Source: an uncultured Bryobacteraceae bacterium (GTDB lineage Bacteria > Acidobacteriota > Terriglobia > Bryobacterales > Bryobacteraceae). Taken from it: a stretch of 56,684 nucleotides of DNA. Positions 1-56,684 of this stretch are shown piece after piece. How positions within the stretch are numbered: position 1 is the stretch's first letter; every line of letters starts with the position of its first letter. A model generated the notes under the pieces. The model worked only from the letters and a program-made list of their open reading frames with translations. It searched no databases and had not been told where the DNA came from. The stretch is taken from contig CAKZUE010000005.1 of the NCBI GenBank assembly GCA_937920635.1, positions 1-56,684 on the forward strand, read 5' to 3'. Position numbers and translations under genes: made by a program.

Positions 1-1163
1 TGCGCGGCCGCATCGTCCCATCCCAGGATCTCGGCATACCGCTCCGCCAGCCGCTCAAACAGCGGGCGCGCGGCTTCAATGAGCAACCCGGGCGTGATGT
101 ATCCCCGGCTGACATCGCCGCTCAACGCATGGCCCAACGCAACGCGCGCCAAGTCGGGCGGGCAGCCCAGCTCCGCCAGTTTCGTGCGCGCGGTATGCCG
201 CAGATGGTGCGCGGAGCAGATTCCCTGCTTGTCGTTCCTGACCTGGATCGACAGCGGCCGCCCAGGGCGCTTCGGTGATTCAAAGACATGTTCGCAATCA
301 GGCGCGCACTCGCCGCGCCAGCGCTCCAGCAGCCGTGTCAACCACCCGCTCATCGGGACGCTGTAGGTCCGGCCCGCCTTTGCCGTCGAGAAGCGGAGCG
401 TCTTCCGCTCGAAGTCCACATCCTGCCACCGCAGCAGCCGCACGGAATCGCGCCGCGCGCCGGTCAGCAGCATCGTCGCCCAGAACGTGCGCTTCACGGG
501 CGAGCGCAGCCGCTGCACGCCCGCCCACCAGGCGCGCAGCTCGTCATCCGATAAAGCCCAGTCGCGGCTCCGCGTGGACGGGATCTCCGCCGCAACCGCC
601 GGGTTCTCCGGCAGGTCAGGCATCACGCGCCGCCAGTACGAGTAAACCGCCCTGAATTGACGCAGCACCTGCGATGCGATCCCATCGCCATGCTGGCGGC
701 GCAGCCGCAGGCACAGGCTCCGCACGCCGGCGCGGTCCTCGCCAAGCTTGTCGAGTCTCTGCTGTTTGAAATCGATCAGGTATTTTTCCAGGTTGTAGCG
801 GTAAAGCTGCTTCGTTTTCTCCGCGAGCGGGCGCTCTTCGATGAACCGCGCCCACGCCTCGCCCAGGGTCAGCCTGCCATCCGCCGGCGCGGGTTTCAAA
901 CTCGCCCATGTTTTCAGCGCGGCCCGGCGCGCCTCGGCGGCGCTCATTGGTCCGAGCACTTTCTTTGCAAGCCGCCCGTTGATGCGCCGTTGAACCCGCC
1001 AAGTTTTGACAGCCGCGCCGGCGCGAAGAATCAGCCCCGGCACGTCTTCCACCGACCAATCGCCGCTGCCGAATGGCACGGCGTCAATATCCGCCTGCCG
1101 GCAGCGGACGGTCTTTTTCTTCTTGCCCGGCGCCGCCGCCGGCATCGGGATAATCTCTGCCAT
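1..1163 (-). CDS. Tyrosine-type site-specific integrase (3' end beyond the window)
   Basis: This is a tyrosine recombinase that would catalyse integration and excision of a mobile island. 387 codons are visible and the stop lies outside the left edge. The C-terminal catalytic domain shows the family residues: an arginine in TGARRDSVRLL (about residue 232), a beta-hairpin lysine in TAKAGRTYSV, the box HHLRHTARTK (about 320), a histidine in ALGHALSGD and the nucleophilic tyrosine in SRGYITPG (about 355). The N-terminal part resembles the DUF4102/SAM-like arm- and core-binding regions of P4-type integrases. The ATG start is set by a strong GGAGGTGA Shine-Dalgarno seven bases upstream. The gene lies beside a tRNA-Arg 3' fragment, the usual attachment-site arrangement, so it is probably the last gene of an island extending left of the window. 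Confidence 0.9.
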   Translation of the reverse strand, partial: MAEIIPMPAAAPGKKKKTVRCRQADIDAVPFGSGDWSVEDVPGLILRAGAAVKTWRVQRRINGRLAKKVLGPMSAAEARRAALKTWASLKPAPADGRLTLGEAWARFIEERPLAEKTKQLYRYNLEKYLIDFKQQRLDKLGEDRAGVRSLCLRLRRQHGDGIASQVLRQFRAVYSYWRRVMPDLPENPAVAAEIPSTRSRDWALSDDELRAWWAGVQRLRSPVKRTFWATMLLTGARRDSVRLLRWQDVDFERKTLRFSTAKAGRTYSVPMSGWLTRLLERWRGECAPDCEHVFESPKRPGRPLSIQVRNDKQGICSAHHLRHTARTKLAELGCPPDLARVALGHALSGDVSRGYITPGLLIEAARPLFERLAERYAEILGWDDAAA

Positions 1164-1230
1164 CGCGTCACCTCCAATCCCCCGCCTGACCACATCTGCC
1201 GGGGTGGCAGAAGTTCAGCCGAAACCGCCC

Positions 1231-1253
1231 CGGGGGATACTGCGGGGGATACT
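1231..1253. repeat. Two direct 11-bp repeats upstream of the integrase
   Basis: CGGGGGATACT occurs twice, 12 bp apart, between the integrase start and the tRNA-derived attachment remnant. Short direct repeats in this position are often arm-type integrase-binding or excisionase-binding sites. That role is inferred from position only. Confidence 0.45.
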
Positions 1254-1361
1254 TTCAGCATAATTATGGCTGATGAAACGGCGTGAAGCAAGAGGAATGT
1301 AAAACGCTGCCCAACAAAAGAATAGACTTATTCGCCGTGAAATTCGATGATGCGAAAATCG

Positions 1362-1410
1362 CTGCCTTCTAAGCAGAGGGTCGCAGGTTCGAGTCCTGCC
1401 GGTCCTGCCA
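1362..1410 (+). pseudogene. 3' half of tRNA-Arg(UCU), probable att site of the island
   Basis: The stretch has an anticodon stem-loop (CTGC, loop CTTCTAA with anticodon TCT, GCAG), a variable region, a T arm (GCAGG, loop TTCGAGT, CCTGC), the 3' acceptor strand CGGTCCT, a G discriminator and an encoded CCA. Upstream there is no D arm and no 5' acceptor strand that could pair with CGGTCCT, so it is not a functional tRNA gene. The outer anticodon-stem pair is already a mismatch (G-A), which fits a crossover near the anticodon stem. The best reading is the displaced tRNA 3' end left as the distal attachment site of an integrated element. Confidence 0.8.
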
Positions 1411-1446
1411 AAGCCTGCGCCCTTCCCTGCCCTTCCAAACCCGCCG

Positions 1447-2685
1447 CTACCGTGGCGTGATCAGGCCGCCGAGCTTGTCGGCTTCGCTGGAAGCCAGGCG
1501 CGGGAAGAGCGTGGAATACGCCTCCAGGTACTTCAGCCCCGAGCCCGTATTGAAGATGACGATGCGGTCTGAGGGGCGGAGGAAGCCTTCCCGCAGGAGC
1601 TTTTCAAGCGCCGCGAAGCACGCCGCGCCTTCGGGGCTCGCGAATATGCCTTCGAGCCTCGCCACGCGGACACCGGCTTCGAGAGCTTCGCGGTCTTCCA
1701 CTGCCACGCACGTGCCGCCGCTCGAGCGCACTGCGCGCAGGATCAGGAAATCGCCCAGCGGTTTGGGCACCCGCAATCCGGCGGAAATGGTGCTGGCATT
1801 CTGCCAGAATTCGGCCCTTTCTTTTCCCTCTTCAAACGCCTTGACCACCGGCGCGCAGCCAGCGGCCTGGACCACGATCATCTTCGGCCGCTCAGGGCCG
1901 ATCCATCCCAGCGCCTGCATTTCGTCGAACGCCTTCCACATCCCGATGAGCCCCACGCCGCCGCCCGTGGGGTAGAAGATGGCGTCGGGCAGCTTCCATT
2001 GCAATTGCTCGGCCACCTCGTAGCCCATCGTCTTCTTGCCTTCGATCCGGTACGGCTCCTTCAGCGTGTTGATCTCGAACCATTCGCCGCGCGCCGCGCC
2101 CTCGGCCACCAGGCGGCCGCAATCGCTGATGAGCCCGTCGACCAGCGTCACGCGCGCGCCGCAGCTCTCGCATTCGATGTAGTTCGCCTGCGGCACGTCG
2201 CGCGGCATGAAGATATGCGCTTCGATTCCCGCCGCAGCGCTGTAAGCCGCCGCCGCGCCGGCGGCGTTGCCCGCGCTGCCGATGGCCACGCGCTCCACGC
2301 CCAGTTCCCTGCACATGGAAATACAGCAGGAAAGCCCGCGGGCTTTGAATGACGCCGTGGGATTCAGCCCTTCATCCTTGATCCAGACGCTGGCCGCGCC
2401 CAGCGCCGCCTCATAGCGCCGCGCGCGCACCATCGGCGTCCAGCCTTCGCCCAAAGTGACCATCGAAGCAGGGTTCGACACCGGCAGCACCGGGGCGTAG
2501 CGCCACATGGAGGCGGGCGCCCCGGCGAGCCACTCGCGGCTCCAGCTCCGCCGCGCGGCGTCGAGGTCGTAGCGCACCAGTAGCGGCCCGCCGCAGGAGC
2601 AGAGGTTCCACGGGTGGCTCGCTTCGTGCCTCGCGCCGCAGAGGCTGCATTCCAGATGGGTGAGCGTGGTCATCTCTTGCAGCAT
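1447..2685 (-). CDS. thrC: Threonine synthase
   Basis: A PLP-dependent enzyme converting O-phosphohomoserine to threonine in the cytoplasm. The 412-residue protein starts with a zinc-ribbon-like region (Cys13, Cys16, Cys29, Cys31), as in many archaeal and cyanobacterial-type threonine synthases. The fold-type II core follows, with the Schiff-base lysine in NPTASFKARG (Lys114), the substrate loop GSAGNAAGA and the phosphate-binding PTGGGVGLIGMW. The C-terminal NTGSGLKYLE is typical of the family. An alternative ATG lies four codons downstream. It stands alone between the island boundary and the M56 gene; no other threonine-pathway gene is nearby. A related PLP lyase cannot be fully excluded, but the ribbon plus core points to ThrC. 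Confidence 0.85.
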   Translation of the reverse strand: MLQEMTTLTHLECSLCGARHEASHPWNLCSCGGPLLVRYDLDAARRSWSREWLAGAPASMWRYAPVLPVSNPASMVTLGEGWTPMVRARRYEAALGAASVWIKDEGLNPTASFKARGLSCCISMCRELGVERVAIGSAGNAAGAAAAYSAAAGIEAHIFMPRDVPQANYIECESCGARVTLVDGLISDCGRLVAEGAARGEWFEINTLKEPYRIEGKKTMGYEVAEQLQWKLPDAIFYPTGGGVGLIGMWKAFDEMQALGWIGPERPKMIVVQAAGCAPVVKAFEEGKERAEFWQNASTISAGLRVPKPLGDFLILRAVRSSGGTCVAVEDREALEAGVRVARLEGIFASPEGAACFAALEKLLREGFLRPSDRIVIFNTGSGLKYLEAYSTLFPRLASSEADKLGGLITPR

Positions 2686-2764
2686 AGCGCCGGGGGCGGG
2701 TGCGGGCGGTGGCGCTGAGAAAAGGCCGCAAGTCCGCGCGCCTGTCAGCAGAGAGTAAATGCCG

Positions 2765-5128
2765 CTACTCCACGCGGAAATTCATCTCAACATTGGCGCG
2801 CACGGCTATAAATTTTCCGTCCCTGAGGGCCGGTTTGAATTTCCACTGCGAGACTGCCTCGATGGCCTTTTCGTCCAGACCCAGGCCGAGGCCGCGCAAC
2901 ACCTTCGCTTCTCTCACCAGGCCTTCTTCGTCGATCAGGATCTCCAGCACGACCGTGCCCCGGACCCGCGCCGCGCGCGCTTCGGGAGTCAGCCCGGGCT
3001 CCACCTTGTGAATGGGAACGGGAATCTGATCTCCAGCCCCCACCAATTGCGGCAGTGATCGGGTTTCAGACTGAGGCGCACCCGCTCCCGGCAGAGTGAA
3101 CGGCACATGAATCTCGGTTTCCACTTCAACCGGCTCGCCATTGAGCAGCGTAGGCCGGTAGCGGTATTTCTGCACCGCTTCCATCGCCGCCTGCGCCAGC
3201 AGGGGATGGCCGCTGAACAACGTCAGGTTCTTCACGGTCCCGTCATCCCCGATCACGGCGCCGAATCGCACCGTGCCCTGAATGCCGGCCGTGCGGGCGG
3301 CTTCCGGATACACGGGTTCCGGCTTTGAGACGAGCATCACCTGCTGCACATTTGCGGCGACGCGAATCCGCCGGGGCGCTGCGGAGGAGGGCGAAGACGC
3401 CCCCTTCATACGGCTTTCGTAGATGGCCATCACCTTTTTCGCCGCGTCATTGTCCGGGTCCAGCGCAAGCGCGCGGCGGACGTACGTCTCGGCTTCCTTC
3501 ACGATCTGCGTGGAATCCTGTTCGGAAGGCGCCGCCTGGCCCGGCATCTTCACAACAGGCCCCCGGTACGCCAACAGCACCTCAGCCACATACGCCAGCA
3601 GGAGCGGATCCGGAGTGCTGGCCAGCTCGGCGCGCACCTTGGCGCGAAAATCCGGGCTGGCGGGCAGGCTGCCGAGAATCGTATTCGCGTAGAGGTTGGC
3701 GAGCCCCACCGTATGAAACCGGTTTGCGGGATCCAGCCGCATGGCGCGCTGGAGTAATGACTCCGCGTCGAAAAGCATTCCTGCGCGGGCCATGATATGG
3801 GCGGCGTTGGACAGCACGCGGGCCGACTGCGGCCGCTCGGCCACATGCTTCTTCCAGATCTGAACCAACTGTTGAATGTCCTCCGCAGCATCACCCCGCT
3901 GCGCCACGCCGGCCCACAGCATCGTGGCCTGCACTGCCTGGGGCGTCTCCGGGCGCTGTTCGATCAGAGCCATCGCGTGCTCGCGCGCCCTGGTCATCTC
4001 CCTCCTGGCCACATAGTGGTTCAGCAGGCGGAACCGCACGCGGTCATCGTTCGGGTCCTTCTGGAGCGCAGCCTCCATCTCCGCGGCCTCCTGATCGCTG
4101 ACGGGCGCCTGGAACTGCGGCAGAACGATGGGCGGCGGCGCGGGAGGCGCCTCCGGCGCCTGCGGAACGGGGGTCACAAGCGCAGCGGCCACCACCACGG
4201 GCAGCGCGGCCAACATCAGCGCTGCCAGTGCGGGCTTGCGTGCGGGTTGTGCGGAAAACCGCGTTGCGGAAAGGAGCTTCTCCATCCGCTGTGCCGTTCG
4301 AGAATTTCGAGCCATGGCTGTCGCCTCCAATCCGTGCAAACGGCGCGCCTGCACGGCACGCGCGAAATCGAGAATCGCCTCTACATACGCCTGACGGTCG
4401 CCGAGCACCGCCAGCGCCTCCTGATCAGCGCACTCCTCCGCCTCAGCAGCCAACCGCTTTTCCAGCCACCATGCCGCCGGATGGAACCAGTACAAAGTCC
4501 GGTTGAGCGCGGCCAGGCGCGCCGCCAACCAATCCCTTGCGCCTGTATGCGCCATTTCGTGAGCCAGCACGCTGCGGAGTTTCCCGAGCGGCCACTCGCG
4601 CCAGTCTTCGGGAATCAACACCAGGTGCCGCCGAACGCCCAGGGTGAACGGGATGGCCACACGCGGACTCGACCGGATCTCGATCCGGGCGGGATCCAAC
4701 CCCAGGCTGCGCGCCAATTCCGCCGCTTCCGGGATCTCTTCCAGCCGCGACTGCTTCAGGATGCGGCGGAGCCGGATCGCGCCCGCCCCCATGCGGAGCA
4801 GCAGGAACGCGGCCATGGCGGCGTAAGCCGCCGCCAGCCAGTTCAGGCGCACACCGGTGGCGTGCGACCCGCCAGCCGACTGAAGCGGCTCGACTGCCAC
4901 ATCGATCACCGCCGGCGTGGCAGCCGCCACGGTTCGCCACCACGGCACTTCCACGAACCGTTGCGGCAGCGCGAGGTTCAGCAGCGGCAAGGCCAGCATC
5001 CCGGCAATCACCGCGACGCGCGCCTCGTAGCCCAGCCGCGGATTGCGGTGCCGGATCAGCCAGGCGGCCAGCTCGCCCGCCAGCCAGAGCGCTGTGACAC
5101 GTGCAAGGATGTCTGGAACATCCATCAT
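2765..5128 (-). CDS. BlaR1/MecR1-like M56 peptidase fused to TPR and two TonB C-terminal domains
   Basis: A 787-residue membrane protein. The N-terminal third is an M56 peptidase module with hydrophobic segments and a zinc site: HEMAH at 190-194, then a downstream glutamate cluster around 229-232. A membrane span follows near 305-325 (LMLAALPVVVAAALV), then a proline-rich linker, TPR-like helical repeats (about 340-560) and two copies of a TonB_C fold (about 600-690 and 700-787). The penicillin-binding sensor domain of BlaR1 is absent. The start overlaps the upstream BlaI-like gene by ATGA, so the two form a sensor-protease/repressor pair. The inferred role is envelope-stress sensing with cleavage of the repressor; the periplasmic TonB modules may bind the signal or partner proteins. 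Confidence 0.85.
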   Translation of the reverse strand: MMDVPDILARVTALWLAGELAAWLIRHRNPRLGYEARVAVIAGMLALPLLNLALPQRFVEVPWWRTVAAATPAVIDVAVEPLQSAGGSHATGVRLNWLAAAYAAMAAFLLLRMGAGAIRLRRILKQSRLEEIPEAAELARSLGLDPARIEIRSSPRVAIPFTLGVRRHLVLIPEDWREWPLGKLRSVLAHEMAHTGARDWLAARLAALNRTLYWFHPAAWWLEKRLAAEAEECADQEALAVLGDRQAYVEAILDFARAVQARRLHGLEATAMARNSRTAQRMEKLLSATRFSAQPARKPALAALMLAALPVVVAAALVTPVPQAPEAPPAPPPIVLPQFQAPVSDQEAAEMEAALQKDPNDDRVRFRLLNHYVARREMTRAREHAMALIEQRPETPQAVQATMLWAGVAQRGDAAEDIQQLVQIWKKHVAERPQSARVLSNAAHIMARAGMLFDAESLLQRAMRLDPANRFHTVGLANLYANTILGSLPASPDFRAKVRAELASTPDPLLLAYVAEVLLAYRGPVVKMPGQAAPSEQDSTQIVKEAETYVRRALALDPDNDAAKKVMAIYESRMKGASSPSSAAPRRIRVAANVQQVMLVSKPEPVYPEAARTAGIQGTVRFGAVIGDDGTVKNLTLFSGHPLLAQAAMEAVQKYRYRPTLLNGEPVEVETEIHVPFTLPGAGAPQSETRSLPQLVGAGDQIPVPIHKVEPGLTPEARAARVRGTVVLEILIDEEGLVREAKVLRGLGLGLDEKAIEAVSQWKFKPALRDGKFIAVRANVEMNFRVE

Positions 5129-5529
5129 CTGCGTCCATCCCTCTCCCGCTCCAGCCGCCGCGCCAGCTCGCGCAGCTCTCGCGGGTCGATCACTTCGTCC
5201 TCCACCATAGCCGTCACCAGTTCTTCCACCGACCCGTGGCAGAGGCGGTCAGCCAGCTCCCGCAGCATCCGGGCAGCCAGGCTCCGCCGGCGCTCCAGCG
5301 CCCGCCAGATGTAGGTGCGCCCCTGTTCCTCGTGGTCGGCGTAGCCCTTCTGCTCGAGGCGCCGCAACAGCGTGCGCACGGTGGCGTCCTTCAGATCATG
5401 GCGCCGGGCCAACCCCTCGCGCACCGCTTCCGCGGTGGCGGGACCGTGGGTCCAGAGGAATTCGAGCACCGCCTGCTCCAGGCGGCTGGGCGCCGGGTGA
5501 CTTGCCGCTCTTCTGTTACGAATTGTCAC
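5125..5529 (-). CDS. BlaI/MecI-family transcriptional repressor
   Basis: A winged-helix repressor of about 134 residues. The region SRLEQAVLEFLWTHGP through DATVRTLLRRLEQKGY matches the BlaI/MecI DNA-binding domain (recognition helix TVRTLLRRLEQKG), and the C-terminal helices resemble the dimerisation domain. The GTG start was chosen because it gives the usual short N-terminus. A longer reading to an ATG 87 bases upstream would run through the TACAAACTGTA dyad, which is more likely the operator. The gene is translationally coupled to the M56 gene by ATGA. In the family, signal-dependent proteolysis of BlaI derepresses its own operon. Confidence 0.8.
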   Translation of the reverse strand: MTIRNRRAASHPAPSRLEQAVLEFLWTHGPATAEAVREGLARRHDLKDATVRTLLRRLEQKGYADHEEQGRTYIWRALERRRSLAARMLRELADRLCHGSVEELVTAMVEDEVIDPRELRELARRLERERDGRR

Positions 5530-5545
5530 GCTACAAACTGTAACC
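5515..5545 (-). promoter_or_regulatory. Candidate BlaI operator overlapping the blaI start
   Basis: A perfect TACA-N3-TGTA dyad (5532-5542) lies directly upstream of the chosen GTG, inside a larger imperfect palindrome bounded by GTTAC and GTAAC. BlaI/MecI operators are built from TACA/TGTA half-sites, so autoregulation is likely. Binding itself is inferred. Confidence 0.55.
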
Positions 5546-5615
5546 GAAGTGCGGGCCGGTGTCAAGCATTTTTCCCACGGCGGGGACGAACCGGCCCGCA
5601 GGGCGCAGGGATACA

Positions 5616-5933
5616 ATGGCGGATGCCATGGCCAAAGCCGATACGTTCGATCTCGAATGCCCCTGCTGCGGGGCGACGCTCAAAATCAGCCCGGCGCTGA
5701 AAGCCGTCCTGAGCTACAAGGAGAAGCCGAAACCGAAGACGATCGGCGATATTCAGGAAGGCCTCAGTCTGGTGAAAGAGGCGGAAAAAAAGCGCGAAGA
5801 GGCGTTTCAGAAGTCGTTTGAGCAGATGAAATCGTCGAAGGACGTGCTTGCGGCGAAATTTGACGAATTGCTGAAGAAGGCGAAAGAAGACGACCCGACG
5901 AAACCTCCGCCGAAACCCCTCGGGCTGGAGTAA
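5616..5933 (+). CDS. Small protein with N-terminal zinc-finger-like CxxC and charged helical tail
   Basis: A 105-residue cytoplasmic protein. Near the N-terminus, ECPCCGATLKI carries a CxxC knuckle, followed by a long lysine/glutamate-rich helical region (about 45-90) and a proline-rich end (PTKPPPKPLG). I do not recognise a named family. The ATG was chosen because the zinc knuckle then begins about 15 residues in; an ATG four codons later is also possible, and a longer in-frame reading has no plausible upstream content. It is divergent from blaI and sits 12 bp before the beta-barrel gene, so the two may be co-transcribed. A role as a small nucleic-acid or protein-binding factor is only a guess. 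Confidence 0.65.
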   Translation: MADAMAKADTFDLECPCCGATLKISPALKAVLSYKEKPKPKTIGDIQEGLSLVKEAEKKREEAFQKSFEQMKSSKDVLAAKFDELLKKAKEDDPTKPPPKPLGLE

Positions 5934-5945
5934 CGTCGGTGGTAC

Positions 5946-6587
5946 ATGACCGTTCCATCGCGCGTTCTGAATTTCTGTTTCTTCGCCTTTTCCGCTCTGA
6001 CTCTCTCTGCACAGCCTTTTTATGTAGGGGTAAAGGGCGGCGTGCTCCTCAGCTCTTCCACTGACACCTTCAGGACAACCGGCAGACAGGGACAGACCGA
6101 TACCAGCCTGGAGCTACACAGATACTCTGTCGGACCCTCGTTTGAAATCGCTTTGCCGGCGCGCCTGCGGCTGGAGACCGGGCTGCTCTATCGCAATTTC
6201 GATGCCAGCCAGGTCACTCTGCTCGGTGACGCGTTCCGCACCTTCACTTCGCTGAGCGACAAACGATGGGAGATCCCTCTCGCCATGCGGCGCGAGTTTT
6301 CTTCCGGTGGTGTGCGCCCGTTCGCCGGAGCGGGAGGCGTGTGGATGCGGGCGCTTCGGGACGTCTCCGTCTTGACCGTCGACAACCTCAGCCAGCCGCC
6401 GATCCAGACGAGCGGCAAGTACAGCACCTCCGATGACCTGTTCGGCTGGACCGGCTCGGCAGGCGTCCGCTTCCGCCTCCCCATGGGGCTCAAGATCACG
6501 CCGGAGATCCGCTACACGCGCTGGACGGCCAAACGATGGCTGCCATCGCAGAATCAGGTGGACCTGTTTCTGGGCATCGGATTCTGA
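5946..6587 (+). CDS. Outer-membrane beta-barrel protein
   Basis: A 213-residue exported protein with a signal peptide (hydrophobic FCFFAFSALTLSAQP, cleavage near residue 23). Alternating amphipathic strands follow (YVGVKGGVLL, YSVGPSFEIAL, RLRLETGLLY, GVRPFAGAGGVW, GSAGVRFRLP), and the protein ends in phenylalanine (DLFLGIGF), the usual Bam recognition signature. This suits a small 8-strand porin/OmpX-like barrel of the OMP_b-brl family. Substrate or partner is unknown. It follows the zinc-knuckle gene by 12 bp. Confidence 0.75.
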   Translation: MTVPSRVLNFCFFAFSALTLSAQPFYVGVKGGVLLSSSTDTFRTTGRQGQTDTSLELHRYSVGPSFEIALPARLRLETGLLYRNFDASQVTLLGDAFRTFTSLSDKRWEIPLAMRREFSSGGVRPFAGAGGVWMRALRDVSVLTVDNLSQPPIQTSGKYSTSDDLFGWTGSAGVRFRLPMGLKITPEIRYTRWTAKRWLPSQNQVDLFLGIGF

Positions 6588-6848
6588 CCAGAGCGTCGCC
6601 GTTCGTGGGGAACCCACATCCCGGGCTTCCAGAGGCGATGATCCTGTGGGTTTGGGGGCCGATCCTTCTGGCGGGGCTGCGGCGCTTCCACCGCGGTTCA
6701 GAAGACGTTTGCGCGGCCTCCACCAGGGAGATGGACTCTCTCCTGCGGCGGGGGACTCCGGCCTGCACGGGCAGGACGCCAGCAGATCCGCAGGATGGCC
6801 AACCTGAATCAGATGGGAACGGGAGCGCTGCGGAGTCCGCCGCGGCGG
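6588..6848. other. Non-coding stretch downstream of the barrel gene
   Basis: No reading frame here has a convincing start or family signature on either strand. No clear terminator hairpin with a T-run was seen. It separates the barrel gene from the convergent 46-residue gene. Confidence 0.4.
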
Positions 6849-6989
6849 CTACTTGCGCATGCCGGGATTGGGGCTCTTCAGGCGGAGCTGGCGGAGCTTG
6901 CGCGGATTGCGCTTGGGCTTGCGGATGATGAACGTGCCGTTGCCCAGATACTCAGCCTGGTAGAGCGTGGCGGGATTCTTCTCGGCCAA
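6849..6989 (-). CDS. 46-residue very basic protein with TTG start
   Basis: An excellent GGAGG Shine-Dalgarno sits six bases before a TTG start. The protein is 46 residues, rich in lysine and arginine in its second half (FIIRKPKRNPRKLRQLRLKS) and ends NPGMRK. The N-terminal half (NPATLYQAEYLGNGTF) is neutral. It has no signal peptide or membrane segment. Composition suggests RNA or ribosome association, but I recognise no family, so function is unassigned. It is transcribed away from the metallopeptidase gene and shares its upstream region. Confidence 0.65.
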   Translation of the reverse strand: MAEKNPATLYQAEYLGNGTFIIRKPKRNPRKLRQLRLKSPNPGMRK

Positions 6990-7111
6990 GTGAAACCTCC
7001 AAAACTGCCAGTGTAGCAGAGGTCGCGGGGCCGCGGGCGGCTGCGTTAAGGTGGGAACAGCACGAGGATTGGGTTGGAAGACGCAACTCAGCTCGCCGAA
7101 CAGGAGGGTGG

Positions 7112-8371
7112 ATGAGGCTCAGAAACACGGGCGCATGGACAGCGGCGGCTGCGGCATGGTGGCTGGTCTCGGCAGCCGCATGGGCTCAGGCGCCGGCGGC
7201 GGAGAAGATCCGCGGGCTGACGCAGGAGGTGGCGCGGATCACGGGGTTCGAGCAGCGGCGTCCGGTTCCGGTGGAGACGCTGACGCGGGCGCAGTGGAAG
7301 CAGTACGTGGAGCGGGAGATCGGGCAGCAGGTGAAGCCGGAGGAAATCCGGGCCGATGAGCAGACGCTGAAACTGTTTGGGCTGGTGCCGCGGGATTTCG
7401 ATCTGAAGCAGGCGACCATCGAGCTGCTGAGCGAGCAGGCGGCAGCCGTATACGACCACCGGCGGAAGCGGATGCTGCTGCTGGAGGACGGCTCGGGGGG
7501 CGTGCTGGAAGATGCGTTGCTGGTGCATGAACTGTCCCATGCGCTCGCGGATCAGCACTACAGCATGGAAAAGTTCCTCGACAAAGGACCCAGGACAGGC
7601 GAGCAGCAGGCGGCGCGGCTGGCGGTGGTGGAGGGGCAGGCGATGTGGGTGATGCTGGAGTGGCAACTCGGGCGGATGGGGATGGGTTCTCTCGCCGTGA
7701 ACAAGGCGGCGCTGGAGAAGATGCTGCCGGCGCTCGGCACGATGGCGGCGGCGAGTTATCCGGTGTTCGGACGGTCGCCACTGTACTTGCGGGAGACGCT
7801 GCTGTTTCCGTACACGGCGGGGGTGCTGTTTCAGCAGGCGGCGCTGGAGAAGCTGGGCAAGCGGGCGTTCCGGCAGGTGCTGGAAAGGCCTCCGGCGACG
7901 ACGCACGAGATCTTCCATCCCGAAGCATGGATGGAGAAGCGGAAGTACGCAGCGCCTCCGGCGCCCGTTCCCGAACGGGAGTCCGAATACCGGCGGCTGT
8001 CGTCGGGCATCCTGGGGGAGTTCGACGTGCGCGTGCTGATGAAGCAGTACTGCGGGCAGGAGGAGGCGGAGCGGTTCGGGCCGCAGTGGCGCGGCGGCAG
8101 CTACGAGCTGCTGGAGCACCGGGCGACGGGCAAGCCGGCGCTGCGATGGTCTCTTGGCTTCAGCGAAGAGGCGGCGGCGGTGGATTTCGTGGAACGCTAC
8201 CGCCGGGTGCTGGAGGGCAAGTCGGAGGAGCTGCGCTGGCGGGCCGCCGGGCGGGGCCGTCTGGAGGGAACCAACCGGGACGGAATGTTCCGGGTGGAGG
8301 CGCGGGGAGCGGCGGTGGGGGCGGTGGAAGGGCTGCAACCGCCTGAGGACAGGGCGCGTCCTGCGATATAG
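7112..8371 (+). CDS. Secreted HExxH metallopeptidase-like protein
   Basis: A 419-residue exported protein with an N-terminal signal (hydrophobic AAAAAWWLVSAAAWAQA). It has a zinc motif HELSHALADQHY (His139, Glu140, His143) and a probable third ligand or structural glutamate in AVVEGQAMW (Glu174), a gluzincin-like arrangement. The rest is helical without a named domain. The start has a strong AGGAGGGTGG Shine-Dalgarno. Its stop touches the start region of the next gene, so metallopeptidase, two redoxins and DUF1080 form a four-gene run. Catalysis is inferred from the motif only; the substrate is unknown. Confidence 0.7.
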   Translation: MRLRNTGAWTAAAAAWWLVSAAAWAQAPAAEKIRGLTQEVARITGFEQRRPVPVETLTRAQWKQYVEREIGQQVKPEEIRADEQTLKLFGLVPRDFDLKQATIELLSEQAAAVYDHRRKRMLLLEDGSGGVLEDALLVHELSHALADQHYSMEKFLDKGPRTGEQQAARLAVVEGQAMWVMLEWQLGRMGMGSLAVNKAALEKMLPALGTMAAASYPVFGRSPLYLRETLLFPYTAGVLFQQAALEKLGKRAFRQVLERPPATTHEIFHPEAWMEKRKYAAPPAPVPERESEYRRLSSGILGEFDVRVLMKQYCGQEEAERFGPQWRGGSYELLEHRATGKPALRWSLGFSEEAAAVDFVERYRRVLEGKSEELRWRAAGRGRLEGTNRDGMFRVEARGAAVGAVEGLQPPEDRARPAI

Positions 8372-8385
8372 TGAAGATTCCTGTC

Positions 8386-8952
8386 ATGCTGAACCGACGA
8401 GACTTTCTTGCCCTCTCCGGGGCTTCGCCTCTGCTGGCGCAGTTGAAGCCGCCCAAGCCGGCGCCAGAGCTGACAATCATCCTGAACAGCGGGGAACACC
8501 TGCTGCTGAGCCGGTTCCGTGGCAAGGTGGTGGTGCTTGAGTTCCTGCTGACCACGTGTCCGCACTGCGCCACGTGCTCGGCCATCATGCAGAAGCTGTA
8601 TGACGAGTTGGGCGACAAGTTTCAGCCGCTGGGAACGGCCATCAACCCCAATTCGATGACGGAAGCCCGGATGCTGGTGCCGGCCTACATCAATCAATTG
8701 GGACTGAAGTTCCCGGTGGGGTACACGCCGCGCGAGCAGGCCTACGCCTGGCTGGAAGCGCAGAGCTCCAGCGGGCCGATCTATTTTCCGCAGGTCGTAT
8801 TCATCGACAAGAAGGGCATCATTCGCCATTATTTTCCCGGTGGCGATGAATTTTTCCGAAATGAAGAAGCCAATATGCGGCGGCTGATTCTGGAGCTATC
8901 GGCTGAAAATTCAACGCGCATTCCGGCAAAGTCCGGGGGCAAGAAATCGTGA
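8386..8952 (+). CDS. Tat-exported redoxin (thioredoxin-like, CPHC)
   Basis: A thioredoxin-fold oxidoreductase of 188 residues. The chosen ATG gives an N-terminus with NRRDFLALSG, a twin-arginine type signal. A GTG 15 bases upstream, overlapping the previous stop, is the alternative. The TlpA/AhpC-type core contains FRGKVVVLEFLLTTCPHC with the redox pair Cys58/Cys61, and later FPQVVFIDKKGIIR, the usual beta-strand after the cis-proline region. It is expected to act outside the cytoplasmic membrane in thiol-disulfide or peroxide chemistry. It is followed by a paralogue whose start overlaps this stop (GTGA). Confidence 0.85.
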   Translation: MLNRRDFLALSGASPLLAQLKPPKPAPELTIILNSGEHLLLSRFRGKVVVLEFLLTTCPHCATCSAIMQKLYDELGDKFQPLGTAINPNSMTEARMLVPAYINQLGLKFPVGYTPREQAYAWLEAQSSSGPIYFPQVVFIDKKGIIRHYFPGGDEFFRNEEANMRRLILELSAENSTRIPAKSGGKKS

Positions 8953-9509
8953 AAGGCGCGCGGGCGCTGCTGCTTCTGTCACTTTTGGCAGCAGCGGGAG
9001 CCGGCCAGATTCCGCGCCCGGCGCCGGAGATAGAATTCGCGCCGGTGACGGGCGGCAGCGGGAAGATGCGGCTGTCGCAGTTCCGGGGCAAAGTGGTGGC
9101 GCTGGAATTCCTGCTCACCACCTGCCCAGGGTGCAAATATTCGGCCCAGATCCTGGCCAGGCTCCAGCGGGAGTACGGTCCGCGGGGCTTTCAGGTGATC
9201 GGGCTGGCGGTAGATCCCGGGGCGGCGCAGAAGATTCCGGTGTTCGCGGCGGAGACGGGCGCGCTGTTTCCCATCGCGGTTTACAACGACGGCGCGGCGC
9301 GGGAGTATCTCCAGGTGCCGCTGATGCTGCGGATGGCGTATCCCCAACTGGCGTTCGTCGACAGGAAGGGCGTCCTGCGGGAGCATTTCCGGGCGGAGGA
9401 TCCGCGGATGAGCCCCGCGTCGGAAGAAGCCAGCATCCGGAAGGTGGTGGAACAATTGTTGGCGGAGGGCGATGCCGGAACGAAGGCGCCGCCCCGCAGG
9501 AAGAAATAG
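8949..9509 (+). CDS. Secreted redoxin (thioredoxin-like, CPGC)
   Basis: A 186-residue paralogue of the preceding redoxin. It carries a Sec-type signal peptide (ALLLLSLLAAAGAGQ) instead of a Tat signal. The active site is LEFLLTTCPGCKYSAQIL (Cys59/Cys62), in the same FRGKVV context as the neighbour, which points to tandem duplication. The C-terminus is basic (KAPPRRKK). The GTG start overlaps the upstream stop, implying translational coupling. The role is probably reduction or oxidation of exported protein thiols; partner specificity is not visible. Confidence 0.85.
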   Translation: MKGARALLLLSLLAAAGAGQIPRPAPEIEFAPVTGGSGKMRLSQFRGKVVALEFLLTTCPGCKYSAQILARLQREYGPRGFQVIGLAVDPGAAQKIPVFAAETGALFPIAVYNDGAAREYLQVPLMLRMAYPQLAFVDRKGVLREHFRAEDPRMSPASEEASIRKVVEQLLAEGDAGTKAPPRRKK

Positions 9510-9526
9510 CAGAGGACGGACGAACC

Positions 9527-10363
9527 ATGCGTGGAAGCAAATCAGCCGCCTTCGGGCGGCTCCTGTTTTTTTCGGCTACAGTGCTGGCCGCCGCCGCGCA
9601 GATGGCGCCGGACCAGCTGACGGAGGCCGAGAAGAAGGCGGGATGGCGGCTGCTGTTCGACGGCAGGACCATGCAGGGCTGGGCGCCGGCCGCGGCGGGC
9701 GCCTGGACGGTCGAGGACGGCTGCCTGAAGGCGATTGCCCGCCCGGTTCTGCGCGAAGATCTGGTGACGTTGGACGAATTCGGGGATTTCGAACTGGTGT
9801 TCGAGTGGAAGGTGGCGCCGGGGGCGAACAGCGGCGTGAAGTACCTGATCCAGGACTCGGTGCTGGTGGACGAAAAGCAGCTCCCGGAGGGGATGAAGCT
9901 GAGCTTCGAGCAGCAGGTGGGCTGGTTTCTGGAGCACCGCAGCGCGAAGCGGGAACTGGTGAAGCCGGGCTCGGGGGCGCAGGTGTATCCGGTGGCGTTC
10001 GAGTATCAGGTGATCGACGACCGCAAGCACCCGGATGCGCTGCTGAATGCCTCCAGCCGAGCCGGCGCCCTGTACCGGATGGCGGCGCCCCGGCAGGCGG
10101 CGGCGAAGCCGGCGGGCGAGTTCAACGAGGGGCGGATCGTGTTGCGCGGGCTGCATGTGGAGCACTGGCTGAACGGGGTGAAGGTGGTCGACATCCGTCT
10201 GGACGACCCGCAGGTGAGAGAGAGCGTGGAGCGGCGGTGGAAGGAAGGGCATCCGGTGAGGAGGCTGTTGACAGAGATCCCAAAGAGGCGGACGCCGGTC
10301 GCCTTGCAGCACCACAACGACGAGGCGTGGTTCAGGAACCTGAAGATCCGCGAGCTGCGCTGA
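9527..10363 (+). CDS. DUF1080 (3-keto-disaccharide hydrolase family) secreted protein
   Basis: A 278-residue exported protein with signal peptide (LLFFSATVLAAAAQ). The DUF1080 concanavalin/LamG-like fold is visible in WRLLFDGRTMQGW, DFELVFEWKVAPGANSGVKY, then EYQVIDDRKHPD, HVEHWLNGVKVVD and a C-terminal VALQHHNDEAWFRNLKIREL. The family includes 3-keto-disaccharide hydrolases acting on oxidised sugars outside the cytoplasm. The ATG after AGAGGACGG was chosen; a longer reading overlaps the redoxin gene. It ends in a 32-bp convergent overlap with the WaaA-LpxK gene. Confidence 0.85.
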   Translation: MRGSKSAAFGRLLFFSATVLAAAAQMAPDQLTEAEKKAGWRLLFDGRTMQGWAPAAAGAWTVEDGCLKAIARPVLREDLVTLDEFGDFELVFEWKVAPGANSGVKYLIQDSVLVDEKQLPEGMKLSFEQQVGWFLEHRSAKRELVKPGSGAQVYPVAFEYQVIDDRKHPDALLNASSRAGALYRMAAPRQAAAKPAGEFNEGRIVLRGLHVEHWLNGVKVVDIRLDDPQVRESVERRWKEGHPVRRLLTEIPKRRTPVALQHHNDEAWFRNLKIRELR

Positions 10364-12638
10364 CGCAAGCGAGCACGAGCTGGAGCAGATCCTCCGGGCG
10401 GTCGATTTCGAGCCGGACAGGAACCGTGCGGATCGACGGGCGGGTCTGGAGCGAGGCGGGGAGGTTCAGGAAGTCTTTTTCCGTCGTGAGCAGCAGGGGC
10501 GCCTGATCGAGCAGGGGGAGAATGTCGGATTCGGCGTAGTGGTGGTGGTCCGGGAAAACGCGGAAGAAGAAAGGTTCGATGTCCAGCGAGGCGAGCGTGC
10601 GGCGGAAGGATTCCGGCTGGGCGATGCCGCAGAAGGCGCCGGGGCGGACATCGGGCGGGAGCTGCGGGGAATCGGCGGAAAACCAGGCGCGGAAGACAGG
10701 GCAGGAGCGGTTGTGCCTGCGGATCTCTGCGATCAAACCTGCGTATTCCCTGCCCCTCTCTGCACGGGTGATGACGATGGCGGAGGCGCGGGCCAGCGCG
10801 CGGAAGGGTTCGCGGAGGCGGCCTTTGGGAAAGACGCCGCCGCGGAAGGGGTCGATGGCGTCCACGAGGACGATATCCAGCTCACGGCGCGTCTGCCAGT
10901 GCTGGAAGCCGTCGTCGAGGATGTAGAGATCCGGCGAGTACCCACGGCTGGAGACCAGGCGCCGGCGCGCAGCCTGGCGATCCGCGCCGATGGCGACCGC
11001 CGCGGCGCCATCGCGGAGGATGAGCTGCGCCTCCTCGCCGGTGAGCTCGACGGGAAGGGATTCACCCGGCAGGGCGGCCACGATTTCGCGGGAGCGGCGG
11101 CGGTATCCGCGGGTGAGGACCGCGGGGCGGAGACCGCGCGCGGCCAGTTCGCGGCAGAGCCAGCGGACCAGCGGCGTCTTGCCCGTGCCGCCCATGGCGA
11201 GGTTGCCGATGCTGACGACCGGCTTTTCGGGAAGATCCAATGGAAAGCGCGCGGCGGCGCGGTGGAGGGCCATGCCCGCGAGCCAGAGCGGAGCGAGGGG
11301 ATTGCATCCGGGCGGGCGCGGCAAGGCGGAATCATGGAGCTCGACGGCGGCGGCGGCGGCGCGGGCGGCGGCGCCGCGGCGGGCTTCCGCCACCTCCCGG
11401 GCGCGCGCGCCCAGGGACTGGCGGAAGGCCGCATCAGAAAAAACCCTCTCGAGGGCGGGTGCGAGTTCGGCGGGGGATGCCAGGGAAATCATGGCCTCTT
11501 TTTGCCGAAATTCCGCAGCAATTTCCGCAAAATTCTCCATGTGCGGCCCGGCGAGAACAGGCACGCCGAAGGCGGCCGGCTCAAGAATATTGTGGCCGCC
11601 CCGGCGAGGGAATGTGCCGCCCATGAAGACCGCCGTGGCGGCGCGGAAGAGCGAGTTCAGCTCGCCGATGGAGTCGAGCAGGAGGACGGCGGGCGGCCGG
11701 AGGGGATCGCTGGCGGAGAGAAACGAGCGGCAGACGAACGGGAAGTCCCGCGCCATCAACTTGTCATATGCGGAGGCGAAGCGCTCCGGGCGGCGCGGGG
11801 CCAGGATCAGCAGGAGCCCGGGGAAGCGGGGCGCAAGCTGCGCAAACGCGTCGAGGACGATGTCGTCCTCGTCGGGGTCGCCCGGCAGCGCGGCAGGCAT
11901 GGTGGAAGCGGCAATCCAGATGAATTCGGCCTTGGCAGAAGAAAGACATTCGGCGATGTCCGCTGGAATTTGCGTGGCTTCCGGATCGAAATCATATTTC
12001 ATATTTCCGCTGATTTCAACCCGGAGCGCGCCAAGCGAGCGGTACCGCTCCGCGGCCGTGGAGTCCTGGGCGAGGATCCGGTCGGCGAAGCCCAGAGCGT
12101 GGCGGAAGAACCAGCGGAGCCGCTGGTAGCGGGGCAGAGCGCGGTCCGAGATGCGGGCGTTGGCCAGCAGCAGCCGGGCGCCCGAGCGGCGGGCTTCGCG
12201 GAAGAGATTGGGCCAGATCTCGGTTTCCATGACAATGACCAGCGCCGGGCGGAGGCGGCCGAGGACGCGGCGTACGGCGAAGCGGTAATCGAGGGGCGCG
12301 TAAAAGACGCCGTCGGCCAGACCGGCGAGCTTCTCCTCGCACAAGGCGCGTCCGGCCAGAGTGGTGGTGGTGACGAAGACGGGCGTGCCGGGCAGGAGCG
12401 GGCGGAGGCGGCGGAGAAGGACGGCGGCAGTGAGGGCTTCGCCGACGCTGACGGCGTGCAACCAGACGCAGCCGGGAACCGTCGGGTGAATGTGCGGCGG
12501 TAGAAAACCAAAGCGCTCGCCGAGGCGGTGAAGATATCGGCGGTCCCGGGCAACGCGCAGCGACAGATAGAGTAAGAGGAACGGGAAAGCGAGGGCCTGA
12601 AGGGACCAATAGAGGACAAAGATGAGAATCGTGGGCAA
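10332..12638 (-). CDS. Fused Kdo transferase (WaaA/KdtA) and tetraacyldisaccharide 4'-kinase (LpxK)
   Basis: A single polypeptide joins two consecutive lipid A steps at the inner membrane. The N-terminal half is WaaA: one hydrophobic helix (LIFVLYWSLQALAFPF), HAVSVGEA with the catalytic glutamate, METEIWPN, SGNMKYD and GGTFPRRGGHNILEPA. The C-terminal half, after an alanine-rich linker, is LpxK with the P-loop SIGNLAMGGTGKTPLVRW, LTRGYRRRS, LDDGFQHW and FPDHHHY. LpxK phosphorylates the lipid A disaccharide and WaaA adds Kdo, so fusion could channel product. Length is about the sum of both families. The start is uncertain: TTG at 12638 gives the usual WaaA N-terminus, while GTG at 12680 is longer. 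Either way the 5' end overlaps the divergent secreted-protein gene. Confidence 0.9.
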   Translation of the reverse strand: MPTILIFVLYWSLQALAFPFLLLYLSLRVARDRRYLHRLGERFGFLPPHIHPTVPGCVWLHAVSVGEALTAAVLLRRLRPLLPGTPVFVTTTTLAGRALCEEKLAGLADGVFYAPLDYRFAVRRVLGRLRPALVIVMETEIWPNLFREARRSGARLLLANARISDRALPRYQRLRWFFRHALGFADRILAQDSTAAERYRSLGALRVEISGNMKYDFDPEATQIPADIAECLSSAKAEFIWIAASTMPAALPGDPDEDDIVLDAFAQLAPRFPGLLLILAPRRPERFASAYDKLMARDFPFVCRSFLSASDPLRPPAVLLLDSIGELNSLFRAATAVFMGGTFPRRGGHNILEPAAFGVPVLAGPHMENFAEIAAEFRQKEAMISLASPAELAPALERVFSDAAFRQSLGARAREVAEARRGAAARAAAAAVELHDSALPRPPGCNPLAPLWLAGMALHRAAARFPLDLPEKPVVSIGNLAMGGTGKTPLVRWLCRELAARGLRPAVLTRGYRRRSREIVAALPGESLPVELTGEEAQLILRDGAAAVAIGADRQAARRRLVSSRGYSPDLYILDDGFQHWQTRRELDIVLVDAIDPFRGGVFPKGRLREPFRALARASAIVITRAERGREYAGLIAEIRRHNRSCPVFRAWFSADSPQLPPDVRPGAFCGIAQPESFRRTLASLDIEPFFFRVFPDHHHYAESDILPLLDQAPLLLTTEKDFLNLPASLQTRPSIRTVPVRLEIDRPEDLLQLVLACVSAARGSSGS

Positions 12639-13212
12639 AATACTGATTGTAAGCCTGGGGCTGATGCTGGCGGCGGCCACCGTCCAGGCGCCGTTCCGGC
12701 CGAAGCCGGCCGAGAGCTATCCTTCGCATCAGAAGGTGGGGGCGCTAGCGCTGGCAGCGGTGAAATTCGAGACGGACGAAGAGACCAAGCCGCTGTTCGG
12801 CGGCGTGAATCCAAACGAGCACGGGGTGCTGCCGGTGCTGCTGATTCTGGACAACCGCGGCGAGGAAACGTTGCTGCTGGACCGGATGCGGGTGACGTAC
12901 CAGGCGGGGCGGTATGAAGTGCAGCCGACGCCGGCGCAGGAGCTGCCGTCGATCCTGGGTCCGCGGCGGCCGAACATGGGCCCGCGGGCGCCGATCCCGC
13001 TGCCAAAGAAGAAAAACCCGCTGGCGAAACTGGAGTTCGAGACGCGGGCTTTTGGAGCGAAGACGCTGCTGAAGGGCGAGTCGGCGCACGGATTTTTCTA
13101 TTTCGAGACGCGGCACCGGCGGGACGCGATCCTCTACATCACGGGGATCCGGGAAGGCGTCAGCGGCAAGGAGCTGTTCTTCGCCGAGGTGCCGATCGAC
13201 GAGCCGCGGTGA
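12622..13212 (+). CDS. Secreted protein of unknown function
   Basis: A 196-residue protein with a clear signal peptide (KILIVSLGLMLAAATVQA). The rest has beta-rich segments (LPVLLILDNRGEETLLLD, KLEFETRAFGAKTLLKGE, HGFFYFETRHRRDAILYI) resembling a DUF4352-like immunoglobulin fold, but I do not assign a family. The ATG follows AGAGGACAAAG. It is divergent from, and overlaps, the WaaA-LpxK start, and lies 43 bp before the Gfo/Idh/MocA gene. Confidence 0.65.
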   Translation: MRIVGKILIVSLGLMLAAATVQAPFRPKPAESYPSHQKVGALALAAVKFETDEETKPLFGGVNPNEHGVLPVLLILDNRGEETLLLDRMRVTYQAGRYEVQPTPAQELPSILGPRRPNMGPRAPIPLPKKKNPLAKLEFETRAFGAKTLLKGESAHGFFYFETRHRRDAILYITGIREGVSGKELFFAEVPIDEPR

Positions 13213-13255
13213 TTCTCCCGGATGCGCCGCGGCCCGCTGTAGAATGTATCCCGGT

Positions 13256-14569
13256 ATGAGCGACACTCGAGTCCCCCGCCGAACGTTTCTGAAATCCGCC
13301 TCCGCCCTGTCCGCCGCGCCTGCGGTGCTGGCGCAGCCCAAGCCGAACGAACGGCTGCGGCTGGCCATGGTGGGCGTCGGCACGCGCGGCATCTACCTGC
13401 TCGAGCGGATGCAGGAGGCGCCGAACACGGACATCGCCGTGATCTGCGATCTCTATGACTCGAACCTCGAGCGCGCGCAGAAGACGGCGTTCAACAAGAA
13501 AGCCGTGGTCACCAAGGACTGGGAAAAGGCGGTCGAAGCCAAGGACGTGGATGCGGTGGTGATCGCCACGCCGGATTTTTGGCATGCGCCGATGGCGGTG
13601 CGCGCCGCGCAGGCGAAGAAACACATTTATGTGGAAAAAGGCCTGTGCCGGACGCTGGAGGAGGCGAAAGCCATCCGCAAGGCGGTGCGGGAAAACCGGG
13701 TCGTGCTCCAGCTTGGCCACCACCAGAACTCGGAGCCGTCGTTCATCAAGGCGCGGGAGCTGTTCCAGTCGGGGCGGCTTGGCAAGACGTGTTTAGCGCG
13801 CACCTACATCGACCGCACCAACCCCTGGCCGGAGTGGCAGTTTTACACCCGCTACGACAACCAGCAACTGCCGGCGGACGCCAAGCCGGACCGCATTGAT
13901 TGGGAGAAGTTCCAGGAGTACGCGGGCGTCAAAACCAATTTCGACCCGGAACGTTTTTTCCGCTGGCGCTGCTGGTGGGAGTATGGAACGGGCATTGCGG
14001 GCGACCTGATGAGCCATCAGTGGGACGGGGTGAACATGATCATGGGCATGGGCATCCCCGAGGCGGTGCAGACCATGGGCGGGCTGTATTTCTGGACGAA
14101 GGACCGCGAGGTGCCGGACCAGTGGCACGTGCTGTTCGAGTATCCGAAAAAACAGTTGAACGTCACTTTCGCGTGCACGTTCCACAACCGCCACCACGGC
14201 ACGAACACGTATATCTTCGGCCGCGACGCGACGATCGAGGTGGCCGAAAGGCACTGCCGGCTGTATACGGCGGAGTGGACGCCGGAGGGCGCGGCGAAGG
14301 TGAACGCCGCGCGGAAGAAGGCGGAGCAGTGGGGGCTGGATCCGGAGATGGCGCATTTCCTGGCCGAGCCGGAGTACCAGTGGAAGCGGGGAGAGAACCC
14401 GGTGTCAAGCCACATGCGGAACTGGATCGACTCGATCCGCGGGCTGGACCAGCCGCGCTGCGGCATGGACCGCGCGTGGGAGGAGGCGGTGACGATCGTG
14501 ATGAGCGTCGAGTCCTACTTCAAGGAGCGCAAGGTGAAGTGGGACCCGGTGAACGAGCAGATCGTTTGA
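13256..14569 (+). CDS. Tat-exported Gfo/Idh/MocA family oxidoreductase
   Basis: A 437-residue NAD(P)-dependent sugar or cyclitol oxidoreductase. The N-terminus has a twin-arginine signal (PRRTFLKSASALSAAPAVLA), then a Rossmann fold (LAMVGVGTRGIYLLER), the strand VVIATPDFWHAP and the catalytic-region motif KHIYVEKGLCRT, where the lysine is the family's expected catalytic residue. The C-terminal dehydrogenase-like domain is rich in tryptophan and histidine. Tat export implies cofactor loading before secretion, common among acidobacterial and planctomycete members. An ATG 12 bp upstream is also possible. Substrate cannot be named. Confidence 0.88.
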   Translation: MSDTRVPRRTFLKSASALSAAPAVLAQPKPNERLRLAMVGVGTRGIYLLERMQEAPNTDIAVICDLYDSNLERAQKTAFNKKAVVTKDWEKAVEAKDVDAVVIATPDFWHAPMAVRAAQAKKHIYVEKGLCRTLEEAKAIRKAVRENRVVLQLGHHQNSEPSFIKARELFQSGRLGKTCLARTYIDRTNPWPEWQFYTRYDNQQLPADAKPDRIDWEKFQEYAGVKTNFDPERFFRWRCWWEYGTGIAGDLMSHQWDGVNMIMGMGIPEAVQTMGGLYFWTKDREVPDQWHVLFEYPKKQLNVTFACTFHNRHHGTNTYIFGRDATIEVAERHCRLYTAEWTPEGAAKVNAARKKAEQWGLDPEMAHFLAEPEYQWKRGENPVSSHMRNWIDSIRGLDQPRCGMDRAWEEAVTIVMSVESYFKERKVKWDPVNEQIV

Positions 14570-14578
14570 AGCGCTGCG

Positions 14579-15352
14579 CTACTGAGCGTGGCGGCGGCGC
14601 ATCGCCCAGCTTCCGAGCAGCAGCCCCGCGCCGATCAACGCAAAGGTGCCGGGCTCCGGATTCTCCGCCAGCGGCGCCTCCGGCGGCAGCGCGCCGAACC
14701 GGGCTTCGGGCGTCACCGCTTCCAGCCTGGTCAGGAACGACTGGTACTGCCAGCCCTGGAACGCGCCATCGGCGGCGGCATTGCCGCTGATCACAGCCCA
14801 CTCGCCGAGGCCGAAATCCGGGTTCTGGCGGATGAACGCCGCGGCGGTGTGCATCCACGACCAGGCCAGCGGCGTCAGACTGATGGACTGGTTTTCCGCG
14901 TCGTCGAGTATGCCCCAGATGGCTTGCTGGATGTGCAGATCGGGCTGAAAAGGCGTGCCGCTGCGGTAGGCTTCCATCTGGGTGATAAGCCAGGCGGCGG
15001 CCTGGTAGCGTTCCATGGGACCGAGGCCGAGATCCCACCAGAAGTCCTCGTTGGAGAAGGATCCTTTGCGCACCAGCGCGGCCTGATCCGGGGTCCAGGG
15101 CAGGAGCGGAACGACGTTAGCCGTGTAAGTGTTGCCCGGTGATGCGAACCGCTCCACGTCCACGCACCAGAGGTCCACATCCACGCCGTCCACAAGCCCG
15201 TTGTAGCGGCCGCCGTTCAGAACCAGGACCAGCCGGTCATTGGTGATCTGCACCGTCCGGCCCGTGCCTAGCGCAGAACCGGGAAGCAGGGGGCTGGCAA
15301 AGAGGCTGCTGATGCAGAAAGCTGACAGCAACACCGCACGCAAAATGGCCAT
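14579..15352 (-). CDS. PEP-CTERM sorted exported protein
   Basis: A 257-residue protein with a signal peptide (VLLSAFCISSLFASP) and a C-terminal PEP-CTERM sorting signal: NPEPGTFALIGAGLLLG followed by an arginine cluster (RRRHAQ). Such tails are recognised by exosortase and linked to exopolysaccharide and surface-protein display. The central domain (tryptophan-rich, with QAAAWLITQME and QQAIWGILDDAE) resembles PEP-CTERM surface proteins of unknown function. The start is fixed by AGGAGAATCGA before the ATG. No exosortase is in the window. Confidence 0.8.
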   Translation of the reverse strand: MAILRAVLLSAFCISSLFASPLLPGSALGTGRTVQITNDRLVLVLNGGRYNGLVDGVDVDLWCVDVERFASPGNTYTANVVPLLPWTPDQAALVRKGSFSNEDFWWDLGLGPMERYQAAAWLITQMEAYRSGTPFQPDLHIQQAIWGILDDAENQSISLTPLAWSWMHTAAAFIRQNPDFGLGEWAVISGNAAADGAFQGWQYQSFLTRLEAVTPEARFGALPPEAPLAENPEPGTFALIGAGLLLGSWAMRRRHAQ

Positions 15353-15697
15353 TCGATTCTCCTGCCAGCAGGAAGTAATTGTACTGAAATCCCGCGGCAA
15401 TTGGAAGCGTAGCAGGCGGAATGTACGGCTCCAATAGGCGGACGGTTCCAGAACGCCGGTCCGCGCAGCGGGGTGGCCCGGCCACTGGCAGGGCGAAGGC
15501 TGCGCCTGTACGCACAAGTTGTTGATTTAGCATGCGCTTTCGGTGAGCCGAGGGAACTATCCCTCTCCTGCGAGAAGGGGTAGGCGGCATAGAACCCGGC
15601 GGGAGCAAAAACCTCCAGCCGACCCGCGGCGGGCGCAACGCGGCGATCGTGGAGGGTGGGACGCGGCCACCGGCAGGAGTCCGCAAGCCGGCGGCCG
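15353..15697. other. Long leader/intergenic region upstream of the PEP-CTERM gene
   Basis: 345 bp with no convincing gene on either strand. It contains a near-perfect hairpin (15557-15583: 11 pairs, one bulge, loop CTGC) and a candidate promoter close to the PEP-CTERM start. I compared it by eye with known riboswitch consensus patterns and saw no match. Confidence 0.4.
15378..15406 (-). promoter_or_regulatory. Candidate sigma-70 promoter of the PEP-CTERM gene
   Basis: On the minus strand a TTCCAA -35 and a TACAAT -10 are separated by 17 bp, ending 26 bp before the start codon. The -10 is good and the -35 is weak. Confidence 0.4.
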
Positions 15698-16516
15698 TCA
15701 GCCCAGCCGGGAGAGCCAGAGGACGAGCTCGAGATAGGCGTAGCCGGTGAGGGCCAGGGCGAACACGGCGGCGCCGGTCCAGAGTTTTTCTGTGAAATTC
15801 GGCACAAGGCGCGGAGTTCCGGCGAGATAGCCAACCGCGAATCCAGTGATTAATCCGCCGATATGGGCGGCATTATCAATGCGGAAAAACGGGAGAAGGC
15901 CGAATAAAAGCCCGTAAACCGCCCAGCGGATGTAAAACCCCTTGATCATCGCCGCCTCGCCGGACCATTTGTAGCGGACGCCGAGGGCGATCATGGCGCC
16001 GATGAGGCCGAACAGGCCGGCCGAGGCGCCGACGGTGAGCATGGTGCCGCGCAGCATGCTGAGAGCGAATCCGCCGATAGTGGAAAAAATGTAGATCGCC
16101 ACCATGCGTTTTGTGCCGTAAATTTCTTCGGCGTGGCGGCCGAGATCCATGAAAACCCAAAGGTTGAAGAAAATGTGCATCAGGTTGCCATGGAGGAAGC
16201 CGGCGGTGATCAGGCGCCACCACTGTCCTCCGAAGACGGCCTGCGGCAGCGCGGCTCCATAGCGGATGAGCGCGTTCACCTCGCCGACTTTGCTGGAGGC
16301 GAGCAGGGTGACCAGATACAGTGCCACGCAGGCGAGCGAGATGACGATGGTGGCGAACTGCGCCGTGGGGACCAGCCCGCCGAAGATGCCGCCGGGGTCG
16401 CGCCGGTCGATGGCGCGCGGACCGACGGGCGTATCGCAGTACGGGCAGACTTTGTCGCTGGTCGTGATGAAGGCCCGGCAATGCGGGCACATGCGGCGGG
16501 TTTCCACTTCTTTCAT
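15698..16516 (-). CDS. Rhomboid-family intramembrane serine protease with N-terminal zinc ribbon
   Basis: A 272-residue polytopic membrane protein. The first 35 residues form a zinc ribbon (CPHC...CPYC). A six-helix rhomboid core follows, with the catalytic serine in GASAGLFG (Ser165) and the histidine in NAAHIGGL (His218). The oxyanion-side HGNLMHIFFNLWVF is also present. Rhomboids cleave membrane proteins within the bilayer; the ribbon suggests a partner-binding tag. All key residues are intact, so it is predicted active. Confidence 0.9.
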   Translation of the reverse strand: MKEVETRRMCPHCRAFITTSDKVCPYCDTPVGPRAIDRRDPGGIFGGLVPTAQFATIVISLACVALYLVTLLASSKVGEVNALIRYGAALPQAVFGGQWWRLITAGFLHGNLMHIFFNLWVFMDLGRHAEEIYGTKRMVAIYIFSTIGGFALSMLRGTMLTVGASAGLFGLIGAMIALGVRYKWSGEAAMIKGFYIRWAVYGLLFGLLPFFRIDNAAHIGGLITGFAVGYLAGTPRLVPNFTEKLWTGAAVFALALTGYAYLELVLWLSRLG

Positions 16517-16619
16517 TGTAGCGGCGGCCCCCAGTGGCGCGTTCGCCTCAGGCGCTTCCCGCCCGCGCCTCAGGCGAACGCCGGATTCTTGCCTTGCGGG
16601 ATTGCATGATTCACTGATA

Positions 16620-16647
16620 CCAGGCGCAATCCTGGACTCGCGCCTGG
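16620..16647 (+). promoter_or_regulatory. Hairpin overlapping the cpaB Shine-Dalgarno
   Basis: CCAGGCGC and GCGCCTGG form an 8-bp stem with a 12-nt loop. The 3' arm takes the first two bases of the GGAGG ribosome-binding site of cpaB. It may tune translation; this is inferred from geometry. Confidence 0.35.
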
Positions 16648-16656
16648 AGGAATGCT

Positions 16657-17289
16657 GTGAAGAGAAACCTGTTGCCGCTGTTCGGCATCGCGCTGGTGGC
16701 CGCAGTTGCGGCCACAGGGGCCTTCTATGCCCTGCTGCCGGCGGGCGGCGCTGCGGCGGCGCATGCCACGGTGCTGGTGGCGGCGCGCGACGTGGCGCTG
16801 GGCGCGACGCTGAGCGCCGAGGATGTGCGGGCGGAGGCGTGGACGCAGGGCGCGCCGCCGGAAGGCGCGCTGCGGCTGGTCTCGGAGGCGGCGGGCAGGG
16901 TGGCGCTGCGCCCGATCTCCGCGGGAGAGATGGTGCGCGCGGGCAGCCTTGGAACGGCGGGCGCAGGCGCGCTGGCGGCCATTCCGCCGGGCTTCCGCGC
17001 CGTCAGCCTCCACCCGGTGGATTCGCAGGGCGTGGTGGCGATGCTCCAGCCGGGGAGCCATGTGGACGTGCAGGTGGTGAGCGTGCGGGGCGAGGTCTAT
17101 GCAAGGCGGCTGCTGGAAGAGGTGGAGGTGTTGCAGGTGCAGAAGGGCGAGGGGCAGCGGGCGGTGGTGACGGTGATCGCCAGACCGGAAGACGCCGACC
17201 GGCTGTCGCTGGCCGACGCGCTCCAGCAGATCCGGTTGCTGGCGCGGAACCCGGGCGACAGAGCGCCCGGCGGGCGTCCGGCACGGTAA
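16657..17289 (+). CDS. cpaB: Flp/Tad pilus assembly protein CpaB (RcpC)
   Basis: A 210-residue periplasmic protein anchored by an N-terminal hydrophobic segment (LLPLFGIALVAAVAATGAF). A SAF domain follows (VLVAARDVALGATLSAEDV ... GRVALRPISAGEMV), then the RcpC/CpaB domain (GFRAVSLHPVDSQGVVAMLQPGSHVDV). CpaB supports the Tad secretin channel. The GTG start follows a strong GGAGG. It begins a three-gene run with tadB and tadC, 6 bp apart, but the ATPase, secretin, prepilin and peptidase genes are not in the window. Confidence 0.85.
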   Translation: MKRNLLPLFGIALVAAVAATGAFYALLPAGGAAAAHATVLVAARDVALGATLSAEDVRAEAWTQGAPPEGALRLVSEAAGRVALRPISAGEMVRAGSLGTAGAGALAAIPPGFRAVSLHPVDSQGVVAMLQPGSHVDVQVVSVRGEVYARRLLEEVEVLQVQKGEGQRAVVTVIARPEDADRLSLADALQQIRLLARNPGDRAPGGRPAR

Positions 17290-17295
17290 GCTCCG

Positions 17296-18228
17296 ATGCA
17301 GCAGGCAAGCGTCTGGCTGATGATGTTCGCCACCGGGCTGCTGGCAGCGCTGCTGGCGGCGTCTTTTTACTGGGCGGTGCAGGAGGCGCGGCGAAGCCGG
17401 CAGGCGGGCGGGAGCACGCTTCTGGCCGGCAGCCAATTGAGCACGATCCGGATCTGGGCCGCGCTGCTGGAGCGGTTCAGCCAGGTGGAGCGGTTGCGGC
17501 ATCTGATTTCGCAGGCCGGAGTTCCCTGGACGGTCGGCCGCACAACGCTGATTATGCTGTTCGGCGGGGCGTCGGTGGGCCTGTTTCTGACCAACACGAG
17601 TCTGTTCTCGCCCTGGGTCCGCTGGCTGCTGACGCTGCTGGCGGGATCGTGTCCGCTGTTCTATCTGCGGGCCGCCCGGGCGCGCCGGTTCCGGCTGTTT
17701 GCCGAGCAGTTCCCAGAGGCGCTGGACTCGCTCGCCCGCGCGCTGAAGGCGGGCTATCCGCTGGCCCATGCCATCGAGATGCTGGCGATGGAGCAGCCCG
17801 AGCCGCTGGCCTCGGAGATGCGCCGCACGCGCGACGAGTGGAAGCTGGGCATTCCGTGGGATCAGGCGCTGGACAATCTGGCGGGCCGGATTCCGTTGCC
17901 GGAGGTGACACTGTTCAGCGCGGCGGTGAAGCTGCAGAACCGTTTCGGAGGGCGGCTGAATGATGTGCTGGCCCGGCTGGGCGAGACGATGCGGGAGCAT
18001 GCGGCGCTGGAGGGCGAGGTCCGCTCGATTTCGGCCCACAGCCGGCTCACGGGCACGGTGCTTTCGGCGGTGCCGGCGGTGATCGCGCTTCTTCTGTTCT
18101 GGGTCAACCCGGGGCAGATGGCACTTTTGCTCCAGCATCCGGCGGGACGGGCGATGCTGGGCGGAGCGATCGTGGCCATCGCCGCCGCGCATTTTGTCAT
18201 CCGGCGGATGGTGCAGATCCGGCTGTGA
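17296..18228 (+). CDS. tadB: Tad pilus inner-membrane platform protein TadB (T2SSF domain)
   Basis: A 310-residue membrane protein. An N-terminal span (WLMMFATGLLAALLAASFYW) is followed by paired hydrophobic segments and a type II secretion F domain (FRLFAEQFPEALDSLARAL, GYPLAHAIEMLA, FSAAVKLQNRFGGRLNDVL), with C-terminal spans. TadB and TadC form the platform that, with the CpaF ATPase, assembles Flp pili. It lies between cpaB and tadC. Confidence 0.85.
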   Translation: MQQASVWLMMFATGLLAALLAASFYWAVQEARRSRQAGGSTLLAGSQLSTIRIWAALLERFSQVERLRHLISQAGVPWTVGRTTLIMLFGGASVGLFLTNTSLFSPWVRWLLTLLAGSCPLFYLRAARARRFRLFAEQFPEALDSLARALKAGYPLAHAIEMLAMEQPEPLASEMRRTRDEWKLGIPWDQALDNLAGRIPLPEVTLFSAAVKLQNRFGGRLNDVLARLGETMREHAALEGEVRSISAHSRLTGTVLSAVPAVIALLLFWVNPGQMALLLQHPAGRAMLGGAIVAIAAAHFVIRRMVQIRL

Positions 18229-18235
18229 GGCGGTG

Positions 18236-19147
18236 ATGAACGTGCTCTGGATCCTGATCCTGCATTTCGGCTTCGTTCTGGCGGCGGTGGCTGCGGCGCT
18301 GATGGTTGCGGTGCGGCTGCTGCCGGCACCGGCTCCGTCCTCCGGCGTCGAGCCGAAAGCCGGCGCCGCGCGGCGGTGGTCGGGCAGGACGCTGGAGGCG
18401 CTGCTGCAACTGGGCACGCTGGTGCAGCCCTCTGAAGCGCGGGCCATGAACCTGCGGGCGCGGCTGGCGGCGGCGGGATTCCGGCACCCTGCTGCGGCGC
18501 AGATTTTCCAGGGAATCCGCATCGCCACGGCGGCGCTGGCGGGCGCAGCGCTGGGAGCGGCGGCGGTGTGGCAATCGGCGGACGCGGCTGCGGCGGCGCT
18601 GGCGGCCGTGTGCGGCGCCGGCTTCGGGCTGCTGCTGCCGGACCGCATCCTGGAAGGGATGACGCAGTCACGAATCGGGAAAATCCACCGGGCGTTGCCG
18701 GCGGCGCTGGACCTGATGGTGCTCAGCGTGGAAGCGGGCCAGAGCCTGGACGTCGCGCTGGCGGAGACGAGCCGGGAGCTGCGGCGGATCCATCCGGAAC
18801 TGGCGTCGGAACTGGCGCAGGTGCAACTGGAGATCCGCGCCGGGCGTCAGCGGTCAGAGGTTTTGGCCGATCTGGGCCGCAGGACGGGATCGCCGGAGTT
18901 GAAGAAGCTGGGCGTGGTGCTGATCGACAGCGACCGGTTCGGCACGAGCCTGGCGCCGGCGCTGCGGACGCACGCCCGCTACCTTCGCGCGCGGCGCCGG
19001 CAGGTGGCGCAGGAAGCGGCGCGCAAGCTGGGCGTCAAGCTGATCTTTCCGGTGTTTTTCCTGATCATGCCCGCCGTATTCGTAGTGACGCTGGGGCCGG
19101 CCGTCCTGGCGTTCCTCAACGCGATGCAGTCCTTCCTTGCGCCGTAG
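18236..19147 (+). CDS. tadC: Tad pilus inner-membrane platform protein TadC (T2SSF domain)
   Basis: A 303-residue T2SSF-domain protein. N-terminal span WILILHFGFVLAAVAAALMV, second hydrophobic region near 105-140, then the F domain (KIHRALPAALDLMVLSVEAGQSLDVALAE) and a final span (LIFPVFFLIMPAVFVVTLGP). The ATG start follows GAGGCGG; a longer in-frame reading overlaps tadB and lacks a membrane start. It closes the partial Tad set. Confidence 0.85.
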   Translation: MNVLWILILHFGFVLAAVAAALMVAVRLLPAPAPSSGVEPKAGAARRWSGRTLEALLQLGTLVQPSEARAMNLRARLAAAGFRHPAAAQIFQGIRIATAALAGAALGAAAVWQSADAAAAALAAVCGAGFGLLLPDRILEGMTQSRIGKIHRALPAALDLMVLSVEAGQSLDVALAETSRELRRIHPELASELAQVQLEIRAGRQRSEVLADLGRRTGSPELKKLGVVLIDSDRFGTSLAPALRTHARYLRARRRQVAQEAARKLGVKLIFPVFFLIMPAVFVVTLGPAVLAFLNAMQSFLAP

Positions 19148-19159
19148 GCGCGGCCTGTT

Positions 19160-20110
19160 TCAGAGCGGGTCCCACACGAGCGCCTCGAAGTGGTGGATGG
19201 CGCGGAAACCGAACGCCTCATAGAGCCGGATGGCGCGCGAGTTGGACGAGGTGACCGTGAGCGACGCCTCGGTGGCGCCGCTGAGGCGAAGGGAGTGAAG
19301 CGACCGGCGCAGCAGCTCCGCCCCGGCGCCGCAGCCCTGCGCGGCGGGGACGACGCAGATCTGCGCAATGTGGCCCGTGGCCGGGGCGATGCGGCTGGCG
19401 AAGCAGACGCCGACGACGCAGCCCTCGCGGTTGAGAGCCACCCAGGTGCAATCCGGGGCGAAGTAGCCGCAGCCCGGGTAGCGGACGATGTTTTCGATGA
19501 AGCGCCGCGCGCCTGCCACAGACTGGTACTGGTTGTTGATCTCGCTATCGACGTGGCCCTCATAGGCCTCGGCGATGACCTCCGCAGCCGCGTCGGTCCA
19601 GTAGGCCGACCAGCGCTCGAAATGCAGATCTCCGGGCACAGGAACGGTGGCGGGCAGCGCGTCGAGCGCCGCGAGCATGAACTGGCGGGGGAATGCCGCG
19701 GGCGGGCGGCCGGCGGATGCAATCTGCCCGCTGTGCATTCCCAGATGCATCAATTGCGCTTCGACGCGGCGCAGCCACGGCATCGAGCGCAGCCGGTCGA
19801 GCACGGCGTTGAGCAGCAGGTTCTCGTGCGCCGGCGACCGCCAGGCGCCGAGGACGTACAGGTCGCCGAGCAGCCCCTTGCCGCCCTCGGAGACGTAATA
19901 AGCATAGCCGGCCACCGTGCCGCCGTCTTTCAGCGCAAAGCCCTCGAGCGTGCCCATGGCGGCGTAGCGCAGGATCAGCTCCGCCAGGGGCGAGAAGTCC
20001 CAGTGCAGGAGCCGCAGCCAGCGGGCTTTTTCCTCCTCGAGCAGGGGCGCCAGTTCCGCGCCGCCGATCAGCGGCAACTCGACGACCGCGGCGCCTGGGC
20101 CCGGCGGCAT
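19160..20110 (-). CDS. Tandem GNAT-family N-acetyltransferase
   Basis: A 316-residue cytoplasmic protein with two GNAT-like halves. The C-terminal half is canonical: IAQICVVPAAQGCGAGAELL carries the acetyl-CoA binding loop (V-P-x-x-Q-G-x-G-A) and SNSRAIRLYEAFGF is the classic final helix-strand. The N-terminal half (GYAYYVSEGGKGLLGDLYVL) is a degenerate repeat without a clear pyrophosphate loop. It sits 6 bp downstream of alaC in the same direction, so the two are probably co-transcribed. Substrate is unknown. Confidence 0.8.
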   Translation of the reverse strand: MPPGPGAAVVELPLIGGAELAPLLEEEKARWLRLLHWDFSPLAELILRYAAMGTLEGFALKDGGTVAGYAYYVSEGGKGLLGDLYVLGAWRSPAHENLLLNAVLDRLRSMPWLRRVEAQLMHLGMHSGQIASAGRPPAAFPRQFMLAALDALPATVPVPGDLHFERWSAYWTDAAAEVIAEAYEGHVDSEINNQYQSVAGARRFIENIVRYPGCGYFAPDCTWVALNREGCVVGVCFASRIAPATGHIAQICVVPAAQGCGAGAELLRRSLHSLRLSGATEASLTVTSSNSRAIRLYEAFGFRAIHHFEALVWDPL

Positions 20111-20116
20111 ACGGAA

Positions 20117-21334
20117 TCAGCTCTCCTTGCGGCGCCCGGCGTCGCGCAGGAACTGGCGGATCGAGCGCAGCGCCTGCCGCGTCCGGTGGTGGTTTTCGAT
20201 CAGCGCGAAGCGGACATGGCCTTCGCCGGCCGGGCCGAAGCCGATGCCGGGGCTGGCCGCCACCAGCGCTTTTTCCAATAAAAGCTTGGCGAATTCCAGC
20301 GACGGCAGGTCCTGAAATGGCGGTGGAATTTTCGCCCAGACAAACATGGAAGCCTTGGGCTTTTCCACCGGCCAGCCGGCCGCATTCAGGCCATCCACCA
20401 GGAGGTCGCGGCGCTTTTCGTACAGGTGGCAGATCTTGCCCACCTCCTCCTCGCAGTCGCGCAGAGCGATGATGGACGCGATCTGGATGGGCTGGAAATT
20501 GCCGTAATCGAGATAACTTTTAATGCGCGCCAGCGCCTTGATCATGCGCGGATTTCCGAGGCAGAAGCCGACGCGCCAGCCGGCCATGTTGTAGCTCTTT
20601 GTCATCGAGAAGATTTCTACGGCCACCTCTTTGGCGCCGTCCGCCTGGAGGATGCTCGGGGCGCGATAGCCGTCGAAGCAGAGATCGGCGTAGGCGAAGT
20701 CGTGCAGGATCATCGCCCCGTGCCGGTGCGCGAGCGCGACGACGTGGCGGAAGAAGTCCAGATCGACGCACGCCGTGGTCGGATTGTGCGGGTAGTTGAG
20801 CAGGATCAGGCGGGGCGGTCTGGTCGCTTTGCGGAAGTGGTCTTCGAGCCGGTTCAGGTACTCGGCGGGATCGGCCACCGGCAGGGGCGCCGCGCGGCCC
20901 TCGGCCATGATCACGCCGTACTGGTGGATCGGATAGCAGGGGGCGGGCGTGACCACTTCGTCGCCGGGACCGATGACGGCGAACATCAAGTGGGCCAGCG
21001 CGTCCTTGGCGCCGATGGTGACGATGGCCTCCGTCTCCGGATCGAGTGCGACGCCGTAGTTGCGCTCGTAACGGCGGCAGATTTCCAGCCGCAGGTTGGG
21101 AATGCCGCGCGAAACCGAATAGCGGTGGTTGCGCGGGTTGCGCGCCGCTTCGATGAGCTTGTTGACGACCGGGCGCGGCGTGGCCCCGTCGGGGTTGCCC
21201 ATGCCGAAGTCGACGACGTCATACTGCTGCGCCCGCAGCCGCGCCTTCATCTCGTTGACGACGGCAAAAACATAAGGCGGCAGTTTTGCGATGCGGTAAA
21301 ACTCATCCACGGCTATGCCCGACTGCATATACAC
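20117..21334 (-). CDS. alaC: Glutamate-pyruvate aminotransferase AlaC
   Basis: A fold-type I PLP aminotransferase that makes alanine from pyruvate and glutamate. It closely resembles E. coli AlaC along its length: RIAKLPPYVFAVVNEMK, VDFGMGNPDGATP, HRYSVSRGIPNLR, IVTIGAKDALAHLMFA and the PLP lysine in SMTKSYNMAGWRVGF (Lys246). The C-terminal SPGIGFGPAGEGHVRFALIE binds the substrate carboxylate. Two in-frame ATGs are three codons apart. It is divergent from the rhodanese gene. Confidence 0.9.
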   Translation of the reverse strand: MYMQSGIAVDEFYRIAKLPPYVFAVVNEMKARLRAQQYDVVDFGMGNPDGATPRPVVNKLIEAARNPRNHRYSVSRGIPNLRLEICRRYERNYGVALDPETEAIVTIGAKDALAHLMFAVIGPGDEVVTPAPCYPIHQYGVIMAEGRAAPLPVADPAEYLNRLEDHFRKATRPPRLILLNYPHNPTTACVDLDFFRHVVALAHRHGAMILHDFAYADLCFDGYRAPSILQADGAKEVAVEIFSMTKSYNMAGWRVGFCLGNPRMIKALARIKSYLDYGNFQPIQIASIIALRDCEEEVGKICHLYEKRRDLLVDGLNAAGWPVEKPKASMFVWAKIPPPFQDLPSLEFAKLLLEKALVAASPGIGFGPAGEGHVRFALIENHHRTRQALRSIRQFLRDAGRRKES

Positions 21335-21354
21335 ACCATGCTACACTGCCGGTC

Positions 21355-21771
21355 ATGAGAGCATTCTGCTGGGCCTGCGTGCTGGCTTCGGTGCTGGCTT
21401 TCGCCTTTGCCTGCGGGCAGTCCGCCACGAAGGTGAAGGAATTGAGCGCCGAGGAGCTGGCCAGGCTCCTGGAGCAACCGGACAAAGTCTTCTTTCTGGA
21501 CGTACGCGAGCCATACGAGATCCAGATGCTGGGCTCGGTGAAAGGCTACGTCAACATTCCGATGAGCCAGTTGCCTGCGCGGCTGGGCGAGGTCCCGAAG
21601 AACAAGGTCATCGTCACCCTTTGAACGCAGGGTGGCCGCGCCGCCCGTGCGGCGGCGTATCTCGCAGAGAAGGGTTACCGCACCGCAGGCTCGTGCGGGC
21701 TGGAATCGGTCCGGCGGCAAAAGGGAGGGGAGAAAATCCGCACGACGCCGGGGGCGCCAGGCAGGAAATGA
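21355..21771 (+). CDS. Exported rhodanese-domain protein with in-frame UGA at the catalytic Cys (candidate selenoprotein)
   Basis: Reading UGA as selenocysteine gives a 138-residue protein with one rhodanese domain. An N-terminal hydrophobic signal (VLASVLAFAFAC) places it outside the cytoplasm. The fold is clear: LSAEELARLLEQPDKVFFLD, VREPYEIQMLGSVKGYVNIP, then VPKNKVIVTL immediately before UGA (codon 90), followed in the same frame by TQGGRAARAAAYLAEKGY, CGLES and RRQKGGE. Rhodanese active sites are C-x4-R; here U-T-Q-G-G-R fits exactly, with UGA in place of the sulfur-carrying residue. No frameshift is needed. A GC-rich hairpin lies at a SECIS-like distance. Alternatives: a recent nonsense mutation or base error. 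No sel genes are in the window. Confidence 0.7.
21622..21658 (+). promoter_or_regulatory. Candidate bacterial SECIS hairpin after the rhodanese UGA
   Basis: Starting at the UGA, an 8-bp stem (21638-21645 with 21651-21658, including one G-U) closes on a 5-nt loop CGUGC that starts 21 nt after UGA. Published bacterial SECIS models allow about 16-37 nt and want a G among the first two loop bases; both hold. GC-rich codons make such hairpins common by chance, so this is supporting evidence only. Confidence 0.45.
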
Positions 21772-21862
21772 CAGAAAAGCCATGGGAGCGCGGGCCACGT
21801 CCGCGTGCAGCCGAAGCGGCGCGCCAATCCGTTTCTGTGCCGCGCGCGCAGGCCGAGCGTGG

Positions 21863-24175
21863 TCAGTGCCCATCCTCCCACTCGAAATAAGACCCGTAGC
21901 CGGCGCCGAGGTTGCGCGCCAGCCAGAGGCGGTATTCGCGTGAGGCGGTGCGGGCGACGGCGCGGCCCGCAGGCTCGGCCGTGTTGGTCAGAACCAGCAG
22001 GGTCCAGCGGCCGTCGATGGTTTTCGAGCAGACGATCTCGTCGCGGTAGTCGCCCCACAGATCGGCGGTCATCAGAACGCGGCAACCCGGAGCGGGAGAC
22101 TCGGCGGCGGGTGCGAACCCCTTGCCGTCGAAGCGGACGATCTGCGCCGCATCGCCGGAGATCAGTTCGCGCACGCTGCGGCCGAGCCAGTTCACCGGGC
22201 GCCAGGCGCCGGGCACGGGGCGCAGGAGTTCGCGGCCATCGGATGAAAGCAGCAGGGTGTCTTTCATCTCGTGGCCATCGGTGTTCGCCAGTAACTCATA
22301 ACCAGGCGAGCCTTCCCAGATGTCGGCCGCCCAGCCGGTATGAGCGTGAACCCAGCGCGGATCGTCCTCGCGGTTGCGCTTCCAGTGGAGGCGGCCGGAG
22401 GCGGCGTCCACCACGTAAACGCCCGCGTGAGTGGTGCTTTCGACGGCGTAGTAAACCTGCCGCTGCGGCTGGCCGAGGATGCGCTTGATGGCGACAATAT
22501 CGGGGTGCAGGCGGTAGAGGCTCCAGCGGATCGTCCCATCAGAGTTAAGAACCGTTGTGCCGTCGAAGACCTCGTCACGGCCGTCGCCGTCGAGGTCGGC
22601 AATGTCGATGTGGTGAGAGCCCGAGCCGGAGGTAGGGCCGATGCTCTCATACTTCCAGAGAAGTTTCAGATCCGGGCTCCAGGCATGGAAGAGTTCATTT
22701 TCATAAAGCCCGGTCTGTGTGATCAGGCTGGGCGTGCGGCCGTCGAGGTACGCCACAGCCATATGGATGCGGGTGGAGGTGCCGGCCTTGTCGGTGAACA
22801 TCTCAGGCCAGGGCGTGCGGCGAAGGGTGCGGCCGGTCATGCCGTCGAGAATGGCCAGCCAGGTCCGGCCGTCTTCTTCGATGCGCGCGGCGACCTCGGC
22901 GCGGCCGTCGCCGTCGAGGTCGTACACGAGAAAGGGCGCGTTGTTGGCATTGCCGAAGCAGGCATCGAATCCGATCATGGGACGGCGCCAGAGCTGTTTG
23001 CCGAAACTGGTGATGGCCTCGAGTTCGACGGGGAGGCCCGGATTGGGGCGGTTCTCCTGGATCAGGTTGTCGAGCCGGAAGACGGCGTCAGGCGAGCCGT
23101 CGCCATTCAGGTCGCCAAAGACGGGAGCGGCCTGGCCCTGGCGGATGCCCGGCTGGAAGACAGCGGCGGCGGGCAGGCCGTCCGTGCCAGGGAGTTCAGC
23201 GCCCCACTCTGAGGGCGGTCCTTCGCGGCCGTCATCAGAAACAGCACGCACGCGGTAGTAGAGGCGTCCCTCGGGCGGGGCGGCATCGAGCCAGGCCGTC
23301 CGGTTCAACAACGGTTGACGCGTCAGGCGTTCCCCGGCCATGTCACGGCGGCGGGAGCGGTAGACGTGGAAGCCGAGGCGGTCTTCACCGGGCAGGAGCT
23401 GCCAGGAAACAAAAATGCCTCGTTGTGTTCTGACGACGGCGAGCCGGCGCGGCTGGCGGCGGAAGTGGGTGGCGCCCGCGGGTTCGCGCACGAGGCGGAA
23501 GCCGAGATCGGGATGACGGATGCCGGCGCCGCCGGCGCCGCCCCGGACGCCGATTTTCAGGTACGCGGCCGAGCGCGCCCAGGAGCCGCCCATCACGGTG
23601 GACTCTTTCTCATAGGGCTGGTGGAGGCGGAAGATCCAGCGCTGCGTCGCCGGGTCGTGATCGGTATGCACCATCTGCCAGACGTTGCCGGCCATGTCGT
23701 ACAGCCCCCAGGGGTTGGGCGGGTAGGAGCGCACGGGCTTGAGGTGATCGCGCCAGGCGGGAAAAGAACGGGCGCCGTCCGGATCGAAGTTGGCCTGGTT
23801 TGACGGCGGCTCGCTGCCCCAGGGGTAGAGGACGTCAGAGCGTCCGGCGCGGGCGGCGTATTCGAACTCCGCAGGCGTGGGGAGGCGGTAGATGCGGCCT
23901 TCGCGCGCAGTGCGCCAGGCGAGGTACTTCTCAACGTCGTAGCGGTTGACGTAGATCACGGGATGGTTTTCGAAGCCGCGCGGGGGCGCGCCGTTTTCCC
24001 AATGCATCGGCGGAGCGTGGCGCGTGGCGGCGATGAATGCGGCATATTCGGCATTGGTGACGGGAGCGTCGGCGATTTCGAAATCCAGGACGTTGGCATC
24101 GCCGCGGATGGAGACGAACTTCTCCGCGGCCAGAGTGGCCAAACAGAACAGCGGAAGGCAGTACAGCAGGCGCAT
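21863..24175 (-). CDS. SUMF1/FGE-like domain fused to rhamnogalacturonan-lyase-like beta-propeller
   Basis: A 770-residue exported protein. After a signal peptide (LLYCLPLFCLATLAA), residues about 25-220 are a SUMF1/formylglycine-generating-enzyme-like domain (PVTNAEYAAFI, YRLPTPAEFEYAARAG, YPWGSEPP, NPWGLYDMAGNVWQMV, STVMGGSW, GFRLVRE). The paired cysteines of true FGE are missing. A fibronectin-III-like linker follows (RLGFHVYRSRRRD, YYRVRAVSDDGREGP). The C-terminal 430 residues carry calcium-loop repeats (FGDLNGDGSPDAVF, VYDLDGDGRAEVAAR, IADLDGDGRDEV), in the pattern of PL11 rhamnogalacturonan lyases. It probably binds or cleaves a pectin-like glycan. The start follows a GGAG ribosome site; a longer reading adds ten residues. 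Confidence 0.75.
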   Translation of the reverse strand: MRLLYCLPLFCLATLAAEKFVSIRGDANVLDFEIADAPVTNAEYAAFIAATRHAPPMHWENGAPPRGFENHPVIYVNRYDVEKYLAWRTAREGRIYRLPTPAEFEYAARAGRSDVLYPWGSEPPSNQANFDPDGARSFPAWRDHLKPVRSYPPNPWGLYDMAGNVWQMVHTDHDPATQRWIFRLHQPYEKESTVMGGSWARSAAYLKIGVRGGAGGAGIRHPDLGFRLVREPAGATHFRRQPRRLAVVRTQRGIFVSWQLLPGEDRLGFHVYRSRRRDMAGERLTRQPLLNRTAWLDAAPPEGRLYYRVRAVSDDGREGPPSEWGAELPGTDGLPAAAVFQPGIRQGQAAPVFGDLNGDGSPDAVFRLDNLIQENRPNPGLPVELEAITSFGKQLWRRPMIGFDACFGNANNAPFLVYDLDGDGRAEVAARIEEDGRTWLAILDGMTGRTLRRTPWPEMFTDKAGTSTRIHMAVAYLDGRTPSLITQTGLYENELFHAWSPDLKLLWKYESIGPTSGSGSHHIDIADLDGDGRDEVFDGTTVLNSDGTIRWSLYRLHPDIVAIKRILGQPQRQVYYAVESTTHAGVYVVDAASGRLHWKRNREDDPRWVHAHTGWAADIWEGSPGYELLANTDGHEMKDTLLLSSDGRELLRPVPGAWRPVNWLGRSVRELISGDAAQIVRFDGKGFAPAAESPAPGCRVLMTADLWGDYRDEIVCSKTIDGRWTLLVLTNTAEPAGRAVARTASREYRLWLARNLGAGYGSYFEWEDGH

Positions 24176-24265
24176 GGCGTGTCTCCAGGCGGATTTCCCG
24201 GGCAATCATACTCCAATCACAGGCGGATCATCTGCGGCTGGAATCCGGGCGCACCCCGCCGCCGC

Positions 24266-24688
24266 TCAGGCCGCGCGGCTTTGCACGGATGGAGCCGGCA
24301 TCGGAACGGGCACCGCGATGATGGACTTCCAGCCCGCCGGCCGGCCATGCGGAGCGAGCGGCCGGAAGCGGTATCGCAGCACGGCCCTGCGGGCGGCATC
24401 GGCCAGCAGGGGATGGCCGTCGAGGAGGTGCGCCTGTTTGACGCGGCCGTGCGCACCGACGTGGACCTGAAACCGGACTCGCCCGCGGATGCCGAGTTCC
24501 GCAGCTTCCGGCGGCAGATCCACCGGTTCCCTGTGGAGCTGGAGCATCTCGGCGGCGCCTTGCGGGACTACCAGATCCTGGCCGCCGGCGAGACCGTCAC
24601 ACCAGCCGATGACGAAAAGCAGAAGCGCTGCGCGCACTGCCGTTCCTCCGGCAAGAATAGACTCCGCGATCCGGAAGAGGGTTCCCAC
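24266..24688 (-). CDS. Exported protein with a TonB C-terminal domain
   Basis: A 140-residue protein: a hydrophobic N-terminus (ALLLFVIGWCDGLAGG) and a TonB_C-like domain (VRFQVHVGAHGRVKQAHLL, HPLLADAARRAVLRYRFRPL). It lacks the proline-rich spacer of classical TonB, so it is a TonB-C module protein rather than a complete energy transducer. The start is GTG. It is divergent from the following small secreted protein. Confidence 0.7.
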   Translation of the reverse strand: MGTLFRIAESILAGGTAVRAALLLFVIGWCDGLAGGQDLVVPQGAAEMLQLHREPVDLPPEAAELGIRGRVRFQVHVGAHGRVKQAHLLDGHPLLADAARRAVLRYRFRPLAPHGRPAGWKSIIAVPVPMPAPSVQSRAA

Positions 24689-24740
24689 CGGAAGCAGGCG
24701 GCGCTATAGTAAAGCCGCAAGCATTGCCAGGAGGCGAGAA

Positions 24741-25205
24741 ATGCGAAGGCTGTTGAAGATCGTTTCCGCAGTGCTATTTCTGGGCGCGCTGTGCGCCGCC
24801 CAGCCGGCCAATCTCAGCGGCAACTGGCAGCTCAATGTGAGCCGCTCGAAGTGGGGCAATGTGAACAGGCCCGTTTCGGTGATGCTGACGATCGAGCACC
24901 AGGAGCCGAAGCTCAGCTATCACGGAACGGTGCAATACGCCAACGAAGACGAGCGGGATTTCGGTTTCTCGGGCGCCATCGACGGGAAGCCGTATCCAAT
25001 GTCGCGCTCGTTCGGGAATGGCGAAATCGTCATTGTCCGAGTCGACGCGCGGACGATTGATTCGACCTTCCGCACGCCGGATGGCAACTATGTGGAGACC
25101 GCCCGGACCATCGTGTCCCGCGACGGGCGCGTGATGGAGCGAAGACTCAAGCTCGTCAGCCCGGAGGGGACGAAGCGGTGGACCGAGATCTACGAGCGGC
25201 GCTGA
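24741..25205 (+). CDS. Small secreted protein of unknown function
   Basis: A 154-residue exported protein: signal peptide (IVSAVLFLGALCAAQ) followed by a beta-rich lipocalin-like pattern beginning LSGNWQLNVSRSKWG, a motif often seen in acidobacterial secreted proteins of unknown role. An AGGAGGCGAG Shine-Dalgarno precedes the ATG, and a candidate TTCCCA/TATAGT promoter with 17-bp spacing lies just upstream. It ends against the convergent DUF4838 gene. Confidence 0.65.
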   Translation: MRRLLKIVSAVLFLGALCAAQPANLSGNWQLNVSRSKWGNVNRPVSVMLTIEHQEPKLSYHGTVQYANEDERDFGFSGAIDGKPYPMSRSFGNGEIVIVRVDARTIDSTFRTPDGNYVETARTIVSRDGRVMERRLKLVSPEGTKRWTEIYERR

Positions 25206-27659
25206 TCACTTCCGGCTGTAGAACGAAGTGAGGCGGAGCGCGGCGCCGGGCGCCAGACTCGTCTCCTCCGACCAGTGGGTGAAGATGACAGCGGGAGGAG
25301 TCTTGGCCGTCCACTGGGCGAGGATTCGTGCAGCCTCGCCGCTCGATGCAAAAAAGAGCGACGGCGACAGGTGCAGACCCTCGCGGGGCAGCGCGGGTGC
25401 ATCCAGTTGCAGGCGGCCTTCGGGCGGCTCGCCGGGCTGGATCAGCAGCCGCCGGACGGGCTGGCTGGAGGCATCGGTGTATTCGAGCGATTCGGCGTCA
25501 ATGTCGGCCGGAGAGGCTTCAGCACGGTGCTGGATAGCGGCGGCGAGCTCGTTCGGAGTGGGATTGGAGACCACGGTCTCGAGCGTCAGCCCGCGTTCAC
25601 TGAGAACGATCCGGTGGCGGACCTGAAGGCCGTTTTCGAGCGAAGCGGACAGCAGCAACTGGCCCTCGCCGGCGCGTTCGGCGCGCCATGGAACGGGCCA
25701 TGCCGGAGCGCGGCGGTGGGCGTGGACGGTGGCGGCAATGCCGCCCGTATCCGGGTAGCGGAGATCGCTCAGCGATGGCGGGCGAAGCATCTGGCGGCCC
25801 TGGACTTTGTCGAAGAAGCGCACGATGCGGCCGTTCAGCGCCGGCACGGCAACCACCTCGAAGAGGCGGTTCCCGAGCCGTTCAGCCGCGTGGGTCTGGA
25901 GCGCATCGTAGTGACGCTCGTCAAAGTCGATGGGCCGCCCTTCATGCAGGCTGCGGATGCCGAATTCCCGGGCGCGGGCCAGAAAAACACGGGCGTTTTC
26001 CTTCAGGCGATCGAGATCCGCCGGAGCATAGCGCGCGCCGCGCACTTCATAGCGGGCCGCGCGGAGCAGGGCGAGATATTCCAGTGACAGGCGGTCCTTG
26101 CGGATGCGGCGGCGGATTTCGTCGTTTTCCGCCGCTTTTTCCGCCTCATCAAACAGCCGGAATCCGTCGTCAAGCAACTCCTGGCTGTAATCCGGGACGT
26201 TGAAGATCCAGAGATGGAGGCCGCGTCCGGCAGGCTGAGGGCGGACCTCGGCATGAAGCCGGTCGAGATAGCGGCGCATCAGCGGCGCGGCGCGGCCGTA
26301 GACGCCCTCCAGGAACTCGTCCACCAGCTTCCAGGCGTCGCGCGACGGGTCCCACAACAGGCGCGCCAGCACCCAGGACTTGAGCCACGCCATTTCGCCG
26401 CCGCCGCCTTCCGGATAGGCGCCCTGGAGGAAGAGTCCTTTGACGCCTGTTTTGCGGTAGAGCGGAATATCGGCGGCCAGTTCGTCCAGATCGGGAAATG
26501 GGAGAAGATAATGCGTGAAATTCGTGTTGTAATGCCAGATGTAAAGCTGGTCCGTGATTTTGGACCAGGCCTGCAAATTCCTGTAGAAATAGGCGCTGCG
26601 GGGGCATTGCGAGAAGGGGTGGGCGGTGCAGATGCCGATGGGACACAGGCGGACGCGGACGTTGGGGCGCGGGCGGACGCGCAGCGGCGGAGCTTCCGTG
26701 TACCAGTAGGCCAGAGTATCGATCAGCTTGTCCGGGTGTTTCGCCGCAATCCGATCCGCGAGCGCGTTGACGAAGCGCAGGAGGGGGCCGCTGTGGGCGC
26801 CGCCCTCCTCTTCTTCCACCCGGCGGCAGCGCTCGCACTCGCACCAACCCTCCCAATCGTTTTGCGAAACGGAAAAGATCGTGGCTTCCGGGTGTTCGGC
26901 AATCCAGCGCTCCACGGTTTCCGTGGCGATGCGGAGGACATCAGGGTTGGTCAGGCAAAGCTGGCTGCGCTCGGCCCGGCGCTTGCCGTCGATGAGAGAA
27001 AAATACTCGGGGTGCTCGGCAAAGTACTTTTCGGGCGGGACCAGTTGGTTGAAGGAATGGACAAACGGATAGTAGCTGATCTTCCCGCCAGTGCCGGAGT
27101 CGAGCTTGGAGTGATTGCCGTTGACGCGGTTCCGCGCGGCCCAGTCGCGGTCGAAGGCCTCGGTGAAGAAGGGCTCGCGGTACTCGAAGGCAGGCTCCTG
27201 GCGGATACGGAGGTTGCCCAAAGGGATGGACGTCAGGCGGGGAATGCGCGCGACCTCGGCGGTGAACCAACGGACGCCGAGGCGTTCGAGGAACTCGTAG
27301 ACGCCGTACATCGTGCCGCGCTGGCCGCCGCCGGCGATCACCAGGTGCGGCCCGCGGGTTTCGATGACGAAGCCTTCGGCGCCGAGGTCTTTCGGCGGCA
27401 GCGCGGGTGCGGCGCGGGCGAGCGCGCGGCTGCGCCCGATGAGGACCATGGGCCCGGGCACGGGGCGGCTGTCATCGGCCAGGCGGAGTTCGGCGCCGCT
27501 GATTTCGCGGACGGTCCGTTGAAGCTCCTCGGCGGCGCGGCGCTCGGCGGGCGGCGCCTGCGCGGCGATGACGATCGTGTAAGGCGACTTGCCTCCGCGG
27601 ACGAGATCGGCGCCGGAGGCGGCCGCCGCGGCCATGAACAGTACACAGAGGGATTTCAT
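25206..27659 (-). CDS. DUF4838-domain secreted protein (glycoside-hydrolase-like)
   Basis: An 817-residue exported protein with signal peptide (LCVLFMAAAAASGAD). The N-terminus resembles the domain-2 fold of alpha-glucuronidases and hexosaminidases (YTIVIAAQAPPAERRAAEEL). The DUF4838 core follows with SVSQNDWEGWCECERCRR, ADRIAAKHPDKLIDTLAYWY and CPIGICTAHPFSQCP. The C-terminus is beta-rich. The family is associated with glycan breakdown; no catalytic residue is assigned. The ATG overlaps the upstream ceramidase-like stop by 4 bp, so it is the last gene of a three-gene operon. Confidence 0.78.
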   Translation of the reverse strand: MKSLCVLFMAAAAASGADLVRGGKSPYTIVIAAQAPPAERRAAEELQRTVREISGAELRLADDSRPVPGPMVLIGRSRALARAAPALPPKDLGAEGFVIETRGPHLVIAGGGQRGTMYGVYEFLERLGVRWFTAEVARIPRLTSIPLGNLRIRQEPAFEYREPFFTEAFDRDWAARNRVNGNHSKLDSGTGGKISYYPFVHSFNQLVPPEKYFAEHPEYFSLIDGKRRAERSQLCLTNPDVLRIATETVERWIAEHPEATIFSVSQNDWEGWCECERCRRVEEEEGGAHSGPLLRFVNALADRIAAKHPDKLIDTLAYWYTEAPPLRVRPRPNVRVRLCPIGICTAHPFSQCPRSAYFYRNLQAWSKITDQLYIWHYNTNFTHYLLPFPDLDELAADIPLYRKTGVKGLFLQGAYPEGGGGEMAWLKSWVLARLLWDPSRDAWKLVDEFLEGVYGRAAPLMRRYLDRLHAEVRPQPAGRGLHLWIFNVPDYSQELLDDGFRLFDEAEKAAENDEIRRRIRKDRLSLEYLALLRAARYEVRGARYAPADLDRLKENARVFLARAREFGIRSLHEGRPIDFDERHYDALQTHAAERLGNRLFEVVAVPALNGRIVRFFDKVQGRQMLRPPSLSDLRYPDTGGIAATVHAHRRAPAWPVPWRAERAGEGQLLLSASLENGLQVRHRIVLSERGLTLETVVSNPTPNELAAAIQHRAEASPADIDAESLEYTDASSQPVRRLLIQPGEPPEGRLQLDAPALPREGLHLSPSLFFASSGEAARILAQWTAKTPPAVIFTHWSEETSLAPGAALRLTSFYSRK

Positions 27660-28945
27660 TGCCGGATCCTGCCTCGCAACTGATACAGCCACAGGAGCGC
27701 GCGGTTCATGAGTTCCTCGCCCGCGCCCACAGCGGCGGGGGCGACGGGCGGATCGGCGCCGTAGCCGCCTTCGGCGCAAGCCTCAATCGTGGGGAAATAT
27801 TGGTGATATCCGTTGGAATAACCGAAGAAAAAGAGGTTCTTTAGCCGCGCCCTTTCCCTGAGCCGGACGGCGTGGCTGGAGAAGAATTCGCCGGAAGCGG
27901 CCACCATGGCCAGATCCGTTCCCAGCAGGACCGCCATCAGGCGGGGCCGGACACCCTGGGCGTACTCGTCCTGATAGTTGCGGACGAGTTCCGGGAAGAA
28001 GGCTTTTTCATAGGCCGCGGCGACGATGGGGTTGCTGAGATCGATGCGCGGGCGGAACGTGAAGCGTTCTTCGCGGGCGCGGATTTCGACGGGTGGCGCG
28101 GGCGCGGCGGGCGCGAGGGAGCGGGCCAGACGGACGGCTTCGCGGCCCAGGGCTTCACCATAGGCGAAGGTGTCCATGCCGCGGCGTTCGGTGCGGAGAT
28201 CCCCGGCCGCTCCCTGTAGGAAAATAGCCGCCGCGCCGGTTTCTTTTCGGACGATTTCTTTCAGCGGTCCGGCATAATCGGCCGAGAATTTCAACGTGGA
28301 AGGAGGCAGCGTGGTCGGATGAGCGGCCCAATTGACGAGAATGGCGAGCGGCGGGCCCGTCTCGCGGTCGATGCGGAGGACGGCGAGGACGGGATCGACA
28401 GGTTTGGGTTCGAGCTTCGTGTGGCGGTTCGCATTCCACCCGGGCAGATCCATTGAGCCAGCAGTGATGCGGGCGGGAACCAGTTTCGAGTTCGCTTCCA
28501 GCACGGCTTCGACGATGGAGTCCTCCAGTTGGCGGTAATAGCGCAGCGCAGCGTCGAAGCGGCCTCTTCCCTTCCCCTCTTCATCCGAGAGTTCGAGCAC
28601 GGGGCCGTGGTGCGTGTGCGAGCCGCCGATGACAGACCAGCGGATGCCGGCTTCGCGCAACAGCCTTTCGCGGATGCGCTCGAGCGAGCGCTCGCCAGGG
28701 CTGCGGCCGAGATCGAGGCCGACGATGGCGAGCTTTTCGCCGCCGGCGGAGAGCACAAGCGCGTCGGCGAAGAGCGGATCGAGAACGCCATCGGACAGAG
28801 CGTCGTGGCGTTCGCCGTAGCCCCACATCGGGACGGGTTCGCGGGGAGTGATGTCGCGGCGGGCGGTGCCGGCGAGAAACGGCTGTCCGGCGGCGGAGGC
28901 CCACAACAAAACGAGCAGGAAATGGTTGGAAATGCGGTTACGCAT
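27656..28945 (-). CDS. Secreted neutral/alkaline ceramidase-like hydrolase
   Basis: A 429-residue exported protein. The N-terminus has a short signal (FLLVLLWASAAGQP). GTARRDITPREPVPMWGYG and the zinc-site histidines in GGSHTHHGPVLE match the neutral/alkaline non-lysosomal ceramidase N-terminal family. NWAAHPTTLPP, IFLQGAAGDLR and FGYSNGYHQYFPT are typical of the same family in Bacteroidota and Acidobacteriota. The start has CTGGAG before the ATG; the first 8 bp overlap the GTPase gene. A substrate such as a lipid amide or glycan is inferred from family only. Confidence 0.75.
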   Translation of the reverse strand: MRNRISNHFLLVLLWASAAGQPFLAGTARRDITPREPVPMWGYGERHDALSDGVLDPLFADALVLSAGGEKLAIVGLDLGRSPGERSLERIRERLLREAGIRWSVIGGSHTHHGPVLELSDEEGKGRGRFDAALRYYRQLEDSIVEAVLEANSKLVPARITAGSMDLPGWNANRHTKLEPKPVDPVLAVLRIDRETGPPLAILVNWAAHPTTLPPSTLKFSADYAGPLKEIVRKETGAAAIFLQGAAGDLRTERRGMDTFAYGEALGREAVRLARSLAPAAPAPPVEIRAREERFTFRPRIDLSNPIVAAAYEKAFFPELVRNYQDEYAQGVRPRLMAVLLGTDLAMVAASGEFFSSHAVRLRERARLKNLFFFGYSNGYHQYFPTIEACAEGGYGADPPVAPAAVGAGEELMNRALLWLYQLRGRIRQ

Positions 28946-29879
28946 GGAACTCCAGAATATCGCCGTCCTCGACGACGTGATCACGGCTGACGGGCAGTCC
29001 CTCTTCGAGCTGGCCGCGGCGGTAGAGGCGGGCGAGTTTGAGCCGTTCGGCAAAGTCCTTGTGGACGTGGCGCGCGGCGTCCAGCACCGTGGAACCGCGC
29101 TTCAGCACATAGGGCGCTGTGAGATCCGCTTTCTTGCCCGGCGCTTTCGTATACACGCGCACGACATCGAGCAGATCGAAGCAGCGGCGGGCAAGGCGGT
29201 CCAGCCCCTCTCCCGCCGTGGCGCTCACTGGAAGGCACTCGTACTTGCCGTCGTAGAGTTCGGCGAGCGCCTGGAAGTTGCCGCGCCCGCCGGGCTGATC
29301 CACTTTGTTGACGACCATGACCTGCGGGAGCGGGAGCTTCCATTCCGCGAGCTGGCGCTCCAGAAAGTCGATCTCGGCGAGGTCATCCGGATCGTCGGCG
29401 GCGACGACGAGCAGCGTTCGATCCGCGCGGCGGAGCACCTGGGCGACCCACGGCTCCACCCATTCCGGGGCCAGCGGCGGCAGGTCGACGAGCTGAAACT
29501 GGACATCCTCAAACTGCGCCATGCCGGGCGTGGGCGAGTGGGTGGTGAACGGATAGGGCTCGACGTCGGGCTGGGCGTGCGTCATGGCGCGGAGAAGGCT
29601 GGACTTGCCGGAATTGGGAGGACCGGCCAGGGCGATTTGTCCGATGCCTTCTTTTTCGATGAGGTAAAAGGGCGCGGCGCGCGCCGGACCTTTCTTCTGG
29701 TTTTCCTTCCGCAATTGCGACAGCTTGCGGCGGATATCGGCCTGGAGTTTCTCGGTGCCCTTGTGCTTAGGCAGAACGGCGTACATCTTCTCGAGCGCGG
29801 CGATCCGTTCCGGCAGGGTCTCCGCGCGGCGGAACTCTTCTTCGGCGGCGAGATAATCGGGACCGAGGTTGGCGGGCAT
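28938..29879 (-). CDS. TGS-domain GTPase (Obg/DRG-like)
   Basis: A 313-residue GTPase. A helical N-terminus is followed by the G domain with P-loop GPPNSGKSS (86-94), G3-like VDLPPL (DxPP instead of DxxG) and G4 VNKVD, then a C-terminal TGS domain (PYVLKRGSTVLDAARHVHKD, HVVEDGDILEFHA). DRG/Obg relatives bind ribosomes or tRNA-related targets. The gene starts the operon with the ceramidase-like and DUF4838 genes, an unusual pairing for a GTPase. The ATG after GGAGG was chosen over a longer start. Confidence 0.85.
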   Translation of the reverse strand: MPANLGPDYLAAEEEFRRAETLPERIAALEKMYAVLPKHKGTEKLQADIRRKLSQLRKENQKKGPARAAPFYLIEKEGIGQIALAGPPNSGKSSLLRAMTHAQPDVEPYPFTTHSPTPGMAQFEDVQFQLVDLPPLAPEWVEPWVAQVLRRADRTLLVVAADDPDDLAEIDFLERQLAEWKLPLPQVMVVNKVDQPGGRGNFQALAELYDGKYECLPVSATAGEGLDRLARRCFDLLDVVRVYTKAPGKKADLTAPYVLKRGSTVLDAARHVHKDFAERLKLARLYRRGQLEEGLPVSRDHVVEDGDILEFHA

Positions 29880-30058
29880 GGGGCCTCCGCGTAAAGAATC
29901 TATCACCTGCGCGCGCAGAAATCCGGGCAGCGCGGCGGGTTTCCTGCTACCCTCAAGACAGTCCTCGGCGAATTGCGCTCTCCGGCAGGTCTGCCTTCCA
30001 GGTGGGTGCTTCAGAAAGAATAGTGGCCGTCAGGCCGGATGAACCGACTGGAGATTGC

Positions 30059-31102
30059 ATGCAGGTACGCCACGTTTTACACTCCTGGGCGAGAATTTTG
30101 CAGGGATACGCGCCCGCCCTGTCCATTGAACTGACGCGCGAATGTCCGCTGCGCTGCCCCGGCTGTTACGCCTATGAGCCCAATCACCTGGGAGGCGAGG
30201 TGACGCTGCGGGAGTTGAGCGACTTTCGCGGCGACGAGCTGGTCCGGCGCGTGATGGAGCTGGTGGTGCGGGAGAAGCCTCTGCACGTTTCGCTGGTGGG
30301 CGGCGATCCGCTGGTGCGGTACCGCGAAGTGGAGCGTATCATTCCGGAGCTCATCGGCAGGGGGATTCATGTGCAGGTGGTGACGAGCGCATTCCGCCGG
30401 GTGCCGGAAGCGTGGGCTGCCATGGACAAGCTGACGGTGGTGGTTTCCATCGACGGGTTGCGCGAAGAGCACGACAAGCGGCGCGCGCCGGCGACGTATG
30501 ACCGGATTCTGGAAAATGTCCGCGGGGGCAGGATCACGGTGCATTGCACGGTGACTCGGCAGATGGCGGAGCGGGAGGGATCGCTGGAACAGTTCGTGGA
30601 ATTCTGGGGCGGGAGAAGCGAGGTGCACCGGCTGTGGTTCAGCCTGTTCACGCCGCAGCGCGGGGCGTTTGCAGCGGAGCGGCTGGACGCGGAGCAGCGG
30701 CGGCGCGTGGTGGAGAAGCTGCTGGAGCTTCGCGAGAAGCAGCCAAAGATCGACATGGCGCCCAGCGCGCTGCGGCAGTATCTGAAGCCGCCGGCTTCGC
30801 CCGACAGGTGCATATTCGCGAAAACCACACGCACGATTTCGGCGGATTTCCGCACTCCGGTGTTGCCGTGCCAGCTTGGAGGCGATCCGGACTGCGCCGA
30901 ATGCGGCTGCATCGCTGCCATGGGGCTGGCGGCGGTAGGGGCTTACCGGGTGGTCGGACCGGTTACGGCGGGCGGGCTGTTCCATCTTTCACACCGCTTC
31001 GGCCAGTTGGTGGCGTCGACGCGGCGAAGAGAGACGGCGCATCCTGGGCTGGTGCAGATCGCGCCGGAGATGACGCCTGCGCCGGATGCAGAAACGCCGT
31101 AG
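30059..31102 (+). CDS. Radical SAM protein with C-terminal Cys cluster
   Basis: A 347-residue radical SAM enzyme. The 4Fe-4S motif is CPLRCPGC (Cys29, Cys33, Cys36), followed by the SAM-binding VSLVGGDPLVR and VVVSIDGLREEHDKRR. The C-terminus holds further cysteines (DRCIFAKTT, LPCQLGGDPDCAECGC), suggesting a SPASM- or twitch-type second cluster. The start follows CTGGAGATTGC. It is not HpnH-like by N-terminus. No peptide-precursor gene is adjacent, so a maturase role is not supported; small-molecule or cofactor chemistry is possible. Confidence 0.8.
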   Translation: MQVRHVLHSWARILQGYAPALSIELTRECPLRCPGCYAYEPNHLGGEVTLRELSDFRGDELVRRVMELVVREKPLHVSLVGGDPLVRYREVERIIPELIGRGIHVQVVTSAFRRVPEAWAAMDKLTVVVSIDGLREEHDKRRAPATYDRILENVRGGRITVHCTVTRQMAEREGSLEQFVEFWGGRSEVHRLWFSLFTPQRGAFAAERLDAEQRRRVVEKLLELREKQPKIDMAPSALRQYLKPPASPDRCIFAKTTRTISADFRTPVLPCQLGGDPDCAECGCIAAMGLAAVGAYRVVGPVTAGGLFHLSHRFGQLVASTRRRETAHPGLVQIAPEMTPAPDAETP

Positions 31103-31126
31103 AGCGCTGTCCGCCAGCAGCCGCCG

Positions 31127-32389
31127 TCAATGCCCGGCCGGCGCGGGCGCAGCATCCGTGTAGCGGGGGCGGATCAGGAGAACGAGCACGACCGACAGGG
31201 CGGCGACGCTGGCGAAGATCCCGAAGATCGCGAGCAGGGGGATGTGGTGGTCGCGCAGCAGGCCGAAGCCCCAATCGGCCACGCCGCCGCAACTGATGCT
31301 GACCAGATTCATGAGGCCGTAGCCGGTGGCGCGCACCTGCGGCCGCGCGATCTGGCAGAGGATGGGCATGTTGTTGGTGTCAAAAAAGCCCCAGCCCACG
31401 CCAAACACGATGAGGAACGCGACCGCAAGCGCCAGCACGCCGGTCTGGGGCGAGTAGCCGACGCCCATCATGGCCACCGCGATCAGGAACACGCCGATGG
31501 CGCTCGTGTAAATGCGGCCGCGCGGATTGCGGCGGGTCCAGCGGTCGGCGAGCCAGCCGCCGGCGAGGGCCGCGGCGATGGCGGCGAGCATCCAGAACAG
31601 CGTGGCGGAGACGCCGGCTTTGCCCTGGCCGATGCCGAATTCGGCTTTCAATATCGCGGGCATCCAGTCGCGGACGATCCAGCCCGCCATCGCAGGCAGC
31701 GTGAAATACAGCACCAGCAGGATGAAGGAGACGTTGCCGAGCAGTTCCCGCAGCGCGCCCCACGGCGAAGCGCTGGGGGCTTCCTGCGCCGCCGCCTGCG
31801 CCGGCGCGTTGCGGATGAGGAAGAACAGAGGCAGCGCGTAGAGCAGCCCGGCGAGGCCGCAGAGCTCGAACATCCAGCGCCAGCCGAGCTCGGGATGATC
31901 GGCGGCGTAGCCGCTGAAGCCGCCCAGGATGACGCCGGCATAGATGCCCATCTGATGCGCGCCGACCGCGCGCGAGCGCGTGGGGCCGAGGTGGTAGTCG
32001 GCGATGAGGGCGAGCGCAGCGGGGATGTAGAAGGCTTCGCTGACGCCCATGACGGCGCGCGTGACAAGAAGTTGCTGAAATGTTTCGGCGCGCGCCGTGG
32101 CCCAGGTAACGGCGCTCCAGACAAACAGGCTGCCAGCGATGACGTAACGGCGGCTGAAGCGGTCCGCCAGATATCCGCCGACGGGACTGAGGAAGGCGTA
32201 GGTCCACTTGAAGAACGCCAGGATCTTGCCCCAGTTCGCCTCGTTGCCGATGTCGGGGATGTCCTGCATGACGGAGAACTTCATCGACGCCAGCATCTGG
32301 CGGTCGAGGTAGTTCAGCAGGGCCACGGGCACGAGCAACGCGACGACGAACCAGGCGTAGCCGGGGCGGCGGGGATCGAGAAACTTCAT
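31127..32389 (-). CDS. MFS transporter (ACS/hexuronate-type)
   Basis: A 420-residue 12-helix major facilitator protein. NYLDRQMLASMKFSVMQDI and GGYLADRFSRRYV match the anion:cation symporter (ExuT/GudP-type) branch that takes up hexuronates and related acids. GWGFFDTNNMPI is in the second half. Symport of a sugar acid is inferred from family. It faces the radical SAM gene tail-to-tail. Confidence 0.85.
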   Translation of the reverse strand: MKFLDPRRPGYAWFVVALLVPVALLNYLDRQMLASMKFSVMQDIPDIGNEANWGKILAFFKWTYAFLSPVGGYLADRFSRRYVIAGSLFVWSAVTWATARAETFQQLLVTRAVMGVSEAFYIPAALALIADYHLGPTRSRAVGAHQMGIYAGVILGGFSGYAADHPELGWRWMFELCGLAGLLYALPLFFLIRNAPAQAAAQEAPSASPWGALRELLGNVSFILLVLYFTLPAMAGWIVRDWMPAILKAEFGIGQGKAGVSATLFWMLAAIAAALAGGWLADRWTRRNPRGRIYTSAIGVFLIAVAMMGVGYSPQTGVLALAVAFLIVFGVGWGFFDTNNMPILCQIARPQVRATGYGLMNLVSISCGGVADWGFGLLRDHHIPLLAIFGIFASVAALSVVLVLLIRPRYTDAAPAPAGH

Positions 32390-32433
32390 GACGCAGAGAC
32401 CATCCTACCGGGAGGGCGGCGGTCGGCGTGAGG

Positions 32434-32997
32434 TCACCTGGCCCAGGCCAGCCCGTCGGCGTCTTTGCCGGCGGGGATCAGGGTTTCCAGCTTCCAGTCC
32501 GAAGTGCGGATGGCGGCGATCTGTCCGCTGCGGTCGCAGGACACGTAGACCATCCTGCCATCCGGACGCATCAGCGCCATCTGAGGCGTGGGCGGCACGT
32601 CGATGACGTGCGCGACGGAGCGGGAGCGGAGATCGACAACGGCCACCTGGTTGGCGCGCGGCATGGCCACCACGAGCATGCGGCCATCCGGCGTCGGCGC
32701 CGTGCCGTAGCCTGTAGAGGGCAGCGGGATCCATTCGGCCACCTTGTTGGATGCCGTGTCGATCACGGCCAGCCGCGGAGCGCGCTGGTCTGAGGTGAAA
32801 ACGCGCCTGCCGTCCGGGGAGATCGAGATGCGCTGTACGTGCTCGGCCACGGGAATCACAGTCACCAGCTTGCGGGCGCGGCAGCTCTTCGGCTGAGGAG
32901 GCGCTGCGAGCAAGGGTTCAAAGGCGGACCCGCCTCGTCTGCCGCTGCTGACAGACAGGCGCGCCCCTTTTGCGGGCAGCGCAAGGGTCACCCGCAT
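32434..32997 (-). pseudogene. Truncated YVTN beta-propeller remnant
   Basis: The last 130 codons are clear YVTN-type blades (RISISPDGRRVFTSDQ, PTPDGRMLVVAMPRANQVAV, PQMALMRPDGRMVYVSC). Normal members have about seven blades and a signal peptide; here three or four blades remain and the N-terminal part (RVTLALPAKGARL...) is unlike the family. The ATG overlaps the SH3-like relic end, so the two may once have been an operon. The gene appears 5'-deleted. Confidence 0.55.
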
Positions 32998-33465
32998 CCG
33001 TCCGCGCCGGAGAAATTGCGGGATTCGCTGGTCCATCCAATCCGGCCGTCAGGAGCTTTGATCAGGATCCACCATACGGCGCGCTCCGCCCAGCCGCGGT
33101 CCGCGGGATCGATGAATTCGCCCCAGCAACTGGGGCCGGGCGACGGGCAGCAGACGCTCGCGCCCGAAACTTCGGCTCCCATCTCGCGGCCCTGGTACCA
33201 GACCCTGCCCCACCCTTTCTCCGGTGTAGCCGGCAAGGAAAACGATGGCGCCTTCAGGAAACGGCCCATCAGGCGCAATTTGCCGCCGCACCAGCACGGC
33301 GGCCGGCTTCAGGTGCACCTCGCCGTCCAGGGCTTCGATGGTTTCGCCCGGGCGCAGGCGCGCTACCACGGTGCGGCCGCCCGGGGCATCCAGCAAAGCC
33401 GTGGCGCGCGTGACCTTCCACTTGCCGTAGTGGCAGCATTCAAAGGGGCAAATTCCTTTGAGACA
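32988..33465 (-). pseudogene. Frameshifted SH3-like secreted protein relic
   Basis: In one frame the sequence reads CPFECCHYGKWKVTRA, PGGRTVVARLRPGETIEAL and GAIVFLAGYTGE, an SH3b-like exported domain. Homology then continues in another frame (GWGRVWYQGREMGAE, WWILIKAPDGRIGW). One extra A in the run at 33216-33218 (GAAAGGG instead of GAAGGG) explains the shift: removing it restores YTGEGWGRVWYQ. No signal peptide is found upstream, where a palindromic repeat lies instead. It is either decayed or a base error plus 5' loss. Confidence 0.6.
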
Positions 33466-33525
33466 TATGCTTCTGGAGGGCGGGCCATGCCTGCCAGCCG
33501 CGCACGCGCCTCGCTCCGGCGCTGC

Positions 33526-33559
33526 AAAAAAGGGGACAGGAACACAATTCCCCTTTTTC
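33526..33559. repeat. REP-like palindrome with GGGGACAGG motif
   Basis: AAAAAGGGGA and TCCCCTTTTT form a perfect 10-bp stem with a 12-nt loop. The GGGGACAGG core resembles widespread REP elements served by REP-associated tyrosine transposases. It could also act as a bidirectional terminator. Confidence 0.6.
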
Positions 33560-33620
33560 CCTGAAACCCACCCTGCCAAGAGCCGTGGCGGAATCGGGCC
33601 GCAGCCATGTTCCGCGCGGC

Positions 33621-33660
33621 GAGCCGAGCGGCCGCAGGCCGCGGGAGCGAGCGGTCCCGG
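33621..33660 (-). repeat. Dispersed hairpin repeat copy (GCGGCC-GCA-GGCCGC)
   Basis: A 6-bp stem with a 3-nt loop followed by AGCGGTCC. It matches in layout the array near the right edge, read on the opposite strand, but with different stem bases. Confidence 0.5.
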
Positions 33661-33876
33661 CGGGGAAAGCCATTGCGCGCGCGGTCGCGCGGCGGCCGCT
33701 TGTTCGGGCGGCTGACGCCGCCTCCACGCGCGGCGCTGAAACCGGATGAAATCGGCCTTCGTGCGAGGCACTGGCCGGCGGCGGGGCCGAACCCCGCGTT
33801 TTCATGCTTCCTGGCGAAGCTCGCCTTTATGACCGGCCGCTGTCCCCGTTTCTGTCCCTCACCATTTTTATCCGAC

Positions 33877-33976
33877 TTTTGGAAGATGAAATTGGTGCCA
33901 GGCGGGCCTGTCCCCGGTTTTACTCAATTTTTGGAAGATGAAATTGGTGCCAGGCGGGCCTGTCCCCGGTTTTACT
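33877..33976. repeat. Two identical 48-bp direct repeats
   Basis: The same 48 bp occur at 33877-33924 and 33929-33976, separated by 4 bp and ending in GTCCCCGGTTTTACT. They are identical, pointing to recent duplication. The second copy ends inside the CRTAC1 gene's 3' end. Confidence 0.85.
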
Positions 33977-35660
33977 TGGGTTCACGGACGGTGACGATGC
34001 GGTCTGCCTCGACGTTTTCGAAGATCTGCGTCTTGCCCGAGGGCCAGCGGATCTCGACGCGGTCCGCTTTCGCATGGGGGCCGAGGCCGAAGCGGACGGG
34101 GCCGAGGCTCGAGGAGGCGTAGCCGAGGCTGGAGGTCATGTGGTTCCACTGCGGGCCGGAGGGCGTGTCGACGCGGATCAACGCGCCCATGCCGTCGCGA
34201 TTCGACTTCACGCCTTCCAGTTGAAAGGCGAGCCAGTGGCCCGCAGAGGGCGAGCGGTTCAGCCAGATTTCGGCCGGGCGCGCCAGCGCGGTGACGGCGA
34301 CGTCCATGCGCCCGTCGCCGTCGAAGTCGCCGAAGCCGAGGCCGCGGTGGCGCGCCGGCGGGACGGCGTCCAGCCCCGCTTCCGCGGTGAGCGCCTGCCA
34401 GCCGCCTTTCGGTCCAAGGTTGCGGAATACGCTGTTGTGCTGCTCGACGACGTTGCCGGGCAATGCCCGGGCCAGCACGTCGCCGCGCGAGACGAACAGA
34501 TCCTTCCAACCGTCGTTGTCGAAGTCAACGAAACCCACGCCGAAGCCCGCCATCTGCATGACGAGCTCGCGCAGGCCAGTCGTGGATGTGACTTCCGCGA
34601 AGCCTTTCGCGCCCAGCCCGCGGAACAGCGGGAAGGTCTGGCGCTGGAGGGCGGCGAAGACAATATCGGGAATGCCATCATTGTCAAAATCGCGGAAATC
34701 CGTACCCATTCCCGAGATAAACAAACCGTCTTCAGCCAATCCAACGCCTGATTGAAAAGCTATTTCTTCAAAACGGCCGCCCTTATTGTGAAAAAGGAAA
34801 TTATACAAATAATCGTTTGTGACGAAAATATCCGGCCGGCCGTCGCCGTCGAAATCGGCCATGGCGCCGCCCATTCCCTTCCCTACTTTGGCCCGCAGGC
34901 CCCACTGCGCGGAGACGTCCTCGAACCGGCCGCCGCCCCGGTTCAGGTAGAGCTGGTTGGGCGTGCCTTTGTACATGCGCGGGCTGCAATAGTCGCTCTC
35001 GCCCTTGTACTCGCACAGCGGCTCGGTCCTGAAATCCCACTGAAGGTAGTTGACGACGAAAAGGTCCAGCAGCCCGTCCTGGTTGACGTCCACCCAGACG
35101 CCGCCGATGGCCCACAGCGGCCCGAATTCGGGGTCGGGCGCGTTGCGGATGCCGGCCTTTTCCGTGACATCGGAGAAGGTGCCGTCTCCGTTGTTGCGGT
35201 AGAGCGTATTGTGATGGACGCCGCCGACAAAGAGATCCGGCCAGCCGTCGTTGTCGAAATCGCCGGCCGCGGCGCAGTGGCTGTAGCGGGAACCCGCCAG
35301 GCCGGCGGCGTCGGTGACGTCGCGGAACCTGCCTCCGCCTTCGTTGTGGAACAGGCGGTTGCGGTATTTGGGGTCGTCTTTCTGAAGCGTCTCGAGGTTG
35401 GCGCCGTTGGTGAAGAAAATGTCGGGGCGTCCGTCGCGGTCGTAGTCAAAGACAGCCAGCCCGCCGGCCATGGTGGCAGGGACACGGCGCGGTTTCACCT
35501 CGCCGTGCTCGAGCCGGAAGCCGATGGCGGCATGCTCAAAGCGGATCGCTGCCGCGCTCGAAGAAGCCGTTTGGGTGGCGCCGGCGGCAGCCCACACAGC
35601 CAGCGCCAGAAGCGCGCCCACCGGAAGCGCCCACCGCTCGCCTTTCTGCATGGATCTCAT
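33972..35660 (-). CDS. CRTAC1-family FG-GAP/ASPIC-UnbV secreted protein
   Basis: A 562-residue exported protein: signal (VGALLALAVWAAAGATQ), VCBS/FG-GAP calcium loops (FDYDRDGRPDIFFTNGAN, DFDNDGWPDLFVGG, DVNQDGLLDLFVVNY, DFDGDGRPDIFVTNDY) making a beta-propeller, and a C-terminal ASPIC/UnbV domain (VDTPSGPQWNHMTSSLGY, PVRFGLGPHAKADRVEIRWP). This family is common next to large TonB receptors in Acidobacteriota. It lies downstream of the 1204-residue receptor behind a strong terminator. Start is ATG, with a second ATG three codons on. Confidence 0.85.
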   Translation of the reverse strand: MRSMQKGERWALPVGALLALAVWAAAGATQTASSSAAAIRFEHAAIGFRLEHGEVKPRRVPATMAGGLAVFDYDRDGRPDIFFTNGANLETLQKDDPKYRNRLFHNEGGGRFRDVTDAAGLAGSRYSHCAAAGDFDNDGWPDLFVGGVHHNTLYRNNGDGTFSDVTEKAGIRNAPDPEFGPLWAIGGVWVDVNQDGLLDLFVVNYLQWDFRTEPLCEYKGESDYCSPRMYKGTPNQLYLNRGGGRFEDVSAQWGLRAKVGKGMGGAMADFDGDGRPDIFVTNDYLYNFLFHNKGGRFEEIAFQSGVGLAEDGLFISGMGTDFRDFDNDGIPDIVFAALQRQTFPLFRGLGAKGFAEVTSTTGLRELVMQMAGFGVGFVDFDNDGWKDLFVSRGDVLARALPGNVVEQHNSVFRNLGPKGGWQALTAEAGLDAVPPARHRGLGFGDFDGDGRMDVAVTALARPAEIWLNRSPSAGHWLAFQLEGVKSNRDGMGALIRVDTPSGPQWNHMTSSLGYASSSLGPVRFGLGPHAKADRVEIRWPSGKTQIFENVEADRIVTVREPK

Positions 35661-35666
35661 TTCAGC

Positions 35667-35700
35667 AAAACGAAGGGGACGCCCGCAGGCGTCCCCTTCG
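35667..35700 (-). terminator. Rho-independent terminator after the first Oar receptor
   Basis: A perfect 13-bp stem (CGAAGGGGACGCC) with a 4-nt loop is followed on the minus strand by TTTT. It lies 23 bp downstream of the receptor stop and just upstream of the CRTAC1 start. Confidence 0.85.
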
Positions 35701-35722
35701 AGGTCTGGAACCGGGTCCGCGC

Positions 35723-38700
35723 TCAGAAGGTGTACTTGAGCGTGAACTCCGTCACCCGGCGGCCGACCGTATGAAGCGGCTTGCCGCTGGTGATCTTGTT
35801 CTGGTTGGTCTGCGCGAGCGTCCCATTGGCCGTGAAGTTCAGCTGGATGTCCTGGCTGCCCGCGGCGCCGAACTGCGGCAGCGGGTGGTTCATCCAGTTG
35901 AACGCCGAGAACCGGAACTGGATCTTGTGGCGTTCGTTTATGCTGAACGTCTTGTAAGCGGCCAGGTCGCTGTTGAAGAACGCCGGCCCCTTGATGTACG
36001 GCCAGATGATGTCGCCGTTCAACCCGTTGCCCGCGGGAGGCGCGAAGCAGGCGGGGTTGAAGTAGTGCCCGTCAGGCAGATTCTTTCGAGGATCGCAGAC
36101 GACCTTGGGAACCAGCGTGACGGAGTTGGTGCCGAGCTGGCGCTGGTTGGTGAAGTCGCCCGGCCAGAGAGCGTTGAGCGTGCCGCCCGTATTGGGCTGG
36201 ATGGGAGCGCCGCTCTGCATCTGGGTGATGCCGCTGAGCGTCCAACCGTTGACGACGCCGCCAAGAAACTTGTTCTTGGTGGAGGCGTTGGGCAGGTTGA
36301 CGACGTAAGCGGCATTGAAGATGTGGGTGCGGTCCCAGCTCAGCACGCCGTAGTTCTCGCGCAGGCCGAACGGCCACAGCGTGGCGCCGGAGCTGGCGCC
36401 GTTGTCCGAGACGTTGTCACGCACGCCGAGCACCTTGCTGAAGGTGTAGTTGGTGGTGAACGTGACGCGTCCGGACTGCTTCTGCCAAGTGGCGATGAGC
36501 GCGTTGTAGCGCGAATAGCTGCCGTGGGTGATCAGCTCCACGTTGCTGTAGTTGGCCAACGGCCGGTAATCGTTGACCGGGAAGTCGGACGATGCCGGAT
36601 CCAGGATCTGGCCGGTTTTCGGGTTGGGGCCGAAGAAGGCCTTGAACGGGATCGCGTTCAGGTTGGTGAGCGCGCCGCGGATCAGCATGTCCTCGCTGCG
36701 GTTGCCCTGATACTGGACTTCGGCCACGCTCCGCCACGGCAGGCGGCGGGAGATGGTGAAGTTGTAGGTCCAGGTGTAAGGAACCCGGTCGTCGCCCTTC
36801 TTGAGCGGGGTGACGCCGGAGCCTAGCCCGGAGGGGCCGAGCGCGGGTGAGTACTGCTTGAACTGATGCCAGCCCACGCAGCAACCCCACACCGTGCCGT
36901 ACTGCGGAATGTCCAACGGCGCGCTGTAGGCCTGGCCGCTGACCGAGTTGTAGGCGATCTGATAGCGGTAGAGGCCGGCGCCGCCGCGCAGCACGGTCTT
37001 GCCGTCGCCGAACAGGTCGTACGCAAAGCCGAAGCGCGGCTCGGGGAACAGCGTGCGTGAAGGCCAGCCGGACTTCGGAATCGACTTGTCGATGGCGTTC
37101 CACACGTGGCCGGTCCAGGACTTGGCGTTCGAGGTATTGTCATACCGCGCCGGATCCCAGACCGCGAGGCCCGGATGGTCGGCCAGCGGCACCCAGTTGC
37201 CGAGGTGCTCGAAGCGCATGCCCAGCGTAAGGGTGAGCCGGCGGTTCACCTTCCACTGGTCGCTCACGTAGAACGCCCAGGTGTAGTACTTGAAGTCCGT
37301 CACAGGGGCGTTCTGCATCTGTTCAAACTGGGTGATGCGGCCGGTGATCCAGTCCGCCAGCGGGTTGCCCGTGCTGCGCGCGCCCCAGTTTTCGAAGGCT
37401 GCGCCGCCCTGGGTGGTCATGTTATACCCGCCGCCGGTCTGGTTGTTCCGGGCGAAGTCCCAGTAGAAGCCGGTTTTCAGCGTGTGGGTGCCCCACAGCT
37501 TGGTCAGGTTGTTGGAGATGTTCGGCGTATCAGACAGCTTGCCGAAGGCATTGGCGCCGCCGGCAGCCCACGGCGCGCCGTAGGGATAGGTGGCGAAGCC
37601 TACCGCCGAGTTGCCCCAGCCGTAAGTGTTGGGGATCTGCGGCAGGAACGGGTTCTCAAACAGTCCCGTCATGGTGAAGCCGATCTTGCTGGGGTTGACC
37701 GCGTCGGGGTTCACCAGCTTCACCGGGTTCAGGAACTTCGCCTTGGCGAAGATGAACTCGTTGGTGAGCGTCGGGCTGAAGACGTGCACGAGGTTGGCGC
37801 TGAGCACATCCGCCGTCTGCCGCGCGTCCTGCGGCGAAGGATACGGCAGGGCGCTGGGCATCGTCCACCAGATCGCGATGGGGTTCTTCTGGAGCTCGGA
37901 CTGATGGTTCCAGCTAAAGAAGAGCTTCGTGTTCTGGCTGATGTTGTAGTCGGTGCGGATGCGGTATTCCCAGCGGTCCTGCGGCGGGTTGGCCAGGTAC
38001 TGATAGTTGGAACCCGTCGAGTTGGTGCGGGGATCGGTGTTGGGTTTCGGGAACAGCTTCAGGTAGGCCATCGAGTCCTTGTCGAACAGGCTGGCGGGAA
38101 TCATGCCGCCGGGGAAGGACACGCCGTCATTGAGAGCGTTGCCACCCGGCAGCGTGTTGGCCTGGCTGCGGGCATTGGCGAAGTTCTGGCCGAGCGTGTC
38201 GAGGTACTCGCGGCTGAAGTTGCCCTTCAGCATCTCGTCGGTGGGCACGAAGTAGTTGCGCAATTCGCCCACCGGCTGCTGCTTCATGTATTCGTAAGCG
38301 GTGTAGAAAAACAGCTTGTCGCGGTTCTTGTTGAAGCCCGTGCCCGGGATGAGCACCGGACCGCCGAGATCGCCGCCGGGGTAGTAGAATTTGTCGACCT
38401 GAAACGAGGGCGACTCTTTCTTGATGCCCTGGCTCTTCTGGTAGCTGTCGAGCGCGTTGAATTTCCCGTGCCGCGCATAGAGATATCCGCTGCCGTGGAA
38501 TTGCGCGCCGCCGCTCTTGCCGATCGCCTGGAAGGTGATCGGCCCTTTGGCGAACTCGGCGCCGTAGGCCGAGGTCAGGACAGTGACTTCCTGGACCTGG
38601 TTCTGGTTGATATTGGCGGTTTGCGTCCCCTGGTTGCCCGGGTCGAGCAGGTTGGCGCCGTCCGAGGTCATGGTCATGGCCCCGTTGGGCTGCGTGCCCG

Positions 38701-39337
38701 CCGCGGAGAAGGCGCCGATCGGTCCAGAGTTGGTGGCCGTGACGTAGCTGTTCCACATCGTCTGGCCGAGACCGCTGGTCATCGCCATGCCGGGCATGAT
38801 CTTGATCAGCTCGGCGGCATTGCGCCCGACGATGGTGAGGTCTTCCACCATGGTGCGGTTCAGCGTCTGGCTGAACTGGCCGGAATCGACCGGAACGACC
38901 ACCTCCGCCGCCTCCGAAACCTGGATCTCCTGCCGCGTTCCCGCGACTTCAAGAATCACGTTCGGAAGGTTGACGGTGGCGCCCTGCGTCAACTGGATCC
39001 CCTTGCGCTCCCAGGTCTCCAGCCCCGTGAACGATACGGTCACGGTATAAGAGCCGGGGGGCACAGACGGGAACACGAACACGCCACTCGAGTTGGTGAC
39101 CGTCTCGCGGGTGATGCCGCTCTCGTCGTTCTTCAGGACGACTTTGGCATTCGGCACCACGCCGCCAGTGCGATCCACCACTGTAGCGCTGATGGACGCG
39201 CTGCCATACTGCGCCGAGGCAGGAATCGTCAGGACAAGAAGCAGTGCGACTGCCGCAACCAAAGCAGCCGTCCACCGCAACACGCCCGGCGCCTCCCGCC
39301 ACGCCGCTCCGTTAACGGTTTCAAGTGTCTCTTTCAT
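35723..39337 (-). CDS. Oar-like TonB-dependent receptor (1204 residues)
   Basis: An outer-membrane receptor. After the signal peptide (LVAAVALLLVLTIPASAQ) comes a carboxypeptidase regulatory-like domain (SISATVVDRTGGVVPNAKVV, GVFVFPSVPPGSYTVTVS), then a TonB plug region (VEDLTIVGRNAAELIKIMPG) and a large barrel of many aromatic-ended strands, ending VTEFTLKYTF. Length and architecture are of the Oar family, abundant in Acidobacteriota. Its ligand is unknown. The ATG follows AAGGGGTCC; a near-consensus promoter lies upstream and a terminator downstream, so it is a single-gene unit. Confidence 0.88.
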   Translation of the reverse strand: MKETLETVNGAAWREAPGVLRWTAALVAAVALLLVLTIPASAQYGSASISATVVDRTGGVVPNAKVVLKNDESGITRETVTNSSGVFVFPSVPPGSYTVTVSFTGLETWERKGIQLTQGATVNLPNVILEVAGTRQEIQVSEAAEVVVPVDSGQFSQTLNRTMVEDLTIVGRNAAELIKIMPGMAMTSGLGQTMWNSYVTATNSGPIGAFSAAGTQPNGAMTMTSDGANLLDPGNQGTQTANINQNQVQEVTVLTSAYGAEFAKGPITFQAIGKSGGAQFHGSGYLYARHGKFNALDSYQKSQGIKKESPSFQVDKFYYPGGDLGGPVLIPGTGFNKNRDKLFFYTAYEYMKQQPVGELRNYFVPTDEMLKGNFSREYLDTLGQNFANARSQANTLPGGNALNDGVSFPGGMIPASLFDKDSMAYLKLFPKPNTDPRTNSTGSNYQYLANPPQDRWEYRIRTDYNISQNTKLFFSWNHQSELQKNPIAIWWTMPSALPYPSPQDARQTADVLSANLVHVFSPTLTNEFIFAKAKFLNPVKLVNPDAVNPSKIGFTMTGLFENPFLPQIPNTYGWGNSAVGFATYPYGAPWAAGGANAFGKLSDTPNISNNLTKLWGTHTLKTGFYWDFARNNQTGGGYNMTTQGGAAFENWGARSTGNPLADWITGRITQFEQMQNAPVTDFKYYTWAFYVSDQWKVNRRLTLTLGMRFEHLGNWVPLADHPGLAVWDPARYDNTSNAKSWTGHVWNAIDKSIPKSGWPSRTLFPEPRFGFAYDLFGDGKTVLRGGAGLYRYQIAYNSVSGQAYSAPLDIPQYGTVWGCCVGWHQFKQYSPALGPSGLGSGVTPLKKGDDRVPYTWTYNFTISRRLPWRSVAEVQYQGNRSEDMLIRGALTNLNAIPFKAFFGPNPKTGQILDPASSDFPVNDYRPLANYSNVELITHGSYSRYNALIATWQKQSGRVTFTTNYTFSKVLGVRDNVSDNGASSGATLWPFGLRENYGVLSWDRTHIFNAAYVVNLPNASTKNKFLGGVVNGWTLSGITQMQSGAPIQPNTGGTLNALWPGDFTNQRQLGTNSVTLVPKVVCDPRKNLPDGHYFNPACFAPPAGNGLNGDIIWPYIKGPAFFNSDLAAYKTFSINERHKIQFRFSAFNWMNHPLPQFGAAGSQDIQLNFTANGTLAQTNQNKITSGKPLHTVGRRVTEFTLKYTF

Positions 39338-39803
39338 TGGACCCCTTGGTACTATGCAAATTGATCGCAACGGCAGAGGGCCGCATTCTGAGCGCCCCCT
39401 GAGCCGTTCGATCCTAACCAAGTATATGGAAAGCCGACTAGTGTGTCAATACTATTTCGGCCTCGATTTCGGACTCAGAAATACAAATTAGCCGCGGGAA
39501 GTCGTTTGCGTTCAGATATTTAAACATTTATGGATACGGCCGGGCTGGCAATGCACCCACCCGATGTGTTCGGAGGACAATCAAAGTCTTTCCCCATCAG
39601 CGAATTGCACGAGACCCTGGATACGCCCTCCGCGCCCGCAGCCTTCGGCCGGAATCGACCCGCCTGCCCGGATCCAATTGTGCAGGCAAGGCAACGATTC
39701 AGACCAGCCAGATGTGGTAGTCCAGTGTGCCCGGGGCAAGGCAAACACGCTGAGGCCGTGTTCCGGACTGCGGTTGTCGCAATGCCCGCCCGCGCGCAGC
39801 CTC
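39338..39803. other. Intergenic region upstream of the Oar receptor
   Basis: 466 bp without a convincing gene. The part nearest the receptor holds its promoter and an AT-rich patch (TATTTAAACATTTATGG), unusual in this genome. The remainder has no recognisable RNA or repeat. Confidence 0.5.
39421..39449 (-). promoter_or_regulatory. Near-consensus sigma-70 promoter of the 1204-residue receptor
   Basis: Minus strand: TTGACA -35, 17-bp spacer, TATACT -10. The -10 ends 83 bp before the ATG. Confidence 0.75.
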
Positions 39804-40223
39804 TTACTCGCCGATGACGGTCACAGTGACTTCGCGCTGGCGCGGGCGGTCGTCGAAATCGCAGAGCACTACCTGCTGCCAGGCGCCCGTGTGCAATCTG
39901 CCATTTCGGACGGGAAATGTTTTCGAGGCGCCCATCAGGGCGCTGCGCAGGTGCGAGAAGCCGTTGTGGTCGCCCCAGCGGGCGTTGTGGGCGTAGTGGT
40001 CATGGACGGGGGCGACGCGGTCGAGGGCTTCGCGCAGATCCTGGACGGCGCCAGGCTCAAATTCGATCGTCGTGACGCCCAGCGTGGAGCCGAGACCGCT
40101 GACATTGACGATTCCCGTGCGGATGCCGCTTTCAAGGACGGCCTGCTCCACGTGGCTGGTGATGTCGACGACATCGCACATGCCGCGGGTGGAGAGGCGG
40201 ACGGTCGTTTGCCAGACGGACAT
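39804..40223 (-). CDS. yjbQ: YjbQ family protein (secondary thiamine-phosphate synthase)
   Basis: A 139-residue UPF0047/YjbQ protein. SVWQTTVRLSTRGMCDVVDI, GIVNVSGLGSTLGVTTIEFE, the metal-binding histidine region NARWGDHNGFSHLRSALMG and the C-terminal TGAWQQVVLCDFDDRPRQRE are typical. YjbQ members show weak thiamine-phosphate synthase activity; the physiological role is uncertain. Length matches the family. It is not linked to any thiamine gene here. Confidence 0.85.
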   Translation of the reverse strand: MSVWQTTVRLSTRGMCDVVDITSHVEQAVLESGIRTGIVNVSGLGSTLGVTTIEFEPGAVQDLREALDRVAPVHDHYAHNARWGDHNGFSHLRSALMGASKTFPVRNGRLHTGAWQQVVLCDFDDRPRQREVTVTVIGE

Positions 40224-40293
40224 GCCTATCAGGCTAACGCAACGCGGGAAACGCGAACCGCGAGTGAAGCGGCTGCAGACCGTGTGACGGGCA

Positions 40294-40315
40294 GCCGCCG
40301 GCTGAAGCCGGCGGC
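40294..40315. repeat. GC palindrome GCCGCCGGCT/AGCCGGCGGC
   Basis: A perfect 10-bp inverted repeat with a 2-nt spacer just upstream of yjbQ. Such elements are common in GC-rich genomes as REP-like or DNA-structure signals. Confidence 0.6.
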
Positions 40316-40473
40316 AATCCGCGAAGAGAGCCGCGCGGGAGCGGGCCGCGGGCCTGCGACCAAGCGGCCGATCACCGCAGCAACAACAACCACCGCCAAA
40401 GCCCGGCAGCCCCAGGGCGTGGTAGCGCGCGGCCGCGGGCGGGTAATCGTCCCGCGAGCCGGCGCCGCGTGGC

Positions 40474-40502
40474 GACCGCTCACTCTCGGGCGCTTCGCGC
40501 CC
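40474..40502 (+). repeat. Dispersed hairpin repeat copy (GGGCGC-TTC-GCGCCC)
   Basis: GACCGCT followed by a 6-bp stem with a TTC loop. It has the layout of the right-edge array (ACCGCT then a 3-nt-loop hairpin) in the same orientation but with different stem bases. Confidence 0.5.
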
Positions 40503-40565
40503 TCCGTTCGCGGCACAGAACCGTGCTGCTGCCGCCGCCTCGCGCGGCACCGGACCCGTTGCCGG

Positions 40566-40934
40566 TTACTTGATCTTGTAGACGGTGTCGGAGATCTTCT
40601 CGCGGTGCTGGTCGTGGCAGGTGCGGCAGCCGCCGCCGATGGCGCGGCCGGCGCTGGCGTCGCCCGCGGCAACTTTCGCTGCGGCGGCCTGGATGTCCCG
40701 CGTTGCCTTCACGGCGATCTCGCTGTTGCGCTTCGCCCAGAAAGCCTCCACTTCCTTATACAGCGCCTGCATGCGCTTCGCGCTGGCCTCGACGTCCTGG
40801 CCGTTGCGGATCTTGTCCTGGAGCTGGCCGCTCTCCTTCATCCACTGGACGTGCTGCGGGGGCGGATCCTCGAGCGCGGGCAGCGCCACGGGGGCTGCGA
40901 GAGAAAGGGCAAGAAGGAAACAGGCAGTCTTCAT
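40566..40934 (-). CDS. Exported c-type cytochrome with C-terminal CxxCH
   Basis: A 122-residue exported protein: signal (CFLLALSLAAPVALPA), a helical body (HVQWMKESGQLQDKI, SAKRMQALYKEVEAFW) and a single C-terminal heme motif CRTCH (103-107). Helices before a C-terminal heme site fit the class II cytochrome c (c'/c556) four-helix bundle. It likely transfers electrons or binds a small gas in the periplasm. It stands alone. Confidence 0.8.
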   Translation of the reverse strand: MKTACFLLALSLAAPVALPALEDPPPQHVQWMKESGQLQDKIRNGQDVEASAKRMQALYKEVEAFWAKRNSEIAVKATRDIQAAAAKVAAGDASAGRAIGGGCRTCHDQHREKISDTVYKIK

Positions 40935-41125
40935 AGAGGCCAGTCTACAACAGTGTCGGCGGATGCGGGCGGCCGCCGGCGCAAAAACAGAGGAAATTTC
41001 GCATCCATTTCGCCGGAGCAATGATGGCATACGAACATATTTCACGATAATAAGAGCGAATCATCTGCATGATTCAGCCGGAATTCGCGCCATGTTTCAG
41101 CCGGAAGCCGGAATGCGCCACGCAT

Positions 41126-41161
41126 GAAAAAGGCGCCCTCCCCGAATGGGGGAGGGCGCCT
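41126..41161 (-). terminator. Rho-independent terminator after the second Oar receptor
   Basis: A perfect 13-bp stem (GGCGCCCTCCCC core) with a 5-nt loop, followed on the minus strand by TTTT, 20 bp beyond the receptor stop. Confidence 0.88.
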
Positions 41162-41180
41162 CGGATGGACTGAGCCCGGA

Positions 41181-44100
41181 TCAGAAGTAGAACTTCAGGC
41201 CGAACTGGATGTTGCGCGGCGACTGGACCTGGGCGCCCACCGCGCCGAAGGTGCCCGGAGACGCCAGGTTCGCCCCCGGAGGCGCCCAGCTCACGTGGTT
41301 CAGCACGTTGAAGAACTCCGTGCGGAAGTCGAAGTACTTCGACTCGGTGACGAAAAACTTCTTGCCGATGGAGAAGTCCATCGAGAAGAAGCTCGGCGCC
41401 TGTTCGGTGCCGATGCTGGCGGTGCCGAACAGCCCGTCGCCGGGGTTGCCGTACGGGCACTTGCCGTCATCGACGCCCGCCGGGCAGAAGAACGCCGTGC
41501 GGGCGGCGGTGTCGGTGGGCAGCCCGAAGAAGTTGTCCACGTTGACCAGCGACTCGTTCTTCACGAGCTTGCGGAAGCGGTTGGCGCGGACATTGCCACG
41601 CACCGCCTGGCTGGTACGGTCGATGGCGCGGACGGTGATGGGGAAGCCGCTGTGGGCAAGAACCATCGAGCTGATGTTCCAGCCGCCCAGCAGCAGATCC
41701 GCCGCCTTTGGCATGTCGGCGCCGAACTTCTTGCCCTTGCCGAAGGGCAGCTCGTACAGGCCGCCGATCGAGAGGTTGTGGCGCGCATCGAAGAACGCCC
41801 GTCCGCGGTTGGCGCGGCGGTCATAGGCGTTCTGCCAGTAGGCGCCTTCGCTGGCGGTGAAGGCGCTGCCGTAGTAGCCGAGGTTGTCGGTGAGCGTCTT
41901 GCCCCAGGTGTAGCTGGCCAGCAGTTCGAGCCCCGCCGTGTAGCGGCGGCGCGCCGAGAGCTGGAGCGAGTGGTAGTCCATCGTCGCCGAAGACTCCGTG
42001 CGCGCGATGTTGCCGAGGTTCGGCAGCTTGTTGATCAGCGGGCGGCGGAGGTTCAGGTTCGGCCAGGTGGAGACAGGGCCTGTGCCGGGCAGCGGCTGGT
42101 TGGCCTCGACGGGCGCCACCAGGTGCGTGCCCTTCTGGGCGACGTAGCCGGCCGAGATCGAGGTCGCGTTGTCGAGCTGGTACTCCAGCGTGAAGTTGAT
42201 CTGCGAAGTGGTCTGCGGCCGCAGGTCGAGGTCCCAGGCGCGTCCCTGCAACTGCGGCGTGGCGCCGGGGCGCGGCATATCGAGCCGCAGGTCCGCTGTG
42301 ACGACGTCGGCGAAGCCGGTCTTGATGGAGCCGGGCGAGGCGATGTCGTAGTTGAAGTTGGTCTCGATGAAGAACGGCGGGTTGAGCGGCAGGCGCAGGT
42401 TGGCGCCCGTGCCTTCCATAAAGCTCATGTAAGCCCAGCCGGCGCGCATCACCAGTTTGTTGTTGAGAATGCCCGGCGTCCAGGCGAAGCCGATGCGCGG
42501 CATCCACTGGTTCTTGTACGGGCGGTAGAGCGCGCGGCTGTTGCCGTTTTTGCCGGCGTACAGCAACTCGCCGGTGTACGTGTTGACGTTCACCTGGCGG
42601 TCGGCCACTTCATAGATCGGCTGCATATACTCATAGCGCAGGCCGATGTTCAGCGTGAAATTCGGCAGCACCTTCCAGTCGTCCTGGATGAAGAACGCCG
42701 AGCGCCAGAAGCGGTGGCCCCAGGTGCCGGTGGCCGAGCCGCGGCCCTTGGAAGCGAGCTGGTCCAGCAGGAAGTCGGCGTAGTCGAGGCCCGTGTAGGT
42801 GCCGTTGTAGCTGAACAGGCCGAGCACGCCGTTGTTGCCGGAATAATACCGGTTCTGCTGGTAGCGCATGAACTGGCCGCCCATCTTGATCAACTGACGG
42901 CCCTTCTGCCAGGTGAGGTTGTCGTAGTAGGTGTACTTGTTGTCAGCGGTGTTGGAGAAGATGCCGCTGGCGCCGACCGAGGTCAGGCCGCTGCCGAGGT
43001 TGACCGAGCTCAGGCCTGCCACCGACTGGCCGCCGGGGATGCCAAAGGTCTGATTGCCGTTCAGGCCCAGCTTGCCGGACCAGTCAATGGTCTGGTCCTT
43101 GATGATGATCCGGGAGAAGCCGACACGGGCTTCGTTGACGACGGTGGGGCTGAAGGTGCGCACCCAGTTGATGACGCCGGAACGCGTGGGCCCGAGCTGG
43201 CCGCTGGTCATGTTCACCGGCAGGGCGGTGCGGCTGCCCACACTCTCATACTCGCCCCAACTGAAGCGTCCGGACAGGTTGTCCTTGTCGCTCAGACGGT
43301 AGTCGAGCTTGGCGTCGCCCTGATGATTCTTCAGCTTGCTGGCCGAGGAGGAGGCGTAGTTGCCGCTGACGCCAAGCGCGCCGGCGCCGGCCTGGTTCGG
43401 CAGCGGGTAGAGGTCGGGACTCGAGAACAGCTTCAGAGCCACCGGATTCACGATGCGCGACTGCGGGATCTGCTTGTTGGGGAACGGCGCGCCGCCAGCC
43501 AGCGGATCCTTGATCACGTTCGGGAACTGGCTCAGGTCGCCCTGACGCCACACCTGAGGAGCGACGCTGGCCGATGCCGGGCCGCTGGTGCGCTGCTCGG
43601 TGCCCTCATAGTTCACAAAGAAAAACGCCTTGTCGCGCCGGATGGGCCCGCCGAGCGTGCCGCCGAAGATGTTGCGCTTGTAGCCGGTCCGCTTGGCCGT
43701 GTTGATGTTGCGGTTGCGGAAGAAGCCGTTGGCGTCGAGCTTCTCGTTGCGCAGGAACTCGAACACGTTGCCGCGGAACTGGTTGGTGCCGCTCTTCATG
43801 GTGAGCATCACCGTGGCGCCGCCGGCGTTGCCATAGTCGGCGCCCATGTTGCCGGTGAGCACCTTCACCTCTTCGAGCGCGTCCACGTTGGGCGAGTAGC
43901 CCACGCGGTTGTCGATCGAGTCATTGACGTCGATGCCGTCGAGCATGAAGTTGTTGGTCTGCTCGCGGTTTCCGTTGACGTAGGGACGCGCGCCGAAGCG
44001 GTTGTTGGTCCCTTCCGGGTTGGGCGAGACCGCGCCCGGGATCAGCAGAGTCATCGCCACGAAGTTGCGGCCCTTCAGAGGCAGCGACGTCAGCTTCTGC

Positions 44101-44522
44101 GAGCTCAGCGTATCGCCGGTCTGCGTGCTCTCGGTCTGGAGGATGGGCGCGATGTCGCGCACCTCGACGGTCTGCGTCGTGTCGCCGACTTCCAGCTTCA
44201 CGTCGACGCGCGCCGTCTGGTTCACTTCCAGCTTGAAGGGACCCAGCGTGGAGCGCTTGAAGCCCTGCGAGGAAACATTCAAGGTGTAGTCTCCGACGGG
44301 CAGGAACAGCAGGTTGTAGACGCCTGCTTCATTGGTCTGCGTGTCGTAGGAGAGGTTCGTCGCCGCATTGGTCGCCGTCACGCGGGCGTTCGGGACGATC
44401 GCCCCAGAAGGATCCGTGACGGTGCCGGTAATGGCGCCAGTAATCGTTTGCCCGCTGGCGGACACGGCCAGTAGGCTGAGAAGCACAAACAAGGTGATAG
44501 TGATTTGTTTTGGAGTCATCAT
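41181..44522 (-). CDS. Oar-like TonB-dependent receptor (1113 residues)
   Basis: An outer-membrane receptor with signal (ITLFVLLSLLAVSASGQ), an N-terminal carboxypeptidase regulatory domain (TGTVTDPSGAIVPNARVTAT, AGVYNLLFLPVGDYTLNVS), a plug region (SQKLTSLPLKGRNFVAMTLL, GNAGGATVMLTMKSGTNQFRG region) and a beta-barrel ending RNIQFGLKFYF. It belongs to the same class as the 1204-residue receptor but is quite divergent. Two adjacent ATGs mark the start. The broken CRTAC1 gene lies upstream and a strong terminator ends the unit. Confidence 0.88.
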   Translation of the reverse strand: MMTPKQITITLFVLLSLLAVSASGQTITGAITGTVTDPSGAIVPNARVTATNAATNLSYDTQTNEAGVYNLLFLPVGDYTLNVSSQGFKRSTLGPFKLEVNQTARVDVKLEVGDTTQTVEVRDIAPILQTESTQTGDTLSSQKLTSLPLKGRNFVAMTLLIPGAVSPNPEGTNNRFGARPYVNGNREQTNNFMLDGIDVNDSIDNRVGYSPNVDALEEVKVLTGNMGADYGNAGGATVMLTMKSGTNQFRGNVFEFLRNEKLDANGFFRNRNINTAKRTGYKRNIFGGTLGGPIRRDKAFFFVNYEGTEQRTSGPASASVAPQVWRQGDLSQFPNVIKDPLAGGAPFPNKQIPQSRIVNPVALKLFSSPDLYPLPNQAGAGALGVSGNYASSSASKLKNHQGDAKLDYRLSDKDNLSGRFSWGEYESVGSRTALPVNMTSGQLGPTRSGVINWVRTFSPTVVNEARVGFSRIIIKDQTIDWSGKLGLNGNQTFGIPGGQSVAGLSSVNLGSGLTSVGASGIFSNTADNKYTYYDNLTWQKGRQLIKMGGQFMRYQQNRYYSGNNGVLGLFSYNGTYTGLDYADFLLDQLASKGRGSATGTWGHRFWRSAFFIQDDWKVLPNFTLNIGLRYEYMQPIYEVADRQVNVNTYTGELLYAGKNGNSRALYRPYKNQWMPRIGFAWTPGILNNKLVMRAGWAYMSFMEGTGANLRLPLNPPFFIETNFNYDIASPGSIKTGFADVVTADLRLDMPRPGATPQLQGRAWDLDLRPQTTSQINFTLEYQLDNATSISAGYVAQKGTHLVAPVEANQPLPGTGPVSTWPNLNLRRPLINKLPNLGNIARTESSATMDYHSLQLSARRRYTAGLELLASYTWGKTLTDNLGYYGSAFTASEGAYWQNAYDRRANRGRAFFDARHNLSIGGLYELPFGKGKKFGADMPKAADLLLGGWNISSMVLAHSGFPITVRAIDRTSQAVRGNVRANRFRKLVKNESLVNVDNFFGLPTDTAARTAFFCPAGVDDGKCPYGNPGDGLFGTASIGTEQAPSFFSMDFSIGKKFFVTESKYFDFRTEFFNVLNHVSWAPPGANLASPGTFGAVGAQVQSPRNIQFGLKFYF

Positions 44523-44703
44523 GAGTTAAACCCCTGCATGAACAAAGCTTAGCATTGTCTGGGATCGGGGGCAAGAGAAGTTACCGTTTCGTTACACCCC
44601 GTTCGGCATGTGCGATCCAACCAGTGCGGATGCCGGTATGAGCCCTGGCGCTGCAAAATCGCCGGTTCCTCGCAGGCACGGCTGCGGGGGCTCCGGCGCC
44701 TTC

Positions 44704-45965
44704 TCATCGGGGCGTGGGCTCGGTCACAGTGACAACCTGGTCCGCGGGGATGTTTTCGAGCGATTGCCGAACTCCCGACGGCCAGCGGATCTCGACGCGG
44801 CGCGCCTCACGCGCCGGGCCAAGGCCGAAGTGGACGCGCGCATCAGAACTGGCGGCGTAGCCGGTGGAGGTGGTGGCGTGATTGGAGAGGACCCGCCCGT
44901 CCGGAGTCTCGACGCGGATCACCGCGCCCAGGCCCATGCGGTTGGACCGGCGCCCCTCGAGCTGGAACAGGAGCCAGTGGTTGCCGTTGCGGGTGACGTT
45001 GCGGAACAGCTTCACCGGTCCGTTGAGCACCGTGACCACGGCGTCCAGCCTGCCATCGTTGTCTATGTCGCCGAAGGCTGCGCCGCGGTGCGGCGCGGGC
45101 CCTGGAAGGACTCGCCTGCCGTGGCGGAGACATCTTCGAATTTCACCGGCGCGCGGCCCAGGTTGCGGAACACAGAGTTGGGCTCGGCGTACAGGCGGGC
45201 GGTGATCCTCTCCGCGTTGTCGAGCACGTTTCGGCGGGCCACGAACAGATCCTTCCAGCCGTCGTTGTCGAGATCGGCGATGAAGTTCGACCAGCCCGAC
45301 AGCGGCCGCGTGAGCCGCGCCAGTCCCGAGGTTCGGGTGGCATCGGTGAAGCCGCCCGGCATGGTAAGAAACAGAGAGAAAGTCTCGTACTCGAGCGCCG
45401 TGTGCCAGATGTCGGAACGCCCGTCGTTGTCCACGTCGCGGAAGCCGGCGCCCATGCCGGACAGTACGCGCGAGTCCTCCGTCATGGAGACGCCCAGCGC
45501 CAGAGCTGACTCCTCGAACCGCTTGCCTCCGATATTGCGGAAGAAGAAGTTGGGCATGGTGTCATTGGCGGCAAAGATGTCGGTAAAGCCGTCGCCATCG
45601 AAATCGGCAAACGCCACGCCCATGCCCTTTCCGAAGTGCCGCGCACTGCCCGTCTGCGCCGACACATCGGTGAACGTGCCGTCGCCGTTGTTGCGGAACA
45701 GGCGGTTGAAGTACTTTGGCGACTCCTTGGCCAGCGAAGGAATGGCCGCGCCGTTCACCAGCTAAACGTCGAGCCAGCCGTCGCGGTTGTAGTCGATCAG
45801 CGCCACGCCCGCCAGCATCGTCTCCGGCTGGTTCTTGTTCGGCGTGGGGCAGGAGTCGGCATGGGAGCGCAGTCCGGCGCGGGCGGCGATCTCCTCGAAC
45901 ACGATGGGCGAGCCGGCGGGCTGCGCCAGCAGCAACAGCGCCAGGATCAAAAGCCATGGCCTCAT
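44704..45965 (-). pseudogene. Broken CRTAC1-family (ASPIC/UnbV) gene
   Basis: Homology starts with a signal peptide (LLILALLLLAQPAGSP) and IDYNRDGWLDV, then a TAG stop where the family has tyrosine (DGWLDV*LVNGAAIP). Beyond it the same frame continues through RLFRNNGDGTFTDV and IADLDNDGWKDLFV. At about 45105 one base is missing: FQGP changes frame and continues as HRGAAFGDIDNDG... VVTVLNGPVKLFRN, ending in a normal ASPIC/UnbV domain (VETPDGRVLSNHATTSTGY, VHFGLGPAREARRVEIRWP). Two independent lesions make it a pseudogene; two base-call errors are the alternative. It pairs with the 1113-residue receptor. Confidence 0.8.
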
Positions 45966-46034
45966 TGGAAGGAGACCGCCGCTCAGTGTACAGCCGCTGG
46001 CGGCAGCAGGGCAAACGGCGGCATAGTGGTGGAC

Positions 46035-47192
46035 ATGGGAACCGTCTTGGCCGTGCTGCTGGCGGCGTTTCTGTTGCAGGCGCCGGCGGCGAAACCTCCC
46101 GCCGCAAAGCCCGCTGCGCGCGCCGCCGCGCAGCGCGTGGAGCAGTTGATGAAGGACGGCGAGGCGGCGCGCGCGGCGGAGCTGATCGATGAAGCCATCC
46201 GCATCTACGGCGAGGTGGTGAAGCTCGCGCCGCGGCGCGCGGAGGCGTGGTGGTATCTGGGGCTGGCCCATTACGACAAAGACAATTACGCCGAAGCCGA
46301 GCGGGCGTTCGCGCGGCTGGTGGTGCTGGACCCGAACCACGGCGCGGCGCTGGCGATGCTCGGGCTGACGGAGTATCAGAACGGCAGGCACGCCGCCGCG
46401 CTGAAGCATCTGCTGGCAGCCAAGACGGCGCGCGAGCCGCTGCCGCCGGGCTCGGAGATGGACACGGTGGCGCGCTTCCATCTGATCGCGCTGATGAACT
46501 GGGCGGGACAGCACGATCTGGCCAGCGTCCTGTTGCAGGAGTTCGCGAAAGAGAAGCAGGAGACGCCGATGCTGGTGGAGGCCGCGGGCATCAACCTGCT
46601 GCGGCTCCGGCACCTGCCGGGCAAGGTTCCGCCGGAGGACCGCGAGGCGGTGCAACTGGCCGGGCGCGCGGTGCTGCTGGCGTGGAAAGGGCAACACGAA
46701 GAGGCGCGCAAGACCGGCGAGACTCTGGTGGAGCGCTTCGCGAACCGCCCCAACGCGCACTACACGCTGGGCTACGTCCATCTGATGGCCGCCGACGACG
46801 ACGCCATGGCGGCGGAGATGGAGAAGGAGATCGCGGTGGCGCCGGGCAACGTGCCGGCGCGCCTGCAACTGGCCAACTACTGGCTGAAGCAGGGCGAGGC
46901 GGAGAAGGGATTGCCGTATGCGCGCCAGGCGCTGGAGCTCGAGCCGGAGCAGTTCATGACGCACCAGATGCTGGGGCGGCTGTTGCTGGACCTGGGGCAG
47001 GTGAAGGAGTCGATCGCGGCGCTCGAGAAGGCGGTGCGGCTGGCGCCGGAGTGCCTGCTGTGCCACTCCGTGCTCGCCAATGCCTACGCGCGCGACGGGC
47101 GCGCCGCCGACGCCGAGAAGCAGTTGAAGATCCGCGCCGAGATTGCGAAACAAAGCGAAGCCTTGCGAACAGGCCCGGGAGCGGCGAAATGA
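46035..47192 (+). CDS. Exported TPR-repeat protein
   Basis: A 385-residue protein with an N-terminal hydrophobic segment (VLAVLLAAFLLQAPA) and at least six TPR-like helix pairs (AWWYLGLAHYDKDNYAEAER, ALAMLGLTEYQNGRHAAA, HYTLGYVHLMAADDDAM, HQMLGRLLLDLGQVKESI). TPRs are scaffolds for protein contacts; location is predicted periplasmic or lipid-anchored. Its stop overlaps the start of the VWFA-related gene by 4 bp, so the two form an operon. Confidence 0.8.
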   Translation: MGTVLAVLLAAFLLQAPAAKPPAAKPAARAAAQRVEQLMKDGEAARAAELIDEAIRIYGEVVKLAPRRAEAWWYLGLAHYDKDNYAEAERAFARLVVLDPNHGAALAMLGLTEYQNGRHAAALKHLLAAKTAREPLPPGSEMDTVARFHLIALMNWAGQHDLASVLLQEFAKEKQETPMLVEAAGINLLRLRHLPGKVPPEDREAVQLAGRAVLLAWKGQHEEARKTGETLVERFANRPNAHYTLGYVHLMAADDDAMAAEMEKEIAVAPGNVPARLQLANYWLKQGEAEKGLPYARQALELEPEQFMTHQMLGRLLLDLGQVKESIAALEKAVRLAPECLLCHSVLANAYARDGRAADAEKQLKIRAEIAKQSEALRTGPGAAK

Positions 47193-49150
47193 AGCGCGCG
47201 CTCGCGCTGCTGCTGGCGGCGTGCGCGGCATTGCCGGCGCAGGAGCCGCCCTCGTTCCGCGCTTCGGCTGAAGAGGTGCTGGTCGACTTCATCGTGCGCG
47301 ACCGGCGGGGACGGCAGATCACGGATCTCCGCCCCGAAGAAATCGAACTGCTGGAAGACGGCTCGCCGCAGACCCTGAAGGCGCTGCGCCGCGTGGAAGG
47401 ATTGCAGGTGCGGCAGCGGCTGCTGGGCGAGGAGGCGGACGAGGCTCGTCTCGACCCCTCGCGCAACGTGCACCTCATCGTGCTGGTCTTTGACCGGCTG
47501 AGCACGGAGGGGCGCGCGCTGGCGCGCCGCGCGGTGGAGGACCTGATGAAACAGGGCATTCCGCCGAACACGTATTACGCCGTGGCGCAGCTCGACCCGG
47601 CGTTCCGCATCGTGCAGCCGTTCACCAACGAGCCGTACCTGGTGAAGTGGGCGGCGGAAAGGATCACCGGCGTCAAAGGCGCGCGCAGTGAAGGCCCGCC
47701 GGCGATGGCGCAGGGCGCGCGCGAGGCCGCCGCGGGCGATTTCGCCGCCTCCGCCATGGCCGCCGCCGTGGCCGAGATGGAAGCCCGGGCGGCGGAGCTC
47801 GAGCGCGAGCAGCGCGGCGGGGCGGCGGCCTTCAACGGGCTGCTGTCGATGGTGCTCGGGTTGCGGAGGCTGGAGGGAAGGAAGAACGCCATTCTCTTCA
47901 GCGAGGGCCTTGCCGGCTCCGGCGCGCTGGCGCGCGCGCTCATCGGGCAGGCGAACCGCAACAACGTGGCCTTCTACACGATCGACGCGCGCGGCTTGCA
48001 CAGCGGCGTGCTGATCGCGGCGCCGGATGCCGGCCCGCCTGAGGCGCAGCCGCGGGCGCGGGCGCCGTTTCTCGAGGAGCTCGCCGCCGAGACCGGCGGG
48101 CTGGCCGTGGCCGATACCAACGACGTGCGGGCGCCGCTGCGGCAGGTGACCGAAGACGCGGCCGCGTATTACCTGGCCAGCTACACGCCGCAGAATACCA
48201 ACTGGGATGGCCGGTTCCGCAAGATCGAGCTGCGCGTCAGGCGTCCTGGCGTGCAGGTGCAGGCCCGGAGCGGATACTTCGCGCTGCCGCCCGGCATGCA
48301 GGCGCTGCTGTTTCCGCATGAAGTGCCGCTGCTGCGCGCGCTGAGCTCGAATCCGATGCCGAAGCAGGTCGACTACCGGGCGGGGATGTTCCGCTTCGGT
48401 CCCGCGCCGCAGGGCCGGGTGCAGTGCGCTTTCCAGATCGAAATCCCGATCCGCGAACTCAGCGTGCGCAAGAACGAGGCCGCCAACACCTACGAGGTGC
48501 ACGCGTCGTTCCTGGTCTTTGTCAAAGACAGCGACGGGCGGCCGGTGCGCAAGGCCACGCGCGATGTGCCGTTCTCCGGGCCGCTGGACAAGCTGCCCGC
48601 CTTCCAGGCGGGCGATTTCCTCTACAACGATCACTTCCCGCTGCCGCCGGGCCGTTACGTGATGGAGAGCGCCGTGGCGGACCGGCTGGGAGAGCGCGTG
48701 GGAACGAAGCGCGTGTCTTTCGTCGTGCCCGCGCTGCAAGAGGACGAACTCAGCGTGAGCAGCCTGGTGCTGGTGAAGCGCGTCGAGACAAGCCCGCCGG
48801 AAGAGGTCCGCTACGGGGAGGGCGACGACCGCGGGCCGAACCCGCTGCGCTTCCGGGGCGGCATGGTGACGCCGGCGCTTGATGACACGGTGCGGGGGCG
48901 GCTGGGCGTCTACTTCACGATCCACGCGCCGCAAGGCGCGGCGCCTGCGGCCGTGATCGAGATCCTGAAAGACGGCGCACCCGTCTCGCGCGCGGAGGCC
49001 GACCTCGTGGAGGAAGAAGGCGGAAGGTTCTCGTGCCTTGCCGCCGTCTCGCTGGAGAACGCGCCGGCAGGGGATTACGAACTCCGCGTGACGGCGATGG
49101 CGCAGGGCAAGGCGGCAGCCGCGCGCCGGGGCTTCACCATCGCGCCTTGA
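47189..49150 (+). CDS. VWFA-related domain protein (acidobacterial type)
   Basis: A 653-residue exported protein: signal (ALALLLAACAALPAQ), then a VWFA-related domain (VLVDFIVRDRRGRQITDL, HLIVLVFDRLSTEGRAL, GRKNAILFSEGLAG), whose DxS-like metal site is partly altered (FDRLS). The C-terminal half is beta-rich (YYLASYTPQNTNWDGRFRKI) and of no named family. Such proteins, recurrent in Acidobacteriota, probably bind partners outside the membrane. It is coupled to the TPR gene by ATGA and ends 12 bp before the convergent histidine kinase stop. Confidence 0.82.
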   Translation: MKRALALLLAACAALPAQEPPSFRASAEEVLVDFIVRDRRGRQITDLRPEEIELLEDGSPQTLKALRRVEGLQVRQRLLGEEADEARLDPSRNVHLIVLVFDRLSTEGRALARRAVEDLMKQGIPPNTYYAVAQLDPAFRIVQPFTNEPYLVKWAAERITGVKGARSEGPPAMAQGAREAAAGDFAASAMAAAVAEMEARAAELEREQRGGAAAFNGLLSMVLGLRRLEGRKNAILFSEGLAGSGALARALIGQANRNNVAFYTIDARGLHSGVLIAAPDAGPPEAQPRARAPFLEELAAETGGLAVADTNDVRAPLRQVTEDAAAYYLASYTPQNTNWDGRFRKIELRVRRPGVQVQARSGYFALPPGMQALLFPHEVPLLRALSSNPMPKQVDYRAGMFRFGPAPQGRVQCAFQIEIPIRELSVRKNEAANTYEVHASFLVFVKDSDGRPVRKATRDVPFSGPLDKLPAFQAGDFLYNDHFPLPPGRYVMESAVADRLGERVGTKRVSFVVPALQEDELSVSSLVLVKRVETSPPEEVRYGEGDDRGPNPLRFRGGMVTPALDDTVRGRLGVYFTIHAPQGAAPAAVIEILKDGAPVSRAEADLVEEEGGRFSCLAAVSLENAPAGDYELRVTAMAQGKAAAARRGFTIAP

Positions 49151-49162
49151 AAGGCGGACGGC

Positions 49163-51859
49163 TCAGCCTGCCTCCGGTTCGGCCAGCAGGGATCGGACCG
49201 CCGCAGTGAGCGCCGCAGGAGTCAGAGGCGTGCTCAGCATCGCTTCGCCCTCGGCCAGCTCCGAAGCCTGATCCTCAGGCAATTCGGCGAACAGCAGCAG
49301 CGCGCGCAGGCGCGGGTGGCGCCGCCGCAGGCGGCGGGCCAGATCGAGGCCTGAGATGTGCGTCATGCGCAGGTCCACCAGCAGCAGGCGGAAGGGATTG
49401 TCTTCCGGAGCGCTGTCCACCATGCGCAACAGGCTCTGCTCATCAGGAGCAAACTCGACATCCAGGCCTGCCTGACGCAGAGTGAGGCCGATGAGTTCGC
49501 CGGTCTGGGGATGATGGTCGAGCACGAGGACGCGCCCGGCGCTTTTTTGAACTCCGCCGCCCGCGGGCGCTCCCTGCGGAGGCAGCGCGCCTTCGGCCGA
49601 AGGCAGCAGGATGCGGAATGCCGCGCCCGCGCCTGGCTCGCTGCTGACGGTGATCCAGCCGCCGCTCTGGCGCACGATGCCGTACACGGAAGACAGCCCA
49701 AGCCCGGTGCCCTTGCCCTCGGGCTTGGTGGTGAAGAACGGCTCGAAGACGCGGCGGCGGGTCTGCTCGTCCATGCCGCACCCCGTATCGGAGACGAGCA
49801 GTTCCACATACCTGCCGGGGGCGATCGTCTCGGCGCCGAGACCGGAGAACTCCCTCATCAGCAGCGTGGACGTACGGATGCGGAAGACGCCGCCGCGGGG
49901 CATGGCGTCGTGGGAGTTGGCGGCGAGATTGATGAGCACCTGTTCCAGTTGCAACGGGTCGGCGTGGACCAGACAGACCTGATCGGCCAGATCCAGCTCC
50001 ATCTGCACACGGTCTCCCAGCAGCGGTTTCAGCAGCCCCTCGCTGTCCCGGATCAGTTGGTTGAGGTCGAACAGCCGGGGCGAAAGGATCTGCTTGCGGC
50101 TGAAGGCGAGCAGTTGCCGGGTCAGTTCCGCCGCGCGTTCGCCGGCGCGCTGGATTTCGCGCACGTGCTGGAATCGCGGATCGCCGGGAGGAATCGCGCC
50201 GGCCAGCAACTGGCTGTAGCCGTTGATCACCGTGAGCAGGTTGTTGAAGTCATGCGCCACGCCGCCGGCCAGCGTGCCCACGGACTCCATGCGCTGCATC
50301 TGCCGCAGCAGCTCTTCGGTGTGTTTCTGCTCGGTGATGTCCTGCACCATGCCGGCGACGCGCGGCTTTCCATCCGGCCCGGTGATCCACTCGCCCGTGC
50401 TGCGGACATGCCGCTCCTGCCCTCCCGGCAGTTGCACGCGGAACTCGAGCACCCGGCTCTGGCGGCGGGCGTCGCTCGAACGGACTATGGCATCCACGCG
50501 CTGGCGGTCGGCCGGGTGAACGAGGGAGAGGAACGACTCATAGGAAGGCTTTACCGAAGAAGGGGTGATGCCAAAGATCCGGTACACCTCGTCGGACCAG
50601 AAGAGTCTTCCGCTTTCCGGATCCCGGCTCCAGAGGCCGATGTGCGCCGTGCGCTGGGCCCGCTCCAGAGTGCCGCGGCTCTCCTTCAACTCGCGCTCCG
50701 CTTTCCGCCGGAGCCAGATGTTGATGATCAGGACCACGATCAGCAGCATCTGGAACACCACCAACACCGCGCCGGCCCACAGCAGGCGCCGGTCCGCCAG
50801 CGACAGCGCCCGCCAGCCGCCGGATTCGCCGACGATCTCGGCTTCGCGCGGCAACAGCGTGCGGGGAATGCCCCATTGCGCGGCCACCGCGTCGTCGATG
50901 ATCAGGCGGATGTTGCCCTGCTCGCGCAAAGGAATGGCGGCGGGGGAGACCCCGTGCAGGACTTCCACGGCCATCCTGCCGGCAAGCTGGCCGTGCGAAA
51001 AGCCGGCGCTCGTGTTGCCTGCCAGAATTCCCTGCCCCAGGACGCGTAGATGTGGGCTGATGACCGGAGCGGAGCTGGCCCGCGCCACCTGCTCGGCCAC
51101 TCCGCGCGAGCTCACATACCGCCCCCCGAAATCGCGCGTGAAATGCGTGAGCACCACCAGCGTGTCCGGTGGCAGCGCGCGCAACTGCTCCAGGATGCGC
51201 TCCACGGGAATCCGCGATCCCTCCAGGAAGCGGAACTCGAGCTGCGGGCGTGTCCGGCTGATCTGGCCGTAAAACTCCCGGTGTTCGAAACCCGTCGGCG
51301 AGTTGTCCGTCACGACGGCCACCGTCTTTGTGGACGGCAGGAAACGCAGCGCCGCATCCAGAAAATCCGAGGCCGTCGAGATCTCGCGGACGCCGGTGAA
51401 GCGCTCGCGCGGCAGGCTGTCGATCAACTCCTTCGAGCCCACGCCGCAGAAGACCACAGGCGTGCGCTGAAGCGCCGGAGGCGCGGCTTTCACCAGATAT
51501 TCCACCGCGGCGTCGTCGCAGGCGATCACCACATCAAAGCGCCTGCCGGCATGACGCTGCGACAGGACATGGTTCATCCACGCCCAGGACTCCCGCTGCG
51601 CATAGCGCCGCGAGTCCAGATACTCCGTCCACGCCGCCACATGAAACGAGCGTTCTTCCAGAGCCGCTTTCAGCCCGAGCGTGACCTCGGAGGACCAGTT
51701 GTAGGTCGGATCGTAAGAGTGGAGGATCAGAACGTGGGCCGAGGATTCGCCGCCTTCCGGCTGAGCGCGCAGTGCGGACGCGGCCAGAAGCACAGGCAGC
51801 AGCATGGCAGCCCGCACGGACCGGCTGGCGCAAACACCCGGCTGCCCTGTTTCCAGCAC
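49163..51859 (-). CDS. Hybrid sensor histidine kinase with ABC-type ligand-binding domain
   Basis: An 898-residue membrane kinase. Residues about 35-340 are an extracytoplasmic ABC-substrate-binding (periplasmic-binding) fold (HVLILHSYDPTYNWSSEV, VVIACDDAAVEYL, IIDDAVAAQWGI), then a transmembrane segment (VLVVFQMLLIVVLIINIWL), a PAS domain (HIGLWSRDPESGRLFWSDEV), HisKA with the phosphoacceptor histidine in AGGVAHDFNNLL, HATPase_c (NLAANSHDA, DTGCGMDE, GKGTGLGLSSVYG) and a C-terminal receiver (VLVLDHHPQTGEL, LLLVDLRMTHISGLDL). The receiver keeps the aspartate in VDLRM but its acidic pocket is DHH and its lysine position reads TPLTP, so it looks degenerate. An ATG 18 codons in is an alternative start. 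Confidence 0.88.
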   Translation of the reverse strand: MLETGQPGVCASRSVRAAMLLPVLLAASALRAQPEGGESSAHVLILHSYDPTYNWSSEVTLGLKAALEERSFHVAAWTEYLDSRRYAQRESWAWMNHVLSQRHAGRRFDVVIACDDAAVEYLVKAAPPALQRTPVVFCGVGSKELIDSLPRERFTGVREISTASDFLDAALRFLPSTKTVAVVTDNSPTGFEHREFYGQISRTRPQLEFRFLEGSRIPVERILEQLRALPPDTLVVLTHFTRDFGGRYVSSRGVAEQVARASSAPVISPHLRVLGQGILAGNTSAGFSHGQLAGRMAVEVLHGVSPAAIPLREQGNIRLIIDDAVAAQWGIPRTLLPREAEIVGESGGWRALSLADRRLLWAGAVLVVFQMLLIVVLIINIWLRRKAERELKESRGTLERAQRTAHIGLWSRDPESGRLFWSDEVYRIFGITPSSVKPSYESFLSLVHPADRQRVDAIVRSSDARRQSRVLEFRVQLPGGQERHVRSTGEWITGPDGKPRVAGMVQDITEQKHTEELLRQMQRMESVGTLAGGVAHDFNNLLTVINGYSQLLAGAIPPGDPRFQHVREIQRAGERAAELTRQLLAFSRKQILSPRLFDLNQLIRDSEGLLKPLLGDRVQMELDLADQVCLVHADPLQLEQVLINLAANSHDAMPRGGVFRIRTSTLLMREFSGLGAETIAPGRYVELLVSDTGCGMDEQTRRRVFEPFFTTKPEGKGTGLGLSSVYGIVRQSGGWITVSSEPGAGAAFRILLPSAEGALPPQGAPAGGGVQKSAGRVLVLDHHPQTGELIGLTLRQAGLDVEFAPDEQSLLRMVDSAPEDNPFRLLLVDLRMTHISGLDLARRLRRRHPRLRALLLFAELPEDQASELAEGEAMLSTPLTPAALTAAVRSLLAEPEAG

Positions 51860-51902
51860 GTTCTACCATCATACGGGCGCGGCTCGCGGATTGTCGGGGC
51901 CG

Positions 51903-52349
51903 TCAAGCCTCCGGCGCCTCGCCGTCCTCATGATGCAGCAGGAAGTCTTCGTCCACCGGCTTGCGCCCGCGAAACCCCTCCTCGGCGCCGTGCCACCAGG
52001 CGATGTCGGGTTCGCCCAAACGCCAGCACAGCAGCACTTCGCGGCCTTGGTACATCGTGGGGAAGTCCACGAGCCCCATCTCCAGGTCCTTCACCTGGAC
52101 ACCCAGCGCCTCCAGCCGCCCGAGCGCCGCCTGCAAACGCGCAGACGCTTCGCGCACGCCGGATTGCCAGCGGTCCACGTCGGTGACGTCCAGAGATACG
52201 CCGCCCATCAGTCGAGCTTTCGTTGTGAAGGCGGCCACCGACTGCCGGATCCCCTCGAGTTCCCGGCGAGCCCGCATCGCCTCTTCCAGCCTCTGGCGCA
52301 CTTCGGGCAGTATGCGGCGCGCCGAGTGCAACGTGAACCTTAAATGCAT
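51903..52349 (-). CDS. DUF2203-family protein
   Basis: A 148-residue cytoplasmic protein. It starts with an HTH-like/coiled helical region (SARRILPEVRQRLEEAMRA) and ends with the DUF2203 signature: GVQVKDLEMGLVDFPTMYQG, LLCWRLGEPDIAWWH and GFRGRKPVDE. Function of the family is unknown. A ribosome-binding AGGGACAGGG precedes the ATG. It is divergent from the ZnuD-like receptor and may share its regulatory region. Confidence 0.82.
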   Translation of the reverse strand: MHLRFTLHSARRILPEVRQRLEEAMRARRELEGIRQSVAAFTTKARLMGGVSLDVTDVDRWQSGVREASARLQAALGRLEALGVQVKDLEMGLVDFPTMYQGREVLLCWRLGEPDIAWWHGAEEGFRGRKPVDEDFLLHHEDGEAPEA

Positions 52350-52540
52350 CCCTGTCCCTCTCTCTATTCCAGAGTGCCATGCGGGGCTCCGCCGCTGAAA
52401 CACTCCGGTCGGCCGGTGCATCCCGTCTTCGATGATGCGTCCCGCTCATCCGCCAGAATGGCCCGCTCATGCTCTGATCCGCGCCGGCCAGAGGAATCGC
52501 TCGCTTTCAGGACAGTGCGATTCGACAATAAAGGCCAGTT

Positions 52541-54748
52541 ATGTTTCTGAGGATTGTCTCGCGTTTCACTTTGGCGCCGCTCCTGTGGGCTGCGCTGGCG
52601 GCGCAAACGCCGGGCGGGGCGGCGATCGAAGGCAGAGTCACCTTCGCCGGCAGCGGCGATCCGCTGCGCGGCGCCACTGTGCTGCTGACGCCCGGGGGCA
52701 GGATCGTAGAGAGCGACTCCGAAGGGCGGTATCGCTTTGCGGGGCTCGCGCCGGGAGAATACTCGCTGGTGGCGCATGTGCATGCGCTGGTCGACGAGCG
52801 CAAGACCGTGCGCGTGGCTGCGGGCGAGACCGCCCGGATCGACTTCGCGCTGACGGTGAGCCCGATACGGGAATCGCTGACGGTCACGGCTTCCGGGCGC
52901 GAGGAGAGCGCAGCAGAGGCGTTTCTGAGCGTCGTGTCGCTGGACGGCTACCAGTTGACGGCGCGCAGTTCGTCCACCTCGCTCGGGGATCTGGTGGGTG
53001 ATGAGGCGGGCGTAGCCCGGCGCAGCTATGGCCCCGGTTCCACCCGCCCGGTGATCCGCGGCTTCGACGGCGACCGGGTGCTGATCTTGCAGGACGGCAT
53101 GCGGACGGGCACGATCTCATCGCAGTCGGGCGATCACGGCGAGCCGGTGGATGCGTCGAATCTGGAGCGTGTGGAAGTGGTGAAAGGCCCCGCCACGCTG
53201 CTGTACGGCTCCAATGCCATCGGCGGCGTGGTGAACGTGCTCACCGACCATCACGTCATCAACCAGCACCCGCATGAGGGGCTGCACATGGCTCTGACAG
53301 GAGTTGGGGGCTCGGCCAACGCGCAGGGCGGAGGCAGCGGTTCGTTCGAGTACGGCTACAAGAACTGGATGTTGTACGGTTCCGGCGGCGGCATGCGCAC
53401 GGGCGACTACAACACGCCCATCGGGCGCATTGAAAACTCGTTCACCGAAATGACCAATTTCAAGGCGGGCGTGGGCCGCTACGGGGAACGGCTGAGCTGG
53501 AACGCGATGCTGCACCGGATCGAGACCACCTACGGCATTCCCGCGGCGCACGGCGAGGAGGAGGAACACGATGGCCATGCCCACGAATCGCCGGTGCTGA
53601 ACATGGAGCGCACAAGCGGCCGCTTCAACGGCGCCGTGAAGCAGTTGGGCGCGGCGTTCGAACAGTTCCAGTTCGATCTCGGCTACTCCGATTACACGCA
53701 CCGTGAAATCGAGGGCGGCGTCACGGGCACGCAGTTCTTCAACAAGCAGTTCACCTATACGGGAACGTTCGATCAGCGGAGGCGCGGCCGCTGGAGCGGG
53801 CGCTTCGGCCTGTGGGGCTTGCAGCGCAGTTACGACACGCGCGGCGAAGAGGCGCTGGCGCCCCCCGTTGACCATTCCGCGTTCGCCTTGTTCGGGCTGG
53901 AAGAGTTCAGTTGGGAGCGTGCGCGGCTCCAGTTCGGCGGCCGCTGGGAGCGCAACCGCTATTCGCCGGACGGGCTGCGGGAGCGGACTTTCTCGGGCCT
54001 CTCCGCCTCGGCCGGCGTCATGTTGCCGCTGTGGAACAACGGCTCGCTCGTATCCAACTACATCCACTCCTACCGCGCGCCTGCGCTCGAAGAGCTGTAC
54101 AACTATGGGCCGCATCCCGGCAACCTGGCCTTCGAAATCGGCAACCCGGATCTGAAGCGCGAGCGGGGCGACGGCGTGGAAGTCTCCCTGCGCCACCAGG
54201 CGCGCAACCTGCGCGCGGAGGCCAACCTGTTCCGCTACCAGATGCACGATTTCGTGTACTTCTTGCCAACGGGCGAGTTCGAAGACGGCCTGCCGGTGAA
54301 CCTGTTCTCGCAGGCCGACTCGCGCTTCACGGGCGCCGAGGCGCGCGTGCAGGCGCGCATCCGAGGGCCGCTATGGGCGAATGCGGGCTTCGATTATATC
54401 GACGCCAATCTCACCACCGGAGACCGCATGAACCTGCCGCGCATTCCCCCCGCGCGCGGCCGATTCGGCCTCGACTATTTCTGGAAGGGCCTGAGCCTGC
54501 GCCCGGAGATGGTGGTGGCGAACCGCCAGTGGCAGGTGGCGCCGAATGAGTCATCCACGGCCGGATACACGGTCTTTCACTTCAATGCTTCGTATACGCT
54601 CACGCGCGGACACGTCCTGCACACGTTCAACGTGAACACGTTCAACCTGGGCAACCGGCTCTATCGCAACCACCTGAACTTCGTGAAAGACATCGCGCCG
54701 GAACTGGGCCGCGGCGTGCGGTTCGCTTATACGATCCGGGTGTTCTGA
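52541..54748 (+). CDS. ZnuD-like TonB-dependent receptor with His-rich loop
   Basis: A 735-residue outer-membrane receptor. Signal (LAPLLWAALAAQTP), an N-terminal carboxypeptidase regulatory-like domain (IEGRVTFAGSGDPLRGATVL), plug (RPVIRGFDGDRVLILQDGMR, EVVKGPATLLYGSNAIGGVV) and barrel ending FAYTIRVF. A loop around residues 340-352 is dense in His/Asp/Glu (AHGEEEEHDGHAHES), and GLHM..HVINQHPHEG adds further histidines, like the metal-capturing loops of ZnuD zinc receptors. Zinc or another divalent metal is the likely cargo. No Zur site was confidently identified. Confidence 0.82.
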   Translation: MFLRIVSRFTLAPLLWAALAAQTPGGAAIEGRVTFAGSGDPLRGATVLLTPGGRIVESDSEGRYRFAGLAPGEYSLVAHVHALVDERKTVRVAAGETARIDFALTVSPIRESLTVTASGREESAAEAFLSVVSLDGYQLTARSSSTSLGDLVGDEAGVARRSYGPGSTRPVIRGFDGDRVLILQDGMRTGTISSQSGDHGEPVDASNLERVEVVKGPATLLYGSNAIGGVVNVLTDHHVINQHPHEGLHMALTGVGGSANAQGGGSGSFEYGYKNWMLYGSGGGMRTGDYNTPIGRIENSFTEMTNFKAGVGRYGERLSWNAMLHRIETTYGIPAAHGEEEEHDGHAHESPVLNMERTSGRFNGAVKQLGAAFEQFQFDLGYSDYTHREIEGGVTGTQFFNKQFTYTGTFDQRRRGRWSGRFGLWGLQRSYDTRGEEALAPPVDHSAFALFGLEEFSWERARLQFGGRWERNRYSPDGLRERTFSGLSASAGVMLPLWNNGSLVSNYIHSYRAPALEELYNYGPHPGNLAFEIGNPDLKRERGDGVEVSLRHQARNLRAEANLFRYQMHDFVYFLPTGEFEDGLPVNLFSQADSRFTGAEARVQARIRGPLWANAGFDYIDANLTTGDRMNLPRIPPARGRFGLDYFWKGLSLRPEMVVANRQWQVAPNESSTAGYTVFHFNASYTLTRGHVLHTFNVNTFNLGNRLYRNHLNFVKDIAPELGRGVRFAYTIRVF

Positions 54749-54850
54749 CCCGGGTGCACCAGCCTTCACGTCAAACGAGGATTGTCGCGACCGGCAAAGC
54801 CCTGGACTTTGCCTCCCTTGAAAACATGGATCCTCGGACCGGCGGGCACG

Positions 54851-55609
54851 TCAGGGGGCCTCCAGAGTCAGCGTGGAACTTTTCGAGTTCTGGGGAGCGG
54901 CGGGGAGGATACGGCATGGGGCGCCCATCAGCCTGCCCGTGCCCTCTATGGTGCCGACCGTTCCGTTGTCGCCCGCCGTTGTCAGCTTCCACTTCACCAC
55001 CAGTTCGCTACCGGTGAATGCGATCGTCCTCTGGGTGTCCGGCAGGGGCTCAATGTTCGCCTTGATATGGGCAGGGTCCTTCAGCACACTCATTTCGACC
55101 AGGGCGTTGCCGTTTGGACATGTCGCCGTTTTTCCAACGGTGAAGACGAATTCAGAGTCGTCGTCCTGATAATTCGCTGTGCGCGGCACCCACCGGGCGC
55201 TCTTCGGAAACGCGTATGGATCGAGTCTCTCCTCCCCTTGCGATTCCGCCAAGACCATATAGGTGAATGCGATGGGACAGTACTCCTGAGTTCCTTCGCT
55301 TCTGGCGATGAACAGGCCGTCGTAACAGGTTCCCGCACTGTCACAGAGCGACAAGCCGGTGGAAGCGAAGCTGGAATAGGCCCAGCCGCCGGTCCCATAG
55401 GCGGTGCGGCCGTCCGGGCTGGTGATCTTCACCGCGGCGCTGGTGGTGTGTCCGCTCTCTCCGTACGTGTCCGATACGGTCGCTGCGGTCATCACAAAAT
55501 TGTTCTCGTCCACCACGCTCGTCGTGTACACATAGCCGACGGGATACGGCATGGTTTGCGCGGAACAGGCGATGCCGGCCAGGGTCATCCACAACAGAGT
55601 CTTTCTCAT
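54851..55609 (-). CDS. Secreted protein of unknown function with paired cysteines
   Basis: A 252-residue exported protein: signal (LLWMTLAGIACSAQ), then a beta-rich domain with several cysteines (SLCDSAGTCYDGLF, EYCPIAFTYMVL, TATCPNGNALVEM, GAPCRILPA) that could pair as disulfides. No known family recognised. It is downstream of the second operon gene by 13 bp and starts after GGAGGAATCC, so it is the distal cistron of the operon driven by the G8-spacer promoter. Confidence 0.7.
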   Translation of the reverse strand: MRKTLLWMTLAGIACSAQTMPYPVGYVYTTSVVDENNFVMTAATVSDTYGESGHTTSAAVKITSPDGRTAYGTGGWAYSSFASTGLSLCDSAGTCYDGLFIARSEGTQEYCPIAFTYMVLAESQGEERLDPYAFPKSARWVPRTANYQDDDSEFVFTVGKTATCPNGNALVEMSVLKDPAHIKANIEPLPDTQRTIAFTGSELVVKWKLTTAGDNGTVGTIEGTGRLMGAPCRILPAAPQNSKSSTLTLEAP

Positions 55610-55622
55610 CTGGATTCCTCCT

Positions 55623-56111
55623 TCAGTGGGCGTGTCCGCCGCCTTGGCCGCCCGGAACGCCCGCCCGCCGCGTTCCTTTCCGGATCTCCTCGAGCAGACG
55701 GCGCAAATGCGGCGTGCCGTCCGCCTCAAGGGCAGCTTCCAGATCGCGCACTGTCAACTTCATTTGCTCGGAGATCTTCTCATTGGCCGGCCTGGCCGCC
55801 GCCACCGCTTCCGGCGAATCATTCCGGCCGGCGAAGCGCGAGTGGATGTCTCTCAGGTCTCTTTCAAACGGCGCGACAGCCCTCCAATAACGGTCCGCTG
55901 CCAGCCTGAGAGGCAGGAAAAAGCGGAGCGGAACTCCCCGCTTTTCCAGCCACAAAAGCTGTGTTTTATCGTCCCACGCGCCTTCGGGCCGCGTCCGCAT
56001 CAGTTGAAACAGGATGCGGTAGGCGATCTCGTCGGGAACCTCCGGGCGCGGTTGAGCCCATCCGGGAACGGCTGCCAACGCAACCGCCATCATCGCTGCC
56101 ACAAGTCTCAT
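55623..56111 (-). CDS. Small exported protein of unknown function
   Basis: A 162-residue exported protein with signal (MMAVALAAVPGWAQ), helical and charged thereafter (PEVPDEIAYRILFQLMR, EQMKLTVRDLEAALEADGT) and a glycine/histidine-rich tail (GGQGGGHAH). No family was recognised; the tail could bind metal. It follows an AGAGGAGG Shine-Dalgarno and is the first gene of a two-gene operon with a promoter bearing a homopolymer spacer. Confidence 0.7.
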   Translation of the reverse strand: MRLVAAMMAVALAAVPGWAQPRPEVPDEIAYRILFQLMRTRPEGAWDDKTQLLWLEKRGVPLRFFLPLRLAADRYWRAVAPFERDLRDIHSRFAGRNDSPEAVAAARPANEKISEQMKLTVRDLEAALEADGTPHLRRLLEEIRKGTRRAGVPGGQGGGHAH

Positions 56112-56383
56112 ATCCCTGCCTCCTCTGCGATACTTGGCTTGATTCTACCCCCCCCGGTGAAATTGTCAATCAGAAAAATACGGCGTATCCAGGGAGGATA
56201 GGAATATCATTCATTCACGGAGAGATATCTCCGGCCGCGCGTTTCGTTCCGCGCAGGAAGGCCGCGCCGGCCCTGTTCCGAGCCGCGCACGAAGGCCGGA
56301 ATTCGCCAGAATTCCAGCCGCAGTAATAAGCGGTCGCCGCGCGGCCCGGCGCTGCGGTGGCGGTGATTGTGGCGGCGATGTCA
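56112..56383. other. Intergenic region upstream of the two-gene operon
   Basis: Contains the operon promoter (listed separately) and otherwise no gene or RNA signature. The right-hand end merges into the hairpin repeat array. Confidence 0.45.
56142..56169 (-). promoter_or_regulatory. Promoter with a G8 tract in its spacer
   Basis: Minus strand: TTGACA -35 and TAGAAT -10 with a 16-bp spacer containing eight consecutive G. Homopolymer tracts here change promoter spacing by slippage, as in the Neisseria porA promoter. The -10 ends 30 bp before the operon start codon. Confidence 0.65.
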
Positions 56384-56684
56384 GGTCCGCTTGGTCGCGC
56401 CTTCGGCGCTCCCGCGCGGCTCGATTGCGGCGGTGTTGGGACCGCTTGGTCGCGCCTTCGGCGCTCCCGCGCGGCTCGGTTGCGGCTCGATTGCGGCGGT
56501 GTCAGGACCGCTTGGTCGCAGCCCGTTGGGCTGCTCCCGCGCGGCTCGGTTGCGGCTCGATTGCGGCGGTGTTGGGTCCGCTTGGTCGCGCCTTCGGCGC
56601 TCCCGCGCGGCTCGATTGCGGCTCGATTGCGGCACGGTTGGACCGGTGCGGGGCTTACTGGACCGGCGTGGCGGCGCCGTATTT
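56384..56684. repeat. Tandem array of hairpin repeats (units of 55-70 bp)
   Basis: Four units start GGTCCGCTTGG or GGACCGCTTGG (56384, 56439, 56505, 56575), with a partial fifth at 56640. Each unit holds a 3-nt-loop hairpin (GCGCC-TTC-GGCGC) and ends with repeats of CTCGATTGCGG or CTCGGTTGCGG. In unit three the stem is GCAGCCC-GTT-GGGCTGC instead, so pairing is kept while sequence changes. Unit length varies and there are no unique spacers, so it is not a CRISPR array. Confidence 0.8.

Follow-up and report, generated by a model that had tools for sequence, protein, structure and literature searches.

The window, that is, the whole stretch of 56,684 nt from an uncultured Bryobacteraceae bacterium that was analysed here, carries a rhodanese gene with an in-frame UGA at its catalytic codon, and the features that we assign to this locus are as follows:

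21339 to 21347, forward strand: extended -10-like element TGCTACACT, which ends 7 nt ahead of the ATG and is found in all five genus members
21355 to 21771, forward strand: candidate selenocysteine (Sec)-containing rhodanese gene, 138 residues plus the closing TGA, with a PF00581 match across the UGA
21355 to 21420, forward strand: possible export signal, MRAFCWACVLASVLAFAFAC-GQ, with the N-terminus and the homologues read by eye
21622 to 21624, forward strand: in-frame UGA, codon 90, at the catalytic position and putatively read as Sec, from the comparison of homologues
21639 to 21657, forward strand: predicted bacterial SECIS hairpin, from covariation, which starts 14 nt past the UGA
21639 to 21645, 21646 to 21650 and 21651 to 21657, forward strand: predicted 5' arm, apical loop CGUGC and 3' arm of this hairpin, likewise from covariation
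21694 to 21696, forward strand: codon for Cys114, a second Cys 24 residues past the Sec in GSCGL, from the sequence and its homologues

A class I/II aminotransferase gene (20117-21334, reverse strand) lies divergently and directly upstream of the rhodanese gene, and an aminotransferase homologue (E up to 1e-6) was present at 20/113 loci (three repeating the same contig), many loci being too short to show one. The downstream neighbour (21863-24205, reverse strand) combines a sulfatase-modifying-factor-like region with a rhamnogalacturonan lyase family 11 C-terminal domain. The extended -10-like element also stands upstream of the ATG at L015-L018 and at other family loci, where it ends 6-7 nt before the start codon; the closeness of TGCTACACT to the ATG suggests a putative promoter that would give rise to a leaderless mRNA. 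The N-terminus of the protein is hydrophobic (MRAFCWACVLASVLAFAFAC-GQ), and the rhodanese is probably exported. Since the last Cys of MRAFCWACVLASVLAFAFAC, which is lipobox-like, is missing in the same-genus homologue L018, lipid attachment is uncertain.

The gene starts with the ATG at 21355 and closes with a TGA at codon 139 (21769-21771), and apart from the UGA at codon 90 no in-frame stop lies ahead of this end. Within the 138-residue product the UGA takes the place of the catalytic Cys of rhodaneses, as the first position of a loop of the C-x4-R type with U for C (U90 T Q G G R95). The preliminary description had put an in-frame UGA at the catalytic-Cys codon, in the loop U-T-Q-G-G-R, with rhodanese homology running past it in the same frame to a normal end and with no other damage to the gene. 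We confirmed each of these points: reading the UGA as a residue gave a PF00581 match over residues 31-109 (47.1 bits, cut-off 22.2; E 3.6e-12), the frame ends at the closing TGA, and the UGA, the one in-frame stop ahead of it, is shared by relatives. Because the list of open reading frames made with translation table 11 terminates the gene at the UGA, the active site and the C-terminal third of the protein are missing from such an annotation.

An AlphaFold2 model built from four sequences had a mean pLDDT of 65.8, with values of about 80-90 for residues 41-110 and poor values at the ends, and the best PDB matches of this model in Foldseek were rhodanese domains or proteins (3icr, 3nta and 3gk5). 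The CoA-disulfide/persulfide reductases 3icr and 3nta thus supply the top fold matches with their rhodanese domain, 3icr also being the top match by sequence among solved structures, but in the window protein this domain stands alone and is joined by a possible export signal and by the predicted Sec. With the single-domain thiosulfate sulfurtransferases PspE and GlpE the protein has a single rhodanese domain in common, and the PspE structure 2jtq matches weakly; in contrast with these enzymes, it would have Sec instead of Cys, and its scores against their NCBIfam equivalogs are far under the cut-offs (NF007627, 24.8 of 102 bits; NF001195, 19.4 of 102 bits).

Three selenoprotein forms invite comparison. 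NF041203, the rhodanese_LYCAU (seleno)protein, is likewise a rhodanese-related selenoprotein family, but the window protein scores 29.6 bits against its cut-off of 115 and lacks at its site the CxU that the text consulted of PMC13188914 gives for this family as form 3. Forms 2 and 4 of the same text (MBM9537886.1 and MCY3690685.1) are both PF00581 proteins with UxxG and are here compared by motif alone: with each of them the window protein has in common a rhodanese domain with a predicted Sec and a Gly at +3, the UxxG reading U-T-Q-G here. This Gly at +3 is present in 77/77 TGA homologues. NF045694, the TsoB rhodanese/DsbD fusion-like family, was absent from the 11 NCBIfam families matched at E up to 0.1.

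We then compared the state of codon 90 across homologues. The gene had a match in 44 of 61 related genomes (E up to 1e-10) and in 90 of 237 genomes of the family (E up to 1e-14). The site could be read in 89 of these 90 family genomes, with a TGA form in 62 of them, Cys alone in 19 and Ser alone in 8; the 90th, G205, has a 426-residue frame and stands outside these counts. In a phylum-wide sample of 396 genomes, 121 were matched (E up to 1e-15), 14 of them with a TGA in the match, the own genome included, and in all 13 TGA matches beyond the own genome the TGA falls at the same codon. Within the genus, the UGA is kept in 4/4 of the other genomes examined. An alignment of homologues at codon 90, which the preliminary description had proposed, finds U, Cys or Ser there, in 77, 26 and 8 of the 111 homologues read at the site. 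This count leaves out both L108 rows (the G162 contig again, already in L069), L046 (the same sequence as L058) and an L129 fragment match with a gap at the site, another L129 match having been read instead. Since the UGA recurs at one codon in four genus genomes and in 77/111 homologues, it is neither due to chance nor to a base-call error at 21622-21624, a concern raised earlier that is now ruled out. On a weakly resolved homologue tree (74 columns), codon 90 changed its state at least 10 times.

Several observations accompany this survey. In the Ser branch of the family (L119, L121-L123 and L125-L128), the catalytic position reads SNHA[AHS]R. A TAG inside the G019 match was considered as a possible Sec codon and rejected, being an ordinary C-terminal stop in a protein whose site residue is Cys. 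The record DYJN01000086.1 (L044), labelled Arcobacter, contains this gene at 80% identity, and its label looks wrong.

Selection past the UGA was assessed by comparing the five members of the genus. Over the 24 codons without gaps that directly follow the UGA, mean pairwise dN was 0.088 and pairwise dS 0.30-1.14, and the 59 codons ahead of it had a dN of 0.095; by these estimates, purifying selection acts within the genus on the codons past the UGA. Conservation is poor over the last 20 codons (mean dN 0.253), and their looseness, together with the fact that TGA ends ordinary bacterial genes, is what a pseudogene would offer in its favor, in which a nonsense mutation had made the UGA a true stop and the remainder were decaying. 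However, a decaying remainder agrees neither with the purifying selection just described nor with the recurrence of the UGA at this codon in 62 genomes of the family and 13/13 further TGA matches, and the synonymous covariation downstream of the UGA and the presence of Sec genes (both below) speak against it as well. We consider a pseudogene barely conceivable.

The own genome has the genes that Sec insertion at codon 90 would call for. A search for selA, selB, selC (tRNA-Sec) and selD, likewise proposed beforehand, turned up all four, each above its curated cut-off: SelA on contig C60 (491.9 bits), SelB on C3 (348.2 bits, cut-off 242.25), SelD on C17 (361.6 bits) and a tRNA-Sec with anticodon UCA on C63 (75 bits). 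The selD gene itself (L049, C17:59976-60881) carries a single in-frame TGA, within GUASKL, the usual Sec site of SelD. Past this TGA the RNA folds into a hairpin whose apical loop, GGU, occupies positions 21-23, close to the 22-26 of the rhodanese loop. Given this TGA and the hairpin that follows it, the own selD looks like a selenoprotein gene too, and as such it serves as a putative internal positive control for reading UGA as Sec.

Across the family, the survey covered SelA and tRNA-Sec, with SelB followed over the 61 related genomes and SelD in the own genome. The 62 TGA genomes comprise 60 with SelA, 56 with tRNA-Sec, 54 with both and none with neither; the two Sec-form genomes without SelA and the six others without tRNA-Sec are taken as draft-assembly gaps. 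Both genes are missing from 3/19 Cys genomes and 3/8 Ser genomes (6/27 together), and the difference in Sec-gene presence between TGA and Cys/Ser genomes gave a Fisher p of 0.0005, a value that is not corrected for relatedness. Conversely, the idea that pathway presence predicts the Sec form was rejected, given that SelA and tRNA-Sec are each found in 15/19 Cys-form genomes. Since most Cys genomes possess the Sec pathway, the link between Sec form and pathway runs one way.

These genes also bear on whether another residue, such as Trp from a near-cognate tRNA, could be inserted by readthrough, leaving the 89-residue short form dominant. Such readthrough would suit a frame that is open on both sides of the UGA, and some short form may always arise, but SelA, SelB, SelD and tRNA-Sec are all in the genome, and the 34/111 homologues without TGA have Cys (26) or Ser (8) at the site and in no case Trp. 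Furthermore, the loop codon and third-position covariation described next distinguish TGA members from Cys/Ser members. Insertion of a residue other than Sec is, in our judgment, very improbable.

We next analyzed the RNA just past the UGA, numbering bases from 1 after this codon, such that 15-21 pair with 27-33 around a loop at 22-26. Since the codons for A-A-R-A-A favor G+C-rich hairpins anyway, we relied on third codon positions and on Cys/Ser homologues as controls. The pairs 15/33, 18/30 and 21/27 each link two third codon positions, and thus covariation at these pairs is not due to coding. Among 66 distinct TGA sequences, pair 21/27 was formed in 61 (28 C-G, 28 G-C and 5 G-U; shuffled mean 32.6), pair 18/30 in 64 (shuffled mean 55.8) and pair 15/33 in 30 (shuffled mean 20.9). 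The outer pair 16/32 was formed in 34/66, so that each of the two outer pairs, 15/33 and 16/32, is unpaired in roughly half of the TGA sequences. In the 33 distinct Cys/Ser controls, by comparison, the third-position pairs 21/27, 18/30 and 15/33 were formed in 9, 12 and 12 sequences (shuffled 12.5, 12.3 and 11.6), which is no better than shuffles. The Arg codon of the loop is CGT in 56/66 distinct TGA sequences vs. 1/33 Cys/Ser homologues, while CGT accounts for 38/467 of the remaining Arg codons that these genes have close to the site.

The stem as a whole was scored on 60 distinct aligned sequences. Of its cells, 78.8% were paired (shuffled mean 68.7), 44 cells were changed on both sides compared to 0 to 9 for six slid stems, and its covariation score of 0.255 was reached by 0/500 shuffles, a count that should not be read as a probability, given the relatedness of the sequences. 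Among the five measures for this stem, two fell within the shuffles, namely double-change pairs (4; 166/500) and further pair types (9; 135/500). RNAalifold found five stem pairs in 21 chosen sequences, all of which have the CGUG loop start, two pairs showing double changes (9 and 5), and when run unguided on all 60 distinct sequences it returned two other pairs and missed the SECIS hairpin. Folding the window's own 57 nt to minimum energy gave another hairpin rather than the proposed SECIS, the CCCGGAGGG subgroup accommodates the SECIS only in a shifted register, and Rfam at gathering scores gave no match in the window.

That RNAalifold on all rows did not recover the hairpin, and that strong hairpins also occur in the Cys homologues L029 and L032, could mean that a G+C-rich hairpin is a mere by-product of the A-A-R-A-A codons and that Sec insertion needs something else. 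Against this possibility, pairing at third positions rises above that of shuffles among TGA members and not among Cys/Ser members, and the CGU of the loop is almost limited to TGA members; we therefore think a by-product highly unlikely. A legend of PMC1088965, in the part of that source consulted, mentions the conserved apical G of bacterial SECIS elements, and the hairpin just past the UGA has a G in its apical loop. We predict that this hairpin is a bacterial SECIS. Covariation of a SECIS hairpin was absent from the preliminary description, which had called the gene a candidate selenoprotein, and it strengthens this reading, which is also supported by tRNA-Sec, SelA, SelB, SelD and the U/Cys/Ser homologues. 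Taken together, these comparisons make it very probable that the gene encodes a single-domain rhodanese with Sec for the catalytic Cys.

The second cysteine, Cys114, lies in GSCGL, where most rhodaneses have GG. Strands 85-89 and 109-113 of the model end directly ahead of residues 90 and 114, and these two residues are presumably neighbors in the rhodanese fold. A Cys at +20 to +27 is found in 59/77 TGA, 14/26 Cys and 0/8 Ser homologues, and one at exactly +24 in 13/13 of the phylum-wide TGA set. A role for Cys114 as a strictly Sec-specific partner found no support, a Cys near +24 being absent in 18/77 Sec homologues and present in 14/26 Cys homologues.

In the mechanism that we propose, the hairpin would recruit SelB and Sec-tRNA so that Sec is inserted at UGA 90, and the finished Sec rhodanese would be exported. 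The selenolate of the Sec could then take a sulfane sulfur (Se-S-) from a thiosulfate, polysulfide or persulfide donor and hand it to a thiol, and Cys114 could resolve the selenium intermediate as a selenenyl sulfide. We are less sure of this functional half, and lean only slightly towards sulfane-sulfur transfer by the selenolate with Cys114 resolving. Sec might instead be inserted in a protein that works as a thiol/selenol oxidoreductase and not as a sulfurtransferase, an alternative that rivals the functional half only. The loop of six residues (U-x4-R) tells against an oxidoreductase, six residues being the size found in sulfurtransferases and not in Cdc25-like phosphatases or arsenate reductases, as does the nature of the best solved matches, which are rhodanese domains of CoA-disulfide and persulfide reductases. 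An oxidoreductase would nonetheless explain a second Cys at +24 in 13/13 distant homologues and at +20 to +27 in 59/77 nearer ones, and it has precedent in that nearly all selenoproteins of known function are antioxidant and most predicted ones are thiol-oxidoreductase-like, according to the text consulted of PMC9312934. We regard it as a real but less than even prospect. A broader picture would be that of an exported rhodanese, widespread in Acidobacteriota, whose Sec90-Cys114 pair (selenenyl sulfide) moves sulfane sulfur or reduces oxidized thiols of the cell envelope, and whose catalytic residue has gone back and forth more than once among Sec, Cys and, in one branch, Ser, the Sec pathway being lost in part of these cases; we offer this picture tentatively, as it is rather unlikely to hold in full.

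Rhodanese-related sulfurtransferases are counted among selenoproteins in the parts consulted of PMC9312934, PMC2398784 and PMC1088965, and Sec rhodaneses are given in five forms, two of them UxxG, in that of PMC13188914. The preliminary description had remarked that Sec-containing rhodanese-like proteins were already reported, and since reviews already give UxxG Sec rhodaneses, the window protein would be a further member and not a new kind. For Acidobacteria, PMC1794560 counts 3 families with 4 selenoproteins, which the text consulted does not name, and PMC12013277 describes one acidobacterium with 3 known selenoprotein genes; the word "rhodanese" is absent from the text of the latter. We found no acidobacterial Sec rhodanese in print, in a search of the literature made largely without subscription journals.

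With this locus, a predicted rhodanese with an encoded Sec gains a firm comparative basis in a phylum whose published selenoprotein counts, as given in the texts consulted, are small. It also provides a clean SECIS signal, in that synonymous third-position covariation comes with a built-in control set of Cys/Ser homologues, and the Sec/Cys/Ser series within one family offers a convenient setting in which to ask what a rhodanese gains from selenium. Neighboring copies of the gene occur in two genomes of the family, one of which has a Sec and a Cys form (L108/L069, G162) and the other two Sec forms (L076, G118).
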